Below are positions 1 to 64,000 of a stretch of DNA of 64,000 bases, piece by piece. Within the stretch, counting starts at the first letter, position 1. Each line of letters opens with the position of its first letter. Both the position numbers and the translations under genes were made by a program. This DNA is from Pseudomonas eucalypticola. Its GTDB lineage: Bacteria; Pseudomonadota; Gammaproteobacteria; Pseudomonadales; Pseudomonadaceae. Location: assembly GCF_013374995.1 (NCBI RefSeq), contig NZ_CP056030.1, forward strand, positions 2,450,501 to 2,514,500. Direction: 5' to 3'. The notes beneath the pieces were generated by a model. The model searched no databases. It saw nothing but the letters and a program-made list of their open reading frames with translations, and was not told the DNA's origin.

Positions 1-2
1 AT

Positions 3-239
3 GACGGTGGCCTTAGCCATGACTTGCGCAACGGCAGCGGCACAGCTCAGTATCAACTCTATACGGCGGCCGGCCAGCAGCCGGTGCTGGGCAGCCAGGC
101 CTTTGCCAGCGACAGCTACACCCTGGCCGCCCATGCCAGTATTTCCCGTACCTATACCTTGTATGCGCGCATGCAGCCCGGCCGCGACGGCGCGCCGGGC
201 GTGTACCAGGCCATGAGCGCGATCCGGTTGGTGTACTGA
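3..239 (+). CDS. Spore coat protein U (SCPU) domain protein, C-terminal fragment
   Basis: The reading frame is open from the window edge to a TGA at 237-239, so only the C-terminal ~78 residues are visible. The fragment has the pattern of the end of an SCPU-domain subunit: a YQLYT strand, a TYTLYARM strand, a glycine-rich turn (GRDGAPGVYQ) and a hydrophobic terminal strand ending LVY. SCPU proteins are secreted pilin-like subunits of archaic (Csu-type) chaperone-usher fimbriae. The chaperone and usher genes would be expected to the left, outside the window. The assignment rests on a short fragment and on general family resemblance. Confidence 0.6.
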   Translation, partial: DGGLSHDLRNGSGTAQYQLYTAAGQQPVLGSQAFASDSYTLAAHASISRTYTLYARMQPGRDGAPGVYQAMSAIRLVY

Positions 240-256
240 TGTTCAGGAGACAATGG

Positions 257-760
257 ATGACCCCGCACACGCGTGTGTACCTGGCCGGTTTCGATGTGTT
301 TCGCCGTGATGCCGTAGCCCACGGCCACTACCTCAAGTCCCTGTGCGCCGAGCAGGGGCTGGAGGGGCTGTACCCTTTCGACAACGAGGTGCCGGCAGAC
401 CTGGCAGGGTTGGCTGCCGCTCGGCTGATTTGTGCGCAGAACATCGCCATGATCCGCCGCTGCGACGCGGTGCTGGCTAACCTCAATGTATTTCGCGGCC
501 AGGAGCCGGACTCCGGCACGGCCTTTGAAGTCGGCCTGGCGGTGGCCCTGGGCAAGCCCGTATGGGCCTATTTCGAGCCCGACCACAGCCTGCGCCAACA
601 GGTGGCCCATGACCCCCAGGGCTATGACGCCCAAGGGTTCGCGGTGGAAGATTTCAACCTGCCGCGCAATTTGATGTTGGCAGCGAGCTGGGCAGGGTAC
701 AGTGCGACGGTCGAACAGGCGGTCGGCGATCTGCGCCGACACCTGGCCTCGGCACCTTGA
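257..760 (+). CDS. Nucleoside 2-deoxyribosyltransferase family protein
   Basis: Predicted 167-residue cytosolic protein of the nucleoside 2-deoxyribosyltransferase fold. The N-terminus RVYLAGFDVF, the central DAVLANLNVFRG and the following DSGTAFEVGLAVALGKPVW match the family pattern of a beta strand, an Asp-containing loop and the catalytic-Glu helix (SGTAFEVG). Known members exchange bases on deoxynucleosides or hydrolyse modified nucleotides; the substrate cannot be told here. The ATG at 257 is preferred because AGGAGA at 245-250 sits 6 bases upstream; an in-frame ATG at 239 overlaps the previous stop and lacks a better site. The next gene follows after 13 bases, so the two may be co-transcribed. 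Confidence 0.75.
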   Translation: MTPHTRVYLAGFDVFRRDAVAHGHYLKSLCAEQGLEGLYPFDNEVPADLAGLAAARLICAQNIAMIRRCDAVLANLNVFRGQEPDSGTAFEVGLAVALGKPVWAYFEPDHSLRQQVAHDPQGYDAQGFAVEDFNLPRNLMLAASWAGYSATVEQAVGDLRRHLASAP

Positions 761-773
761 GGAGTAGAAGGCC

Positions 774-1271
774 ATGGACCAAGTCCAGCAACTGGGCGAG
801 ATGCTCAAGCACTATGCCCAGAGTGAAGAGCACAAGAAGCAGCAGTTTGAAGCTCAGTGCAGCCATTGGAGCGTGAGCATCAACGGCCTGTTCGAGCGCA
901 TCGAGCAGTGGCTGCAACCGCTGCGTGACGCCGGGCTGGTTGAATTGGCTCGCGAGCCATACCTGGCCACCAGCGCCAGCTTCCCGGCGCCGGTATCGCC
1001 CTTCGCCAGCCACAAGCTGGTCATCACCCTGGCGTTGCGCACCGTGGAATTCGTGCCCGAGGCCATGGGCGCCAAGGGCCAGATCAGCCTGGCGGTGATG
1101 GGCCTGACCTCGGACCGCTATGGCAGCATCAGTGTCGTCTGCACGCCGCCTGCCGAGGATTGGCTGTGGCGCAAGGAGCGCGGTGTCAAGGACCCGGAAG
1201 TGCACCCACTGACGGCGGATTTCCTGGCGCTTCAGTTGCAGGCCCTGATCCCCCGTCAGCATCGGGAGTAA
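774..1271 (+). CDS. Conserved-looking hypothetical protein
   Basis: A 165-residue protein I do not recognise. The N-terminal ~45 residues are polar and helical (QQLGEMLKHYAQSEEHKKQQ), suggesting a short coiled coil. The middle has amphipathic strands (HKLVITLALRTVEFV, GQISLAVMGLTSDRYG), and the C-terminus is rich in Trp and Lys (DWLWRKERGVKD). There is no signal peptide or membrane segment, so it is probably cytosolic. GAGG at 760-763 lies upstream of the ATG. It sits between the deoxyribosyltransferase-like gene and the AraC gene with gaps of 13 and 7 bases, which fits a short operon. Confidence 0.6.
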   Translation: MDQVQQLGEMLKHYAQSEEHKKQQFEAQCSHWSVSINGLFERIEQWLQPLRDAGLVELAREPYLATSASFPAPVSPFASHKLVITLALRTVEFVPEAMGAKGQISLAVMGLTSDRYGSISVVCTPPAEDWLWRKERGVKDPEVHPLTADFLALQLQALIPRQHRE

Positions 1272-1278
1272 GCCGGGC

Positions 1279-2019
1279 ATGCTCAACCGTTCCCCCTTGC
1301 TGGCCTGTGCCGATGACTATGCCAATGGCGAGGTCATCGCGCCCCATTGTCATGGGCAGGTCCAGTTCATCCACGCCATTTCCGGGGTCATGCGCGTCAC
1401 CACCGGCCAAGGCAGCTGGGTGGTGCCGCCTGGGCACGCGCTGTGGGTGCCGCAGGCCATGGAGCACGAGATCCGCATGACCGGCAACGTGCAAATGCGC
1501 ACGCTGTTCATTCACCCCTCGGCGCTGGGCTTCAGGGTCAGCGCTTGCCAGGTGGTCAAGGTGTCGGCCCTGGTCCGGGAGTTGATACTGGCCGCCATCG
1601 GGGGCCTGGGCGCGCCCCAGCGCGAGGCGCGCGACCAGCACCTGCTGGGCTTGCTGTTCGCCGAGCTGGAAGGGGCGCCGCCGTTGGCCACCCATGTACC
1701 GCTGCCCCTGCAACCACGCCTCAAGTCGTTGTGCGAGGCCTTCGTCGCCAACCCCGCGCAGGAGTCCACCCTGCAGGACTGGGCCGACCAGAGCAACATG
1801 AGCTCGCGGACCTTGGCGCGCCTGTTCCTGCGCGAACTGGGCATGACCTTCGGCGAATGGCGCACCCGCACGCGGTTGATCCTGAGCCTGCAGCGCTTGG
1901 CCTTGGGCGTGTCGATACTGGAGGTGGCGCTGGAGCATGGGTATCAGAGCCCCAGCGCGTTCAGTGCGATGTTCAAGCGTGAGTTGGGGTATGCGCCCAG
2001 CCATTATCAGGTGGGGTAG
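1279..2019 (+). CDS. AraC-family transcriptional regulator with N-terminal cupin
   Basis: A 246-residue regulator. Residues ~10-100 form a cupin-type sensor (APHCHGQVQFIHAISG, then VVPPGHALWVPQAMEHEI). Residues ~150-245 hold the two helix-turn-helix units of the AraC family, including the SMSSRTLARLFLRELG-type first helix pair and the C-terminal signature GYQSPSAFSAMFKRELGYAPSHYQ. This short cupin/HTH architecture is common among regulators placed beside efflux operons. The gene ends 140 bases before a co-directional OMF/EmrA/EmrB operon, and 21-bp-spaced direct repeats lie in that gap, so it probably controls the pump. The inducer is unknown. Confidence 0.85.
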   Translation: MLNRSPLLACADDYANGEVIAPHCHGQVQFIHAISGVMRVTTGQGSWVVPPGHALWVPQAMEHEIRMTGNVQMRTLFIHPSALGFRVSACQVVKVSALVRELILAAIGGLGAPQREARDQHLLGLLFAELEGAPPLATHVPLPLQPRLKSLCEAFVANPAQESTLQDWADQSNMSSRTLARLFLRELGMTFGEWRTRTRLILSLQRLALGVSILEVALEHGYQSPSAFSAMFKRELGYAPSHYQVG

Positions 2020-2059
2020 GGGGAACGGGTGAGGTCCGAGTGCGCCCTCCAATCTCCAC

Positions 2060-2092
2060 CTTGTCCCAATCAAAACGACACTTGTCCAAATC
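2060..2092 (+). promoter_or_regulatory. Two direct repeats 21 bp apart, candidate AraC-family operator
   Basis: CTTGTCCCAATC at 2060-2071 and CTTGTCCAAATC at 2081-2092 are 11/12 identical and spaced start-to-start by 21 bp, two helical turns. This is the usual geometry for an AraC-type monomer pair. A third partial copy, CTTGTCC, is at 2133-2139. The repeats lie between the AraC gene and the efflux operon. No convincing -35/-10 pair was placed with confidence. Binding is an inference from spacing and position. Confidence 0.45.
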
Positions 2093-2159
2093 GCGCGGGC
2101 ACGTCTCACACCGGATCCAATAATCTTCAGGCCTTGTCCTCTTCAGAATAAGGTCTGCA

Positions 2160-3608
2160 ATGCCCCCTGCCTGTTTGCGCCCCTTGCTCCCTTGGTTGCT
2201 GATGGCACTGTTGCCTGGTTGCAGCCAATGGGCCAGCCACGAACCTGCGCGTTCGTCTTTGCCCACCACCAACCCGTGGCAGACATTGCCCGCGCAGGTC
2301 AGCGGCGAGCCGCTGCCCGGCCAGTGGTGGCAGCTGTACCACGACCCGGCGCTGGACCATCTGGTACGCGAGGCGTTGGCCCACAACCGCGACCTGGCCC
2401 AGGCCGGGGCTCATGCCCAGGCCCTGCTGGCCGGCCTGCACGAGGCTGATGCCCAGCGTTGGCCGTCCACCACGGTGGACATGGGCGCCAGCTATGGCAA
2501 GACTGCGGACGACCAGACGCTGGCCAAGGCGACCGGCAGCCATGCACCGGCCCAGTGGGCATTCAACCCGGGCCTTGAGCTGGCCTACCAAATGGATGTG
2601 TGGGGCCAGGTGCAACATGCCATCGAGCGTGCCCAGGCCAACGCCCAGGCGGCGGCTGCAGCCCAGGACCAGGTGCGCGTGACCGTGGCGGCGCAGACCA
2701 CCCGGGCCTACGTCGGCACCTGCGCCTTGGCTGCCCGCGCCAGGGTGCAGCGCCAATCGCTGGCGGTGCTGGCCGATAGCGTGCGGTTGCTGCAACGCCA
2801 GCGCCAGGCAGGCCTGGTCACTGACTTCGAAGTGTCCCGCATGCAGGCGTTGCAAGGGCAGGTGCAGGCCGGGTTGCCGATGCTGGAGGCACGCCGCCAG
2901 GCAGCGGTGTTCGAACTGGCGACACTGACAGGCAACCCCACGCCGACGCCCGTCGATTGCCAGCAGGTGCCCCAGCTGAGCGCCGCGCTGCCGGTAGGGG
3001 ACGGCTGGCAATGGCTGGCACGGCGCCCCGACATCCGCCAGGCCCAGCGCGAGCTGCAGGCGGCCAGCTTGCAGGTGGACATCACCCAGGCCGACCTGTA
3101 CCCCAAGGTCAGTTTCGGTGCCTCACTGACGTCGTCCAGCCACCCGCTGAACCAGCTAGGCGACAGCCACGCGGTGATGTTCGGTATCGGTCCGTTGATC
3201 AGTTGGCAATTTCCCAACCGTGCCGCCAATCGCGCCCGGGTCGAGCAGGCCCGGGCCCTGGAGCAAGGGCAGCTGGCGCGGTTCGATGCCCAGGTGCTCG
3301 GCGCCCTGCAACAGGTCCGCCAGGCCCTGGTGCTCTATGACGGCGAACGCCAGCGTCACGCCGCCCTGGCGCAGGCGCTGGGTAGTAGCCGACGGGCCTT
3401 TGACCTGGCCCAGCGCAACTATCGCGCTGGTGCCCTGGATTTCCTCGATGTGCTCGACAGCGAGCGTGAGCTCATCGGCCTGCAAGCCGGCCTGGCCGAT
3501 GCCGACGGCCAGCTGCTGCAGCGCCAGATCGACCTGTTCGCCGCCCTCGGGGGCGGCTGGCAGCGCGACGACACTTCCCTTTCCACTGCTGACGGAACCG
3601 CCCCATGA
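2160..3608 (+). CDS. Outer-membrane efflux lipoprotein (NodT/OprM-type OMF)
   Basis: A 482-residue outer-membrane channel of the NodT lipoprotein family. It begins with a signal peptide ending in a lipobox (ALLPGC), so Cys21 would be lipidated. Two OMF repeats follow, with characteristic pieces: GQWWQLYHDPALDHLVREAL near the start, LARRPDIRQAQRELQAASLQVDITQADLYPKVSF at the start of the second half, and NYRAGALDFLDVLDSERE near the end. It would form the trimeric exit duct for the two following genes. AAGG at 2150-2153 precedes the ATG. The stop overlaps the next start by 4 bases (ATGA), which suggests translational coupling. Confidence 0.9.
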   Translation: MPPACLRPLLPWLLMALLPGCSQWASHEPARSSLPTTNPWQTLPAQVSGEPLPGQWWQLYHDPALDHLVREALAHNRDLAQAGAHAQALLAGLHEADAQRWPSTTVDMGASYGKTADDQTLAKATGSHAPAQWAFNPGLELAYQMDVWGQVQHAIERAQANAQAAAAAQDQVRVTVAAQTTRAYVGTCALAARARVQRQSLAVLADSVRLLQRQRQAGLVTDFEVSRMQALQGQVQAGLPMLEARRQAAVFELATLTGNPTPTPVDCQQVPQLSAALPVGDGWQWLARRPDIRQAQRELQAASLQVDITQADLYPKVSFGASLTSSSHPLNQLGDSHAVMFGIGPLISWQFPNRAANRARVEQARALEQGQLARFDAQVLGALQQVRQALVLYDGERQRHAALAQALGSSRRAFDLAQRNYRAGALDFLDVLDSERELIGLQAGLADADGQLLQRQIDLFAALGGGWQRDDTSLSTADGTAP

Positions 3609-4735
3609 ACATTGCCGCCCACGACATCGACCACGGTCAGCACCAGGCCCAGGCCCTGCGTCTGCGCCGCAAGCGCCGGTTGCAGCTGGCAGCCGGGGTC
3701 GCCGGGTTATGCGCGGCGGTGGCCGCCGGCGGGTACTGGTGGTTGCAGGGGCGTTTCCTGGAGAGTACCGACGATGCCTATGTGCGCGCCGACTGGGTGC
3801 CCATCAGTGCACGCATCAACGGCTACGTCGCGCAGGTGCTGGTGGACGACGACCAGCCGGTGAAAGCCGGGCAGGTACTGGTGCGCATGGACGACCGCGA
3901 CTACCTGGCCCACCGCGATCAGGCTCGCGCGGCCGTGGCGGAAGCCGATGCTGCCGCGTTGGCCGGCCAGGCCAGCCTGGCCGTGGCCCAGGACCGGGTT
4001 GCTGAGCAGCAGGCCGCCATCGCCCAGGCCGCCGCCCAGGCCCAGGGCAGCCGTGCCGAATTCCAGCGGGCCAGCCTCGACCGCCAGCGTTACCAGGGTC
4101 TGGTACATGACCAGGCTGCCAGCGCCCAGCGCCTGGAGAGCGCGGAGTCCAGTTTCGCCCAGGCCCGCGCGACCCTCGATGCCGCGGTAGCGCGCCAGCA
4201 TCAGCAGGAGCTGGCGCTGAACGTCGCCCGCGGCCGCGAGACGCTGGCCCAGGCGGCGCTGCAACAACAGGTGGCGCGTCAGGCCCAGGCGCGGGCGCAA
4301 TTGGCCTTGGCCGATCATGCACTGGAAGATACTCAGATACGCGCGCCGTTCGACGGGGTGGTCGGCCAGCGCAAGGTACGTGAACGTCAGTACCTGTCGC
4401 CTGGCCTGCCGCTGTTGGCCGTGGTGCCGGTACAACAGGCCTATGTGGTAGCCAACTTCAAGGAGACCCAATTGCAGCACATGCGAGCCGGGCAGCCGGT
4501 GGAGCTGCGCGTGGACACCTACGGCGGCCAGCGTCTGCACGGGCACGTGGCGAGTTTCTCGCCGGGCTCGGGGGCAGTGTTCGCGCTGTTGCCGTCGGAT
4601 AACGCCACCGGCAACTTCACCAAGATCGTCCAGCGGTTCCCGGTCCGCATTCTACTCGACGCCCCCCAGGGCCAGGCGCCCATCCTGCCCGGCATGTCGG
4701 TGGTGGCCACGGTGGATACCCGCGATGAGCGCTGA
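3605..4735 (+). CDS. EmrA/HlyD-type membrane fusion protein
   Basis: A 376-residue periplasmic adaptor. A single N-terminal membrane helix (~residues 22-45) is followed by the EmrA lipoyl half-motif STDDAYVRADWVPISARINGYV, long Ala/Gln-rich coiled-coil hairpins (~residues 100-225), the second lipoyl half (IRAPFDGVVGQRKVRERQYLSPG) and a beta-barrel ending in LPGMSVVATVDT. It would bridge the inner-membrane MFS pump encoded next and the OMF encoded before. It overlaps the upstream gene by 4 bases and the downstream gene by 11. The symbol emrA is descriptive rather than proven, so none is given. Confidence 0.88.
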   Translation: MNIAAHDIDHGQHQAQALRLRRKRRLQLAAGVAGLCAAVAAGGYWWLQGRFLESTDDAYVRADWVPISARINGYVAQVLVDDDQPVKAGQVLVRMDDRDYLAHRDQARAAVAEADAAALAGQASLAVAQDRVAEQQAAIAQAAAQAQGSRAEFQRASLDRQRYQGLVHDQAASAQRLESAESSFAQARATLDAAVARQHQQELALNVARGRETLAQAALQQQVARQAQARAQLALADHALEDTQIRAPFDGVVGQRKVRERQYLSPGLPLLAVVPVQQAYVVANFKETQLQHMRAGQPVELRVDTYGGQRLHGHVASFSPGSGAVFALLPSDNATGNFTKIVQRFPVRILLDAPQGQAPILPGMSVVATVDTRDER

Positions 4736-6227
4736 GCAACCGGTTTCCCTGCGTGCCTGGGTAGCGGTCATCGGGGGGTTGTTCGGCTGCTTCATGGCGG
4801 GCATGAACGTGCACGTCACCAGCGCCGCCTTGCCGGAAATCGAAGGCGCGTTGGGGGCTAGCTTTCAGGAGGGGTCGTGGATCTCCACCGCTTACCTGGT
4901 GGCCGAGATCGTCATGATCCCGCTCACCGCCTGGTTGGTGGAGGTGTTCTCGCTGCGCCGGGTGATGTGGGTGGGCGCGTTCGTGTTTCTGCTGGCGTCG
5001 GTGGCCTGCTCGCTGGCGCCGAACCTGTCGGTGATGATCGCCATTCGCGTGGTACAGGGGGCAGCGGGGGCGGTGCTGATTCCGTTGTCATTCCAGCTGA
5101 TCATCACGCAGTTGCCGGCCAGCAAGGTGCCCATGGGCATGGCGCTGTTCAGCCTGGCCAACAGTGTCGCCCAGGCCGCGGGCCCGTCCATTGGCGGGTG
5201 GTTGACGGACGTCTATAGCTGGCGCTGGATTTTCTACTTGCAACTGGCGCCCGGCGTGCTGCTGTTGCTGGCAATCGCCTGGGCCATCGACGCCAGCCCC
5301 ATGAAGCTGGAACTGCTCAAGCGCGGCGACTGGGCCGGCATCACCGCCATGGTCATCGGCCTGGGCGGGGTGCAGATCGTGCTGGAGGAGGGCGGGCGGG
5401 AAGACTGGTTCGGTTCGCCGTTCATTGTCTGGATGAGCGTGGTGTCGGCCGTGGCGCTGGTTTATTTCATCGCCTCCCAGCTGTATGGCAGCCGTGCCTT
5501 CATCAACCTCAGGTTGCTCAAGGGCTACAATTTCGGCGTCGCCAGCGTGGCCATGTTCATTTTCGGGGGCATGACGTTCGGCCTGGTGTTCCTGGTGCCC
5601 AACTACCTGTCCCAACAGCAGGGCTACAGCGCCAGCGATGTGGGCGTGAGCCTGATCCTGTACGGGCTGGTGCAGTTGCTGCTGGCGCCCTTGATGCCCG
5701 CCTTGATGCGCGCCCTGAACCCCAAGCTGATGGTGGCCGGGGGGTTCCTGATCATGGCGCTGGGGTGTTACCTGGGCGCATTTCTGGACGCAGACAGCGC
5801 CGCCAATGTGATCGTGCCCTCCGTGGTCGTGCGGGGCATCGGCCAGCCATTGATCATGGTGGCCTTGTCGGTGCTGGCGGTGGCGGGCCTGAGCAAGGCG
5901 CAGGCCGGGTCGGCCTCGGCCCTGTTCTCGATGCTGCGCAACCTGGGCGGCGCGGTCGTCACGGCCGCGCTGGCCCAGGCGGTGGAAGTACGCGAACGCA
6001 TGCACAGCGAGCGTATCGGCGAATCCCTCAGCCAGTTCATGGCCCCGGTGCAGGAACGCCTGGGCGGCATGCTCGACCCGTCGTTGCCGGAGCAGCAGCA
6101 GACCCTGGCGGTGATGATGGCCAGCGTGCGGCATCAGGCTTACCTGATGGCCTACAGCGATGCGTTTTTCGTCGCCTGCCTGGCGTTGGCGGGGTGTGCG
6201 GTGGCGGCGATGATGATGCGTCGCTGA
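4725..6227 (+). CDS. EmrB-type MFS multidrug exporter (DHA2, 14-TM)
   Basis: A 500-residue drug:H+ antiporter. The start VAVIGGLFGCFMAGMNVHVTSAALPEIEG and the following WISTAYLVAEIVMIPLTAWL match TM1-TM2 of EmrB. The antiporter motif C region (VVQGAAGAVLIPLSFQLI) and about 14 hydrophobic stretches agree with DHA2. The C-terminal loop carries the EmrB-like RERMHSERIGESLSQ. Together with the two preceding genes it forms an EmrAB-TolC-like tripartite pump, probably under the upstream AraC regulator. Substrates of such pumps are usually hydrophobic or aromatic compounds; the specific one is not visible. It ends 29 bases from the convergent LysR gene. Confidence 0.9.
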   Translation: MSAEQPVSLRAWVAVIGGLFGCFMAGMNVHVTSAALPEIEGALGASFQEGSWISTAYLVAEIVMIPLTAWLVEVFSLRRVMWVGAFVFLLASVACSLAPNLSVMIAIRVVQGAAGAVLIPLSFQLIITQLPASKVPMGMALFSLANSVAQAAGPSIGGWLTDVYSWRWIFYLQLAPGVLLLLAIAWAIDASPMKLELLKRGDWAGITAMVIGLGGVQIVLEEGGREDWFGSPFIVWMSVVSAVALVYFIASQLYGSRAFINLRLLKGYNFGVASVAMFIFGGMTFGLVFLVPNYLSQQQGYSASDVGVSLILYGLVQLLLAPLMPALMRALNPKLMVAGGFLIMALGCYLGAFLDADSAANVIVPSVVVRGIGQPLIMVALSVLAVAGLSKAQAGSASALFSMLRNLGGAVVTAALAQAVEVRERMHSERIGESLSQFMAPVQERLGGMLDPSLPEQQQTLAVMMASVRHQAYLMAYSDAFFVACLALAGCAVAAMMMRR

Positions 6228-6255
6228 GGGGGGGCAGGGCGCCCGGAATGCCTGC

Positions 6256-7131
6256 CTAACCGCCAATGCCCACCACCCAGTCGCGTGCCGCCATCACCCG
6301 CGGATCGCCATCGGCCCGGTGCACCAGCACATACTCGCGACCTTCCTCGGCGGTCACCGGGGAGATCACCTTGAGCAACCCCAGGCGCACATCCTGCTCC
6401 ACCAGCGCCAAGGGGCACAGCGCCACGCCGTGCCCGGCGATGGCGGCGGTGCTCATCTCATTGAAGTCGTCGAATACCAGCCCTGGCTGCGGGGGCAGGT
6501 TCTCGAGCCCGGCGTTGGCGAACCATTGCTGCCAGCCGCTGCTGTCGAGGTGGTGCAGCAGTGGGGTGGCCAGCAGGTCTTCGGCGGTGACCAACGGTGC
6601 ATTGCGTTGCAGCAGCACCGGGCTGCACACCGGTTGCGCGGCGCCGCTGAACAGCGAGCAGGCCGGCAAGTGCCCGGGATAGGGGCCGTTGCACGGGATG
6701 ATGGCCAGGTCGACATGGTCGGGCAGGGTATCGCCGTCGACGGTGTCCAGCGCCAGGCGTATCGACAACTCCGGGTAGGCCGCGGTGAACTCCTCCAGCC
6801 GCGGTACCAGCCAGCGCGCCGCCACCGCGGCCGGGCAGGCCAGCGTCAGCGGCCGAGCACTGGGGCGGGCAATGAGGCGCTGGCAGGCCTGGTCCAGGCG
6901 GGTGAAGGTGTCCGTCAGCGACGTCGACAGTTCCTTGCCGGCCGCCGTCAACCGCAAACCGCGCCCGTGGCGGCTCAGCAAGGGCGTCTCGAACCAGGCT
7001 TCCAACTGGCGCACCTGCTGGGCGATGGTCGCGTGGGTCAGGCCCAGCGCGGCAGCGCCGTCGACGACGCTACCGAGGCGGGCAGCAGCTTCGAAGGCGC
7101 GCAGCGCGGGCAAGGGAGGAAGGCGTGCCAT
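6256..7131 (-). CDS. LysR-family regulator, GcvA-like
   Basis: A 291-residue LysR-type regulator. The N-terminus MARLPPLPALRAFEAAARLG and the helix-turn-helix ALGLTHATIAQQVRQLE match the GcvA/AmpR branch, and an effector-binding domain follows. The ATG at 7131 is preferred; an in-frame GTG nine bases upstream adds only three residues and no better ribosome site. It lies 87 bases downstream of the flavin monooxygenase gene on the same strand and is convergent with the efflux operon, so its target cannot be fixed by divergence. Local regulation of the monooxygenase is possible but unproven. Confidence 0.85.
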   Translation of the reverse strand: MARLPPLPALRAFEAAARLGSVVDGAAALGLTHATIAQQVRQLEAWFETPLLSRHGRGLRLTAAGKELSTSLTDTFTRLDQACQRLIARPSARPLTLACPAAVAARWLVPRLEEFTAAYPELSIRLALDTVDGDTLPDHVDLAIIPCNGPYPGHLPACSLFSGAAQPVCSPVLLQRNAPLVTAEDLLATPLLHHLDSSGWQQWFANAGLENLPPQPGLVFDDFNEMSTAAIAGHGVALCPLALVEQDVRLGLLKVISPVTAEEGREYVLVHRADGDPRVMAARDWVVGIGG

Positions 7132-7218
7132 GGGAAACACTCGCGGGGGAAAGCCCGCAATATAGCGCGTGGCGCCGTTCCATTTTGTTCAAGAGTTTGT
7201 GCCTATGTTTCTGCCTCC

Positions 7219-8658
7219 TCAGAAAAACTCAAGCGCCGGATGCTTCACTCGCCCCAGGCGAAAGCGCAGGTAATCCAGCACATAGTTCTGGCGCAGCAGC
7301 CAGGGCGCTCGCGCGCCTTGCTTGGGCAACCCGTCAAGAGCGCGCAGCACGTAGCCGGCGTGCAGGTCCAGCAACGGTCGGCGTGCACCCGCGGGGCCAT
7401 CGAGCCGGGGGCGGCATTGTCGGTGGCCATGCCGGCGCATGTGGTTGAGCAGGCGGCATACCTGGCGCGACGACAAGTCGGCCCGCAGCGTCCAGGAGGC
7501 GTTGGTGTAGCCCACGCAGAAGGCCAGGTTCGGCACCCCCTCCAGCAGCAGGCCCTCATAGGCCACCCGCTGCCCCAGGTCCACGGCCTGGCCGTCGACG
7601 CTCAGGGCCATGCCGCCACAGGCCTGTAACGTCAGGCCCGTGGCGGTGACAATGATGTCGGCGGCCAGGTGGCCGCCGGAGGTCAGGCGCAGGCCGTCGG
7701 TTTCAATGCTGGCGATCGTGTCAGTCACCACCTGGGCCTTGCCGCTGGCAATGGCCCGGAACAGGTCGCCATCGGGCACGATGCACAGGCGTTGGTCCCA
7801 AGGGGCATAGCGCGGGTTGAAGTGCGTGTCCACCGCGTAGCCGGCAGGCAGTGCGGCGGCGACCCGTTGGCGCAACAGTTTGCGCGACAGTCCCGGCAGG
7901 CGTCGGCACACCTGGAACAAGGCCAGCCCGGCCAGGGCGTTCTTCCAGCGCGCCAGGCTACCGGCCAGTTCTGGCGGCAGGCAGCGGCGCAGGGCGTTGG
8001 CCAACGGGTCGCGGGCGGGCAGGGCCAGCACGTAGCTGGGCGAGCGTTGCAGCAGCGTGACCTGCCGCGCTGTTTCGGCCAGGGCCGGTACGAGGGTGAC
8101 GGCGGTGGCACCGCTACCGATCACCACCACGCGTCGATCCCGCCAGTCCAGGTCCTGGGGCCACTGCTGCGGGTGTACCCAGCGTCCTGCGAAGCACGCT
8201 TGGTCAGGAAACGCCGGGCGGTAACCCTGGGCGTAGTCGTAGTAGCCACAGCACAGGTACAGAAAGCGGCACTGGTATTGGCACGGCACTCCCTCGATAT
8301 CCACCTGCAGCGTCCACAGGGCCTGGGCGCTATCCCAGGCTGCGGCCAGCACGCGCTGGTTGAAGCGGATGTGCCGTTCGATACCGCCGGCTCGCGCCGT
8401 GTCGCGCAGGTACTGGGCGATGCTCGCGCCATCGGCGATCGAGGCGCCGCCCTGCCATGGTCGGAAGGGATAGCTGAGGGTGAACATGTCGGAGTCCGAG
8501 CGGATACCGGGGTAGCGGAACAGGTCCCAGGTACCGCCCAGCTCCGCCCGGGCCTCGAGCACCGCGTAGCGCTGGTCCGGGCAATGCTGCTGAAGCCGCC
8601 AGGCGGCGCCGATACCCGACAGGCCCGCACCGATGATCAGTACGTCGAAGGTGTCCAT
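7219..8658 (-). CDS. Flavin-containing (Baeyer-Villiger-type) monooxygenase
   Basis: A 479-residue FAD/NADPH enzyme. The FAD-binding Rossmann motif is at the N-terminus (DVLIIGAGLSGIGAAWRL), with the typical GGTWDLFRYPGIRSDSDMF next. The Baeyer-Villiger fingerprint FxGxxxHxxxWP is present as FAGRWVHPQQWP, followed by the NADPH-binding VVVIGSGATAVTL. It resembles the EthA-like class that oxidises ketones or sulfides. The start at 8658 is chosen because MDTFDV begins the FAD fold and AGGA lies ~9 bases upstream; the frame stays open to 8862, but the extra 68 residues are not family-like. It diverges from the GT39 gene, with LysR downstream. Confidence 0.88.
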   Translation of the reverse strand: MDTFDVLIIGAGLSGIGAAWRLQQHCPDQRYAVLEARAELGGTWDLFRYPGIRSDSDMFTLSYPFRPWQGGASIADGASIAQYLRDTARAGGIERHIRFNQRVLAAAWDSAQALWTLQVDIEGVPCQYQCRFLYLCCGYYDYAQGYRPAFPDQACFAGRWVHPQQWPQDLDWRDRRVVVIGSGATAVTLVPALAETARQVTLLQRSPSYVLALPARDPLANALRRCLPPELAGSLARWKNALAGLALFQVCRRLPGLSRKLLRQRVAAALPAGYAVDTHFNPRYAPWDQRLCIVPDGDLFRAIASGKAQVVTDTIASIETDGLRLTSGGHLAADIIVTATGLTLQACGGMALSVDGQAVDLGQRVAYEGLLLEGVPNLAFCVGYTNASWTLRADLSSRQVCRLLNHMRRHGHRQCRPRLDGPAGARRPLLDLHAGYVLRALDGLPKQGARAPWLLRQNYVLDYLRFRLGRVKHPALEFF

Positions 8659-8782
8659 TTCATCATCGTCCTTGTCGTGTTCTGTAATGATTAGCGCCCG
8701 GCATGAATGTGCCCCATGACATAAATTTGATAACTGCTCGCTGATACTGTGCGCGCTCCCCTTCAAAAACGGAATTGCTTCG

Positions 8783-8869
8783 ATGGGTACCCGATTCGTC
8801 CAGTTACTGTCGTTCCTTGCTTTCGTGGGCATTGTCTTCCTGACCCTGTCGGGGATCGCCAATGCTTGA
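8783..8869 (+). CDS. 28-residue single-pass membrane peptide (candidate small protein)
   Basis: A short ORF, ATG at 8783 to TGA at 8867-8869, encodes a peptide with a basic start (MGTRFVQLL) and a hydrophobic core (FLAFVGIVFLTLSGIANA). It could be a small membrane protein or an uncleaved signal-like helix. Its stop overlaps the start of the GT39 glycosyltransferase (ATG at 8862) by 8 bases, the arrangement seen in translational coupling. The ribosome site is weak (GGA about 10 bases upstream). I recognise no family. It could instead be a leader ORF or chance. Confidence 0.45.
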   Translation: MGTRFVQLLSFLAFVGIVFLTLSGIANA

Positions 8870-10487
8870 GTTGCCTGCCCATGCCTCCCGCGGTGTCGCC
8901 CGTCAGGCCTGGTGCGCGGGGCTGATCGCGCTGGTGGTGTTCATGGCCGGCGTGTGGGGCCAGGCCCCGGTCGGTTTCGATTCACGGTTTTTCCTCTTCG
9001 CCCAGGAAATGCTGCGCCACGGCCCCACGTTCTTCCCCACCACCTACGGTGAGCCGTACCCCGACTACTCGGCGACCTCGACCTTCTTCGTGTATCTGCT
9101 GTCGCTGCCCCTTGGCCAGGTGAACAGCTTCAGCGCCTGGCTGCCCAGTGCCATCGCCGCCGCGGTGACGGTGGCGCTGCTGTACCGGTTGGTGGCGCCG
9201 TATTCGCGCCAGTGGGCGCTGATCAGTATTGCCCTGCTGGCGCTCAGCGGCACCTTCGTGATGGAAACCCGGGCGGTGTCCCAGGACCTGATGCTCACTG
9301 CCGTGGCCCTGGCAGTGTTCTACCTGGGTTACGCCTGCGACCACTTCCACACGCCGCGCCGCCTGGGCGCCATCGCCGCGCTGTTGATCCTGGGGTTCGC
9401 CATCCGCGGGCCCATTGGCCTGGTGGTGCCCACCGGCATGCTCTGCGCCTATTACCTGGTCAGCGGCCAGTGGCGGCGGCTGTTCGCGGTCGGCTTCAGC
9501 GCCCTGGTGTTGTTGGGCCTGGCCATCGGCCTGCTGCTGTGGCTGGCCCGCCTCAGCGGCGGCGACGCGTTCGTCACCGATGTGGTGCACATGCAGGTCA
9601 CCGGGCGCATCGATGGCAGCGAGGGGGCCAGCGGCCCGCTGTACTATTTCATCAGCTCGTTGGGCAATTACGCGCTGGCCTACCCCCTGGCACTGCTGGT
9701 GCTGGCGGGCGCCTGGTTCGCCGGGCCTGCCCGCCAGGGGCCGGGCCTGCAACTGCTCAAATGCTGTGCGGTGGCGGGCCTGATCGTGCTGCTGGGCCTG
9801 TCGGTGCCCCAAGCCAAGAAAGCCCGCTATGTGTTGCCGATGTTGCCCATGGCGGCCGTCATTGCCGGTTATCCCTTCCATCGCCTGGGTGGGCGCGTGT
9901 TCGCCTGGTTGCGCGGGGGTATGCAAGTACTCTGGCTGGTGCTGCCCGGCCTGTTGCTGGTGGGGTTGCTGGTGGCGCACCGGCGGTTCCCCGAGTGGCT
10001 GCCTCAGGTGACGGCGCCGGTGGTGGTGCTGGCGGTGTTGCAACTGCTGGCCCTGGCGTTGCTGGCGAAGCCGGGCATTCGGGCCATCGGGTTGGCGTAC
10101 TGTGCCGTGCTGGCACTGTGGTCCAGCTACATGCTGGTATTCGAGCCGACTGAGCGCGCCCTCTACGACACGCGTCAGTTCAGTGCCCAGGTCGACCATG
10201 CCGTGCAACAAGCGCCGGGGGCGTTGGTGCTGCACGGCATGGGCAAGGACGCCAAGGCGATCAAGTTCATGGTCAACGTCGATCGTGACCTGCGCCCGCA
10301 GTTCACCGACAGCGTGGCGCAGCTGGCGGCGCTGCCGGTTGGCACCTGGGTGATGATGGACGCCAAGGACCGCGATGCCCTGCACGGCACCCCGCTCGGC
10401 AGCGCGGTGCCTGTGGTGCAGGGCAGGTTCGACAAGGACGACTACGTGCTGCTGCGGGTCGTGGCTGAGCGCACCGGCACTCCGTAG
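8862..10487 (+). CDS. ArnT-like/GT39 polytopic glycosyltransferase
   Basis: A 541-residue inner-membrane protein with about 12 hydrophobic segments and the GT-C layout. The first periplasmic loop after TM1 contains the acidic pair region (GFDSRFFLFAQEMLRHG, then GEPYPDYSATSTFF), the usual catalytic zone of ArnT and protein mannosyltransferases that use polyprenyl-phosphate sugars. A C-terminal periplasmic domain follows (~430-541). It is distinct from the ArnT encoded at 14389-16038, so the region has two GT-C enzymes. The acceptor is unknown; proximity to the arn island suggests lipid A or another envelope glycan. Confidence 0.75.
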   Translation: MLELPAHASRGVARQAWCAGLIALVVFMAGVWGQAPVGFDSRFFLFAQEMLRHGPTFFPTTYGEPYPDYSATSTFFVYLLSLPLGQVNSFSAWLPSAIAAAVTVALLYRLVAPYSRQWALISIALLALSGTFVMETRAVSQDLMLTAVALAVFYLGYACDHFHTPRRLGAIAALLILGFAIRGPIGLVVPTGMLCAYYLVSGQWRRLFAVGFSALVLLGLAIGLLLWLARLSGGDAFVTDVVHMQVTGRIDGSEGASGPLYYFISSLGNYALAYPLALLVLAGAWFAGPARQGPGLQLLKCCAVAGLIVLLGLSVPQAKKARYVLPMLPMAAVIAGYPFHRLGGRVFAWLRGGMQVLWLVLPGLLLVGLLVAHRRFPEWLPQVTAPVVVLAVLQLLALALLAKPGIRAIGLAYCAVLALWSSYMLVFEPTERALYDTRQFSAQVDHAVQQAPGALVLHGMGKDAKAIKFMVNVDRDLRPQFTDSVAQLAALPVGTWVMMDAKDRDALHGTPLGSAVPVVQGRFDKDDYVLLRVVAERTGTP

Positions 10488-10621
10488 CGGCGGCGCTCAG
10501 GCCGTGTGGGTCTGCTCGCAAAAAATCTGACTGGGCCAGGCCCCGTTTGCCTTGTTGAGCCCATGGGGCTTCACGCTACCGTCGCACGTCTTCCTGGCTG
10601 AAGGTTCACGCCTCAATGGCT

Positions 10622-11287
10622 TCATCGTGCCTCATTCTTGAGCGCAGTATCCCAGCCGCCCACGGCCAATACCCCCAGCGCCCGGGCCTTGTCGTGGTGG
10701 TTGACACGAACGAAGAAGGCCGTGCCGTAGTCGCTGGCATCGGCATGCTCGTAGCCAAGCTGGGCTTGCAGTTTGCTGATGCAGTCGCTGTGGGTGATCA
10801 GGATCAGGTTGCGGTGTGCCTGCTTGTGCGCCAGGGCATCCTGCAACAGATGGGTCTTGCTGCACGCGCGCAGCCATTCCTGAGCTTGGTTGGCCTCGCC
10901 GAACATGTAGTGGCCGGTTTGCGCCGTGCGCGTGGTCGGGCTGCTGATGACGTCGGTGTTGGCCATGCCAAGGGCACGGAAACCATCGCCGATGCGGTCG
11001 GCTGCCTGGCTGCCGTCATGGGTGATGCCATCGGTAACATCCAGGCATTGATCATCCGAGCGGTCGCAGCGCTCCGCATGGCGTATCAGCACGATCACGT
11101 CACCGGCGGCCCAATGCTGGCGCACGCGGGCGTTGGCCATGTTGCCGGCTTCACCCAGGTCCAGCGGCGAGCGCGGCCACGCCACGAAGCCTGCGATCAG
11201 CGCCGGCACGATCAGCACGGCGGCACCTTTCCAGACCTTGCGCAGCAGGCGTCGGGGAGGGCGGGGTATCGGCGTCATGGAAGGCAT
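10622..11287 (-). CDS. PmrG/Ais-like histidine phosphatase (copy 1)
   Basis: A 221-residue protein with an N-terminal membrane anchor (~19-38, AAVLIVPALIAGFVAW) and a periplasmic histidine-phosphatase domain. The catalytic RHxE motif is VLIRHAERCDR, the second Arg/His elements are SSPTTRTAQT, and the late catalytic His is in LILITHSDC. PmrG/Ais proteins are PmrA-regulated in enterics and remove phosphate from core heptose of LPS, which fits the adjacent lipid A island. It is transcribed away from the response regulator gene at 11533. A paralogue lies at 22825-23496. Starts at 11287 and 11278 are both possible; neither has a clear ribosome site. Confidence 0.75.
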   Translation of the reverse strand: MPSMTPIPRPPRRLLRKVWKGAAVLIVPALIAGFVAWPRSPLDLGEAGNMANARVRQHWAAGDVIVLIRHAERCDRSDDQCLDVTDGITHDGSQAADRIGDGFRALGMANTDVISSPTTRTAQTGHYMFGEANQAQEWLRACSKTHLLQDALAHKQAHRNLILITHSDCISKLQAQLGYEHADASDYGTAFFVRVNHHDKARALGVLAVGGWDTALKNEAR

Positions 11288-11532
11288 CCGTGGAGGGGCG
11301 GGCAGCCTTGGACACTAGGGGGCAGATCGTGGCACTGGGGTGAAAACACTGTGAAAAATTCGAAAATTCATTTCGTCGAAAGCGTTTGTCATTCTGGTGC
11401 GCAACGCGCCATGTAACACGATTTTGACGATCAGAATGCTATTACGCCTCCTGGATTCAGCGGAGCGTCACCGTGCCGACGCCAACCGTCACGACGCACG
11501 CACAGCAAGTACAAGAAAGTGGTGGGGGATTT

Positions 11533-12219
11533 ATGCAAATTCTGGTGGTTGAGGACAACCGAGACATTCTCGACAACGTGACCGAGTACCTGCAGTTGCG
11601 CGGCTGCGAGGTCACCCGGGCGGAGGACGGCCTGAGTGGCCTGCACCTGGCGGCCACGCGCTCGTTCGACATGGTGATACTCGACGTCATGCTGCCCGGC
11701 ATGACCGGTACCCAGGTGTGCCAGCGCCTGCGAGAAAGCTCGCGCGCCGATACGCCGGTCATCATGCTCACCGCGCGCGACGCCTTGACCGACCGCCTGG
11801 ATGGCTTCAAGGCCGGGGCCGACGACTACCTGATCAAGCCATTCGCGCTGTCCGAACTGATGGCCCGGATCGAGGCTCTGGTGTGGCGGTTCAAGCGCCA
11901 GAGCTCACGGGTGCTCAAGGTGCATGACCTGTCTTACGACCTGGACACGCTGCAGATTACCCGTGGCGACGCATCGCTTCGCTTGAACCCCACGAGCCTG
12001 AAGATGCTTGAACTGTTGATGCGCAAGAGCCCGGCGGTGGTGACCCGGCGCGAGCTGGAGGAAAACGTCTGGGGCGAATACACCCCCAACAGCGATAGCC
12101 TGCGCAGCAACCTGCATTTGTTGCGGCGCATGGTCGACAAACCCTTCGATGTGCCGTTGATTCACACCATCCACGGCATTGGCTACCAACTGGTCTACAA
12201 ACCAGGTGAGTCCGGCTAG
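11533..12219 (+). CDS. OmpR/PhoB-family response regulator
   Basis: A 228-residue regulator. The receiver domain has the acidic pair EDN at residues 7-9, the phospho-acceptor Asp51 (VILDVMLPG), the conserved Thr in MLTARD and Lys102 in LIKPF. The C-terminal winged helix (~130-225) includes NPTSLKMLELLMRKSP and ends GIGYQLVYKPGESG. The start at 11533 is chosen because MQILVVEDN is the canonical N-terminus and a GGGGGA site sits just upstream. No kinase gene is adjacent; the nearest is at 21527, on the far side of the arn operon, which suggests a split two-component pair controlling it. Confidence 0.88.
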   Translation: MQILVVEDNRDILDNVTEYLQLRGCEVTRAEDGLSGLHLAATRSFDMVILDVMLPGMTGTQVCQRLRESSRADTPVIMLTARDALTDRLDGFKAGADDYLIKPFALSELMARIEALVWRFKRQSSRVLKVHDLSYDLDTLQITRGDASLRLNPTSLKMLELLMRKSPAVVTRRELEENVWGEYTPNSDSLRSNLHLLRRMVDKPFDVPLIHTIHGIGYQLVYKPGESG

Positions 12220-12274
12220 CGGGCCGCCGTGTGGTTCGTTTGCGCGTAGCGTGTCGGAGCGGATCGGCTGTTGA

Positions 12275-13639
12275 TCATTGGGTCCACTTCCCGCTGGGGA
12301 TTGGCAGGTCGCAGGACGCCCCGCGGCCAATCGGGAAGTAGGTGAAACCCTTCTGCGCCAACCGCTCCACGTCATACAGGTTGCGCCCGTCGAAAATCAC
12401 CGGGTTGGCCAGGCGCTTCTGGATCAGGTCGAAGTCCGGGGCCTTGAACTGTTGCCATTCGGTGCAGATGATCAGGGCATCCGCGCCGTTCAGGGTCGAC
12501 TCGGGGGTGCCCATCAGCATCAGGTTGGGCTGCTCGCCGTACAACAGTTGGGTTTGCTGCATGGCTTCAGGGTCGAAGGCGCGCACATGGGCACCGGCGG
12601 CCCACAGGGACTCCATCAGCTCGCGGCTAGGCGCGTCACGCATGTCGTCGGTGTTGGGCTTGAAGGCCAGGCCCCACAGGGCGAACGTGCGGCCCTTGAG
12701 GTCGCCCTTGAAGTAGGCCTTCACCCGTTCGAACAGCTTGTGCTTCTGCCGTTGGTTGATGGCTTCCACCGCCTGCAGCAGGTCATTGGAGCAGTGGGCC
12801 GCTTCGGCGGTGTGGATCAGTGCGCGCATGTCCTTGGGAAAGCAAGAACCGCCATAACCGCAACCGGCATAGATGAAGTCGTAGCCGATGCGCGGGTCGG
12901 CGCCCATGCCTTGGCGGATGGCTTCGATATCGGCACCCAGGTGCTCGGCCAGTTCGGCGATCTGATTGATGAAGCTGATCTTGGTGGCCAGCATGCAGTT
13001 GGCCGCGTACTTGGTCAGCTCGGCGCTGCGCAGGTCCATGAACAGGATGCGGTCGTGGTTGCGGTTGAACGGCGCGTACAGTTCGCGCATCACGTCGCGC
13101 ACTTCCTGGCGCTCGCAGCCAATGACAATGCGATCCGGGCGGCGGCAGTCGCGCACGGCCGATCCTTCCTTGAGAAATTCGGGGTTGGAGACGATGTCGA
13201 ACTGCAACGTGCGGCCGGCCTTGGCCAGGGCTTCGTTGATATGCTTTTGCAAGGCGTCACCCGTGCCCACCGGTACGGTGGACTTTTCCGCGACGATCAG
13301 CGGCGCTACCCGATGACGGGCAATGGCATCGCCCACCGAGAACACGAAGCGCAAGTCGGCCGAACCGTCGTCACCGGAGGGCGTGCCCACGGCGATGAAC
13401 AGGACCTCGCCGTGCTCGATGGCCAGCTTTTCATCGCTGGTGAAGTGCAGGCGCCCGCTGTCCAGGTTTTCGCGCACCAGCGCAGAGAGGCCGGGCTCGA
13501 AGATGGTCACGTGGCCCTTGGACAGTTGCTCGACCTTGTGCTGATCGATGTCCATGCAGATCACGTCGTGGCCCACTTCCGCCAGTACGGTGGCTTGCAC
13601 CAGACCTACGTAACCGCTACCGATAACACTGATTTTCAT
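12275..13639 (-). CDS. ugd: UDP-glucose 6-dehydrogenase
   Basis: A 454-residue cytosolic enzyme that oxidises UDP-glucose to UDP-glucuronate with two NAD+. The NAD-binding motif GSGYVGLVQATVLAEVGH is at the N-terminus and the catalytic cysteine is in GGSCFPKDMRAL. The C-terminal UDP-binding domain contains LWGLAFKPNTDDMRDAPS. It is the last gene of the arn operon, 10 bases after arnF, and supplies the UDP-glucuronate that ArnA oxidises in the L-Ara4N pathway. It converges with the response regulator gene, the stops being 55 bases apart. Confidence 0.95.
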   Translation of the reverse strand: MKISVIGSGYVGLVQATVLAEVGHDVICMDIDQHKVEQLSKGHVTIFEPGLSALVRENLDSGRLHFTSDEKLAIEHGEVLFIAVGTPSGDDGSADLRFVFSVGDAIARHRVAPLIVAEKSTVPVGTGDALQKHINEALAKAGRTLQFDIVSNPEFLKEGSAVRDCRRPDRIVIGCERQEVRDVMRELYAPFNRNHDRILFMDLRSAELTKYAANCMLATKISFINQIAELAEHLGADIEAIRQGMGADPRIGYDFIYAGCGYGGSCFPKDMRALIHTAEAAHCSNDLLQAVEAINQRQKHKLFERVKAYFKGDLKGRTFALWGLAFKPNTDDMRDAPSRELMESLWAAGAHVRAFDPEAMQQTQLLYGEQPNLMLMGTPESTLNGADALIICTEWQQFKAPDFDLIQKRLANPVIFDGRNLYDVERLAQKGFTYFPIGRGASCDLPIPSGKWTQ

Positions 13640-13649
13640 TGCGCAGATC

Positions 13650-14051
13650 CTATGACTTGTTGCCGTGTGTACGTCGCGAATTGATGGTCAACACGCCGAG
13701 GACGACCAGGGTCACCCCCAGGCTTTTCAACAGCGAGAAATGTTCATTGAAGGCCGGCAGGCTGGCGGCCAGCAGGTAGACCAGGGCGTAGCTGATGCTC
13801 AACAGTGCATAGGCGCGGCCCAGGGGTAGGTGTTGCAGCGCCCCCAGCCAGCACAGCATCGATAGCGCGTAGGCGAAGATCGCGGCCATCACCCCCCCCA
13901 GCGCCAGCCATGGCACCGGCCCGTTGGCCAGCGTCTCCAGCCATTGGGCCGGCACGGGCAGGCGCGTCATGCTCCAGCGCATGCCCAGCTGCGCGCCACT
14001 GACCAGCAGTACACTGCTGGCGGCCAGGGCAAAACCCTGCGCGCGGCTCAT
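13650..14051 (-). CDS. arnF: Undecaprenyl-phosphate-Ara4N flippase subunit ArnF
   Basis: A 133-residue small-multidrug-resistance-like membrane protein with four hydrophobic segments; [25 protein letters not shown] matches the EmrE-like third helix region. With ArnE it is thought to flip undecaprenyl-phosphate-L-Ara4N to the periplasmic face. The start at 14051 (MSRAQGFAL) overlaps the end of arnE by 4 bases; the frame is open further upstream, but that part is an off-frame reading of arnE. The C-terminus is basic ([10 protein letters not shown]). Confidence 0.88.
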
Positions 14052-14392
14052 GCTTGCCACCCCAGCAACAGCACGCCGGCCATGACGATGCCCACCCCCA
14101 GCCAATGGCGGGCGTCCACGTGCTCCTTGAAGACGAAACGCGCTACCAGGGTCACCAGCACGAAGTTGAGGCTGAGCATGGGGTAGGCGACGCCCACCTC
14201 CAGGTGTTGCAGCACCAGCAACCACAGCAGCAGGCCAAGGCCCAGGCACAGCAGCGCCAGCCACAGCCAGGGAGTCGCCAGCTTGGCCAGGATGCCCGCC
14301 GGCGCGCCGCGCCACGACTCGACGGCCATTTTCTGCGCGATCTGGCCCAGGCACGTCAGGGTGCAGGCGGCCAGCAACAGGCAAAAGATCAT
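14048..14392 (-). CDS. arnE: Undecaprenyl-phosphate-Ara4N flippase subunit ArnE
   Basis: A 114-residue protein with four membrane helices and the EmrE-fold pattern ([22 protein letters not shown] and a final helix [16 protein letters not shown]). It pairs with ArnF as the flippase for the lipid-linked aminoarabinose. It overlaps arnT upstream and arnF downstream by 4 bases each, consistent with tightly coupled translation. Its length is normal for ArnE. Confidence 0.88.
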
Positions 14393-16038
14393 GGCGGTGT
14401 CTGGCTATAGAACAGGATGGTGATGTTCCCCTGCTCGAAGCGTTGGCTATACCCCTGCAGCCGGGTCAGTTCGCTGTCGTCCTCGTGATCCTTGATGCGC
14501 AGCACCACGGCCACCGTACCCTGTCGACGCGCCTCGGCCAGCCACTGCGGGCCCTGCAGGAACAGCACCAGGCGCGCTTTGGCGTCCGGGTAGCTGAGCC
14601 CATACTTGGTTTCGCCGGCCGTGGCGAACAGGGTGATGTCGGGACGCACGGTGTGCCAGGCCAGGGCTGCGGCGGCGCCCAGGTCATTGCTCATCAAAGA
14701 GCCAGCCTGGCGCAGTTGCTCGGTATGGTCAGCGATGAAGCGATCGGGCGTCTTGTTGTTGACCACTTTGTCGGGCAAGGCATTGGGCAGCAGCGCAACG
14801 ACCAGCCCCATGCCCACCGCCGGGGCGGCCCACCAGCGCAGCGGGCGCCACCAGGCGGCCAGGTTGCAGAGCATCCAGGCCAGCAGGGCGCCGGTCACCA
14901 GGCTCAGGTGCAACGGTTCATCCTGGTACACCGGCTTCTTGAATTGCAGCCAGGCCAGGGCGATCAACCCCAGCAGCCCGATCACCCCATTGAGCAGGGC
15001 ATTGCTGCGCAGCGCCCGTGTCTTGCCTTGGCTGATCAGCGTGTTCAGCGTGTCGCCCAGCAGCAGGGCCAGTGGCAGCATGCAAGGCAGGATATAAGTG
15101 GGTAGCTTGCCGCGCGAGAGGCTCAGGAATGCCAGGGGTAGCAACAGCCACAGCAGCAGGAAAACCCGGCGCGGCTCGCCGTGCTGGCGCCAGGCATCGC
15201 GTGCGCTGGCCGGCAGCAGCAGCGCCCAGGGCAGCGCGGACAGCACCAGCAGCGGCAGGTAGAACCAGATGGGTTGGGCATGCTGCGCGTCTTCGGCAGC
15301 AAAGCGGCGGATGTGCTCGTGCCAGAAGAAGAACGACCAGAAGTCGGACTCTTGATGGTTGACCATCAGCGCCCACGGCGCAGCGACCAGCACGGCCACC
15401 AGCACCCCGAACAGGCCGAAGCGCAGCAGTTCGCCGAAGCGCTTCTGCCAGATCATCCAGGGCAGCGCGATCAGCACCGGAAATACCCAGGCCAGGAAAC
15501 CCTTGGTCATGAACCCCATACCACAGGCGACGCCCAGCAGGCCCCAGCTCAACAGGCGCTCACGGGGCGTGCGGCTGTCGATGGCCAGCCACAGCGCCAC
15601 CAGGCTCAGGTTCACCCACAGGGTGAACTGCGGGTCCAGGTTGGCGTAGCCGGCCTGCCCGGCCACCAGGCCGAAGCTCATGTACAGGACGGTGCAGATC
15701 ACGCTCTTGCGCCGCTCGCCCCACAGGCGGTTGGCCACCCAGTAAGCCAGCACTGCGCTCAGGCCCAGGCTCAGGGCCGAGGCTACGCGTACACCGAACA
15801 GGTTCTGGCCGAACAGCGCCTGGCCGATGGCGATCAACCAGTAACCGGCCGCCGGCTTCTCGAAATAGCGCAGGCCCATGAAGTGCGGCGCGGCCCATTT
15901 GCCGGTCAGCAGCATCTCCTGGCTCATTTGCGCGTAGCGGGTTTCGTCGGGAATCCACAGCCCGTGGAAGGGCAGGGGCAGCAGGTAGAAAAGCCCGAAT
16001 GCCAGCAGCAAGACGGGCAGGGTCCAGCGCAGGTTCAT
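14389..16038 (-). CDS. arnT: Lipid A 4-amino-4-deoxy-L-arabinose transferase
   Basis: A 549-residue GT-C enzyme of the inner membrane. The first periplasmic loop has the ArnT signature [21 protein letters not shown], including the essential Asp-Glu pair, and [14 protein letters not shown]. About 12 hydrophobic segments precede a C-terminal periplasmic domain. It transfers L-Ara4N from undecaprenyl phosphate to lipid A phosphates, reducing negative charge and giving polymyxin and cationic-peptide resistance. It overlaps arnD and arnE by 4 bases. Its length is typical of Pseudomonas ArnT. Confidence 0.95.
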
Positions 16039-16919
16039 GGGCGTTGTACCCCGAGCCAGCCTTCGCGCCCTTCCAGGGCGCCACGGGTCAATTGTTCCAC
16101 CGGCAGGCTGCCGGGGTCGGTGGGCAGCAGTTGCCCCAGGGGTTGGAACTGTATCTGTCGCTCGCGTGCCGTGGCCAGCAGGCGGCGGAAATCATCGGCC
16201 ATCAGAATCCCTTCCACTTCGGCGTGTATGGTGTAGTTGTTCAAGCCTCCAGGCTTGAAGCGTTCCAGGATGTAGTCATTGAAACCAGCGGCACTGACCG
16301 TTGGCCCCACCACCTCGTCGAAGGTGGGCAGGTCCACGGGCACCTGCACGGTACCCGGGGTGCCATCGACCAGGCGCGGCTGGAACAGGTGGCTACCCCG
16401 GCAGTCGCTGTTGTAACGGAAGCCGAAGTCTTCCTTGGCCTGCACCACGCGCTCGTCCGCGCGCCAGCCGGCGGCGGCGGAGCAATCGATGCGCTGGCCA
16501 AGAATGTCGTTCAGGGTTTCCACGCCACGGCGGATCTGCTCATGCAACCGTGCCTCGCTCCAGCGCCCGGCGTTGGCCTGCCAGCCATGGTGGTCCCAGG
16601 CGTGCAGGCCGACTTCGTGGCCGGCGTCGCGGGCTTGGCGCATCAGGTGCCCCAGGTCACGGCCGATGGGCTTGCCTGGCCAGGCGGTGCCCGCCAGCAG
16701 GATGTCCCAGCCGTAAAGGCCGGCTGCATTGGAACGCAGCATCTTCCACAGAAATCGCGGGCGGATGAGGCGCCACAAGTGGCGCCCCATGTTGTCCGGC
16801 CCGACACTGAAGAAAAATGTCGCCTTGACCTGGGCTTCGTCGAGCAGTTCGAGCAACCGCGGCACCCCTTCACGGGTGCCTCGGTAGGTGTCGACGTCGA
16901 TGCGCAGACCTGCCTGCAT
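16035..16919 (-). CDS. arnD: 4-deoxy-4-formamido-L-arabinose-phosphoundecaprenol deformylase
   Basis: A 294-residue NodB-type deacetylase. The N-terminus [19 protein letters not shown] carries the first catalytic Asp pair, [15 protein letters not shown] follows, and [12 protein letters not shown] supplies the metal-binding histidines. It removes the formyl group from the undecaprenyl-linked Ara4FN so that the sugar can be flipped and transferred. Its start abuts the arnA stop with one base shared at 16919, and its stop overlaps arnT by 4 bases. Confidence 0.93.
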
Positions 16920-18910
16920 CAGCGCTTGCTCTCGATTTCAACCATGGCTTCGCGCAGGAAGAAGTCCAGGGTCTTGCCGATGGTTTCGCTGAGCTCGATG
17001 GTCGGGGTCCAGTCGATCAGGCGTCGGGCGTTCTCGATGCTCGGCGTGCGGTGCGTCACGTCCTGGTAGCCATTGCCATAGAACGCCTTGCTTTCGATTT
17101 CCCGGAAGCCGGCGAACGGCGGGAAGTTGCCGCGCAGCGGGTGTGCCTCGAACTGGCGCAGCAGTTCTTCGCCCAGTTGGCGGATGCTGGCTTCGTTGGT
17201 CGGGTTGCCGATGTTGATGATTTCGCCATCGCACTTGCCGTCGCGGTTTTCGATGATGCGTGCCAGGGCCTCGATACCATCGTCGACGTCCGTGAAGGTA
17301 CGTTTCTGTTCACCACCGTCCACCAGGCGAATCGGGGTGCCTTCCACCAGGTGCAGGATCAACTGGGTGATGGCACGGGAGCTGCCGATGCGGGCCGAGT
17401 CCAGGCGGTCCAGGCGCGGGCCCATCCAGTTGAAGGGGCGGAACAGGGTGAACTTCAGGCCTTTGTCGCCATACGCCCAGATGACGCGGTCCAGCAATTG
17501 CTTGGAGACCGAGTAGATCCAGCGCTGCTTGTTGATCGGGCCGACCACCAGGTTGGAGGTGTTCTCGTCGAACTGGGCGTCCTGGCACATGCCATAGACT
17601 TCCGAGGTGGACGGGAAGATCACGCGCTTGTTGTATTTCACGCAGTGACGAACGATTTTCAGGTTTTCCTCGAAGTCCAGTTCGAACACGCGCAGCGGGT
17701 TGCGGGTGTATTCGATCGGGGTGGCGATGGCCACCAGCGGCAGGACCACGTCGCACTTCTTGATGTGGTATTCGATCCACTCGGAGTGGATGCTGATGTC
17801 GCCTTCCACGAAGTGGAAACGCGGGTTGCCGCGCAGGTGTTCGATGGCGTCGGAGCCGATGTCCAGGCCGTAGATTTCATAGCGGTCGTCGCGCAGCAGG
17901 CGCTCGGACAGGTGGTTGCCGATGAAACCGTTGACGCCCAGGATCAGCACGCGGGTGCGGCGCACGGGGCGGCCAGCGGCCTTGCCCACCAGTTTCGAAC
18001 CTTCCACCAGGCCCAGTTCGCGGGCCAGCTGCGGGCCGCTCAGGTACAGGCCGTCGTTGTTGCGCTGGCCGGCGGTGATCTGCAGCGCGTCGGTGCCACA
18101 GGCAATGCGCAGCGGTTCGACGCTGATCACGTGGCCAGGTTCGAAGCCCTGATTGCCCGCGACCACTTCGGCGCTCCAGACGATGAGTTTGTGCTCACCC
18201 ACGGCGCAGAAGGCACCCGGGAACGGCTGGGTCACGGCGCGCACCAGGTTGAACAGCTCCTCGGCTGGGCGTTTCCAGTCCAGCAGGCCATCGGCCGGGG
18301 TACGGCGGCCGAAGTACGAGGCTTGGCTTTCGTCCTGCTCGGTTTCGCTGACTTCGCCCTTGGCCAGCAACGGCAGGGTGTCGTGCAGCAGGGCCGCCGC
18401 GGCATCGCGCAGCTTGGCGTGCAGGCTCAGGCCGGTATCGGCGCGCTCGATGGCCACGCTTTGCTGGGCGACGATGGCGCCGGCGTCCGGGCGCTTGACC
18501 ATGCGGTGCAGGGTGACGCCGGTCTCGGTTTCACCGTTGACCAGCACCCAGTTGGCCGGTGCGCGGCCGCGGTAGCGCGGCAGCAGCGAGCCGTGCAGGT
18601 TGTAGGCTCCGTTTTTGGCGCTGGCCAGCACGGCTTCGCTCAGCAGGTTGCGGTAGTAGAACGAGAAGATGAAGTCGGCGTCCAGCTTGGCGATACGCTC
18701 GACCCAGATGGGGTGGTTGGCATCTTCGGGGGCGTGCACCGCAATGCCCTTGCGGGCACAGAGTTGGGCCACCGAGCCGTAGAAGTTGTTTTCCTTGGGG
18801 TCGTCGGCGTGGGTGAACACGGCGGCGATGTCGTAGCCTGCCTCGAGCAGGGCGTTGATGCCGGCGCAGCCGATATCGTGGTAGGCGAAGACAACAGCTT
18901 TCTGGTTCAT
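16919..18910 (-). CDS. arnA: Bifunctional UDP-Ara4N formyltransferase / UDP-glucuronate oxidative decarboxylase
   Basis: A 663-residue two-domain enzyme. The N-terminal formyltransferase (~1-300) has the catalytic Asn104, His106 and Asp142 in [14 protein letters not shown] and KRPDAGAI. The C-terminal short-chain-dehydrogenase-like domain (~315-660) has the Rossmann motif [18 protein letters not shown] and the active-site STSEVYG. It makes UDP-4-keto-pentose from UDP-glucuronate and later N-formylates UDP-Ara4N made by ArnB. It overlaps arnC by 4 bases. Length and domain order match the family. Confidence 0.96.
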
Positions 18911-19929
18911 GAGGCAGCCTTGCTGGAAGAAATGGAAATCGATGTTTCAGGATGAGGTTCGCTGTCGGTGCCAACGGGGTCGTTGCTGCGCAGCACTTTC
19001 TCGATGAAGAAGCGCGGGCGGGCACGCACATCGCTGTACATGCGGCCCAGGTACTCACCCAGCAGGCCCATGCCAATGAACTGGCCGCCGGTGAACACGA
19101 ACAGCACGGCGAACAGCACGAAAGTGCCGTGGCCGGACCATGCGGCGCCATAGATCAAGCGCAGCACGATCAGCGCCAGGGCGAACAGCACGCCAAGTGT
19201 GGCCATGCCCATGCCGACCACGCTCAGCAGGCGCAACGGCGTGGTGGTCATGCAGGTGACCAGGTCGAACATCAGGCTGATCAGGCGCATGGGGCTGTAC
19301 TTCGAATCGCCGTACTCGCGCTCGGCATGCTGCACCAGCACTTCGGTGGTGTGGCGGGCGAAGCTGTTGGCCAGGATCGGAATGAAGGTGCTGCGCTCGC
19401 GGCAGGCCAGCATGGCGTCGACCACGCTGCGGCGGTAGGCGCGCAGCATGCAGCCGTAGTCGCTCATGGCCACGCCGGTGGAGCGCTGCACGGCCAGGTT
19501 GATCAGTTTCGAGGGCCAGCGGCGCAAGGCCGAGTCCTGGCGGTTGTTGCGCACGGTGCCGACCACGTCGTAGCCCAGCGCGGCCTGTTCCACCAGGCGC
19601 GGAATCTCTTCCGGGGGGTTCTGCAGGTCGGCGTCCAGGGTAATCACCAGGTCGCCGATGCATTGCTCGAAGCCTGCCATGATCGCGGCGTGCTGGCCGT
19701 AGTTGCGGTTCAGGATCACCGCCACCACGGGGCTGCCCGGGCGCTCGGCGGCGTCCTGCAGGATATCGGCCGAGGTATCGCGGCTACCGTCGTCGACCAG
19801 CACGATTTCGTATTTCTGGCTGAGCTGCGCGCAGGCCGCTTCGGTGCGGCGCAGCAGTTCCGGCAGGCTCTGTTCTTCGTTGTACACCGGTATTACGATG
19901 GACACGGTGTTGATCGGGTAAGGTCTCAC
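18907..19929 (-). CDS. arnC: Undecaprenyl-phosphate 4-deoxy-4-formamido-L-arabinose transferase
   Basis: A 340-residue GT2 polyprenyl-glycosyltransferase. The fold is marked by [23 protein letters not shown] and the metal-binding [13 protein letters not shown]. Two C-terminal transmembrane helices follow (~235-300), then a Ser-rich cytosolic tail. It moves the formylated sugar from UDP to undecaprenyl phosphate. It overlaps arnB and arnA by 4 bases each. The serine-rich tail ([11 protein letters not shown]) is a little unusual but at the very end. Confidence 0.94.
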
Positions 19930-21074
19930 GGGCGGTGTTCCAGAGTCTTTTCAATGGCGCAGGCAACACGCTCGACATCGTCGAGGGTCATGTCGGGGAA
20001 CAGTGGGATGGAGCACAGGCGTGCCGAGTTCCATTCGGTGTGGGGCAACTGCACGTCCGGGAACCGCTGGCGGTACCAGGTGTGCAGGTGCGTGGCGATG
20101 AAATGGATGCCGGTGCCAACGCCCTGATCCTGCAAGCCTTTCATGAAGGTTTCGCGGGCGATGCCACAGCGCTCGGGGTCGATGCGCAGGATGAACAGGT
20201 GCCAGGCGTGTTGCTGCGGCCAGGCAGGCTGGGTCAACGGCAACACCGGCAGGTGCTTGAGGCGTTCGAGGTAAGCCTGGGCCAGTTGCTCGCGCTTGGC
20301 GTTGATGGCTTCCACGCGCTCCAGTTGCACCAGGGCGATGGCGGCATTGATGTCGGCCAGGTTGTACTTGAAGCCGGGCTCCTGAACCATGGCCTGAGGC
20401 TTGCGGCCGTGGGTCATGCGGTCGTAGGCGTCCACGCCCAGGCCGTGGAACTTGAGCATGCGCACGCGGTTGGCGAACGCTTCGTCATCGCTGACGAACA
20501 TGCCGCCTTCGGCGCAGGTCATGTTCTTGATGGCGTGGAACGAAAAAATCGCGGTGCCCTGGGCGCCGACTTCATGGCCCCGGTAGCGGGTGCCCACGGC
20601 ATGGGCGGCATCTTCGATCACGCGAATGCCGTGGCGGTCGGCCAGCGCATACAGCGGGTCGAGGTCAAAGGCGGCGCCGGCGTAGTGCACCGGAATGATG
20701 GCCTTGGTGCGCGGGGTGATGGCGGCTTCGATGGCGGCGACGTCGGCCATCAGGGTGTCGCGGTCCACGTCGACGAACACTGGCGTGGCCCCCAGCAGAC
20801 AGATCATGTTGGCGGTGGACACCCAGGTTTGCGAAGGTGTGATCACTTCGTCACCGGGGCCGATGCCCAGCGCCAGCAGCGCGATGTGCATGGCGCCGGT
20901 GGCGGAGGACAGCGCCACGGCATGGGCGCAGCCGGTGCGACGGGCGAATGCCTGTTCGAGCTCCTGAGCCTTGGGGCCGGTGGTAATCCAACCGCTGCGC
21001 AATACCTGCTCTACTGCGGCGATCTCCTGGTCACCCATGCTGGGACGGGAAAAGGGGAGAAAACTCTGATTCAT
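19926..21074 (-). CDS. arnB: UDP-4-amino-4-deoxy-L-arabinose--oxoglutarate aminotransferase
   Basis: A 382-residue PLP enzyme of the DegT/DnrJ family. The N-terminus [18 protein letters not shown] is typical, [10 protein letters not shown] contains the Asp that binds the pyridine nitrogen, and the Schiff-base lysine is Lys183 in [14 protein letters not shown]. It transaminates UDP-4-keto-pentose to UDP-L-Ara4N with glutamate. It is the first gene of the leftward arnBCADTEF-ugd operon, in which every junction from arnB to arnF touches or overlaps. A candidate promoter is at 21148-21176. Confidence 0.95.
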
Positions 21075-21123
21075 GACATCCTCGGAATCTGACAGGCTTA
21101 TGCGCTTCGTGCGTCATAGGTGC

Positions 21124-21140
21124 CCTACGATAGTCGTAGG
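21124..21140. promoter_or_regulatory. Perfect 7-bp palindrome just downstream of the arn promoter
   Basis: CCTACGA at 21124-21130 and TCGTAGG at 21134-21140 are perfect inverted repeats around TAG. On the minus strand the site begins about at the predicted transcription start of arnB. It could be an operator or a 5'-UTR hairpin; there is no following U-tract, so it is not a standard terminator. Confidence 0.35.
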
Positions 21141-21147
21141 ACCATCC

Positions 21148-21200
21148 GTTATAGAGAGAGATTATTACCGCCGCAAGCTGAACGAACGCTTGCTGAACGA
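21148..21200 (-). promoter_or_regulatory. Candidate arnB promoter with upstream direct repeats
   Basis: Read on the minus strand, TTGCGG (21171-21176) and TATAAC (21148-21153) are separated by exactly 17 bases, giving a good -10 and a weak -35, as expected for an activated promoter. Immediately upstream, TCGTTCAGC occurs twice (21192-21200 and 21177-21185), 15 bp start to start, and could be the activator site. The whole 21075-21526 gap between arnB and the divergent kinase gene holds these sites and the palindrome at 21124; I see no gene in it. Confidence 0.4.
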
Positions 21201-21526
21201 CTTATTGATCGGGCGCATGCCAAGGTGGTGCGAAAGGCCATCCAGCGCGCATTGAAAGTGAGTTCTACGCATTCGTATGTAGGAAACTTCTGATCAATAA
21301 CACGGGAAATTTCCTCTGCTTGCTTTGGCCCTCTTGGGCTGGGGCAAATGTGCCCGCGCGAGCGTCAAAAAAGAGTGAGCCACTGATGAAAATGCTGTCT
21401 CGTTGCCATCGTTACACTGCTTGAACAGGTCTTTGACACCTGTGGGTGTAAAAGGGGCTGTTAGAATAGGCTTCTTCACTGGCCCGCCCTCCTGGACTGT
21501 TGCATGACGTTGAGCCGCATGACCTC

Positions 21527-22828
21527 ATGAATTCGATTCTCGCCCGCTGGAAAGCCAAGCGCTCGCGCCAGAGCCTGGCTCAACGAATCATAGTCGTCTT
21601 TGCCGTGATGACCACACTGGTAGCCGGGGTGTTCGCCGTCGGCATCGTCGCGACCGTGCACGTGGTGGAGAAAAAACTCACCACGACCGGCCTGGGCGGC
21701 AACCTGCATCGGCTGTTGTTGATGGAGAACCGTGACGACTGGAGTCACCGCCCGGAAAAGGACGAGCTGTTTTTCGCCGACGAAGGGGACGGCGACCTGG
21801 CCATGCCGCCGGATCTGGCGCCGCTGGAGCCGGGGTTCCATGAAGTGCGGCGCCTGGAGCGCAGTTGGTACGCCATGGTGCGGGTCGTCAACGGCCGCAA
21901 GTATGTGCTGCTGCGTGACCAGCAGGGTTTCGAAGAGCGCGAACGGTTGCTGTTCGGCGTCGTGATCACCGGTTTTGTGCTCAGCCTGCTGGGTTCCATC
22001 CTGTTGGGCTGGCTGCTGTCGCGCAAGGTCATGGCGCCGGTGATCCGCCTGGCCCGCCAGGTGCGCCACCGCGATCAATTGATGGACCTGGCGCCGCCGC
22101 TGGCCCCGGATTACGCCGCCGACGAAGTGGGCACCCTGGCCAAGTCATTCGATGACACCTTGGGGCGGCTGCGCTCAGCACTGGTGCGCGAGAAGTTGTT
22201 TACCGGCGATGTCAGCCATGAATTGCGCACGCCCCTGATGGTGCTCGCCAGTTCCAGCGAATTGTTGCTGGAGAACCCGGCACTGGATGCCCGGGCTCGC
22301 GACCAGGTGTCGCGCATTGCGCGCGCCAGCAGCGCCATGCGCCAACTGGTGGACACCTTCCTGTTGCTGGCCCGTGCTGAAAATGCCGAAGGCGGGCAGG
22401 GGCAGAGCGCAGGCATGCTGCAGGTAGCCCAGGAACTGGTCGACACCTGGCGCACGCCCATCGAACACAAGGGGCTGGTGCTGATCTACCAGGCCGACGC
22501 TGCCGGCACGGGGGTTTACAACCAGACGTTCCTCGGCGCGGTGATGGGCAACCTGCTGCGCAATGCCTGGCACTACACGGACGAAGGGTTCATCCGCCTG
22601 ACCCTGTTGCCCGATGGCTTTACCGTGGAGGACAGCGGTATCGGCATTCCCGAGGAAAAGCGCCTGGAGATGTTCCAGCCGTTCGTGCGCGGTGACGAGC
22701 AGCGGGGCGAGGGGCTGGGGTTGGGCCTGTCATTGGTGCAGCGCATTTGCGTGAACGAAGGCTGGACAGTGACCCTGACCAGCCGTGAACCTCACGGCTG
22801 TTGCTTCGCCGTGCACCTGGGCGGTTAA
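21527..22828 (+). CDS. Sensor histidine kinase
   Basis: A 433-residue inner-membrane kinase. TM1 is at ~21-45 and TM2 at ~142-164, enclosing a ~97-residue periplasmic sensor rich in acidic residues (EKDELFFADEGDGDL), which could bind cations or cationic peptides. A HAMP segment (~165-215), the H-box with His231 (GDVSHELRTPLMVL), the N-box (GNLLRNAWHYTDEG) and the ATP-lid glycine boxes (VEDSGIGIP, GEGLGLGLSLV) follow. The ATG at 21527 is preferred over an upstream in-frame TTG at 21500. It is divergent from arnB with no adjacent regulator gene; the likely partner is the response regulator at 11533. Its stop overlaps the convergent phosphatase stop. Confidence 0.9.
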   Translation: MNSILARWKAKRSRQSLAQRIIVVFAVMTTLVAGVFAVGIVATVHVVEKKLTTTGLGGNLHRLLLMENRDDWSHRPEKDELFFADEGDGDLAMPPDLAPLEPGFHEVRRLERSWYAMVRVVNGRKYVLLRDQQGFEERERLLFGVVITGFVLSLLGSILLGWLLSRKVMAPVIRLARQVRHRDQLMDLAPPLAPDYAADEVGTLAKSFDDTLGRLRSALVREKLFTGDVSHELRTPLMVLASSSELLLENPALDARARDQVSRIARASSAMRQLVDTFLLLARAENAEGGQGQSAGMLQVAQELVDTWRTPIEHKGLVLIYQADAAGTGVYNQTFLGAVMGNLLRNAWHYTDEGFIRLTLLPDGFTVEDSGIGIPEEKRLEMFQPFVRGDEQRGEGLGLGLSLVQRICVNEGWTVTLTSREPHGCCFAVHLGG

Positions 22829-23496
22829 CCCTTCATGCGGTGAAGCAGGCGTGGCCATTGCGAGGCGTTCAAGTACCCCAGCACCCGCGGCGTACCGCTG
22901 GCCGGGTCCACCGACACGAACAGCGCGCTGGCGTAGCCGGGGCCATCGCCGCCGCTCAGGCCAGCCTGGTCTTCCAGGGCGTCGATGCATTCGCTGTGCG
23001 TCACCAGGACCAGGTTGCGGCCGGGCTGCTTATGGGCTACCACGTCCTGAAGCATGCTCTTGCGGCAGTTGGCCAGCCAGTCCTGGGAGGTAGCGGCTTC
23101 GCCGAACATGAACATCGCGGTCTGCCGGGTGCGGGTCACGGGGCTGGTCAGTACCTGAGCCTGGGCCATGCCCATCGCTTGCAGGCCATCGCCCACTTTG
23201 CTCGCCACCTGGCTGCCCGCCAGGGTTATGCCATCGGGATCGCCCAGGCAGGCGTTGTCGGAGCGGTCGCAGCGCTCGCCGTGGCGCACCAGCACCACGA
23301 TCTTGCCGGCCTTCCAGCCCTCCATCAGCCCGGCATGGCGCAGCACCTTGGCCTCACTGATATTGGCCGGGCCCTCGGGGCGCAGTGCCAAGGTGGTGGC
23401 CGATGCCAGGCTGGCGAATACCAGTAGGCCCAGGGCGACGACACGGCGACGAAGGGCCAGGCGTGGTTGGGGCAGGGCGACAGAGGTTACCGGCAT
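22825..23496 (-). CDS. PmrG/Ais-like histidine phosphatase (copy 2)
   Basis: A 223-residue paralogue of the protein at 10622-11287. An N-terminal hydrophobic segment (VVALGLLVFASLASATTLAL) looks like a signal peptide or anchor. The catalytic RHGE is in VLVRHGERCDRSDNACLGD, SPVTRTRQT follows, and the late His is in LVLVTHSEC. Both copies share the RCDRSD and DGIT blocks. The start at 23496 is chosen because it gives a compact basic N-region before the signal; the frame is open upstream to 23592, but that stretch is not family-like. It converges with the kinase gene, the stop codons overlapping. It probably modifies LPS core phosphates. Confidence 0.72.
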   Translation of the reverse strand: MPVTSVALPQPRLALRRRVVALGLLVFASLASATTLALRPEGPANISEAKVLRHAGLMEGWKAGKIVVLVRHGERCDRSDNACLGDPDGITLAGSQVASKVGDGLQAMGMAQAQVLTSPVTRTRQTAMFMFGEAATSQDWLANCRKSMLQDVVAHKQPGRNLVLVTHSECIDALEDQAGLSGGDGPGYASALFVSVDPASGTPRVLGYLNASQWPRLLHRMKG

Positions 23497-23712
23497 CTTG
23501 AGTCCAGGGACGGGGAGAATGGTGCGGACTGTAGAGGGGGGAGGGTTAAAGGCTGGTGAACGGAATGTGAAAATTTTAATGCCTGGGGGCATGTCGCGGA
23601 AAAACCCCCTATGCGCCGGAAAGGCCTGACAGGAAATCAGCTGAATCGATTACCCCGATCCTCCCCGAAACGACCCTGTCCAAAACACCCCCGCGCTCCT
23701 GTCGCCTCCCCA

Positions 23713-23741
23713 TTGCAACCCTAAATAACAGGGTATATATA
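23713..23741 (+). promoter_or_regulatory. Sigma-70-type promoter for the DUF1652 gene
   Basis: TTGCAA (23713-23718) and TATATA (23736-23741) are separated by 17 bases, a strong housekeeping-type promoter, with the gene starting ~50 bases after the expected transcription start. The spacer holds an inverted repeat, ACCCT (23718-23722) and AGGGT (23730-23734), that a repressor could use. Confidence 0.5.
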
Positions 23742-23751
23742 GAGATTTGAC

Positions 23752-23765
23752 GCGCCATTTGGCGC
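23752..23765. promoter_or_regulatory. Small perfect hairpin in the DUF1652 5' UTR
   Basis: GCGCCA (23752-23757), TT, TGGCGC (23760-23765) form a perfect 6-bp stem in the predicted leader, about 30 bases before the start codon and outside the ribosome site. It could stabilise the message or be a protein site; no function is shown. Confidence 0.3.
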
Positions 23766-23795
23766 ACCCAAACTGCCTGAACGAGGACGCCAAAC

Positions 23796-24062
23796 ATGAT
23801 GACACTGGGACTCTGTTCGCTTGAACTTCGCAACATCATCGAGTGCGCGTTCCTGCCGGCTCATTGCACTTGCACCCTGGCGCCGGACCAGTCGCTGACG
23901 GTGCAGGTGACCGACCCTGTGACCGGCCAGGTGGAATTGATGGTGACCGGTATTTCGACCGATCGTCTCAACAGCAGCCGCGCCATCTCCGTGCTGATCA
24001 GTGAGTTGCGCCAAGACCTTGAGCATAACCGCACGACCTTCCCTCACGCCCTGGCTGGCTGA
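23796..24062 (+). CDS. DUF1652 family protein
   Basis: An 88-residue protein matching the Pseudomonas DUF1652 family: LELRNIIECAFLPAHCTCTLAPDQSLTV, then VTGISTDRLNSSRAISVLISELR. It is small, cytosolic and lacks a signal. The family function is unknown to me. It is monocistronic, with its own promoter (23713-23741) and a strong hairpin after the stop. GAGG lies ~10 bases before the first of two adjacent ATGs (23796, 23799). Confidence 0.85.
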   Translation: MMTLGLCSLELRNIIECAFLPAHCTCTLAPDQSLTVQVTDPVTGQVELMVTGISTDRLNSSRAISVLISELRQDLEHNRTTFPHALAG

Positions 24063-24067
24063 GGACA

Positions 24068-24096
24068 GCGCCGGCGCCGCTGCGCGGCGCCGGCGC
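24068..24096 (+). terminator. GC-rich hairpin after DUF1652
   Basis: Perfect 13-bp arms at 24068-24080 and 24084-24096 (GCGCCGGCGCCGC and its complement) flank a TGC loop, 6 bases after the stop. No T-tract follows, so it may act as a transcript-stabilising stem or a Rho-assisted terminator rather than a classical intrinsic one. Confidence 0.5.
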
Positions 24097-24201
24097 CCGT
24101 CATGGCGCTGAAGATAGGGCACTTCGCCATTATCTAAAATTTGTTTCATGTCGTTTCATGGAACTTGTCTCGGAACTGTCATGTACCGGTCCCGTAATGG
24201 C

Positions 24202-24218
24202 GTCAGTTTTTTACTGAC
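24202..24218. promoter_or_regulatory. Hairpin in the porin leader
   Basis: GTCAGT (24202-24207), TTTTT, ACTGAC (24213-24218) form a perfect 6-bp stem 17 bases before the porin start. It could influence ribosome access or be an operator. The same gap holds two TTTCATG copies about 12 bases apart. Confidence 0.3.
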
Positions 24219-24235
24219 CTGTAACGAGACCCGTG

Positions 24236-25558
24236 ATGATCAAGAAGATAGTCCGTCCCCTGCTGGGTGCCATGCTGGGTAGCGCCGCCCTGGCGGCGCA
24301 CGCTGATTTCATCGATGACAGCCATGCCGACCTGACGCTGCTCAACCGCTACTTGAACCAGCAGGGCAGTGACGTGGTTGGCAGCAACAAGAAAGCCAAC
24401 AGCGTGCGCGACTGGGGCCAAGGCTTCGAGCTCAACTTCAAGTCCGGCTTCACCGAAGGCACCGTGGGCTTCGGCCTGGACGTGCAAGCCTTCTACGGCG
24501 TCAAGCTGGACTCGCAGGAACAACAGGGCAGCATGTTCCCACTGGACGATGGCAAGAGTGCCAACCAGTTCGGCGTGCTGAGCCCGACGTTCAAGATACG
24601 TTTCCTCAAGGATGAACTGCGCGTCGGTACCCTGACCCAGAGCAACCCGATGCTGGCCAACACCGATGGCCGCCTGTACCAACAGACCAATACCGGTGCG
24701 CAACTGGTGTCCAAGGACCTGAACAACTACGTGTTTACCCTGGGTAACATCACCCAGACCAAGATTCGCAACGAAACCGGCGACCAGGACATGATCACCG
24801 GTGGCGGCGCCAAGGGCAGCAACCGCTTCAGTTACGGCGGCGCTGACTACATCGGCATCAAGAACACCACCCTCAGCGGTTGGTACTCCAACCTCGCCGA
24901 CTACTACCAGCAGTTCTACCTGGGCCTCAAGCACACCGACGCACTGCCGGTGGGTAGCCTGGCCACCGATCTGCGTGCCTACCGCAGCCTGGGCACGGGC
25001 GGCAACGGTGACGGCGACAGTGATTACGCCGCCGCGGGCTACTACGGCGGTACCACCACCAAGGGCCGCATCAACCAGTCGACCTTCAGCCTGATGGAAA
25101 GCTACAGCCTGATGGGCCACACCGTCGGCCTGGGCGCGCAGAAAAACACCGGCAACAGCGACTTCCCGTACCTGGATTCGGGCCTCAACAGTGGCGACGC
25201 GCGTCAAGGGCCTGGCAGTGGCGCCGATACCCCGGCGCTTACCAACCTGCAACTGAACAAATTCCAGCACGCCGGCGAGCGCACCTTCCTGGCGCTGTAC
25301 AGGTATGACTTCGGCCAGTTGGGCCTCAAGGGCCTGGGCTTCTCGGCACTGTATGCCCACGGTGACCAGATCAAGGTGGCCAGCGGTGGCGATAGCGAAT
25401 GGGAACGCGACCTGGCCCTGAGCTACGTAGTACCCGAGGGTACCCTCAAGGGCCTGGGCGTGACCTGGAAAAATGCCCAGGCTAACCCGGAGATGACCGG
25501 CCAGACCCATCAGGACGAGAACCGCTTGTACGTCAGCTACGTGATGCCGCTGTGGTAA
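24236..25558 (+). CDS. OprD-family outer-membrane porin
   Basis: A 440-residue porin. A signal peptide ([23 protein letters not shown]) precedes the OprD N-terminus [19 protein letters not shown]. Internal OprD features include [34 protein letters not shown], alternating beta strands, and the C-terminal block [24 protein letters not shown]. The last residue is Trp (SYVMPLW), acceptable for BAM recognition. OprD porins take up basic amino acids, peptides or aromatic acids; which subgroup (OccD or OccK) is not decided here. The ATG at 24236 is preferred to a GTG one codon upstream. Confidence 0.92.
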
Positions 25559-25694
25559 CCGGTTGGCAAGGGTTCCACCGTTGAGGGGATGCTTGAGAGC
25601 GGGCACGCCGCTCCCGGCAAACATCGACATTTTATGTTCACGGGATTCGTGGTTAACTTCGTCTCTTTACCCTAACAACAGAAGGATTCCGTTC

Positions 25695-26195
25695 ATGGCT
25701 CAAGTGACGCTCAAAGGCAACCCGGTTCAGGTCAAGGGTGAGCTGCCAAAAGTCGGTACCAAGGCGCCTGGGTTTTCCCTGGTCAGCGGTGGCCTGGCCG
25801 ATGTGGCCCTGTCCAGCTTTGCGGGCAAGCGCAAAGTCCTGAACATCTTCCCAAGCGTTGACACCCCAACCTGCGCGACTTCCGTGCGCAAGTTCAACGC
25901 TCAAGCCAATGAACTGGCCAATACCGTGGTCCTGTGCATTTCTGCCGACCTGCCTTTCGCCCAGGCCCGCTTCTGCGGTGCCGAAGGCCTGGAAAACGTG
26001 CAGAACCTGTCCACCCTGCGTGGCCGCGAGTTCCTGGAGAACTACGGCGTCGCGCTGGCTGACGGCCCACTGGCTGGCCTGGCCGCCCGCGCCGTGGTGG
26101 TGCTGGACGAAAACGACAACGTGCTGCACACCGAGCTGGTCGGCGAAATCGCCGAAGAGCCCAACTACGATGCGGCCCTGGCTGTCTTGAAATAA
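25695..26195 (+). CDS. tpx: Thiol peroxidase
   Basis: A 166-residue atypical 2-Cys peroxiredoxin. The peroxidatic Cys is in the conserved [15 protein letters not shown] and the resolving Cys in [15 protein letters not shown]. It reduces lipid and other hydroperoxides using thioredoxin. AAGGA at 25682-25686 lies 8 bases before the ATG; an open frame upstream is not part of the protein. It stands alone, followed by a strong terminator. Confidence 0.95.
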
Positions 26196-26270
26196 CAGGC
26201 GTGGTGGGCGTTGTCGCCCAGAGTGGGACCCGCTTAAAGAGCAAGGATGCTCACACGTCGTAACAAATGA

Positions 26271-26298
26271 AACGGCCTGGAGTCTTCCAGGCCGTTTG
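26271..26298 (+). terminator. Intrinsic terminator after tpx
   Basis: A perfect 12-bp stem, AAACGGCCTGGA (26271-26282) with TCCAGGCCGTTT (26287-26298), and a GTCT loop. The TTT within the stem and the AAA at its base make it work in either direction. It separates tpx from the mux operon. Confidence 0.8.
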
Positions 26299-26414
26299 CA
26301 TTTCAGACTGCCACTACGTAAATAGCCGGTAAAGCTGCTTTGCACGCGCTGCAACAATGATTATCGTTCTGCGTCCTGAACCTGAACCCCATTCGAACAA
26401 GGGTCAACTTCCCC

Positions 26415-27719
26415 ATGCAACCCGCCGGTACCCGTAAATTTCCCCGTTGGCTGTTTGGCCTGTTGATCCTCGTGCTGTTGATCGCCGCCGGCGTGTATTG
26501 GCGTTCCCATTCCACCAGCGCCCAGCACGAAGCCGGTCCCCCCGAGAAGGGCCGCCCCCACGGCGGCCGTCCGGGTGGCAACCCCATGCGCCCGGGTTTC
26601 GGCCCCAGCAGCGGGCCCACCCCGGTGCGGGTAGCGCCAGTGACCGTGGGCGACTTCCCGGTCTATAACAAGGCCCTGGGCACCGTGACGGCCACCAACA
26701 CCATCAGCGTGCGCAGCCGCGTGGCGGGCGAGTTGGTCAAGGTCGCGTTCCAGGAAGGGCAGATGGTCAAGGCCGGCGACCTGCTGGCGGTCATCGACCC
26801 GCGCCCCTACGAGATCGCGCTGCAGCAGGCCCAAGGCACCCTGGCCCAGGACCAGGCGCAGTTGAAGAACGCACAGATGGACCTGCAGCGCTACAAGGAC
26901 CTGTTCGCCCAGGACAGTATCGCCAAGCAGACACTGGACACCGCCGCCGCCCAGGTCGGCCAGTACCAGGGCACGTTGCTCACCGACCAGGCCAACGTCA
27001 ACAACGCCAAGCTGAACCTGGAGTTCACCCAGATCCGCGCGCCGATCAGCGGCCGTGTGGGCCTGCGCCAACTGGACGTGGGCAACCTGGTGGCTGCCAA
27101 TGACACCACCGCCCTGGCCGTGATTACCCAGGTACAGCCAATCAGCGTGGTCTTCACCCTGCCCGAAACCACCCTGGACCCGGTCCTGGCACGCGTGCGC
27201 AGCGGCGCCACCCTGCCCGTGGAAGCCTGGGACCGTGGCGACCGCAACCAGCAGGCCACTGGCGTGTTGCACAGCATCGACAACCAGATCGACACCACCA
27301 CCGGCACACTGAAATTCAAGGCCTACTTCGATAACAAGGACCTGGCCCTGTTTCCCAACCAGTTCGTCAACGTCCACCTGCTGTCCGACACCCTTCGCCA
27401 GGTGACCCTGGCGCCGTCGGCGGCCGTGCAGTTCGGCACCAACGGCACCTTCGTGTACGCCATGGACGGTGACGACAAGGTGCGCATCCGCACCCTGAAG
27501 ATCGGCGCGTCGGACGGTAACGTGACGGTCATCGAGCAAGGCCTGGCCAAAGGCGACCGCGTGGTGCTCGAAGGCACCGACCGCCTGCGCGACGGCAGCA
27601 GCGTGGAAGTGGTCAACGACCCGGCCCAGGTGCCTGCCACCCCCGGCGAGCACCTGAAGGGCGAAGACGCCGCCGACAAGCAGGCCGGTACCGGCCACCG
27701 GAGCAAGGCAGGCGTATGA
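26415..27719 (+). CDS. muxA: MuxA/MdtA-type RND membrane fusion protein
   Basis: A 434-residue adaptor. A membrane anchor (~11-29) is followed by a Pro/Gly-rich linker, then [35 protein letters not shown], the lipoyl halves ([29 protein letters not shown] and [21 protein letters not shown]), an alpha-hairpin between them and a beta-barrel. This is the pattern of MdtA/MuxA. It links the heteromeric MuxBC pump to OpmB. It overlaps muxB by 4 bases. In P. aeruginosa the orthologous operon contributes to beta-lactam and novobiocin susceptibility; here that is inference. Confidence 0.9.
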
Positions 27720-30700
27720 ATCTGTCGCGGCTGTTCATCCTGCGTCCGGTAGCCACCACGCTGAGCATGCTGGCCATCGTCCTGGCCGGCCTGATCGCCT
27801 ACTCGATGCTGCCGGTGTCGGCGCTGCCACAGGTCGACTACCCGACCATCCGGGTCATGACCCTGTACCCCGGCGCCAGCCCGCAAGTGATGACCAGCGC
27901 CGTGACCGCGCCGCTGGAGCGTCAGTTCGGGCAGATGCCCGGCCTCAGCCAGATGGCCTCCACAAGTTCGGGCGGCGCCTCGGTGCTGACATTGCGCTTC
28001 AGCCTGGACGTCAACATGGACGTGGCCGAGCAACAGGTGCAGGCAGCCATCAACGCCGCCACCAACCTGCTGCCCACCGACCTGCCAGCGCCGCCGGTGT
28101 ACAACAAGGTCAACCCGGCCGACACCCCGGTGCTGACCCTCGCCGTCAGCTCGAAGACCATGCTGTTGCCAAAGCTCAACGACCTGGTCGACACGCGCAT
28201 GGCGCAGAAGATCGCGCAGATCACCGGCGTGGGCATGGTCTCCATCGCCGGGGGCCAGCGCCAGGCCGTGCGCATCAAGGTCAATCCCGAGGCGCTGGCC
28301 GCCAATGGCCTGAACCTGGCCGACGTGCGCACCCTGATCGCCGCGTCCAACGTCAACCAGCCCAAGGGCAACTTCGACGGCCCGACCCGGGTGTCGATGC
28401 TCGACGCCAATGACCAGATGGTGTCTCCCGAGGAATACGCCAACCTCATCCTCAGTTATCGCAACGGCGCGCCACTGCGCCTCAAGGATGTGTCCACCAT
28501 CGTCGACGGCGCCGAGAACGAGCGCCTGGCCGCCTGGGCCAACCAGAACCAGGCCGTGCTGCTGAACATCCAGCGCCAGCCGGGGGCCAACGTCATCGAG
28601 GTAGTGGACCGGATCAAGGCTGTGTTGCCGTCGATCACCGACAACCTGCCCGCGGGCCTGGACGTGACCATCCTCACCGACCGCACCCAGACCATCCGCG
28701 CCTCGGTCAAGGACGTCCAGCACGAACTGCTGTTCTCTATCGCCCTGGTGGTATTGGTCACGTTCCTGTTCCTGCGTCGCTTCAGCGCCACGGTCATCCC
28801 GTCGGTGGCCGTGCCGCTGTCGCTGGTGGGCACGTTCGGCATCATGTACCTGGCCGGGTTCTCCATCAACAACCTGACCCTGATGGCCATGACCATCGCC
28901 ACCGGCTTCGTGGTGGACGACGCCATCGTCATGCTGGAGAACATTTCCCGCCACATCGAGGAAGGCGAGACGCCGCTGCAGGCGGCGCTCAAGGGCGCCC
29001 GGCAGATCGGTTTCACCCTGCTGTCGCTGACCTTCTCGCTGATCGCCGTGTTGATCCCGTTGCTCTTCATGGCCGACGTGGTAGGGCGCCTGTTCCGCGA
29101 GTTCGCCATCACCCTGGCGGTGGCGATCCTGATTTCCCTGGTGGTGTCCCTGACGCTGACGCCGATGATGTGCGCGCGCCTGCTCAAGCGCGAACCCAAG
29201 CCCGAAGAGCAGACACGCTTCTACCGCGCCAGCGGCGCCTGGATCGACTGGCTGATCGAGGCCTACGGGCGCAAACTGCAATGGGTGCTGCGCCACCAGC
29301 CGCTGACCCTGCTGGTGGCCATCGCCACCCTGGGCCTCACGGTGCTGTTGTACATGGTCGTGCCTAAGGGCTTCTTCCCGGTCCAGGACACGGGCGTCAT
29401 CCAGGGCATCACCGAAGCGCCGCAGTCGATTTCCTTCAGCGCCATGAGCCAACGCCAGCAGGACATGGCCAGGGTGGTGCTGCAGAACCCGGACGTGCAG
29501 AGCCTGTCGTCCTACATCGGTGTGGACGGCGACAACGCCACGCTCAACAGCGGCCGCATGCTCATCAACCTCAAGCCCCTGGGCCAGCGCAGCCTGACGG
29601 CCAGCCAGGTGATCGAGCGCATCCAGCCAGAAGCCGACAAGCTGGTGGGCATGCGCCTGTTCCTGCAACCGGTACAGGACCTGACCATCGAAGACCGGGT
29701 CAGCCGCACCCAGTACCAGTTCAGCCTGTCGTCGCCCGACGCCGACCTGCTGGGCCAATGGAGCGCCAGGCTGGTGGATGCCCTGCGTCAGCATCCGCAA
29801 CTCACCGACGTGGCCAGCGACCTGCAGGACAAAGGCCTGCAGGTGTACCTGGTGATCGACCGCGACCAGGCCAAGCGCCTGGGCGTCAACGTCGCCGACA
29901 TCACCAATGCCCTGTACGACGCTTTCGGCCAGCGACAGATCTCGACCATCTACACCCAGGCCAGCCAGTACCGCGTGGTGCTGCAAGCGGCCAATGCCTC
30001 GACTGTCGGGCCCCAGGCGCTGGAACAGATCTACGTCAAGAGCACGCCCAGCGACAGCGCCATCACCCAGACCGTGTCCAGCACCCTGACCGGCACTGCG
30101 TCGGCGTTGCCGGTGACCAACAGCACCCAGGTGCGCCTGTCGAGCCTGGCGCACATCGAACAGCGCCAGGCGCAACTGGCCATCTCCCACATTGGCCAGT
30201 TCCCGGCGGTGATGGTTTCCTTCAACCTGGCACCCGGCGTGGCCCTGGGCCAGGCGGTAGCGTTGATCGAGCAGGCGCAGAAAGACATCGGCATGCCCAT
30301 CGGTGTGCAAACCCAGTTCCAGGGCGCCGCGCAGGCGTTCCAGGCCTCGCTGTCGAGCACCTTGCTGCTGATCCTGGCGGCGGTGGTGACCATGTACATC
30401 GTGCTGGGCATTCTCTACGAGAGCTACATCCACCCCATCACCATCCTGTCGACCCTGCCGTCGGCGGCGGTGGGCGCCTTGCTGGCGCTGCTGCTCAGTG
30501 GCAATGACCTGGGCATGATCGCCATCATCGGCATCATCCTGCTGATTGGTATCGTCAAGAAGAACGCGATCATGATGATCGACTTCGCCCTGGACGCGGA
30601 GCGCACCCAGGGCCTGGACCCGCAGACCGCCATCTACCAGGCGGCCCTGCTGCGTTTCCGGCCTATCCTGATGACCACCATGGCGGCGTTGTTCGGCGCC

Positions 30701-30883
30701 GTGCCGCTGATGCTGGCCGGTGGCTCGGGCGCGGAGCTGCGCCAGCCGCTGGGCCTGGTGATGGTCGGCGGGCTGCTGGTGAGCCAGGTGCTGACGCTGT
30801 TCACCACGCCGGTGATCTACCTGTACTTCGACCGCCTGGCGCGGCGCTGGCGCAAGGCCCCGGCAGAGCAGGCACCGGCATGA
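27716..30883 (+). CDS. muxB: MuxB/MdtB-type RND transporter subunit
   Basis: A 1055-residue inner-membrane RND pump protein. The start [45 protein letters not shown] is typical of MdtB. The TM4 proton-relay aspartates are in the [12 protein letters not shown] motif, and the late [15 protein letters not shown] matches TM10. Two large periplasmic loops are present. MdtB and MdtC form a B2C heterotrimer, and the next gene encodes the partner. It overlaps muxA and muxC by 4 bases. Confidence 0.94.
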
Positions 30884-33800
30884 ACCTGTCGGGCCCGTTC
30901 ATTCGCCGCTCGGTGGCGACCATGCTGCTCAGCATCGCGGTGATGCTGCTGGGCGGCGTCAGCTTCGGCTTGCTGCCGGTATCGCCGCTGCCGCAGATGG
31001 ATTTCCCGGTGATCGTGGTGTCAGCCAACCTGGCCGGCGCCAGCCCGGAAGTCATGGCCTCCACCGTGGCCACGCCGCTGGAGCGCGCGTTCGGCAGCAT
31101 CGCCGGGGTCAGCAACATGAACAGCCGGTCGAGCCAGGGCTCGACCCGGGTGATCCTGCAGTTCGACCAGGACCGCGACATCAATGGCGCCGCGCGTGAA
31201 GTGCAGGCGGCCATCAACGCCTCGCGGCCGCTGTTGCCCAGCGGCATGCGCAGCATGCCCACCTACAAGAAGGTCAACCCGGCCCAGGCGCCCATCATGG
31301 TGCTGTCGCTGACCTCCGATGTGCTACAGAAGGGCCAGCTCTATGACCTGGCCTCCACCATCCTGTCCCAGAGCCTGTCCCAGGTGGATGGGGTAGGGGA
31401 GGTGCAGATCGGTGGCAGTTCGTTGCCCGCCGTGCGGGTGGAAGTGGAGCCGGACCTGCTCAACCAGTACGGCGTGGCCCTGGACGAGGTGCGCACCACC
31501 ATCGCCAATGCCAATGTGCGCCGGCCCAAGGGCTTCGTCGAGGACGGCGAGCGCAACTGGCAGGTGCAGGCCAACGACCAGCTGGAAAAGGCCAAGGACT
31601 ATGGCCCGCTGATTATCCGCTACCAGAACGGCTCGGCCCTGCGCCTCAGTGACGTGGCGCGCCTGAGCGACGGCGTTGAAGACCGCTACAACGCCGGTTT
31701 CTTCAATGATGAGTCGGCGGTGCTGCTGGTGATCAACCGTCAGGCAGGCGCCAACATCATCAAGACCGTGGCGCAGATCAAGGCGCAACTCCCCGCCCTG
31801 GAAGCCGTGTTGCCGGCCAGTGTGCGGCTGAATATCGCCATGGACCGTTCGCCGGTGATCACCGCTACCCTGCACGAAGCCGAGAGCACGCTGCTGATCG
31901 CCGTGGCCCTGGTGATCCTGGTGGTGTACCTGTTCCTGGGCAACTTGCGCGCCTCGTTGATTCCCACCCTGGCCGTGCCGGTGTCGCTGGTCGGTACGTT
32001 CGCCATCATGTACCTGTGGGGCTTCTCGCTGAACAACCTGTCGCTGATGGCCCTGATTCTTGCCACCGGACTGGTGGTGGACGATGCTATCGTGGTGCTG
32101 GAGAACATTTCCCGGCACATCGACGCCGGCATGGCGCCGATGAAGGCCGCCTACAAGGGCGCCCAAGAGGTGGGCTTCACGTTGCTGGCCATGAACGCGT
32201 CGCTGGTGGCGGTGTTCATGGCGATCCTGTTCACCGGCGGCATCATCGAGAAACTGTTCCGCGAGTTCTCCATTACCTTGTCGGCGGCCATCGTCGTCTC
32301 GCTGCTGGTGTCCCTGACCCTAACGCCCATGCTCTGCGCCCGTTGGCTCAAGCCCCACGTGCCGGGCACCGAGAACCGCCTGCAACGCTGGAGTATCCGT
32401 GTTCACGAGCGCCTGGTGCGCGGCTATGACCGCAGCCTGGGCTGGGCCCTGGCGCACCGACGGCTGACGCTGATCAGCCTGCTGGTGACTATCGGCGTCA
32501 ACATCGCCCTGTACGTGGTGGTGCCCAAGACCTTCATGCCCCAGCAGGACACCGGGCAGCTGATGGGCTTCGTGCGCGGCGATGACGGCCTGTCGTTCAC
32601 CGTCATGCAGCCGAAGATGGAAGCCTTCCGGCGGGCGATCATCGCCGACCCGGCGGTGCTCAGCGTGGCCGGCTTCATTGGCGGCAACAACGGCACCAAC
32701 AACGCCACCATCCTGGTGCGCCTCAAACCCATCAAGGCGCGTGACGTCAACGCCCAGCAGGTCATCGAACGCCTGCGCAAGGAGCTGCCCAAGGTGCCCG
32801 GCGCACGGTTGATGCTGATGGCCGACCAGGACCTGCAGTTCGGCGGGGCCCGCGACCAGACCACCTCCCAGTACCAGTACATCATCCAGAGCGGTGACCT
32901 GGCGGCATTGCGTAGCTGGTACCCGAAGATCACCGAGGCGTTCAAGAAACTGCCTGAACTGACCGCCATCGATGCCCGCGAAGGCCGCGGCGCGCCCCAG
33001 GTGACCCTGGTGGTGGACCGCGACCAGGCCAAGCGCCTGGGCATCGACATGAGCACCGTGACCACCGTGCTCAACAACGCCTACAGCCAGCGGCAGATTT
33101 CCACCATCTACGACAGCCTCAACCAGTATGAAGTGGTGATGGAGATCAACCCCAAGTACGCCCAGGACCCGGTCACCCTCGACCAGGTGCAGGTGATCAA
33201 CTCCGCCGGCGCGCGGGTGCCGCTGTCCAGCATTGCCCATTACGAGAACAGCCTGGCCGACGACAGCGTCAGCCACGAGGGCCAGTTCGCGTCGGAAAGC
33301 ATTTCCTTCGACCTGGCCGAAGGCGTGCCCCTGGACCGCGCCACCGCCGCCATCGAACGGGCCATCGCAGGCCTGGGCTTGCCGGAAGACATCATCGTCA
33401 AGGTGGCGGGTACCGGTGACGCCTTTGCGGCCGCGCAGAAGGGCCAGCCGTGGATGATCCTTGGCTCGCTGGTGCTGGTGTACCTGGTGCTGGGCATCCT
33501 GTATGAAAGCTACGTGCACCCGTTGACCATTCTCTCGACCTTGCCGTCCGCCGGTGTGGGCGCGCTGTTGAGCATCTACCTGACGGGCGGGGAATTCAGC
33601 CTGATCTCGCTGCTGGGCCTGTTCCTGCTGATTGGCGTGGTGAAGAAGAACGCCATCCTGATGATCGACCTGGCGCTGCAACTGGAGCGTGAACAGGGCA
33701 TGGGCCCGCTCGACTCCATTCGCCAGGCGTGCCTGCAGCGCCTGCGGCCGATCCTGATGACTACCCTGGCAGCCATCCTGGGTGCCGTGCCCCTGCTGAT

Positions 33801-33987
33801 GGGCGGCACCGAAGGCGCCGAGATGCGCCAGCCCCTGGGCCTTGCCATCATCGGCGGGCTGGTGTTCAGCCAGTTCCTGACCCTGTACACCACCCCGGTG
33901 GTGTACCTCTACCTCGATCGCCTGCGCCACCGGGTCAACCGCTGGCGTGGGGTACGCACCGACGCATCCCTGGAAACCCCGCTATGA
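30880..33987 (+). CDS. muxC: MuxC/MdtC-type RND transporter subunit
   Basis: A 1035-residue RND protein, paralogous to the preceding one. [45 protein letters not shown] matches MdtC N-termini; [17 protein letters not shown] holds the TM4 aspartates and [15 protein letters not shown] the TM10 lysine. Having two different RND subunits in one operon is the hallmark of the MdtABC/MuxABC class. The stop overlaps the opmB start by 4 bases. Confidence 0.94.
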
Positions 33988-35492
33988 ACGACCGCCCGAC
34001 GCCGACCGTGCTGCGCCCCATGACTTGCCAGATGGCCACCGTGCGTGGCTCGCGGCGGCTGAACCTGAGCCTCAGCGCGCTGATGTTCAGCGGCCTGCTG
34101 CTGGGCGGCTGCGCCGTGGGCCCTGACTACCAGCGCCCTGAAATCGCGCCGCCGGCGCAGTTCAAGGCGGCGCAGGGCTGGCGCCAGGCGCAGCCCAGCG
34201 ACGCGTTGGCCCGCGGTGCCTGGTGGGAACTGTACGGTGACGCGCAGCTCAACGGCCTAGTGGAGCGGCTCAACCGTTCCAACCAGACCGTGGCCCAGTA
34301 CGAGGCGCAATACCGTCAGGCTCAGGCCCTGGTGAAGAGTGCTCGCGGTGCGTTCTTTCCCACCGTCGACCTCAGCGCCGGCAAGACCCGCTCGGCCCAG
34401 GGCGCCGGTAGCAGCAGCTCGAGCCTGAGCAGTGCCAGCAGCGGCATCCGCAACACCTACAGCACCCAGGCCAGTGTCAGTTGGGAAGCGGACGTATGGG
34501 GCAAGCTGCGCCGCGGCCTCGAAGCCGACAAGGGCAGTGCCCAGGCCAGCCTCGCGGACCTGGCCGCCATGCGCCTGAGCCTGCAGTCCGAGCTGGTGCA
34601 GAACTACCTGCAGTTGCGGGTCATCGACCAGCAGAAGCGCCTGCTCCAGGCCACGGTGGAGGCCTACCAGCGCTCGCTGACCATGACCCAGAACCAGTAC
34701 AAGGCGGGGGTGTCCGGCGCCGACGCCGTGGCCCAGGCGCAGACGCAATTGCGCACGACCCAGGCCGACCTGGTGGACCTGGCCTGGCAGCGCGCCCAAT
34801 ACGAGAACGCCATCGCCGTGCTGATGGGGGTGACCCCAGCCGATTTCAGCCTGGCCGAAACCGACAGCATCCCGGCTCTGCCGCAGATTCCTGTGCAAGT
34901 GCCCTCCCAGTGGCTGGAGCGGCGGCCCGACATTGCCGCGGCCGAGCGCTCGGTCATGGCCGCCAATGCCAACATCGGCGTGGCCAAGAGCGCCTACTAC
35001 CCCGACCTGACCCTGAGCCTGTCCGGTGGCTACAGCAGCAGTACCTTCGCCAATTGGCTGACCCTGCCCAACCGCTTCTGGTCGGTTGGCCCGCAATTGG
35101 CTGGGACCCTGTTCGACGGTGGCCAGCGCTCGGCGGAAGTGGACCGTACCGAGGCCGTCTACGACCAGACCGTGGCCCAGTACCGGCAGACCGTGCTCAA
35201 CGGTTTTCAGGAAGTGGAAAACTACATGGTCCAGCTCAAGGTGTATGAGGACGAGGCCCAGGTTCGCCAGCAGGCGCTGGAGTCAGCGCGCGAGTCATTG
35301 CGCCTGACCACCAACCAGTACAAGGCCGGGTTGATCGCCTACCTGGATGTTGTCACCGTGCAGGCGACCGCGCTGAGCAACGAACGCACGGTGTTGAATG
35401 TGTTGCAGAGCCGACTGGTGGCCAGCGTGCAGTTGATCGCGGCGCTGGGTGGCGGCTGGGGTGGGCAGATGGATTTGGTGGATACGCCTTGA
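33984..35492 (+). CDS. opmB: Outer-membrane efflux lipoprotein OpmB
   Basis: A 502-residue NodT-family OMF. A signal with lipobox (GLLLGGCAVGPDYQRP) begins ~30 residues in, after a polar leader, so a start further in (34020 or 34032) is possible; 34984-type downstream starts would lose the signal. Two OMF repeats contain WWELYGDAQLNGLVERL, LERRPDIAAAERSVMAANANIGVAKSAYYPDLTLS and the final NQYKAGLIAYLDVVTVQ. It completes the MuxABC-OpmB pump. A palindrome at 35527-35548 follows. Confidence 0.9.
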   Translation: MNDRPTPTVLRPMTCQMATVRGSRRLNLSLSALMFSGLLLGGCAVGPDYQRPEIAPPAQFKAAQGWRQAQPSDALARGAWWELYGDAQLNGLVERLNRSNQTVAQYEAQYRQAQALVKSARGAFFPTVDLSAGKTRSAQGAGSSSSSLSSASSGIRNTYSTQASVSWEADVWGKLRRGLEADKGSAQASLADLAAMRLSLQSELVQNYLQLRVIDQQKRLLQATVEAYQRSLTMTQNQYKAGVSGADAVAQAQTQLRTTQADLVDLAWQRAQYENAIAVLMGVTPADFSLAETDSIPALPQIPVQVPSQWLERRPDIAAAERSVMAANANIGVAKSAYYPDLTLSLSGGYSSSTFANWLTLPNRFWSVGPQLAGTLFDGGQRSAEVDRTEAVYDQTVAQYRQTVLNGFQEVENYMVQLKVYEDEAQVRQQALESARESLRLTTNQYKAGLIAYLDVVTVQATALSNERTVLNVLQSRLVASVQLIAALGGGWGGQMDLVDTP

Positions 35493-35526
35493 TGCCGTTC
35501 GTCTGAAAGGTTATGGTCACGGCCGA

Positions 35527-35548
35527 CCCTGTACAACGCTGTACAGGG
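35527..35548. terminator. Palindrome after opmB, possible terminator or operator
   Basis: CCCTGTACA (35527-35535) and TGTACAGGG (35540-35548) are perfect 9-bp inverted repeats around ACGC. No T-tract follows. It lies between opmB and the MHYT-GGDEF-EAL gene, so it could end the mux transcript or be a regulator site for the next gene. Confidence 0.4.
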
Positions 35549-35706
35549 CGGAACCCTTGTAGAAGCTGGGCGCGGTAGTGGCATAGCGACATCGCGCCAA
35601 AGCCCCGCATCCAGGCGCTCCGCGCAAGCAAACAAGCGTTTAATTGCGTACAATCCTGATCATTTACGAGCAGGGAACGCACCGGATTGCAGGTCTAGAG
35701 AGTCGC

Positions 35707-37797
35707 ATGCTGATTGGTAGTTATTCACCCACCCTGGTCGTGATCTCGTTGTGTGTGGCGATGCTGGCTTCCTACACGGCGCTGGATCTGGTCGGCCGCA
35801 TCGCCACTGCCAAGGGCAGGGCGGTGCACCTCTGGATGGCCGGCGGGTCGCTGTCCATGGGCATTGGCGTGTGGTCCATGCATTTCATCGGCATGCTGGC
35901 GTTCAGCCTGCCCATCGCCCTGGGGTATGACCTCAAGCTCACCAGCCTGTCGCTGCTGATCGCCATCCTGTCCTCGGGGTTCGCCCTGTGGCTGGTCAGC
36001 CAACCGCGGCTGCCCCACCGGCAGCTGGCGTTCGGGGCACTCATCATGGGCAGCGGTATCGCCGCCATGCACTATACCGGCATGGCGGCCATGCGCATGA
36101 GCCCGGGTATCGAGTACGACACCGCGCTGTTCGCCGGGTCCATCGTCATCGCCATCGGTGCCTCGGCCGCCGCGCTCTACATTGCCTTTCGCCTGCGCCG
36201 GGCCACGCCCCATGTGCTGCTCGCCCGGGGCTGCGCTTCGGTGGTCATGGGCATCGCCATCGTCGGCATGCACTACACCGGCATGGCGGCGGCGATGTTC
36301 CCCGAGGGTAGCGTCTGCGGCGCCGCCGGTGGCGGGCTGACCGGCAAAGGCCTGGACTACATGGTCTTGATCACCAGCCTGGCGGTGCTGGGCATTACCC
36401 TGCTGACCTCGGTGCTGGACGCGCGCATGGAGGCCCGTACCGCGGACCTGGCCAACTCCCTGCGCCTGGCCAACCGCGAGCTGACCCAACTGGCCCTGCA
36501 CGATAACCTCACCGGTCTGCCCAACCGCATGCTGCTGGCCGACCGCATCGCCCAGGCCATCCAGATGGTCGACGAGAACGGTGGCTGTTTTGCGCTGATG
36601 TTCATCGACCTGGACGGTTTCAAACCGGTCAATGACGCCTTCGGCCACCACATGGGTGATGAATTGCTGCGCGCGGTGGGCCTGCGCCTGCGCGGCAACC
36701 TCCATGGCCAGGACACCCTGGCGCGCATCGGCGGCGATGAATTCGTGCTGCTGGTGGCCCTGAACGAACCCAACGACGCCCCCACGGTAGCCGCGCGACA
36801 GGTCAACCTCATCGCCCAGCCGTTCCGGGTGGGCGAGCAGAACCTGCAAGTGTCGGCCAGTATCGGCATTGCCCTGTACCCGGGCAACGGCAGCGACCAG
36901 CACGCACTGCTGATGAACGCCGATGCCGCCATGTACCATGCCAAGAGCGCGGGCAAGAACGGCTACAGTTTCTTCGATGGCTCGATGAACACCAATGCAC
37001 GCAAGCAGCTGCAATTGATCCAGGACTTGCGGGTGGCGGTGGAGCGCGGCGAGTTGCGCTTGCACTACCAGCCCAAGTTTGACGCTGCCAGTGGCCGCCC
37101 GGTCGGCGCCGAGGCGCTGTTGCGCTGGCAACATCCGGAGCTCGGCCTGCTCGGCCCTGACCGTTTCATCGAGCTGGCGGAAAAGACCGGCCTGATCATC
37201 GTCATCGGCGACTGGGTGCTGGACGAGGCTTGCCGGCAAATGCGCGAATGGACGCTGCAGGGCTACGGCCACTGGCGCATCGCGGTGAACCTGTCGGCCT
37301 TGCAGTTCTGCCACGGGGGGTTGGTGGCCAGCGTGGCGGCAGCGTTGCAGCGCCATGAACTGTCGGCCACCAACCTGACCCTGGAAATCACCGAGACCAC
37401 CGCCATGAACGATGCCGACGCCAGCATGAGCGTGCTGCGGCGCCTGTCCGACATGGGGGTGGACCTGTCCATCGATGATTTCGGCACCGGTTATTCGAGC
37501 CTGATGTACCTCAAGCGTCTGCCGGCCAATGAATTGAAAATCGACCGGGGCTTTGTTCGCGACCTGGAGCAGGACAGCGACGACGCCGCCATCGTCTCGG
37601 CCATCGTCGCCCTGGGCCAGGCCCTGGGCTTGCGCATCGTCGCCGAAGGTGTGGAAACCGATAACCAGCAAGACTTCCTGACTCGCCTGGGCTGCGATGC
37701 CTTGCAAGGCTACCTGCTGGGCCACCCCTTGCCAGCGGAGCGCTTCATGGCGGATATTCATGCCGCTGAAACCCGGCAGCAGCGGGTCGGCGTCTAG
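35707..37797 (+). CDS. mucR: MucR-like MHYT-GGDEF-EAL cyclic-di-GMP enzyme
   Basis: A 696-residue inner-membrane protein. Residues ~1-250 form an MHYT sensor with seven helices and three MHYT-like motifs (SMHFIGMLAF, AMHYTGMAAM, GMHYTGMAAA), proposed to bind metal or gas ligands. The GGDEF domain has an intact active site (RIGGDEF, ~342-346), but its I-site position reads HGQD instead of RxxD, so product inhibition is probably lost. The EAL domain keeps EALLRW, EITET, DDFGTGYSS, LKIDRGF and EGVE, so it may be bifunctional. P. aeruginosa MucR has this architecture and promotes alginate. The ATG at 35707 is chosen over an upstream TTG. Confidence 0.85.
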   Translation: MLIGSYSPTLVVISLCVAMLASYTALDLVGRIATAKGRAVHLWMAGGSLSMGIGVWSMHFIGMLAFSLPIALGYDLKLTSLSLLIAILSSGFALWLVSQPRLPHRQLAFGALIMGSGIAAMHYTGMAAMRMSPGIEYDTALFAGSIVIAIGASAAALYIAFRLRRATPHVLLARGCASVVMGIAIVGMHYTGMAAAMFPEGSVCGAAGGGLTGKGLDYMVLITSLAVLGITLLTSVLDARMEARTADLANSLRLANRELTQLALHDNLTGLPNRMLLADRIAQAIQMVDENGGCFALMFIDLDGFKPVNDAFGHHMGDELLRAVGLRLRGNLHGQDTLARIGGDEFVLLVALNEPNDAPTVAARQVNLIAQPFRVGEQNLQVSASIGIALYPGNGSDQHALLMNADAAMYHAKSAGKNGYSFFDGSMNTNARKQLQLIQDLRVAVERGELRLHYQPKFDAASGRPVGAEALLRWQHPELGLLGPDRFIELAEKTGLIIVIGDWVLDEACRQMREWTLQGYGHWRIAVNLSALQFCHGGLVASVAAALQRHELSATNLTLEITETTAMNDADASMSVLRRLSDMGVDLSIDDFGTGYSSLMYLKRLPANELKIDRGFVRDLEQDSDDAAIVSAIVALGQALGLRIVAEGVETDNQQDFLTRLGCDALQGYLLGHPLPAERFMADIHAAETRQQRVGV

Positions 37798-37900
37798 CCT
37801 TGAGTTCATGGCGCTTGCTTCCCGCGCTTCGCCGGTCCCCGCGGGAGAAGCAAGCGACATCCTGATAACGCCGTACCCCATGAGGAGCGCACCGAAGTCC

Positions 37901-38647
37901 ATGGATAAAGTCATCGTCATCACCGGCGGCAGCCGCGGCATCGGTGCCGCCACTGCGCGCTTGGCCGCCCGCCAGGGTTACCGTGTGTGCATCAACTACC
38001 TGTCGGACGAAGCGGCCGCCCAGGCCACGTTGGCCGAAGTGCGCGAGCTGGGGGCCCAGGCCATTGCCGTGCGGGCTGATGTCAGCGTCGAGGACGAGGT
38101 GGTGCACCTGTTCAACCGGGTCGATGCGGAACTGGGCACGGTCACCGTGCTGGTCAACAACGCCGCCACCGTGGGGCACACCTCGCGGGTGGATGAAATG
38201 TCCGAATTCCGCTTGCTCAAGCTGCTCAAGAGCAACGTGGCTGGCCCCATCTTGTGTGCCAAGCACGCCATCCTGCGCATGTCCACGCGCCACGGTGGCC
38301 AGGGCGGCAGTATCGTCAACGTGTCTTCGGTCGCCGCGCGCCTGGGCTCGCCGGGAGAGTACGTCGACTACGCCGCTTCCAAGGGCGCCCTGGACACCTT
38401 CACCCTCGGCCTGGCCAAGGAACTGGCGGGGGAGAGCGTACGCGTCAATGCCGTGCGCCCGGGGTACATCTTCACCGAGTTCCACGCCCTGAGCGGCGAC
38501 CCTGACCGGGTCAGCAAGCTGGAGCCAGCCATCCCCATGGGACGCGGCGGCCAGCCTCATGAAGTGGCGGAGGCGATCTTGTGGTTGGCGTCGGAGCAGG
38601 CGAGTTATACGACCGGGAGTTTTCTGGATCTGGGAGGCGGCCGGTAG
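37901..38647 (+). CDS. Short-chain dehydrogenase/reductase (SDR)
   Basis: A 248-residue classical SDR. The cofactor motif VIVITGGSRGIGAATARLA, the structural NNAA, the catalytic Ser in IVNVSSVAA, and YxxxK in YVDYAASKGALD are all present, and the C-terminus ends GSFLDLGGGR. An Arg in the cofactor loop (TGGSRGIG) suggests NADP(H). An in-frame ATG at 37880 is an alternative; GAGGAG lies between the two. The substrate is unknown. A strong terminator shared with the convergent transporter gene follows. Confidence 0.87.
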   Translation: MDKVIVITGGSRGIGAATARLAARQGYRVCINYLSDEAAAQATLAEVRELGAQAIAVRADVSVEDEVVHLFNRVDAELGTVTVLVNNAATVGHTSRVDEMSEFRLLKLLKSNVAGPILCAKHAILRMSTRHGGQGGSIVNVSSVAARLGSPGEYVDYAASKGALDTFTLGLAKELAGESVRVNAVRPGYIFTEFHALSGDPDRVSKLEPAIPMGRGGQPHEVAEAILWLASEQASYTTGSFLDLGGGR

Positions 38648-38692
38648 GGGTTGCCAGACGCGGCTAGGTGGCTTCACTGCAGCCTTCACGAA

Positions 38693-38724
38693 AAAGCCCT
38701 GGTGTCTCTCGACACCAGGGCTTT
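38693..38724. terminator. Bidirectional intrinsic terminator
   Basis: A 14-bp perfect stem, AAAGCCCTGGTGTC (38693-38706) with GACACCAGGGCTTT (38711-38724), loop TCTC. Extra As at 38691-38692 give a T5 run on the minus strand. It lies between the convergent SDR and MHS transporter genes. Confidence 0.85.
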
Positions 38725-38753
38725 CCCTTGCAGCTTATCGTGGCAACCGAGCG

Positions 38754-40133
38754 TTACTTGACGCCCTGCATCCTCATCTGCAGGTAATCCTTCTTATCCA
38801 CTTCCTTGGCATCGCGCTTGCCCAGGTCGGCCATTGGAATACGGTAGGTTTCCTTGGCGGCGTAGGCGGCGAGGGCGGCGATCACGGTGATGCCGAACGC
38901 CAGCGCACCCACGGTCATCGGGATGTTGTCCGAGCCGGGCGGCGCCACGGCAGCGAACAGGGCTGGCAGCAATGCGGTGATCATGGTGCCCACGTTCTGC
39001 GAGATGGCCATGGCCGACACGCGGTAGCGGGTCTGGAACAGTTCCGGGTAGAAGCTGGGGAAAATCGCGTTGTAACCCTGGTAGATCACGCCCCACATCA
39101 GCAGCGACATGGCGAAGGCCAGCGGCACGCTGTGAATGCTGATGGCATACAGGTAACCGAACGCCAGCAGACCCGAGCCCAGGGCGCCACCGATGATCAT
39201 CGGCCGGCGGCCAACCTTGTCGGACCAGTTGCCCACGAAGGGAATCACCAGCACCGCGACGATGTTACCCACTACCGGGATCCACAGATACACGCTCTTG
39301 GAGAAGCCGATACCGTAGGCCGGTTGCACGGCGTAGGCCGCGCCGAAGATAGTGGCCACTACCGGGATCACGTTCATCAGGGCCATGCAGGTCACCAGGC
39401 ACATGTTGCGCCAGTTGTTCTGGAAGGCTTCGACGATGGGTGCCTTGGGCAGCTCGGTGCTGGCTTCTTCCTTCACGAAGGCCGGGGTTTCATGGACTTC
39501 TTTACGGATGATGTAACCGGCGATCAGCACGACGGCGCTGAGCAGGAACGGAATGCGCCAGCCCCAGGCGTTGAACGCGTCGTCGGGCATGAAGTAGGCC
39601 AGGGGCAAGAAGATCGCCGCGGCGAAGATCTGCCCGGCCTGAACGCCCTGCAGCGTGTAGCTGGCGTAGTAGCCCCTTCTGCCGAAGGGCGCGTGCTCCA
39701 TGATCATGGAACTGGCCCCGGAGATCTCCCCGGCCACTGCAAAGCCCTGGATCAGGCGCAGCACTACCAGCAGGGCCGGTGCCCACAGGCCTACCTGCGA
39801 ATAGGTCGGCAACAGGCCCACGGCCATGGTCGCGAAGCCCATCAGGAACATGCACAGCAGCAGCACGTTCTTGCGGCCGCGGGTATCACCCCAGTGGCCT
39901 AGGAACGCAGCGCCTATGGGGCGAGCAATGTAACCCACGCCATAGGTGGCCAACGAGGCGACAATGGCGATCTTCGGGTCGGTAGACGGGAAAAAGATCT
40001 GCGGGAAAATCAGCGCCGCGGCTTGGGCGTAGATGAAGAAGTCATAGTATTCGAGCGCCGAGCCAATCCAGCCGCTGGCGGTCGCTTTCTTGGTCTGTTT
40101 CGAGCCGTGGGACTCGGTGGATACTTGATCCAT
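38754..40133 (-). CDS. MHS-family MFS symporter (organic acid/osmolyte type)
   Basis: A 459-residue 12-TM transporter of the metabolite:H+ symporter family. The N-terminus SGWIGSALEYYDFFIYAQAAALIFPQIFF, the loop GHWGDTRGRKNVL and RLIQGFAVAGEISGASSMIMEHAP are diagnostic for the ShiA/ProP/KgtP group; the C-terminus is basic and cytosolic. Substrates in this group include shikimate, citrate, alpha-ketoglutarate and proline/betaine, and the sequence does not decide between them. GGAG lies 8 bases before the ATG. A small palindrome at 40209-40224 sits upstream. Confidence 0.85.
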   Translation of the reverse strand: MDQVSTESHGSKQTKKATASGWIGSALEYYDFFIYAQAAALIFPQIFFPSTDPKIAIVASLATYGVGYIARPIGAAFLGHWGDTRGRKNVLLLCMFLMGFATMAVGLLPTYSQVGLWAPALLVVLRLIQGFAVAGEISGASSMIMEHAPFGRRGYYASYTLQGVQAGQIFAAAIFLPLAYFMPDDAFNAWGWRIPFLLSAVVLIAGYIIRKEVHETPAFVKEEASTELPKAPIVEAFQNNWRNMCLVTCMALMNVIPVVATIFGAAYAVQPAYGIGFSKSVYLWIPVVGNIVAVLVIPFVGNWSDKVGRRPMIIGGALGSGLLAFGYLYAISIHSVPLAFAMSLLMWGVIYQGYNAIFPSFYPELFQTRYRVSAMAISQNVGTMITALLPALFAAVAPPGSDNIPMTVGALAFGITVIAALAAYAAKETYRIPMADLGKRDAKEVDKKDYLQMRMQGVK

Positions 40134-40208
40134 GGGTGTCTCCGTTGTTTTTATTATCGAGCAATATCGTTATGGGTAACACTAGCAGCTGGCTGGCCCT
40201 GAAGGCGA

Positions 40209-40224
40209 AACTAACTGGATAGTT
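40209..40224. promoter_or_regulatory. Candidate operator AACTA-N6-TAGTT
   Basis: An inverted repeat (AACTA, 6 bases, TAGTT) about 76 bases upstream of the MHS transporter start. The size and half-sites resemble TetR- or MarR-type operators. The rest of the 40134-40478 gap between the divergent transporter and GGDEF-EAL genes shows no gene and no clear promoter to me. Confidence 0.25.
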
Positions 40225-40478
40225 AACAGATATCAGTCGCCATGATCTGTGTCAATACAACGGCCTTCGGGCGGGTGCGAACCTGTGCGATTGCCGGTCA
40301 TTATTATGCCACCAGGGAAATATTTGTGCAGTAAAAAGCCGCGCCAGCGCGTCTAGAACCATCGTCGCAGGCCGCAAGGCAAAAAGTGCGGGGCTGCGAT
40401 GGTGGCCCGGGGCTATATCTTTGCCCGCGGCTGCCGATACAGTAGTCATGCGACCGTCCGTTTTGCTGGAGCGTCTCC

Positions 40479-43346
40479 TTGAATTCCCCTCTTTTGCCCG
40501 ATGAGTCGTGCCTGCTGCCAGGTGCCGACGCAGTAGCTTCGATCGATGAGGTGCTGGCTGCCGCTCGCGCCTGGCCGCACAGCGGTGCGTGGGTGTGGTA
40601 TCGCGATGGCGAACCGCTGCACCGGGCGGCGCAAGGTGGTGCTTTCTGCCAATGGCCGGCGAGCCTGGCGCGGCGTGACCTGATGGGATTCTGCCGCGCC
40701 GAAGGCTTGCACTGCTGGCCAACGGGGGAGGGCGAGCAGGCGCTGGGCTGGTTGCTGGCGGCGCGCAACGACGCTCACCCACCACGGTTGCGCCAGTTGG
40801 CCCGGGAATTGGGCATCCGCGTGCAGCGCGAGGCGCTGGCGCGCGCGCAGATGACCCAGCGGGTGCTGTATGAAATCACCTACCTGGCCAGTTCTACCCA
40901 TGACCGCGGCGTCTTCCTGCAAGGGGTGCATCAGCAGTTGGGCACGCTCATCGATGCGGAAAACTTCTACCTGGCCCTTTATGACGCCCAGGCCCACAAG
41001 GTGTCTTACCCCTACTACGTCGACATCATCGACAACGACGCCATGGAAGCGCAAAGCCACGAATACCTGGACCCCAAGTGCCTGTCGCTGACCGGGTATG
41101 TGCTTACCACTGGCCAGCCGCTGATGGTTGACGCCAGCGCCATGCGCCGGGCCGAGCAGGAGGGCCGGTTCGCGCCAGTGGGCCACCGCCCCGAGTTCTG
41201 GATGGGCGCGCCGCTGAAGAATGCGTCGGACGAAGTGTTCGGCATGCTTGCCATGCAGGTCTACGAAGTGTCGCGCATCTACAGTGCCGAGGACCGCGAG
41301 CTGTTCCTGGTGGTGGCGCGCCATGTGGCGATGGCGCTGGACCGGATTCTGCACCGCATGGACCTGGAGGAAACCGTATCGCGACGCACCCAGGAACTCT
41401 CCGAACTCAACGACGCGCTGCGCCTGGAGGTCATCGAGCGCGAACGCGCCGAACACCTGCACAGCGCGCTGTTCCAGATCGCCGAACTGTCCAGCCAGCA
41501 GGGCGACATGGCCGAATTGTTCCAGAGCCTGCACATGATCGTCGGCGACCTGTTGTTCGCCCGCAACTTCTACATTGCGCTGTTCGAAGTGGTCACCGGC
41601 GAGGTGACCTTTCCATACTACATCGATGAACAGAGCGCCGCGGCACCCGCACCGCGACGTGGCCAGCGCGGGCTCACCGAGTACGTGATCCGCCAGCGTC
41701 GGCCGTGCCTGATCGACTATGACGATGCCAGCGCCCTGATGGCCGCCGGTGAGATCGCCAACAACCCCGGGCCGGTGCGTTCACAGTCCTGGTTGGGCAT
41801 CCCCCTGTTCGAAGGCACCCAGGTGCGTGGGGTGCTGGTGGTGCAAAGCTATTCACCGGTGATCCGCTACAGCCAGCGCGACCAGGAATTGCTGACTTTC
41901 GTGTCGAGGCACATCGACACCGCGTTGTCGCGACGCAGTGCCGCCGAGGCGGTGCAGGCGGCTAACCTGATGCTCGAGGCACGCGTGCAGAGCCGCACCC
42001 GCGAGCTGGACCACGCCAATGCCAAATTGCAGCATGAAAACGCCCATGATGCGCTGACCGGGCTGCCCAACCGCAGCCAGTTGCAACAACGCCTGCAACA
42101 GGCCTGGGCGGCGTTCCGTGCTGAACAGCGCCCGCTGGTCGTGATGTTCATCGACCTGGACCGCTTCAAGATGGTCAACGACAGCCTCGGCCACCACTTT
42201 GGGGACCTGCTGCTGACCCAGGCCGCCACCCGGCTGCGCAACTGCCTGCGCGCAGATGATGTGCTGGCCCGGCTGGGCGGCGACGAGTTCGCGGTGCTGG
42301 CGCCCGAGGCCGATCTGGACGTCGCGGTCGACATGGCTGAACGCATCCTGCTGGCCTTCGACCTGCCGTTCAACATTGACGGCCATGGGGTGTTTTCGTC
42401 CTGCAGCATCGGTATTGTCAGTGCCGACGCCCAGTTCCACCACGAGCCCGCGGACCTGCTGCGCGATGCCGACACCGCCATGTACAGGGTCAAGAACGCT
42501 GGCCGCGACAGCTTTGCGGTGTTCAACCAGCAGGTGCGCCGTGAAGTCAGCGACCAGATGGAGCGTGAAGGGGCGTTGCGCAATGCGCTCAAGCGCGACG
42601 ATGAATTGCTGGCCTATTTCCAGCCCATCGTCAGCGTCGAGACCGGCGCAGTGGTAGCGCTCGAAGCCTTGATCCGCTGGCGCCAGGCCGACGGGCGTAT
42701 CACCGCGCCCGGTGAGTTTCTGCCTGCGCTGGAAGGTCTTCGCCTGATCGGCCGCCTGGACCTGTACATGCTCAACCGTATCGCTGAAACCCTGGCCATG
42801 CCCGAGCACGCCCACTGGCCGCCCGTCCACGTCAACTGTTCCAGCTACAGCATCACGCGCCCGGAGTTTGCCGGCGAGGTGCTGGCCCTGCTGCAGCGCC
42901 ATGGCATCGAGGCCCACCGCGTGTGCCTGGAGTTGACGGAAGGCGGCCTGGTAGCCGAGCCCGCACGAGCCCGACAGACCATGCAGCAACTGGCCGAGCA
43001 TGGCTTGAGCGTGATGCTGGACGATTTCGGTGCGGGTTTCTCGTCGCTCAGCTATGTGCACCAATACACCTTCAGCGGGTTGAAGATCGACAAATCCTTC
43101 ATCCTCGAACTGACCGCCAGCGAGCGCAGCCGCGCCATCGTCCGCGCCATCGTGCGCATGGCCGACTCCCTGGGCCTGCCGGTGGTAGCCGAGGGCGTCG
43201 AGGACGAAGCCACCTTGCGCCTACTGCGTGAAATGGGCGCGGCCCAGGCCCAGGGCTACCACTTCGCGCGGCCCATGGCCATGGAACAACTGAACCTGCC
43301 GGCGACCCTGGCGCCTGCCGTCGCAGACGCACCCAAAGCCCCGTAG
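40479..43346 (+). CDS. Dual-GAF GGDEF-EAL cyclic-di-GMP signalling protein
   Basis: A 955-residue soluble protein. Order: an unassigned N-terminal region (~1-120), GAF-like domain 1 (~135-295), a coiled coil, GAF-like domain 2 (~335-485), a second coiled coil (~490-525), GGDEF (~530-690) and EAL (~705-945). The cyclase motif RLGGDEF is intact and an I-site RADD lies exactly five residues before GGDEF. The EAL domain keeps LEALIRW, ELTEGG, DDFGAGFSS, KIDKSF and EGVED, so it could synthesise and degrade c-di-GMP. The start is a TTG with GGAG at 40468-40471, 7 bases upstream; no in-frame ATG fits. It is divergent from the MHS transporter. Confidence 0.88.
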   Translation: MNSPLLPDESCLLPGADAVASIDEVLAAARAWPHSGAWVWYRDGEPLHRAAQGGAFCQWPASLARRDLMGFCRAEGLHCWPTGEGEQALGWLLAARNDAHPPRLRQLARELGIRVQREALARAQMTQRVLYEITYLASSTHDRGVFLQGVHQQLGTLIDAENFYLALYDAQAHKVSYPYYVDIIDNDAMEAQSHEYLDPKCLSLTGYVLTTGQPLMVDASAMRRAEQEGRFAPVGHRPEFWMGAPLKNASDEVFGMLAMQVYEVSRIYSAEDRELFLVVARHVAMALDRILHRMDLEETVSRRTQELSELNDALRLEVIERERAEHLHSALFQIAELSSQQGDMAELFQSLHMIVGDLLFARNFYIALFEVVTGEVTFPYYIDEQSAAAPAPRRGQRGLTEYVIRQRRPCLIDYDDASALMAAGEIANNPGPVRSQSWLGIPLFEGTQVRGVLVVQSYSPVIRYSQRDQELLTFVSRHIDTALSRRSAAEAVQAANLMLEARVQSRTRELDHANAKLQHENAHDALTGLPNRSQLQQRLQQAWAAFRAEQRPLVVMFIDLDRFKMVNDSLGHHFGDLLLTQAATRLRNCLRADDVLARLGGDEFAVLAPEADLDVAVDMAERILLAFDLPFNIDGHGVFSSCSIGIVSADAQFHHEPADLLRDADTAMYRVKNAGRDSFAVFNQQVRREVSDQMEREGALRNALKRDDELLAYFQPIVSVETGAVVALEALIRWRQADGRITAPGEFLPALEGLRLIGRLDLYMLNRIAETLAMPEHAHWPPVHVNCSSYSITRPEFAGEVLALLQRHGIEAHRVCLELTEGGLVAEPARARQTMQQLAEHGLSVMLDDFGAGFSSLSYVHQYTFSGLKIDKSFILELTASERSRAIVRAIVRMADSLGLPVVAEGVEDEATLRLLREMGAAQAQGYHFARPMAMEQLNLPATLAPAVADAPKAP

Positions 43347-43349
43347 CCG

Positions 43350-43420
43350 CGGACCCGGCCGCGTCACTGACGCCGCGCACCATCAGGCCCACCGCAGGTA
43401 CCGCAACGCGGCCAGGTCCG
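43350..43420. repeat. REPIN-like inverted repeat pair
   Basis: CGGACCCGGCCGCG (43350-43363) and CGCGGCCAGGTCCG (43407-43420) pair over 14 bases with one mismatch across a 43-base loop. The same GACGCGGCC(G/A)GGTCCG core occurs as an inverted pair at 51646-51700, with additional similarity outside the core (GTGACGCGG). This is the form of REP doublets (REPINs) in Pseudomonas. It lies between convergent genes. Confidence 0.6.
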
Positions 43421-43434
43421 ATGCTACCGGGTCG

Positions 43435-43902
43435 TCAGCCCTGATACACCTTGCGCAGCAGCGCGCGCAGTTGCTCACGCTCTTCCGTGCTCAGGTTCGC
43501 CGTGGCCTCCTGGTCGCTGCGTGCCGCCACTTCCTTCAATTCCTTGAGCAGCGCTTCGCCCGCCTTGCTCAGGAACAACCCGTAGGAACGTTTATCCGGC
43601 TTGCAACGCACGCGCAGGGCCAAGCCGCGCTCTTCCAGCTTGTTCACCATCGGCACCACCTGGGGGGGCTCGATGGCCAGGCTCTTGGCCAGTTCTGCCT
43701 GGGTGGGGCCGGGGTTCTGGGCGATGATCGCCAGGGCGGAAAACTGCGCAGGGCGCAGGTCGTAAGCGTTCAACCGCTCGACCAGGTGCTGGAATACCTG
43801 AATTTGCGCGCGCCGCAGCGCGTAACCAATGAGATCGTCTAGCACGCCGGTATCCAGCGGGTCAGAAGCAGGGGCGGGGGTGCTGGGCATGGCCATGGGC
43901 AT
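43435..43902 (-). CDS. MarR-family transcriptional regulator
   Basis: A 155-residue winged-helix repressor-type protein. LRPAQFSALAIIAQNPGPTQAELAKSLAIEPPQVVPMVNKLEERGL is the wHTH with the recognition helix, and the wing is in RVRCKPDKRSYGLFLSKAG. The N-terminus has three closely spaced in-frame ATGs (43902, 43896, 43890), so the exact start is uncertain. No divergent partner is adjacent; the next leftward gene is convergent. The ligand and target are unknown. Confidence 0.85.
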   Translation of the reverse strand: MPMAMPSTPAPASDPLDTGVLDDLIGYALRRAQIQVFQHLVERLNAYDLRPAQFSALAIIAQNPGPTQAELAKSLAIEPPQVVPMVNKLEERGLALRVRCKPDKRSYGLFLSKAGEALLKELKEVAARSDQEATANLSTEEREQLRALLRKVYQG

Positions 43903-44006
43903 CGGGCTTTTTGTTGGAATAATCGTTAACCAGTATAACGGTTTTCCCGGCCATGAATACCCGCTTGCACAACGCGCAATGCCACGCCACTGCCACCCTC
44001 CTTATC

Positions 44007-44255
44007 TCAGAACAATGCCTGCTGATGGTCGAGGTGCTGGTCCACCAACCACCTGCCATGGGCCAGTGACGCTCGCTGAGCATTCTCCAGTTCCGACAGG
44101 AATGCCGCGTTTACCGGTAACGCCAGCCGCCGGCTTTGTTTTCCGTCCGGCGTGGTAATGCGGCAACCGCCCGCCCACGGCGTCGGAATGCCTGGATGCT
44201 CTTCCACTTGCGCCGTGATGGTGTGATCGCGATGGGTGCATTGCAGCGTGCTCAT
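44007..44255 (-). CDS. Small hypothetical protein
   Basis: An 82-residue cytosolic protein, not assigned to a family. It has a beta-rich N-terminus with Cys/His residues (STLQCTHRDHTITAQVEEHPG), a GGCRITTPDGK turn and an amphipathic C-terminal helix (LSELENAQRASLAHGRWLVDQHL). The start at 44255 is well supported by GAGGTG 6-7 bases upstream; the longer frame to 44396 is not needed. It is the leftmost of five small genes on this strand. Confidence 0.65.
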   Translation of the reverse strand: MSTLQCTHRDHTITAQVEEHPGIPTPWAGGCRITTPDGKQSRRLALPVNAAFLSELENAQRASLAHGRWLVDQHLDHQQALF

Positions 44256-44445
44256 GGTGTTCACCTCACTGAAAACATGACCCTTTCGGTATATCACAGC
44301 CGTCCCGAGGGAATAGGCGGGGGCGACGAAGGGTGGACACTGGATCCAGCCGTGAACGGGGAAGATGGAGGCTAGGGCGCGCTTGCAGCGCGACAAACAC
44401 GAACGGCTGCCGTACGCGAAGCCGAACGTGTTTTTGCAAATGGGC

Positions 44446-44715
44446 TCAGTAGCGCGTGATCCAGCGCTTGAGCCGCGTCAGGCCGCCGCTTCTAGCAAGG
44501 GCAGGGCGCTCTTTTAGGGCATCCAGTGTGCTGGCGGCCATGAGGGTGTGTTCGCGCAGGGCGCTGAGGCGGGCATGCAATTGTTGCTTCAACGGGTCAC
44601 GTTCGTGGGCAGGCGACAGCTGAATGAGTTGGTTGGCGAGGAAGAAATTGAGCTCCATCTGCTGGTCGAGGGCATCGTTGACTTGCTTGATTGCCTTGAT
44701 CATATGCGGGTCCAT
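44446..44715 (-). CDS. Small hypothetical helical protein
   Basis: An 89-residue protein, probably all helical (IKAIKQVNDALDQQMELNFFLANQLIQL, then LKQQLHARLSALREHTLMAASTLDALK) with a basic end (TRLKRWITRY). No signal is visible. Starts at 44715 or 44703 are both possible. I do not recognise the family; the composition would suit a small regulatory or DNA-associated protein, but this is only a description. Confidence 0.5.
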   Translation of the reverse strand: MDPHMIKAIKQVNDALDQQMELNFFLANQLIQLSPAHERDPLKQQLHARLSALREHTLMAASTLDALKERPALARSGGLTRLKRWITRY

Positions 44716-44738
44716 GAGGGAAGTACGAGACGGTCTGC

Positions 44739-44903
44739 TCAGTCACGAGCTTCGGGTACCAATACGGGGGCCGCTTCCAGCCGTGCCTTGAGTTGCTCGA
44801 CATAGGCGTGAGCTTCTTCCTCGTTGCGGAAGGTGACCGGGGCATCGTTCAGCCAGACCAGGCAGGTGCTGTCATTGTTGTTTTTTTCGATCTTGATCTT
44901 CAT
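44739..44903 (-). CDS. Small hypothetical protein (54 aa)
   Basis: A short protein with an N-terminal beta-hairpin (MKIKIEKNNNDSTCLVWLND) and an acidic helix (RNEEEAHAYVEQLKARLE). The layout resembles small Pseudomonas proteins of unknown role. The start at 44903 is chosen because MKIKIE begins the fold; 44915 and 44966 are longer options. It lies 23 bases before the 89-residue gene on the same strand. Confidence 0.5.
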   Translation of the reverse strand: MKIKIEKNNNDSTCLVWLNDAPVTFRNEEEAHAYVEQLKARLEAAPVLVPEARD

Positions 44904-44962
44904 CCGTAAAGCCATCTCAAATAATTGTGAGGCGATGATATCGCATTCGGTCGCCGTGCCCA

Positions 44963-45136
44963 TCACCCCTGCACGCCGTCAGACTCGGCAACGGGATCAT
45001 GCGCCTGCTCCTCGGCGGCCAGCCTGGCACGGTCTGCCTTACTGATGTACTGAGGCTTGCTTTTGGGGGCCAGTTTGGCGCTGGCTTTCTTGGCGTGGGC
45101 TTTCAACAGCTGACTGATTTTCTTGCGACGGTTCAT
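44963..45136 (-). CDS. DUF2986 family protein
   Basis: A 57-residue highly basic protein: MNRRKKISQLLKAHAKKASA followed by KLAPKSKPQYISKADRARL and an acidic tail. This matches the DUF2986 family seen throughout Pseudomonas. Its function is unknown; the Lys/Arg content suggests nucleic-acid contact. GAG lies ~9 bases before the ATG. Confidence 0.75.
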   Translation of the reverse strand: MNRRKKISQLLKAHAKKASAKLAPKSKPQYISKADRARLAAEEQAHDPVAESDGVQG

Positions 45137-45160
45137 GGTGTTTCGCTCAATGGAGTAAGG

Positions 45161-45412
45161 CTACTTGCACTGTTCCAGCACGACTTTGCAGGTACGCGGC
45201 GTGCCCCCCGAGCGCTCGGCGTAGAGCGCGCAGTTGTGCAGCGACTTCTTGCGTGCCGCGCCAGGGTTCGCGCCCCAGGCCAGGCTACCTTCGCCGCGGC
45301 TCGGCAGGGCCTTGGCGTAGCACCGGGAGGCGGCCGACTGGCTGGAACAGCCAGCCACCAGCACCAGCGCCAGGGCAAGCGCGACCCCGCGGGTGAGTGG
45401 GCGAAGTGTCAT
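45161..45412 (-). CDS. Small putative lipoprotein
   Basis: An 83-residue protein with a basic N-region, a hydrophobic core (GVALALALVLVAG) and a lipobox ending at the Cys of LVAGCSS, so it is likely lipidated. The mature part is short and contains four more Cys (RCYAKAL, HNCALYAE, TCKVVLEQC), which may form disulfides in the periplasm. I recognise no family. The start at 45412 gives a proper signal peptide; the open frame upstream does not. Confidence 0.65.
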   Translation of the reverse strand: MTLRPLTRGVALALALVLVAGCSSQSAASRCYAKALPSRGEGSLAWGANPGAARKKSLHNCALYAERSGGTPRTCKVVLEQCK

Positions 45413-45606
45413 TGCAATTCCCCTGTCGCGAGCGACGGCCGGCTCTGGCGAACAGCCAAAGGTGTGCCGCCCATTATGCACCAACCCGAGGGTCAGGGGG
45501 GACGGTCGCAGGCCGGCGTCGCCCCCGGCGGCTGGTTGCCTGCAACCAACTTCACGGTCCTGCGGTCAACACTCCTATCCGCTCGCTGGCGTTGCAGGTG
45601 CACACC

Positions 45607-45756
45607 GTGAATGACCCTACCACCGCCGCTGACCTGGACATCCACCTGGCCAGCGGCGACTGTCCAGCGTTCGAGGCGCGGCTGCGGGCGCTCGAGGGCA
45701 TAGGGCCCAAGACCGTCGAGATCCTCCTGCGTGATGCCCGGGCCGTGCTGTTTTGA
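45607..45756 (+). CDS. Helix-hairpin-helix mini-ORF coupled to DUF72
   Basis: A 49-residue GTG-start ORF containing a clear helix-hairpin-helix motif (RLRALEGIGPKTVEILLRDA), a DNA-binding element found in DNA glycosylases and endonuclease III. Its TGA (45754-45756) overlaps the TTG start of the DUF72 gene. It is too short to be an enzyme and may be a small DNA-binding protein, the remnant of a larger gene, or a non-coding open frame. No strong ribosome site is visible. Confidence 0.4.
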   Translation: MNDPTTAADLDIHLASGDCPAFEARLRALEGIGPKTVEILLRDARAVLF

Positions 45757-46502
45757 ACGGCCGGCGCCTTTACCTGGGGTGCGCAGGTTGGACACTGGGC
45801 CGCGAATACTGGCCCGAGTTCGCCAGCGTTGGCAGCCACTTGCAGCGTTATGCCGGGCGGCTCAATGCGGTGGAGATCAACAGTGCGTTCTACCGTCCCC
45901 ATCGCCCCGCCACTTATGCCCGCTGGGCGGCGAGCGTGGGGCAGGGGTTTCGCTTTGCCGTGAAGGTGCCCAAGGCCATCACTCACGAGCAACGCTTGCA
46001 GGGCAGTTCAGCCCTGCTGGAAGCCTTTCTTTCCCAGTGCTCGGCCCTTGGAGAGCGGCTGGGCTGCCTGTTGGTGCAACTGCCCCCTTCACTGGCGTTC
46101 GATCCTGGCGCGGCGCAGGCGTTTTTCCGCACGCTCAGGGCCCAGTACTCCGGCGACGTCGTCCTCGAGCCGCGCCATGAGTCGTGGGCCGAGGCCGGTG
46201 ACTTGTTGGTCAGCTACCGCATCGCCCAGGCGGTGGTCGACCCTTCGCGCTTGAGCACCGACACCCGGCCAGGCGGTTGGCAGGGCGTCCGGTACTGGCG
46301 CTTGCATGGGACGCCGCGCCTGTACTACAGCGCGTACGAAGACAACTGGCTCGAACACCTGGCGCAGCAGATCGAAGCATCGCTGGCCGATGGCGTGCCC
46401 ACATGGTGCATTTTCGACAACACCGCGCGCGGTGCGGCCGTGGGGAATGCATTGTTCATGGGGCGGTTGCTGGAACTTGCCGGCAGCCCTGCTACCCCGT
46501 AG
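45753..46502 (+). CDS. DUF72 (YecE-like) family protein
   Basis: A 249-residue TIM-barrel-like protein of the DUF72 family: LYLGCAGWTLGREYWP at the start, NAVEINSAFYRPHRPATYARW, RFAVKVPKAITHEQRL, LLVQLPPSLAFDP and YWRLHGTPRLYYSAYEDNWLE follow in the family order. The function of the family is not established. The start appears to be TTG at 45753, since the upstream frame closes at 45732-45734 and the conserved fold begins at residue 6. Its 3' end overlaps the convergent DHA2 exporter by 11 bases. Confidence 0.8.
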   Translation: MNGRRLYLGCAGWTLGREYWPEFASVGSHLQRYAGRLNAVEINSAFYRPHRPATYARWAASVGQGFRFAVKVPKAITHEQRLQGSSALLEAFLSQCSALGERLGCLLVQLPPSLAFDPGAAQAFFRTLRAQYSGDVVLEPRHESWAEAGDLLVSYRIAQAVVDPSRLSTDTRPGGWQGVRYWRLHGTPRLYYSAYEDNWLEHLAQQIEASLADGVPTWCIFDNTARGAAVGNALFMGRLLELAGSPATP

Positions 46503-47904
46503 AGCCGGTGGTCGCGCGGGCCAACGGTGCGCGTTCGCCACCCGTGGCGGCAGGCAAGCCCCTGAACGCCGCCACTGCCGCCAGCAGCAAGGTGGCCACT
46601 GCCACGAACAGTGCCTCTCGCAGCCCCAGCCTGAATGCCTGGGGCGCCGGGTCCCGAACCAGATACCCGAACCACGCCACGCCGATGATGCCTCCCACCT
46701 GCCGCGCGGCATTGAGCAACCCCGAGGCTATGCCTGCCAGTTCACCGGGCACCGATGCCAGGGTGGCCGTAGTGATGGTGGGAATGGTCAGGGCAATGCC
46801 GCCCCCGGCGAGCAGCATCGGTACGATCAACCAGCCGAAACCAGGCATGGCCAGCGCAGGTATCAGCAGCAGGTAACCCACCGCCGATATCAGCAGGCCG
46901 CTGGTCGCCAGGCAGCGCGGGCCAACGCGGCGTGTCAGCCGGCCGGCGAGGATGTTGATGAGCATCAGTACGGCCATCATCGGCAGGAACGCAAGGCCTG
47001 CCTGTTCGGGGGTGAATTGCTCGATGCCTTGAAAATACAAGCTGAGGGTGAACACCACACCGTAGAACACCAGGTTCGCCACCAAGCCGATAACGACCGC
47101 GCTGCGCAGTGCCGCGGCGCGAAACAGACCCAGCGGCAACATCGGGCGAGCCGCGCGTGACTGCCGCCAGATGAACAGTGCGGCCAGCAGCAGGCTGCCG
47201 ATCAAGGCCTGTACGATCATCGGGCTGGACCAGCCCCACTGGCTCGCCTGGGTGAGGGCGAAGGTGAAACTGGCCATGGTCAGCGCCGCGAGACACTGCC
47301 CGGGGATATCAAGACTGCGCAAGGGTTGTACCGGCGAACGGGGTGCGTAGGAAGCGGCCAGCCACAGGCCAATCATCCCCACCGGCACATTGATGAAAAA
47401 CAGGCTGCGCCAGCCAAACGCGGTAATCAGCAGGCCGCCGACCACGGGGCCTGCCGCCAGCGCAACGGCGCCGCCAGCCCCCCACCAGCCCACGGCGCGA
47501 CTGCGTTCATGGTCATTGTCGAAGGCTTGTTGCAGCAGGGACAGCGAGGTCGGTACCAGCAATGCGGCACCCAGTCCCTGAACCAGCCGCCAGCCGACCA
47601 GGGCAGCCAGGCCAGGGGCCAGTGCGCAGCCCAGCGAGGCAGCCGAGAACAGGCCAAACCCCAGCATGAACAGGCGCTTGGCACCCAGCCGATCACCCAA
47701 AGTGCCGGCCGTCAGCAGCAATGACGCGAACACAAGCGCGTAGCCATTGACCACCCATTGCAGGGCCGTGATATCGGCGGACAGCTCCTCGTGCAACGCT
47801 TGCAACGCTACGTTGACCACGCTGATGTCCATCAGCACCATGAAAAAGCCCAGGCACGTGGCGACCTGGACCCAGCGAGCCGTGCGGCGGGGGATAGCGA
47901 ACAT
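46492..47904 (-). CDS. DHA2-family MFS exporter (14-TM)
   Basis: A 470-residue drug:H+ antiporter of the EmrB/QacA group. WVQVATCLGFFMVLMDISVVNVALQAL (TM1), WVVNGYALVFASLLLTAG (TM2), LGDRLGAKRLFMLG (loop 2-3) and the motif C region GPVVGGLLITAFGWRSLFFINVP are all present. Unlike the EmrB-like pump at 4725 there is no adaptor or OMF gene. It is divergent from a LysR gene across 94 bases, a classical regulator/target arrangement. Confidence 0.88.
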   Translation of the reverse strand: MFAIPRRTARWVQVATCLGFFMVLMDISVVNVALQALHEELSADITALQWVVNGYALVFASLLLTAGTLGDRLGAKRLFMLGFGLFSAASLGCALAPGLAALVGWRLVQGLGAALLVPTSLSLLQQAFDNDHERSRAVGWWGAGGAVALAAGPVVGGLLITAFGWRSLFFINVPVGMIGLWLAASYAPRSPVQPLRSLDIPGQCLAALTMASFTFALTQASQWGWSSPMIVQALIGSLLLAALFIWRQSRAARPMLPLGLFRAAALRSAVVIGLVANLVFYGVVFTLSLYFQGIEQFTPEQAGLAFLPMMAVLMLINILAGRLTRRVGPRCLATSGLLISAVGYLLLIPALAMPGFGWLIVPMLLAGGGIALTIPTITTATLASVPGELAGIASGLLNAARQVGGIIGVAWFGYLVRDPAPQAFRLGLREALFVAVATLLLAAVAAFRGLPAATGGERAPLARATTGSTG

Positions 47905-47998
47905 GAATTGACCTCCTGGTTGAGGCCCCTAAGCTACAGCCCGACGCATTGTGCGAAAATTCCGCAATTGCGCATGGATGACTGGAGAAAACGCACCG

Positions 47999-48859
47999 AT
48001 GTTCGATTGGGAAAACCTCCGCTTTTTCCTCGCCGTTGCCCAGGCGGGCACCCTGTCTGGCGCGGCCCGGGCCTTGAAGGTCGACCATGCCACGGTCAGC
48101 CGGCGGCTCAGTGCGCTGGAGGCGCAGTTGCAGGTACGCCTGGTCGACCGGTTGCCACGGGCTTGCCTGCTCACTGCCGTGGGTGAGCAGGTGTTCAAGC
48201 TGGCCGGTGATATGGAAGCCAGTGCCTTCGCGGTACAGCGGACCGTGCGCGCCGAGCAATCGCCCACCGCGGGCCATGTGACCATCAGCGCGCCGCCGGT
48301 GCTGGCGAGCAATTTTCTGGCGGGTAGGGTGGGCGCGTTCCGCCAACGCTATCCCCACGTGCAACTGTCCATCGCCGGCCAGACCCAGAGTGTGTCGCTG
48401 GGCCGCCGTGAAGCCGATATCGCGGTCCGGTTGTACCGGCCCACCGAGCTGGAGAGTGTCATTCGCAAGGTGGGCAACATGCCCTGTGCGTTATACGCCA
48501 GCCTCGGCTATGAATACGCCGACGTTCCAGCGCGCTGGGCGTTCATCGCCTACGAAAGCCAGTGGGCCGATCGCGAACATCAGAAATGGCTGGTCAGGGT
48601 CGCGGCGGGGCGCCCCATCGCCTGTGGTCTCAGCGATATCACCACCCAGCACGCTGCGGCGCGCGCGGGTGTGGGCGTGGCCGGCCTGCCGGTCTTCATG
48701 GGTGACAATGACCCGCAATTGCGGCGGCTGCCGTGGGAGGGCGAGGCGTTCTGCCCGGAGATCTGGCTGGTGGTGCACCAAGACCTGCGGCATTCAGCAC
48801 TGTTGCGGGCGGTGATGGAGTTTTTGGTGGAAGTGTTCGCCGAGCAATTCGAGGCGTGA
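47999..48859 (+). CDS. LysR-family transcriptional regulator
   Basis: A 286-residue LTTR. The DNA-binding domain is MFDWENLRFFLAVAQAGTLSGAARALKVDHATVSRRLSALE, and the effector domain starts at ~95 (VTISAPPVLASNFLAGRV). This branch (CrgA-like) often represses and activates the divergent gene. GGAG lies ~11 bases upstream of the ATG at 47999; ATG at 47978 is an alternative. The 94-bp gap to the DHA2 gene contains a TGTGCGAAAATTCCGCAAT-type T-N11-A region that could be its site. Confidence 0.87.
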   Translation: MFDWENLRFFLAVAQAGTLSGAARALKVDHATVSRRLSALEAQLQVRLVDRLPRACLLTAVGEQVFKLAGDMEASAFAVQRTVRAEQSPTAGHVTISAPPVLASNFLAGRVGAFRQRYPHVQLSIAGQTQSVSLGRREADIAVRLYRPTELESVIRKVGNMPCALYASLGYEYADVPARWAFIAYESQWADREHQKWLVRVAAGRPIACGLSDITTQHAAARAGVGVAGLPVFMGDNDPQLRRLPWEGEAFCPEIWLVVHQDLRHSALLRAVMEFLVEVFAEQFEA

Positions 48860-48991
48860 CCGCAGAGCGCAGCACCTGGGTTTCAGGAGGCGTGCGATCA
48901 CGCGGCTGAAGGTTGGCCCAAAGAGCAGGTAGTGCCGACAAGCGGCTTCATCTTTAGCAGTAGCTGGCCGATACCCTGATGTCCTGCACTA

Positions 48992-49098
48992 GGGTCTGTA
49001 TGGCAGGCGAGGAAGCGGAGTTTACGTGTTGTAAATGAGCATTCCGAGTCTGTTTTCAACGCAGCATGGCCGAGTTGGGATGCATTTCGTACAGAGCC
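48992..49098. mobile_element. 107-bp IS-like/MITE remnant
   Basis: GGGTCTGTA (48992-49000) and TACAGAGCC (49090-49098) are 8/9 inverted repeats at the ends of a non-coding segment. Inside, GTTTACGTGTTGTAAAT is a near palindrome. No transposase is encoded. The overall form is that of a deleted insertion sequence or MITE. It lies just before the frameshifted cyclase gene, and the rest of the 48860-49183 gap holds no gene. Confidence 0.4.
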
Positions 49099-49183
49099 TT
49101 AACACCAGAACCGCCACGGACATGGGCACGAACACCTCCTGGTACTGTCTCACTCCGACCTGAACCCAATGACCCGGTGCCGC

Positions 49184-50400
49184 ATGCCTGTTCCTGCCCC
49201 CGACAGCTCCAGCCCCGACGATCCGCACATTCTGGCGCAGGTCGAACTCACGATTGCCGCCGGTGTGCGCACGCTGCGTTTCAGCCGCGACCTGGAGCAG
49301 CGTTACCAGCGCGACACCGTCCAGCAGCGGCTGAGGTTCATCACCGCCGTGGGCATCGGGGGGCACTGGTCTACAACCTGTTCCTGCTCAGCGACTGGCT
49401 GACCTTGCGCGATAAATTCGCCTGGGTGGCAGCAGGGCGGTTGTGCCTCATCACGCCGATGTTCGTCGCTTTGCTGTACTTCGGCCAGCGCCTGACGCGG
49501 CGCTGGGCCGTGGAAACCCTGGCAGCCACGGGCACGGTCGTGTCGTCATTGATGCCCCTGGTGGTGATGATCTACAGCGACAGCCCTTACCGGCTGCACT
49601 ACCAGCTGGGCATGCTGCTGATCATGGTGTACTGCACCATGATCCAGCAGTTGCCCATGCGGTACGCCTCCGTGGCGATGTTGTGCATGCTCGTGATTCA
49701 GCTGGTGACCACGTACCTGGCGGATTTCGCCGATATCCGGATCTGGCAGGCCAACGCGCTGTTGTTCGTGTCCACGGTGGCGCTGTTGCTGATGGCCTCT
49801 TATTTCCTGGAGCGCGCCAGCCGCTTGAGTTATCTGTTCGCCTTGCGCGGGCGTTTGCTGCAGGTGCAGTTGATGGCCCTGGCCAGGACGGATGCCCTGA
49901 CCCAATTGTTCAACCGTCGCTACCAGGGCGAGGTCATGGGGTCTATCTGGGCGGCCGCCGCCAAGGAGCCGGCTAGCGTGGCGGTGATTCTCCTGGATAT
50001 CGACCACTTCAAAGCCTACAACGACAACTACGGCCACCTTCAGGGGGACGCGTGCCTCAAGCAGGTCAGCCGCGCGGTGCAACGCACGGCCCAGGAGCAT
50101 GGGGCCCTGGCGTTTCGGTTTGGGGGTGAGGAAATCCTCATCGTGCTGGTGGATGCCGATGCCGCCCGGGCCCGGGAGCTGGCCGAAGCCTTCCGCGCCG
50201 CGGTGGCAGCGCTGGCGGTGCCGCACCCTGTGCTGGGCGAAGGGGCGCGTGTGACCATCAGCCTGGGCATCGCGGCCGCGATCGCGCCGCGGGTCAGCGC
50301 CAATGCCTTGATCGCCTCGGCCGACAGCGCACTGTATGACGCCAAGCGCGCGGGCCGCGACTGCCTGCGCTGCGCACGGCCCGAGGCGGTTCACGGCTGA
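49184..50400 (+). pseudogene. Frameshifted membrane diguanylate cyclase
   Basis: The N-terminal part (MPVPAPDS, then FSRDLEQRYQRDTVQQRLRFITAVGIGG) is in one frame and the rest, starting ALVYNLFLLSDWLTLRD, in another; the switch coincides with a run of six G at 49358-49363. Adding one G would restore a single ~405-residue protein with about six TM helices (~60-230) and a C-terminal GGDEF domain whose motif is FGGEEI (Ile for the usual Phe). So this is either a true mutation, a slippage-prone tract or a sequencing error. If read as is, the cyclase domain has no proper start. Confidence 0.75.
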
Positions 50401-50430
50401 TGAAGGCCCGGCGGGTCGGGCAGAGGTGCC

Positions 50431-51585
50431 CTACGGCTTCAAGCGTATCATCTGCCCATGCTGCAACACCGTGAAGGCGCCCTCCGGCAAACCCGCCGCC
50501 TGGGTCGCTTCGTGGAGTTTCTTCGGGGGTTCATCCAGCGGTTCATCGGTCAGCTCGAACGTGCCCCAGTGAATTCCCACGGCCTGTTTCGCCCCCACGT
50601 CCTTGAAGATTTTCACCGCCTGTTCAGGGTCGACGTGCTGCGGCCCCATGAACCAGCGGGGCGCGTAGGCACCCACCGGAATCAACGCGAGGTCGAAATG
50701 GCCGAAGGCTGCGCCGATGCGGCGTGAGTCGCTGGAGTATCCCGTGTCGCCGGCAAAGTAGAACGAGTAGGGGCGGGCGGCCCCCGGCACTGTCTTGACC
50801 GCCCAACCGCCCCACAGGGTTTCGTTGCGGTCGGTGTAGCTGCGTGCGGACCAATGGGTCGCGGGCACGAACCAGAAGTCCAGGCCGGCGACACGGGTGT
50901 GGTCGCTCCAGTCCAGTTCCTCGGCATTGTCGATGCCCTTGCCGGCCAACCAGGCCTTGATGCCCAGCGGTACCAGAAAGCGCGGTGGCCCACCGGGCTG
51001 CGCGTTGAGGGCCTGGACGCTGGCGGTGTCCAGGTGGTCGTAGTGGCTATGGGAAATCAGTACCACGTCGATGTGCGGCAACTCGTTCAGGGCCATGCCC
51101 GGCGGGGTGCGGCGTTTGGGACCGGCGAAGGTAAAGGGCGACGCACGCTCGGAGAACACCGGGTCGGTCAACACATTGACGCCGTTGACCTGGACCAGGG
51201 CCGTGGAATGGCCGATCCAGGTGAGGGTATTGGTGCTACGGTTGGCTTTCAGCCAGGGGATGTCCGGGTGGGCCATGGGGAAGGCATAACCGTTTGCCGG
51301 TGGGGGCGGCAAATGATGGATGAACGCGTTCCAGCGCCACTTCCAGATGGACCCGCGTTGCAGGGCACCGTCGTTGTTTTCATAGCCCTCGTCGGTTCGT
51401 GGCGCGTGGTGAATACCGCTGGCCGCCAGTTGCTCGGGGACGGAGTCAACGGCGGTTCGCTGGCGGCACTGGCGCAGGTGGCGGCGCAGCACAGGGAAAA
51501 ACTCCACAGCAGGGGCAGGCCAAGTCGGGGCACGGGATCTTCCTTCCAGCAGCATGGAGAAGGCGCCTGCACGGCGCCCGTTCAC
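50431..51585 (-). CDS. Metallo-beta-lactamase-fold hydrolase (NAPE-PLD/RomA-like)
   Basis: A 384-residue reading of an MBL-fold protein related to N-acyl-phosphatidylethanolamine phospholipase D. Diagnostic parts: WKWRWNAFIHHLP, TLTWIGHSTALVQVNGVNVLTDPVFSERASP, the metal motif HSHYDH, FAGDTGYSS and a late metal-binding His (GIHWGTFELTDEP). The N-terminus is doubtful: in this frame it has no signal, whereas another frame at 51572-51470 encodes a good one (RLGLPLLWSFSLCCAA, then CASAASEPP), so a frameshift may separate the signal from the mature enzyme. Confidence 0.75.
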   Translation of the reverse strand: MNGRRAGAFSMLLEGRSRAPTWPAPAVEFFPVLRRHLRQCRQRTAVDSVPEQLAASGIHHAPRTDEGYENNDGALQRGSIWKWRWNAFIHHLPPPPANGYAFPMAHPDIPWLKANRSTNTLTWIGHSTALVQVNGVNVLTDPVFSERASPFTFAGPKRRTPPGMALNELPHIDVVLISHSHYDHLDTASVQALNAQPGGPPRFLVPLGIKAWLAGKGIDNAEELDWSDHTRVAGLDFWFVPATHWSARSYTDRNETLWGGWAVKTVPGAARPYSFYFAGDTGYSSDSRRIGAAFGHFDLALIPVGAYAPRWFMGPQHVDPEQAVKIFKDVGAKQAVGIHWGTFELTDEPLDEPPKKLHEATQAAGLPEGAFTVLQHGQMIRLKP

Positions 51586-51645
51586 AGTGTAGAGCTTTGG
51601 TACGCCCCGCCGTTCCCTAAACCGCAGGTGCTGCGCGGTGTGAGT

Positions 51646-51700
51646 GACGCGGCCGGGTCCGCTGCTACGCGGTCGGTGCAGCAGCGGACCTGGCCGCGTC
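51646..51700. repeat. REPIN-like hairpin, possible terminator of the glycan operon
   Basis: 21-base arms at 51646-51666 and 51680-51700 pair with a single mismatch (a possible G-U) around a 13-base loop. The core GACGCGGCCGGGTCCG is shared with the pair at 43350-43420. It lies 33 bases after the stop of the HlyD-type gene and could protect or end that transcript. No RAYT transposase is in the window. Confidence 0.65.
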
Positions 51701-51732
51701 GTCGGAGCATGCGGTGCCGGGTGCCGCCGGGG

Positions 51733-52770
51733 TCAGAGGGTCAGGCCGAACAGGCTGAAGTGCTGGTGGGGGAAGCGGACGCGCACCGGCAGCGAGTCTA
51801 TTCGCCACTCGTTGGCCAGCGGCTCGGTGAAGCGCGCCGGCACCATCAAGCCTCGGGTAGGGCTGCTGAACGGCTTGCGCAGATCGCTGGGCAGCGGGTT
51901 CGCGCTTTCAGCCGGATTGATCACCTGGGCGCCTACCCATTGACCATTGGGCAGGCGTACGTCCAGGGCTGAACCCGGGGTGGCATGTTCCACATCCTTG
52001 GGGTCCAGGTACACCCACAATTGCGCCGGGCCATTGCGCTCCAGGCGCATCAGCAAGGTCCCAGGGCCAACGTTTTCGCCGGGGGCGGTAATCACTTCGG
52101 CCACGCGCCCGCGCTCGCTGGCCTCCACATTCATGCGTGCCAGTTGCTGGCCCAACCACTGACGCTCCCGTTGCTGCTGTTGCTCGTAGCGCTGGTTCTC
52201 GGTGTTACCGCCGTTGCTCACGCTGCGCTCGAAGGCCAGCAATTCCGCTTCGCGGCTATCAAGGGCGTTCTGGGCGTCCAGCAGTTCGCCACGGGTGGCG
52301 GCGCCTTGCTGTACCAACCGGCGGGTATCGCTTACCCGTTGCGCGGCACGGTTGACCAGGCTCTGCAGCACCGCGCGGCTGTGGGCCCCCAGGTCGGCGC
52401 TGGTGCCCACGGTGGCCGTGCTGTCGGCCTGCAGCAAGGTCAGGCGCAGGCGCCATTCGGGGTTGTCCAGGTCCACCAGCGGCGTGCCAGCCTCCACGTG
52501 GTCACCGGCCTGCACGCGCAGGGCACGTACCTCGCCCGGTTGCAATGCGCGCACATCCAGGGTGGGCAGGCGCACCAGGGCCGGGGCCTCGATGCGCAAC
52601 AGGTCCAGGCCGTAGCGGCCTGCCAGCCACAAGGCCGGCAGCAGGATGAGGAACAGGATCAGGTACCAGCGCAAGCGGAACGCCAGGCGTTTGCCAGGCG
52701 CATACAGCACCTGCATGCCGTTGTCCTGGGTGGGGTGCTGCTCTTTGGGGCTGTTGAATCGAATCTTCAT
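51733..52770 (-). CDS. HlyD-type membrane fusion protein of the putative glycan exporter
   Basis: A 345-residue adaptor. A cytosolic tail of ~34 residues precedes one membrane helix (WYLILFLILLPALWLAG). The first lipoyl half follows (PGEVRALRVQAGDHVEAGTPLVDLDNPEW), then a moderate coiled-coil hairpin (~115-220) and a second half (GRVAEVITAPGENVGPGTLLMRLE) with a beta-barrel. It overlaps the TolC-GH gene by 4 bases. Its role here is probably to connect the synthase in the inner membrane to the outer-membrane duct, as HlyD-like BgsB does with the mixed-linkage glucan synthase BgsA in Sinorhizobium. Confidence 0.82.
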   Translation of the reverse strand: MKIRFNSPKEQHPTQDNGMQVLYAPGKRLAFRLRWYLILFLILLPALWLAGRYGLDLLRIEAPALVRLPTLDVRALQPGEVRALRVQAGDHVEAGTPLVDLDNPEWRLRLTLLQADSTATVGTSADLGAHSRAVLQSLVNRAAQRVSDTRRLVQQGAATRGELLDAQNALDSREAELLAFERSVSNGGNTENQRYEQQQQRERQWLGQQLARMNVEASERGRVAEVITAPGENVGPGTLLMRLERNGPAQLWVYLDPKDVEHATPGSALDVRLPNGQWVGAQVINPAESANPLPSDLRKPFSSPTRGLMVPARFTEPLANEWRIDSLPVRVRFPHQHFSLFGLTL

Positions 52771-54845
52771 GGGGCTCTCGGGTAGTCGGTCCAGGATTGC
52801 CAGTCGATGCCAGTCAGCCCGGCGGGCTGCAACGCTTGCTGCCAGCGCGCGGCCTGGGCCTGCAATTGCTGGGCATTGGCGTCTGCCCAGCTGAGGTCGG
52901 CGGGTTGGTCCGGCTCAACGCTCTGGGCCAGGCGCAGGTGCAGTGCCGGCCATTGACGGGCGATGGCCAGGGCCTTGGTGGCGCTGGACTCGGGGTTGCG
53001 GGTAAAAATCATCAGGCTGACCTGGCTCACCCCCAGATGCGGCAACTCGCAGGGCACGCACGGCGTGCGCCGGGCCTCGTCGCTGAACCAGCGCGGGTGG
53101 CTGGACAGGCTCAGGGGCCAGGGGCTCGCAGCCTTGGCTTCGCGTACGGTGTCGAGCCACTGGCGCAGGCGCTGGTCCGGGACCGGCCAGCCCAACTGTT
53201 CGACTTCCAGGTCCAGGTGCAGGCCATCGAAGGGCAGGGCGCCCAGGCGCTGGATCAGGGCAAGCAATTGTGGGCGCTGGCTGGGTTTGATCCAGGTCGC
53301 GTCGCCCAGCAGCAGGTTGACCTGCAGGCCTTGGGCGTGGGCGCGGCGCAAGAGCTGGGCGAGCAATGCCTGGGTTGCGGCCATGTCGGCGACCTGGCCG
53401 CCGTCCAGGCCTACATTGACCACCTGCATACCGGCCTGTTTCAGCGCCTGCAATTGCCGGTCCTGCTGGCTGGGGTCGAGCAGCGCCTGGCTGTGCCAAA
53501 GGTAGGTGCCTTGGCGCCAATGGGCTTCCACCGGCGCTGTGGCGCTGCCCTGCCACTGCAGCGACTGCCCGCCCAGCAACGCGTCGAACGCCGGGCCCTC
53601 GTCGCCGAACAGGCGCAGGGCTGCGTCTTGCAGCCACGCCGCATGCCAGGCGGCGATTTGCGCGAAGCCGGCGTTGTAGTGGTCCACCTCGGCCTGCAGC
53701 AAGCGCAGGCTGGCCTCGCCGGCGTCCAGGCCGGTGCGCTGGCGGCGCTCGCCGATGATCTGGTCCACGGCCTGGCGGCGCTCACTGCGCCACAGGTATT
53801 CATCCACGTTGCGCCGTTGCTGCTCCAGCACCTTGCCCAGTTCGCGCAGCAAGTTGCCGCGTTCCTGCTCCTGGGCCTGCACGGCGGCCTGGTAGCGCGC
53901 TTCGCCTTCGCGGCCACGGGCCGAGCCGTAGTCCATGAGGTCCACGGGCGCCGAAAAGGTCACCCCAGCGCTCAGGCCGCTGCCGTTGTCACCGGCACCG
54001 CTGCGCTGTTCCACCGTCTGGGTCACGCTGAAATACGACTCGATGGCGCTGTACCAGGGGCGCTTGCGGTCCTGCTCGGCGGTGGCCAGGTCGGCATTGC
54101 GCCGGGCCATGCGCGGGTTGCTTTGCAGTTGGTCTTGCCAGGCCCGCAGTGGCTGTGGGTGGCTGGCCAGGGCAGTGGCCTGGGGGGTGTCAGCGGCCGT
54201 CACGTCCACGCCCAGGCTGCGCAGGCTGGTGCGCACATCGTCCAGCAAGTCGGCCTGCAGGGCGCAGCGGTGGGTCACGGCAGTCCATTCGCTGGTCATC
54301 AGGCGGGCGTCGGAAGGCAGAATCCATTGGCCCTCCAGGCGTTTGCGAACCTGTTGCGCGGCGTCCTGGGCGGCTGCCTCGACGCCCTGGCACAGTTGCT
54401 GTTCCTGGGTGGCCCGCCACCAGTCGGCGTAGGCGCTGCGCACTGCCAGGCGTTGGCGGGCGCGTTGGTAACCCTGTTCGATTTCACCCAGCTGCGCGTC
54501 ATGCTCGCTGGCGCGCACGGCATCCATGCGCCGGCGCAGGCTGCCCAGCAGCGGGTAGCGCACACCGATCGCGGCGTTGCGGCCGTAGTAGTCGTCGCGA
54601 AGGTTTTCGGTGACCAGTTCATGGTAGCGGCCGACGTTGGCATTGCCGAACATCTCCCAGCCACTTTCGCTGTCACGTTGGTCGCGGGCAGCGTAGCGGG
54701 CCTGCAACTGGGCACTGGCCGACGCCGTGCCGGCGCCGTCACCGGCTTCTTGCAGGGCCTGTTCAAGGGTCAAGGGGGCTGCCGTGGCCAACAGCGGCGC
54801 GCAGAAGGCCAGGGGCAGCAGGCGAAGTGCTGTTTTAACAATCAT
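52767..54845 (-). CDS. TolC-like outer-membrane protein fused to a GH18-like domain
   Basis: A 692-residue protein with two parts. After a signal peptide (~1-22, LLPLAFCAPLLATAAP), residues ~23-435 look like an OMF: TLEQALQEA at the start, long amphipathic helices, strand pieces YPLLGSLRRRMD and SAGVTFSAPVDLMDYGSA. Residues ~445-690 resemble a TIM-barrel glycoside hydrolase; FDGLHLDLE (539-547) fits the GH18 catalytic pattern DGxDxDxE except for His543, and keeps the catalytic Glu547. OMFs normally end at ~430-480 residues, so the extra ~250 are a true addition. It lies 15 bases after the synthase and overlaps hlyD. Confidence 0.75.
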   Translation of the reverse strand: MIVKTALRLLPLAFCAPLLATAAPLTLEQALQEAGDGAGTASASAQLQARYAARDQRDSESGWEMFGNANVGRYHELVTENLRDDYYGRNAAIGVRYPLLGSLRRRMDAVRASEHDAQLGEIEQGYQRARQRLAVRSAYADWWRATQEQQLCQGVEAAAQDAAQQVRKRLEGQWILPSDARLMTSEWTAVTHRCALQADLLDDVRTSLRSLGVDVTAADTPQATALASHPQPLRAWQDQLQSNPRMARRNADLATAEQDRKRPWYSAIESYFSVTQTVEQRSGAGDNGSGLSAGVTFSAPVDLMDYGSARGREGEARYQAAVQAQEQERGNLLRELGKVLEQQRRNVDEYLWRSERRQAVDQIIGERRQRTGLDAGEASLRLLQAEVDHYNAGFAQIAAWHAAWLQDAALRLFGDEGPAFDALLGGQSLQWQGSATAPVEAHWRQGTYLWHSQALLDPSQQDRQLQALKQAGMQVVNVGLDGGQVADMAATQALLAQLLRRAHAQGLQVNLLLGDATWIKPSQRPQLLALIQRLGALPFDGLHLDLEVEQLGWPVPDQRLRQWLDTVREAKAASPWPLSLSSHPRWFSDEARRTPCVPCELPHLGVSQVSLMIFTRNPESSATKALAIARQWPALHLRLAQSVEPDQPADLSWADANAQQLQAQAARWQQALQPAGLTGIDWQSWTDYPRAP

Positions 54846-54860
54846 GGTGATGAAAAAGCC

Positions 54861-56189
54861 TTAGAACCGGTTGGCCCGTTTGAGTACCCACCAGGGCGCC
54901 ATGCTCGATTCCTCGTGCCCGCGCCGCAGGGTTTCATTGAGAATGGCGACCACGCTCCAGCAACGCAGGGCGTACATCGCCAAGGGGTAGAACGGCAATA
55001 TCCAGATCAGCGCCAGGTCCTGGCGCGGCCGTTCGCTGACCATCAGCATCAGGCCCAGGTACAACAGGCCGCTCATGGCCAGGTAGAGGGCGTAGATCAG
55101 CAGCGAATAGAACACGAAGGCACTGAATGGCAGGATGAACACCGCCACCAGGCTGTAGCCCAGGATGATGAAGGGCAGCACCAGCTGGAAGAACAGCCCG
55201 CTGAGCATCAGCATGAGGAAGTTCGGCCAGCCCAGCAGCCGTGGCGTGAACGCATGGCGGTGCTTGCGCAGGTAGACGAAGAACAGGTCACCGTCCCAGC
55301 GCAGGCGCTGGTCGAGGAAGCTGCGCAGGGTCGACGGTGCGTCGGTGTGGCCGATGGCCCGTGGTTCGAAGGGTATGCGCAAGCGGTAGCGGCGGAAGTA
55401 GCTCTTGATGCGCAGGGTCAGGTCCAGGTCTTCGGCGGTATGGGTATCCCAGCCGCCGATCTGGCGCAGGAAGTCGCGGCGAAACGCGCCGAAGGCCCCG
55501 GAGACATTGTTCACCAGGTTCCACTCCGCCAGGCCGATCTTGCACATGTGGATCGACAGCAGATACTCCAGCGCCTGGATGCGCGCGATCCACGACTGGC
55601 GGGCGTTGCGCACCCGCAGGCTGCCCGCCACTGCCGGCACCTTGGGGTCGACGAAGTGGCGCACCATGCGCACCACCATGTCGTTGTCGAACGACGTATC
55701 GCCGTCGACGTTGATCAGGATCTCGCCACTGCTGAAGGCCAGGCCGGTGTTCAGCGACGACACCCGGCCACCCCGCTGCCACTTGGCGATGGGCCGCAGC
55801 ACGCGGTTGGCCGGCAGGCGTTGCTCGGCCTTGAAGCGGCGCACCACCTCGGTGGTCGTGGCGTTGGCGCTGGCGCCGTCGACGATAGGGATGATCTCGA
55901 TCATCCCCGGGTACGTCTGTTCGGCCAGGCTACGCAGGGTCAGCTCGACGTCCTTGCCCTCGCTGTAGCAGGTGATGATCACCGACACTCGCGGGTGCCA
56001 GTTGCGGTGCAACGGCACCGCACTGTGCTCGCGAATGAACCAGCGCAGGGTACCCAGCAGCACCAGCAGGTTGAGCGGCACTTCCAGAAGCAAAAAGTAC
56101 GGGAAGACCATCAGGAATAATTGCCAGTGACCGTTGGGCCCCTCGATCTGCGCCAGCCAGGCGTTGAGGTGGTCCAGTAACACGCCCAT
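54861..56189 (-). CDS. Processive family-2 glycan synthase
   Basis: A 442-residue inner-membrane GT2 of the cellulose/hyaluronan/PNAG synthase type. One N-terminal helix (~25-48) precedes the catalytic domain (~65-300) with Asp104 (PIVDGAS), the metal-binding VDGD (161-164), the acceptor-site AED (252-254) and QRLRW (294-298). Four or five C-terminal helices (~318-425) form the channel. There is no PilZ domain, so c-di-GMP control would need another protein, probably the gene just upstream. The start at 56189 shares one base with that gene's stop (TGATG). The sugar polymerised is unknown. Confidence 0.88.
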   Translation of the reverse strand: MGVLLDHLNAWLAQIEGPNGHWQLFLMVFPYFLLLEVPLNLLVLLGTLRWFIREHSAVPLHRNWHPRVSVIITCYSEGKDVELTLRSLAEQTYPGMIEIIPIVDGASANATTTEVVRRFKAEQRLPANRVLRPIAKWQRGGRVSSLNTGLAFSSGEILINVDGDTSFDNDMVVRMVRHFVDPKVPAVAGSLRVRNARQSWIARIQALEYLLSIHMCKIGLAEWNLVNNVSGAFGAFRRDFLRQIGGWDTHTAEDLDLTLRIKSYFRRYRLRIPFEPRAIGHTDAPSTLRSFLDQRLRWDGDLFFVYLRKHRHAFTPRLLGWPNFLMLMLSGLFFQLVLPFIILGYSLVAVFILPFSAFVFYSLLIYALYLAMSGLLYLGLMLMVSERPRQDLALIWILPFYPLAMYALRCWSVVAILNETLRRGHEESSMAPWWVLKRANRF

Positions 56190-57556
56190 CAGAGTGCCCC
56201 GGCCAGACGCGCCATCAGCAGTTCGGCATCTTCCTTCTCGATCAGGTCCCCCGGCGCCACGCAGCCGCTGGTGGTCAACTGGATGTCCTGCAGGTCCTGG
56301 CCCACGAACAGTTCGCTGATCTGGTTGAGGCGCTCGGTCACCGTCCGCAGGCCTGGCGCATCCGTGTACATCAGTAGCAGCCACAGGTGTTCTTCGCTGG
56401 TGCGGGTGCAACGGTCAGTCTCGCGGATCGCCACCTGAATACGCTCGATCAGGCTGTCGAGCAGCGCGTGGCCCCGTTGCGGGCCCAGGCGGCGCAGGGT
56501 GACCCCCAGGTTGCGGAAGCGCAGGCCCAGCAACGCGAAGGTCGGCGTGCCATGGCGGGCGATCAGCTCCAGTTGCCAGTCGAGCAAGGTCTTGAAGGTG
56601 CTGACCCCTACCATGGCCAGCCCGCCGAAATAGGCGTCGCTGCTGCGCTCCAGGCCCTGGCGCGCGGTCAACTGGCCGGTTTCGGACAACTGGTAATCGC
56701 GGATTTCGCGCACCTGCAATTGGTCGGGGGCGTGGTGCTGGCCGCAGTCCAGGCAGCGCGCCTCGACATCCGCGTCGACGAAGAAGGCCTGGCAGGCATT
56801 GCAGCGGTAGTTCTCCAGCGGCCGGTCGTAGTCAGTGCCGATGTGACGCAGGCGGGTCAGGCAATTGGGGCACACCAGCACACCGTCCTTGAGGTACTCG
56901 GCCTGGGCACCGATGTGGCCGCAGGTGAAGCAGTGCAGCGATGGCTGGCGCACGATGTCCAGGGCCGTGCATTCCACGCACACGTCCACGTAGTTCAGGT
57001 GGCCGCTGCCGCAACTGCGGCACAGGCGGATGCGGTCCACCAGCGCGGTGCTGTCGAGCAGATGCCGTTGCGCAAGGTTGTGTACAAGGGCATGGGCGTT
57101 GACCTGGTCATCGCCCAGCGCATCCACCAACGGGTAGCTGTAGTGCCCCGGTGACAGGGGCGCGCGCACGGCTTTAAGGGTGCCGGGCGCGCGCAACCAC
57201 AGGTAGGCCAGCACCTGGGCTTCAAGGCCTTCGGGGGCGCGACCCAGGTTGAACACCGCCAGGCGTTCCTGCCACTGCTGCCACGCGGCGTGCAGTTGGC
57301 CGGGCAACGGGCCATCGGTCAGGGCCTGGGTCAGGGGGTGATCGGTGGTGCAGTAGATCAGGGTCAGGCCGTAGGCCGGGTGGCGGCGCAGTTGCTCGGC
57401 CCAGCGGGCATTCTGCTCGCCGCCTGCGGTGAGTACCACGACGTCGCAAGGCGGCTGTGCAAACAGCGCCGCGGGGTCGGTGAAGCGGGGGCTGGCGGGG
57501 GGTAAAGCGTCATGGCCGGGGCCAAGTATGGCGAGGCGCAGGGTAGAAGCGGGCAT
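56189..57556 (-). CDS. Zinc-ribbon protein with degenerate GGDEF, predicted c-di-GMP receptor
   Basis: A 455-residue cytosolic protein. Residues ~1-165 are a response-like or regulatory region with no motif I can name. Residues 179-271 hold six CxxC pairs (179/182, 193/196, 209/212, 229/232, 252/255, 268/271), enough for three zinc ribbons. Residues ~300-455 follow the GGDEF fold, but the catalytic motif is SEEHL (387-391), so it cannot be an active cyclase. RETD (378-381) lies exactly five residues before it, the RxxD I-site position that binds c-di-GMP, as in PelD. It is the first gene of the four-gene operon and shares one base with the synthase start. Confidence 0.72.
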   Translation of the reverse strand: MPASTLRLAILGPGHDALPPASPRFTDPAALFAQPPCDVVVLTAGGEQNARWAEQLRRHPAYGLTLIYCTTDHPLTQALTDGPLPGQLHAAWQQWQERLAVFNLGRAPEGLEAQVLAYLWLRAPGTLKAVRAPLSPGHYSYPLVDALGDDQVNAHALVHNLAQRHLLDSTALVDRIRLCRSCGSGHLNYVDVCVECTALDIVRQPSLHCFTCGHIGAQAEYLKDGVLVCPNCLTRLRHIGTDYDRPLENYRCNACQAFFVDADVEARCLDCGQHHAPDQLQVREIRDYQLSETGQLTARQGLERSSDAYFGGLAMVGVSTFKTLLDWQLELIARHGTPTFALLGLRFRNLGVTLRRLGPQRGHALLDSLIERIQVAIRETDRCTRTSEEHLWLLLMYTDAPGLRTVTERLNQISELFVGQDLQDIQLTTSGCVAPGDLIEKEDAELLMARLAGAL

Positions 57557-57699
57557 CGGTCAGTCCAGTAAAAGTCTGGAGAGTCCGACCGACCAACGGT
57601 AACGAAAGTTCTACGAAATCAAATTTTTGTACAATTTCTGTAGCAGGCGGCCGCGAGGCCGCGTCAGCCTCTATCGGAGCGCGAGCCCCTTTGCAGCGA

Positions 57700-57718
57700 C
57701 CCTGGGGCAAGCCCAGGG
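57700..57718 (-). terminator. Hairpin downstream of poxB
   Basis: CCCTGGG (57700-57706) and CCCAGGG (57712-57718) flank a GCAAG loop, 18 bases past the poxB stop. It is a probable terminator stem without a marked T-run. The 57557-57735 stretch, which also contains the promoter side of the glycan operon, has no gene. Confidence 0.45.
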
Positions 57719-57735
57719 CCGCAGCTGCATGGCTT

Positions 57736-59454
57736 TTACCGCCACCAATTGCCCTTGGCCAGGTTGACCAGTTCCTTCGCGCGGCCATCGAGCACCGCCC
57801 GCATCATGAACAGGCCAAAACCCTTGACGTTGGCCGCCGTGATTTCCGGCGGCATGATCAACTCCTGTCGCTCGCTGACCACGTCCACCAGCACCGGGCC
57901 GTCGTGGGCGAAAGCTTCGGCCAGGGCGGCTTCCAGGTCCTGGGGCTTCTCGACCCGAATGCCCTTGACCCCCATGGCTTCGGCCATGGCAGCGAAGTTG
58001 GGGTTTTCCAGGTCGCAGCCTACGTCGACGAAGCCGCTGGCCTTCATTTCCATTTCCACGAAGCCCAAGGTGCCGTTGTTCAACACGATCACCTTGACCG
58101 GCAGCCTGGCCTGCTTGAGGGTCAGGAAATCGCCCATCATCATGCTGAAGCCGCCGTCGCCCGACAGCGACACCACTTGGCGGCCAGGGCAGGCGGCCTG
58201 GGCGCCAATGGCCTGGAGCATGGCGTTGGCCATGGAGCCGTGGTTGAAGGAGCCGATCAGGCGGCGCTGGCCGTTCATCTTCAGGTAGCGCGCGGCCCAG
58301 GCCGTAGGCGTGCCTACGTCGCAGGTGAAGATGGCGTCGGCGTCGGCCATCTCGCTGACCAGGCGGCTGACGTATTGGGGGTGGATAGTCGCGCTGTTCG
58401 GGCCGCTCTCGGCCAGGTTGTCCAGGTCTTTGCGGGTTTTGGCGTAGTCGGCCAACGCCGTGTCCAGGTGTGCCGTATCCGTGCGTTCCGCCAGCCGTGG
58501 CAGCAGTTGCTGCAGCGTATGGCGCACGTCGCCGATCACCCCCAGTTTCAGCGGGCAACGGTTGCCCAACGCCTCGGGGCGCAGGTCTATCTGGGCCACG
58601 CGGCCGTGCTCGGGGAAGAACTGTCGATAGGGAAAGTTGGTGCCCAGCATCAGCAAGGTGTCGCAGGCCTTCATGGCGTTGAAGCCCGAGGCGAAGCCGA
58701 TCAGCCCGGTCATGCCCACGTCGTAGGGGTTGTCGTATTCCAGGTGTTCCTTGCCGCGCAAGGCATGGACGATGGGGGCCTTGAGCCGGCGCGCCAACGC
58801 CACCACTTCCTCATGGGCGCCGGCGCAGCCCGCGCCGCACAGCAGGGTGATGCGCTTGCCGGCTTCGAGAAAGTGCGCCAGCTCGTCCAGTTGCAGCGCC
58901 TCTGGTACCACCACCGGCGGTTGCGGTGCCAGCCACTGGCTCACCGGTGCATCCAGCGATTCCAGCGCCACGTCACCGGGGATCACCACCACGGCCACGC
59001 CCCGGCGGCTGACCGCTACGCGCATGGCACGCTCCAGTACCTGGGGCAACTGTTGGGGGCGTGACACCAGTTCCACGTAGTGGCTGCAGTCCTTGAACAG
59101 GGACTCGGGGTGGGTGGCCTGGAAATAGTCGATGCCTATTTCGCTGCTGGGAATGTGTGCGGCGATCGCCAGCACGGGTACACCGCTGCGGTGGCAATCG
59201 AACAGGCCGTTGATCAAGTGCAGGTTGCCTGGCCCGCAACTGCCGGCACACACCGCCAGTTCGCCGGTCAGGTGCGCTTCGGCGCCGGCGGCGAACGCGC
59301 CGGACTCTTCGTTGCGCATGTGCACCCAGTCCAGGCCGCCGAGGCGGCGCATGGAATCGGTGAAGCCATTGAGCGAATCGCCAACCACGCCGTAGACGCG
59401 CTGGACGCCTGCCTGCTTGAGGGTGTTGACCATGAAATCGGCGGCTGTGGGCAT
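57736..59454 (-). CDS. poxB: Pyruvate dehydrogenase (ubiquinone) / pyruvate oxidase
   Basis: A 572-residue ThDP- and FAD-dependent enzyme. The N-terminal domain has [16 protein letters not shown] and the catalytic Glu in [14 protein letters not shown]; the ThDP-binding [15 protein letters not shown] with NN at [13 protein letters not shown] is in the C-terminal domain. PoxB decarboxylates pyruvate to acetate and CO2 and passes electrons to ubiquinone at the membrane. The C-terminus ([12 protein letters not shown]) fits the amphipathic lipid-activation tail. AAGGAG lies 8 bases before the ATG. It diverges from pxpA. Confidence 0.9.
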
Positions 59455-59668
59455 TGCGGGGCTCCTTGAAGGGGGGGATCAAGGGTGGGAGTGCAGGGAG
59501 GGGCAGGTGTTCCGTGGAGGATGATTAAGAAATCGACAGGTTGCCAATTGTGGGCTGCACGGCGCTGGCAGCCGTGTACCGAATGCGTTCTGTACCCAGG
59601 GTATTTCCCCCACCTACCCAAAACCCAGCATAATGCCAGGTACCCCCCAAAAAACCGGGAGCCCCCTG

Positions 59669-60418
59669 ATGAAACGCCCCCTGCTCAACTGCGACATCGG
59701 CGAAAGCTTCGGCGCCTGGACCCTGGGCCTGGACGATGAAGTGATGCCGCTGATCGACTGCGCCAACATCGCCTGCGGCTTCCACGCCGGTGACCCCGGC
59801 ACCATGCGCCGCACCGTGGCGCTGGCGGTCAGGCACCAGGTGCGCATCGGCGCCCACCCCGCCTACCCGGACCTGATGGGCTTTGGCCGCCGTAGCATGG
59901 CCTGCTCGGCGCAGGAAATCGAAGACCTGGTGCTGTACCAGGTAGGCGCCCTGGACGCCATGTGTCGTGCCGAAGGCAGCCGCGTGCAGTACGTCAAACC
60001 CCACGGCGCGCTGTACAACGACATGATGGCCGACCCGGTGCGCCTGCGTGCGGTGATGAATGCCGTGCGCGCCTACGATCCGCAGTTGCCGCTGATGCTC
60101 ATGGCCACCGCCGACAACCGCGCCAGCCAGGCGCTGGCCGACGAAGTGGGGCTGGCCCTGTGGTTCGAAGCCTTCGCCGACCGCGCGTACGAGCCCGATG
60201 GCCAACTGGTCAGCCGCCGCCTGCCCGGCGCGGTGCATCACGACCCACAGGCAGTGGTGGCCCAAGCGCTGGGGCTGGCCCGTGGCGAGCCGCTGGTGGC
60301 CCGCGACGGCAGCACCCTGCGTCTGCAGGTCGACACCCTGTGCGTGCATGGCGACAATCCCGGCTCGGTGGCCGCCGTCAAGCAGATTCGCGAGGCGCTG
60401 GACGGGCTGGTGGCATGA
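59669..60418 (+). CDS. pxpA: 5-oxoprolinase subunit A (LamB/YcsF family)
   Basis: A 249-residue protein: [57 protein letters not shown], and [10 protein letters not shown] are the family blocks. With PxpB and PxpC it cleaves 5-oxoproline to glutamate with ATP, clearing a spontaneous damage product. ATG at 59669 is the family start; the frame is open 12 codons further, without support. It overlaps pxpB by 4 bases. Confidence 0.93.
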
Positions 60419-61119
60419 CCCCAGCCATCGAAGTCGCGGCCATTGACTGCCTGACCGTGCGCCTGTTCGAGGTGATCGACGAAGCCAACGTACCGTGGTT
60501 GCTGGCCGCCGCGGACCGGCTGCGCGGCACTTTCGGTGCCGCCCTGGTGGAGTTGGTGCCGTCGTACACCACGCTGATGCTGCAGTACGACCTGATGCAA
60601 CTGGACGACGCGCAAGCCCGTGCCTTGTGCCGGCAAGCCCTGGTTGACCTGGCACCTGCGCAGGCGAGCAGCGGGCGCGAACTGGCGCTGCCGGTGTGGT
60701 ACCACCCAAGCGTAGGGCCTGACCTGCAAGCCCTGGCTCGCCAGCGCGGCTTCAGCGTCGACGAACTGATCGCCTTGCACAGCGGCCGCCCGTACTCGGT
60801 GTTCGCCTTGGGTTTCGCCCCGGGGTTTGCCTTCATGGGCCTGGTCGACCCGCGCCTGGCCAGCCCACGCCTGGCCACGCCACGGCAGAAAGTGGCCGCC
60901 GGCAGCGTCGGTATCGCCGAGCGTCAGACGGCCATTTACCCCGCCGTATCGCCGGGTGGCTGGAACCTGGTAGGGCGCAGCCCGGCGCGGTTGTTCGACC
61001 CGTCGCTGGAGGGCTTCAGCCTGTTGCGCCCCGGCGACCGGGTGCGCTATGTACCCGTCCAGCGCGAAGAATTCCTGCGCCTGGGTGGCGACGACACCCC
61101 CATGGAGGCCACGCCATGA
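60415..61119 (+). CDS. pxpB: 5-oxoprolinase subunit B (KipI family)
   Basis: A 234-residue cyclophilin-like protein. [28 protein letters not shown] and [19 protein letters not shown], followed by [27 protein letters not shown] and [11 protein letters not shown], match KipI/PxpB. It forms a complex with PxpC. It overlaps pxpA and pxpC by 4 bases each. In Bacillus the homologue KipI inhibits a sporulation kinase, not relevant here. Confidence 0.93.
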
Positions 61120-62036
61120 GCACATTGATGGTGGAGCAGGGCGGGGCCCTGGCCACGTTGCAGGACAGCGGTCGCTTCGGCGTTCGTCATTTGGGCCTGA
61201 CCCAGGGGGGCGCCCTCGATTGGCTGGCCCAGTCGTGGGCCAACTGGATGCTCGGTAACCCGCTGGGGGCTGCGGTGGTGGAAGTTACCCTGGGCGGTTT
61301 GCAATTGCACTGCCAGGGCGAAGGCTGGCTGGCCCTGGCCGGTGCCGACCTGGGGGCCACCCTGGATGGCCAGCCGGTGGACGTCTGGCGCCCTTTCAAG
61401 GTGCAGGCCGGCCAGCGCTTGTGCTTCGCCAGCCCCCGTTGCGGTGCCCGTGCTTACCTGGCTGCGCCCGGCGGCCTGTGTGCGCCATTGCTGGCGGGCA
61501 GTTGCGCCACGGTGGCCCGCGAAGGCCTGGGTGGGCTCGACGGCCAGGGCCAAGCGCTGGCCCCAGGCGATTGCTTGCGGTGGCAGGCCGAAGCCACGGT
61601 GATCCGCGCCGTGCCCATGGCGCTGATCCCGGACCTGCGTGCGCCGGCCGAACTTGAACTGATCCTGGGTGCCCAGGCAGGCGGCTTCAGTGGCCAGAGC
61701 CTGTTCAACGCGTTCGACCAGCCCTGGACCGTCGACACCCGCAGCGACCGCATGGGCCTGCGCCTGACCGGCACGCCGCTGCACTACGGGGGGCCGGGGC
61801 TGGTGTCCGAGGGCATCCCCCTGGGCGCGGTGCAAGTGCCGCCCGATGGTCAGCCCATCGTGTTGCTCAATGACCGCCAGACCATTGGTGGGTACCCCCG
61901 GCTGGGCGCCTTGAGCCCGCTGGCGGTCGCGCGGTTGGCGCAGTGCCTGCCGGGCGATGACGTGCGGTTTCGGCCTGAGGTGGCGTATGCGGCGCAGCGT
62001 CGGCACAGGGGGGCGATGGTGGGGTTGCTGGGGTAG
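61116..62036 (+). CDS. pxpC: 5-oxoprolinase subunit C (KipA family)
   Basis: A 306-residue protein of the biotin-dependent carboxyltransferase-like family. LATLQDSGRFGVRHLGLTQGGALDWLAQSWANWMLGNPLGAAVVE at the start, then YLAAPGG, DRMGLRLTG and VPPDGQPIVLLNDRQTIGGYPRLG, are diagnostic. It completes pxpABC. No fourth gene follows; 350 non-coding bases with an inverted-repeat element separate it from pvdL. Confidence 0.92.
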   Translation: MSTLMVEQGGALATLQDSGRFGVRHLGLTQGGALDWLAQSWANWMLGNPLGAAVVEVTLGGLQLHCQGEGWLALAGADLGATLDGQPVDVWRPFKVQAGQRLCFASPRCGARAYLAAPGGLCAPLLAGSCATVAREGLGGLDGQGQALAPGDCLRWQAEATVIRAVPMALIPDLRAPAELELILGAQAGGFSGQSLFNAFDQPWTVDTRSDRMGLRLTGTPLHYGGPGLVSEGIPLGAVQVPPDGQPIVLLNDRQTIGGYPRLGALSPLAVARLAQCLPGDDVRFRPEVAYAAQRRHRGAMVGLLG

Positions 62037-62148
62037 CAGGGCAGGACAGGGATTGGGGCAGGGCACCCAGGTGCAAGGCTTGATGCTGTTGGCGGCCTCA
62101 AGATCGTGCGCCGCCCGCGCGGCGCTTCCCGAGCTGGCGCCCGGTCCC

Positions 62149-62277
62149 ACATCTGTTTCGGGCCAGTTATGCCAGTGACATCACCGGTTTCGCCTTGTTT
62201 TTTCGCTGCAGATTTGTGTGGGTGCTATCAAGGCGGCAAAGGTGATCCTTCAGGCATAACTAGCCCGAAACAGATGT
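62149..62277. mobile_element. 129-bp element with 37-bp terminal inverted repeats (MITE-like)
   Basis: The left arm 62149-62185 and the right arm 62241-62277 are inverted copies identical at 31 of 37 positions; the outer 15 bases (GCCCGAAACAGATGT at the right end) are perfect. The 55-base interior encodes nothing. No clear target-site duplication is seen. The form is that of a MITE or of the joined ends of a deleted IS, placed between pxpC and the pvdL promoter. A strong cruciform or mRNA hairpin could form. The remaining part of 62037-62386 holds only the promoter below. Confidence 0.6.
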
Positions 62278-62286
62278 AACCCCTCC

Positions 62287-62310
62287 TAATTTCCCTTCGC
62301 GCTCACCCGT
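62287..62310 (+). promoter_or_regulatory. Candidate PvdS (iron-starvation) promoter of pvdL
   Basis: TAATT (62287-62291), 16 bases, CGT (62308-62310) fits the PvdS-dependent IS box TAAAT-N16/17-CGT with one mismatch; the run CTAATTTCCC also resembles the extended -35. Transcription would start near 62317, giving a leader of about 45-70 bases to the ATGs at 62363 or 62387. Confidence 0.55.
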
Positions 62311-62386
62311 CTTCGTTCCTATGAAAACGACCACTCCTCCCACGAGCGGCCGTTCCCCAAGCATGGATCTGAGGACCGATACAGCG

Positions 62387-64000
62387 ATGGCCACTATCTT
62401 CGAGCGCCCGACTTCCCTGGCTCACGCACTGGCGCGGCACGCCGCCCGGCAGCCCGAGGCGCCTGCCCTGCGCTTTCTCGACGGGCACAGCGACGAAGGT
62501 GTCCTGCTCAGCTACGGGCAGTTGGACGCCCGGGCGCGCGCCATCGCCTCGGCCCTGGCTCAGCGTGCCGGTCGCGGCGAGCGCGCGCTGTTGCTGTTGC
62601 CCAGCGGGCCGGACTACGTGGCCGGGTTCTTCGCCTGCCTGTACGCCGGAGTGATCGCGGTGCCGGCCTATCCGCCAGAGTCCATGCGCCCGCAACACTT
62701 GGAGCGCCTGGTGTCGATCATCGGCGACGCCGAGCCCACGGTGATCCTCACCACCGCCCACCTATTGCCCACGCTGCGCGATACCGCCCAGGCCAACGGC
62801 CTGGCGATGCCGGGCCTGGTAGCGGTGGACGAAATCGAAGCAACCAAGGACTGGACCGCTGAGTTGCCCCAGCCCCAAGACATCGCCTTCCTGCAATACA
62901 CCTCCGGTTCCACCTCCACCCCCAAAGGCGTGCAGGTCAGCCACGGCAACCTGGAGGCCAACGCCTGGCTGATTCGCCAGGGCTACGGCATCGACGACGG
63001 CGAGGTCATCGTCAGCTGGTTGCCGCTGTACCACGACATGGGCCTGATCGGTGGCCTGCTGCAGGGCATCTACAGCGGCGTCATGGTGGTGCTGATGTCA
63101 CCGCAGTACTTCCTCGAACGGCCGCTGCGCTGGCTGGACGCGATCAGCCGTTTCGGCGGCACCATCAGCGGTGGCCCGGACTTCGCCTACCGCCTGTGCC
63201 ACGAACGCATCGCCGACAGCAAGCTGGCGGGGTTGGACTTGAGCCGCTGGCGCGTGGCGTTTTCCGGCGCTGAATTGATCCGCCAGGACAGCCTTGATGA
63301 CTTCGCCGAACGGTTCGCCGTGTGCGGGTTCAATCGCACCGCGTACCTGGCCAGCTATGGCCTCGCCGAGGCCACGCTGTTTGTCTCCGGCAGCCGCACG
63401 GGGCAAGGCATCGACGCCCTGGACCTGGATGCCGACGCCCTGGCCGCCAACCGCGCCGTGCCCGGCGTGGGCGCCCGCTTGATGAGCTGCGGCTGGCCGC
63501 AGCCCGAGCATGAAGTGCAGATCCTCGACCCGGTGAGCCAGCAGCTGCTGGCCCCTGGCGAGGTCGGCGAAATCTGCAGCACCGGCCCCAGCGTCGCCCA
63601 GGGGTACTGGCGCAACCCCGAGGCCAGCGCCCGTGCCTTCGTGCAACGTGACGGCCAGACCTGGCTGCGTACCGGCGACCTGGGCTTCATGCATGGTGGT
63701 CAGCTGTACGTCAGCGGCCGCCTCAAGGACATGCTGATCATCCGCGGCCAGAACCTCTACCCCCAGGACATCGAGCGCACCGTCGAAACCCGGGTCGAAG
63801 CCGTGCGCAAAGGCCGGGTGGCGGTATTCGCCCTGCAGCATCAGGGCGTGGAAGCGTTCGGCGTCGCGGCCGAAGTCGGCCGTCGGGCGCAGAAGCAGCA
63901 GCCCCTGGATGAGCTGATCGAGCAGGTGCGCGCCCAGGTCGCCGACGTTCACCACGAAACCCCCGCAGTGGTGCTGTTGCTGGACCCCGGCAGCCTGCCC
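62387..64000 (+). CDS. pvdL: PvdL-type NRPS, N-terminal fatty acyl-AMP ligase domain (partial)
   Basis: The first 538 residues are visible and the frame runs off the window. They form one adenylate-forming domain of the FAAL type that begins PvdL, which loads the fatty acid on which pyoverdine is assembled. Motifs: YTSGSTSTPKGVQVSHGN (P-loop), VSWLPLYHDMGLIGGLL, SGGPDFAYRLC, YGLAEATLF, RTGDLGFMHGG and GRLKDMLIIRGQNLYPQDIE. Three in-frame ATGs exist (62321, 62363, 62387); 62387 has GAGGA 11 bases upstream and gives the PvdL-like N-terminus MATIFERPTSLAHAL. It would be transcribed from the PvdS box. The gene just upstream is pxpC rather than a pyoverdine gene. Confidence 0.85.
   Translation, partial: MATIFERPTSLAHALARHAARQPEAPALRFLDGHSDEGVLLSYGQLDARARAIASALAQRAGRGERALLLLPSGPDYVAGFFACLYAGVIAVPAYPPESMRPQHLERLVSIIGDAEPTVILTTAHLLPTLRDTAQANGLAMPGLVAVDEIEATKDWTAELPQPQDIAFLQYTSGSTSTPKGVQVSHGNLEANAWLIRQGYGIDDGEVIVSWLPLYHDMGLIGGLLQGIYSGVMVVLMSPQYFLERPLRWLDAISRFGGTISGGPDFAYRLCHERIADSKLAGLDLSRWRVAFSGAELIRQDSLDDFAERFAVCGFNRTAYLASYGLAEATLFVSGSRTGQGIDALDLDADALAANRAVPGVGARLMSCGWPQPEHEVQILDPVSQQLLAPGEVGEICSTGPSVAQGYWRNPEASARAFVQRDGQTWLRTGDLGFMHGGQLYVSGRLKDMLIIRGQNLYPQDIERTVETRVEAVRKGRVAVFALQHQGVEAFGVAAEVGRRAQKQQPLDELIEQVRAQVADVHHETPAVVLLLDPGSLP

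Follow-up and report, generated by a model that had tools for sequence, protein, structure and literature searches.

We report a four-gene operon of Pseudomonas eucalypticola that, judging by the predicted functions of its products, is likely a conserved, c-di-GMP-gated system for the synthesis and export of a polysaccharide. We consider it probable that the four proteins form a synthase-dependent exopolysaccharide secretion machine, made of a c-di-GMP sensor, a GT2 glycosyltransferase, an HlyD adaptor and a TolC-like channel carrying a hydrolase.

Organization and conservation of the operon

The window (the whole stretch of 64,000 nucleotides analyzed, part of a 6.4-Mb genome) carries the four genes on the minus strand, from position 57556 down to 51733 by the gene calls. 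In order of transcription they encode a TackOD1 protein with a degenerate GGDEF domain, the GT2, a TolC-like (OMF) domain joined to a barrel, and the HlyD adaptor. The tight leftward operon described in the first-pass annotation was recovered exactly, both in its coordinates and in its three junctions (a 1-base overlap, a 15-base gap and a 4-base overlap, in transcription order). No sigma-70 promoter was found in a scan upstream of the operon. About 1.3 kb from its end, an ORF on the plus strand (49066-50400) finishes in a GGDEF domain whose GGEEI-type signature looks intact (by eye) and could be a local source of c-di-GMP. Elsewhere in the genome, two adjacent frames, 908 and 867 aa long and each with a GT2 (G000:C1:4990089-4993541), are possibly another polymer locus.

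Searches of 149 genomes of the genus found each gene in 15 of them (TackOD1 by profile at E<=0.001, GT2 at E<=1e-60, the hydrolase domain at E<=1e-10 and the HlyD adaptor at E<=1e-40). Since the same 15 genomes hold all four, their association goes beyond chance. When named genomes were scanned for the pattern of the OMF-hydrolase alignment, 92 loci were confirmed and the best 80 kept; having been chosen by the hydrolase/OMF protein, this set is conditioned on it. All four genes appear in one order and on one strand in 75 of these best 80 of 92 loci, so the co-occurrence in order that had been proposed as a check on the operon is found among its relatives. The records holding the loci include Pseudomonas, Stutzerimonas, Vreelandella, Marinobacter, Ralstonia, Burkholderia and Synechococcus bins. 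Among the incomplete loci of the best 80, L037, L049 and L055 are truncated where their contigs end. In two Stutzerimonas loci, L053 (8965-10992, OMF-hydrolase) and L088 (8161-9765, hydrolase), the other three genes are absent within 9 kb, and these are either orphans or remnants. Pseudomonas frederiksbergensis 36C6 has two equal-scoring loci (L065 and L067) on one joined contig, a duplication that is perhaps an assembly artefact.

A predicted c-di-GMP receptor with a TackOD1 domain

The first gene and its recognizable parts are the following.

56189..57556, minus strand: TackOD1 zinc-ribbon and degenerate GGDEF protein (PF18551), 455 aa, predicted c-di-GMP receptor
56687..57235, minus strand: TackOD1 domain, residues 108-290 (Pfam range)
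56306..56596, minus strand: degenerate GGDEF domain, residues 321-417 (Pfam range)
56414..56425, minus strand: I-site motif RETD (R378xxD381), R in 27/28 and D in 28/28 rows
56384..56398, minus strand: SEEHL replacing GG[DE]EF, residues 387-391; GG[DE]EF kept in 0/28 rows
56330..56332, minus strand: R409, candidate third I-site arginine, 27/28 rows

The zinc ribbon noted at first reading is present, but it is already a named Pfam domain, TackOD1 (PF18551, 206.8 bits against a cut-off of 32). Eleven cysteines and His208 of this domain are each invariant in 28/28 rows, forming five CxxC motifs and one of HxxC type; position 209 is C in 26 of the 28 rows and H in two. The Pfam match to GGDEF is sub-threshold (21.9 against 23.8). 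With GG[DE]EF lost in all 28 rows and the I-site triad conserved in 27, 28 and 27 of them, the description of a zinc-ribbon/degenerate-GGDEF protein stands, and we predict from these residues that it has no cyclase activity. No hydrophobic segment above 1.6, and hence no membrane segment, was found in the protein, whose structure model has a mean pLDDT of 86.0 and a pTM of 0.58. As sequence features, it has what a PelD-like receptor would be expected to have, a degenerate GGDEF domain, RxxD and a third arginine, assigned by reference to the PleD I-site. We infer that R378, D381 and R409 would bind c-di-GMP as in PelD.

In archaeal response regulators, TackOD1 occurs alone or linked to REC, and its function is called obscure in the available text (PMC5847659). 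The archaeal domains belong to the same Pfam family and share the five CxxC and [CH]xxC pattern (PMC5847659), whereas here TackOD1 is fused to a degenerate GGDEF domain and stands beside a GT2 and an HlyD gene.

The predicted synthase

The second gene has the motifs of a chain-forming enzyme.

54861..56189, minus strand: GT2 family membrane glycosyltransferase, 442 aa, predicted polymer synthase (Pfam, NCBIfam, motifs and hydrophobic segments)
55698..55709, minus strand: VDGD, residues 161-164; xDGD in 95/97 family rows, xDAD in the other two
55428..55436, minus strand: AED, residues 252-254; 97/97 family rows
55296..55310, minus strand: QRLRW, residues 294-298; 95/97 family rows, QRMRW in the other two

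We take AED to be the catalytic-base type motif and QRLRW to be the QxxRW motif of processive GT2 enzymes. The presence of all three motifs and their conservation across the 97 family rows agree with the processive type claimed for this protein. Its best curated model is PgaC_IcaA, at 159 bits against a cut-off of 422.3, followed by NodC (93 bits); CelA gives 25.9 bits against 699.1. Polymer-synthase models thus score best, where a grouping with a known non-polymer enzyme had been named as a reason to abandon the claim. In its own genome no protein exceeds the PgaC cut-off and the operon GT2 is the top scorer. The PgaC model matches all 14 control genomes, exceeding the cut-off in one, and therefore this score by itself identifies a GT2 but does not point to PNAG synthesis. 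Membership in the Pga/Ica system was rejected on the score below cut-off and on the lack, among the four products (Pfam), of a polysaccharide deacetylase or a PgaA pore. Bcs cellulose membership was rejected in the same way, from the CelA score and the lack of a PilZ match in the four products.

The channel-hydrolase protein and the adaptor

The last two genes would provide the way out of the cell.

52767-54845, minus strand: OMF and barrel protein, 692 aa, with a hydrophobic, signal-peptide-like start
53556..54776, minus strand: OMF (TolC-like) domain, residues about 24-430 (hhalign, MtrE match)
52767..53540, minus strand: TIM-barrel hydrolase-like domain, residues 436-692
53199..53213, minus strand: DLEVE, residues 545-549, after barrel strand 4; D545, E547 and E549 each invariant in 32/32 rows
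51733..52770, minus strand: HlyD-family periplasmic adaptor, 345 aa, one N-terminal membrane segment (33-55)

The Pfam OEP model scores 20.8 bits on the OMF protein, below its cut-off of 22. An OEP search of the whole genome gave 39 matches at E <= 0.001, none of them at this gene, and an OEP profile built from the same genome matched 0 of 61 OMF-hydrolase proteins. The channel reading therefore comes from profile comparison: hhalign aligned the OMF domain with eight OMF proteins of the same genome at probability 97.7 over 408 columns (16% identity), and there is a weak match to MtrE (E 1.1e-4). The TIM barrel is confidently modeled (mean pLDDT 94.2) and its fold is near the PgaB C-terminal domain and GH18-like; the top Foldseek rows are isocitrate lyases. 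The hydrolase-domain profile found chance-level matches only among the sequences of solved structures, and for this reason only the barrel fold is used here. A search of structure sequences ran on alignment A3, including L017 (whose end leaves the alignment) and L111 (broken frames), both of which were dropped in A4. D545, E547 and E549 are candidate catalytic acids. The TolC-like, glycosidase-like protein of the first-pass annotation is thus backed by profile and fold, but not by the OEP cut-off.

The adaptor is confirmed as HlyD-like by HlyD_3 (38.4 bits, cut-off 22.2), while neither the type I HlyD model (25.2 bits, cut-off 208.65) nor RND_mfp (46.7 bits, cut-off 94.9) reaches its cut-off. 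No pump gene, including any ABC match, was found among the four products (Pfam). Type I secretion membership was rejected on these grounds, and the grouping with a type I exporter that would have undone the polysaccharide reading did not appear for the adaptor at these cut-offs. Proteins of the HlyD and OMF families would also be expected if parts of a type I protein exporter or of a multidrug efflux system happened to neighbor a GT2. We regard this as extremely unlikely, given the scores, the missing pump gene and the presence of both genes in the same 15/149 genomes as GT2 and TackOD1.

Efflux and type I export are the usual tasks of HlyD and TolC parts, and with NodC as the second-best GT2 model the product might instead be a short chito-oligosaccharide-like molecule or a glycolipid, exported as a small molecule through HlyD-TolC. 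We find this quite unlikely, as the four products lack a pump, and synthase-dependent matrix polymers typically go with parts such as the hydrolase-like domain and the predicted c-di-GMP receptor seen here. PelD is a described case of such a receptor (PMC7112168).

Core genes and variation of the channel

Full-length TackOD1 loci numbered 12 in a class sample (274 genomes) and 12 in a phylum sample (in 11/349 genomes); two were common to both, giving 22. In the class sample, the matches in 8 of the 20 genomes found were partial or weak and were left out of the 22. Two of these exceed the cut-off (L113 and L114), and no GT2 match was found in the wider stretches around them (L134 and L135). GT2 and HlyD-profile matches adjoin TackOD1 in 21/22 full-length loci, counting L130, which has only broken-frame fragments of the two; in L149 (E 1e-5) and L150 (E 9e-5) the adaptor is matched only weakly. 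TackOD1-GT2-HlyD therefore looks like the core of the system. Ten loci have these three genes only (L122, L125, L127, L131, L137, L144, L145, L147, L151 and L152), L137 coming from the GT2 search and standing outside the 22. Upstream of the core in L152 lies a 659-aa membrane-protein-like ORF (10155-12134), a possible second GT. L123 (4624-6015) encodes a TackOD1 and GGDEF protein; neither GT2 nor HlyD was matched there, and a response-regulator-like ORF is nearby (by eye).

A second layout was seen in L128, L129, L146, L148 and L149, where a protein of 673-936 aa and the adaptor precede TackOD1-GT2. The hydrolase profile matches this protein around HLD(I/V)E in three of the five and not in the other two. 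A profile of the five aligned with the window's protein (probability 95.0 over 270 columns; 0.1 for the control profile TackOD1) across the OMF end and the first half of the barrel, so the fusion of channel and hydrolase may be old.

Not all loci keep the channel. Among the 75 complete loci (from the best 80 of 92), 50 have the OMF fused to the hydrolase and 25 have only the hydrolase; in the genus genomes, the hydrolase frame is 697-764 aa (with OMF) in 8/15 and 283-333 aa in 7/15. L061 has in common with its close relative L035 the signal peptide and ~45 N-terminal residues and then jumps to the pre-hydrolase linker, the pattern expected if the channel domain had been lost in frame. In the GT2 tree (61/94 rows after thinning at 93% identity), where distant rows sit on long branches in unsure order and several branches are weakly supported, 14/16 hydrolase-only rows fall inside a mostly fused group of 51 rows; the remaining two rows belong to L128 and L129, in which the OMF half has diverged beyond the reach of the profile. 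We infer that the hydrolase-only forms derive from fused ones through deletion of the channel.

The OEP profile detected no separate OMF gene in the flanks of hydrolase-only loci, the sole match printed (L041) belonging to a fused-protein locus; the divergent fused OMFs escape this profile, and so might a divergent partner gene. The two forms, with no flanking OMF detected, suggest that the channel is replaceable, presumably in trans. The TolC-type exit claimed at first reading is not a defining trait of the system: it is present in 50/75 complete loci, but the OMF is missing in 25/75 and ten loci have TackOD1-GT2-HlyD only. In L148, of the second layout, a separate OEP-like gene (16296-17591, opposite strand) lies ~4.6 kb from the adaptor-TackOD1-GT2 locus and is a possible trans channel.

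The likely sugar

In 15/80 loci (best 80 of 92) an epimerase gene follows HlyD on the same strand within ~100 bases. One of these linked epimerases matches 6wj9/6wjb (469-472 bits over 310 residues), which we take to be P. protegens PelX. PelX is a UDP-GlcNAc C4-epimerase generating UDP-GalNAc, as described in the accessible text of PMC9135694. Homologues are found at E<=1e-80 in 142/149 genus genomes; that of the window's genome has 68% identity and is far from the operon, and an extra copy with 82-87% identity occurs in 4/15 operon-bearing genomes. As a clue to the sugar, the linked copy is suggestive only. Together, the PelX-like epimerase, the PgaC-nearest GT2 and the PgaB/GH18-like barrel suggest a polymer of N-acetylhexosamine.

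Two of these features could also point to a variant of the PNAG (pga) system, in which a divergent PgaC makes poly-beta-1,6-GlcNAc and the other parts have been replaced, PgaC/IcaA being the best curated model and the barrel resembling the PgaB C-terminal domain. We think this unlikely: the 159 bits stand against 422.3, neither a deacetylase nor a PgaA-like match is among the four products, and a C4-epimerase, present in some loci, would be needless for a pure GlcNAc polymer.

Proposed mechanism and significance

In the secretion machine we propose, the degenerate-GGDEF protein would sense c-di-GMP and, being soluble, would dock on the GT2. The GT2 would polymerize the sugar chain and push it across the inner membrane, the product being presumably a polymer rather than an oligomer, of N-acetylhexosamine (GlcNAc and/or GalNAc). 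The HlyD adaptor would carry the chain across the periplasm to the TolC-like channel, whose fused, predicted hydrolase may trim and release it, the trimming taking place in the periplasm. Where the OMF domain is missing, another TolC-family channel would act in trans. More tentatively, and with real hesitation, we suggest an undescribed exporter family defined by TackOD1-GT2-HlyD, with a metal-binding TackOD1/GGDEF switch, an exit with a fused hydrolase, and a PgaC-like synthase that would make a GalNAc/GlcNAc polymer by Pel-like chemistry.

If true, this would add one more polymer system to those surveyed in Pseudomonas, with synthase, adaptor, channel and hydrolase together in one operon, and would give a predicted job to TackOD1, whose function is called obscure in the available part of PMC5847659. 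No earlier description of such a route was found in the literature searched, including the accessible text of PMC7716237 and PMC8461298. Most subscription papers fell outside this search, so the absence is no proof; if confirmed, the operon would be a biofilm-polymer route not found described in the literature searched. The fused channel-hydrolase and its hydrolase-only relatives provide a ready-made test of the role of each half.

Comparison with known systems

The operon resembles the Pga/PNAG system in its best curated GT2 model and in its barrel fold. Compared with the known pga gene set, matches to PgaA, the PgaB deacetylase and PgaD are absent from the four products, and the GT2 is far below the PgaC cut-off. 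The Pel system has the pelA-G gene set, in which PelF is a GT4, PelD a membrane protein and PelBC the exit, while here we find a GT2, a soluble TackOD1 protein and an HlyD/OMF exit. Pel membership was rejected, the four products including a GT2 and no GT4 match. What is shared with Pel is the degenerate GGDEF domain with an RxxD I-site, as in PelD (PMC7112168), and the PelX-like epimerase linked in 15/80 of the best 80 of 92 loci. That the operon is distinct from pel, psl, alg, bcs and pga, as originally claimed, is upheld for pga and bcs by cut-offs and gene content and for pel by gene content; for psl and alg it is only presumed, from their generally known gene content.

The mixed-linkage glucan system bgsBA of Sinorhizobium/Rhizobium, activated by c-di-GMP binding to the BgsA C-terminus, also pairs a GT2 with an HlyD-like partner, comparing by description in the available text (PMC9495663); here there is a separate TackOD1-GGDEF protein, and four genes instead of two. 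In XcsAB-TolC, a GT2, HlyD and TolC route has been proposed for cyanobacterial cellulose, as a model without experimental validation, and its parts are scattered outside any single operon, XcsA carrying PilZ (PMC12430437, available text). The likeness to our operon, in gene content only, covers the GT2 synthase, the HlyD-like adaptor, the TolC exit and a hydrolase partner (PMC12430437). In contrast, our four genes form a single operon in which no PilZ match was found, the predicted receptor is a TackOD1 protein and the channel bears the hydrolase-like domain as a fusion. If a system of either kind, making cellulose or a mixed-linkage glucan, had swapped its c-di-GMP domain, it would show the same GT2 and HlyD (and TolC) plan, and a hydrolase partner, XcsC, is present there too (PMC12430437, PMC9495663). 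We hold this to be very unlikely, with CelA at 25.9 bits against 699.1 and no PilZ match.

Because the GT2, HlyD and TolC route has been proposed already (PMC12430437, in its available text), the idea is not unprecedented, and the claim of an undescribed export combination survives in part, in that the operon fits no system compared here. Whether a route of this kind applies to operon-organized clusters is open according to the same review, and is directly testable with this operon of an environmental Pseudomonas. A cellulose synthase with PilZ, which characterizes XcsAB-TolC, was not found in the window's operon. Lacking a defining feature of each, the operon is closest in control to Pel and in plan to XcsAB-TolC as the available text describes it.
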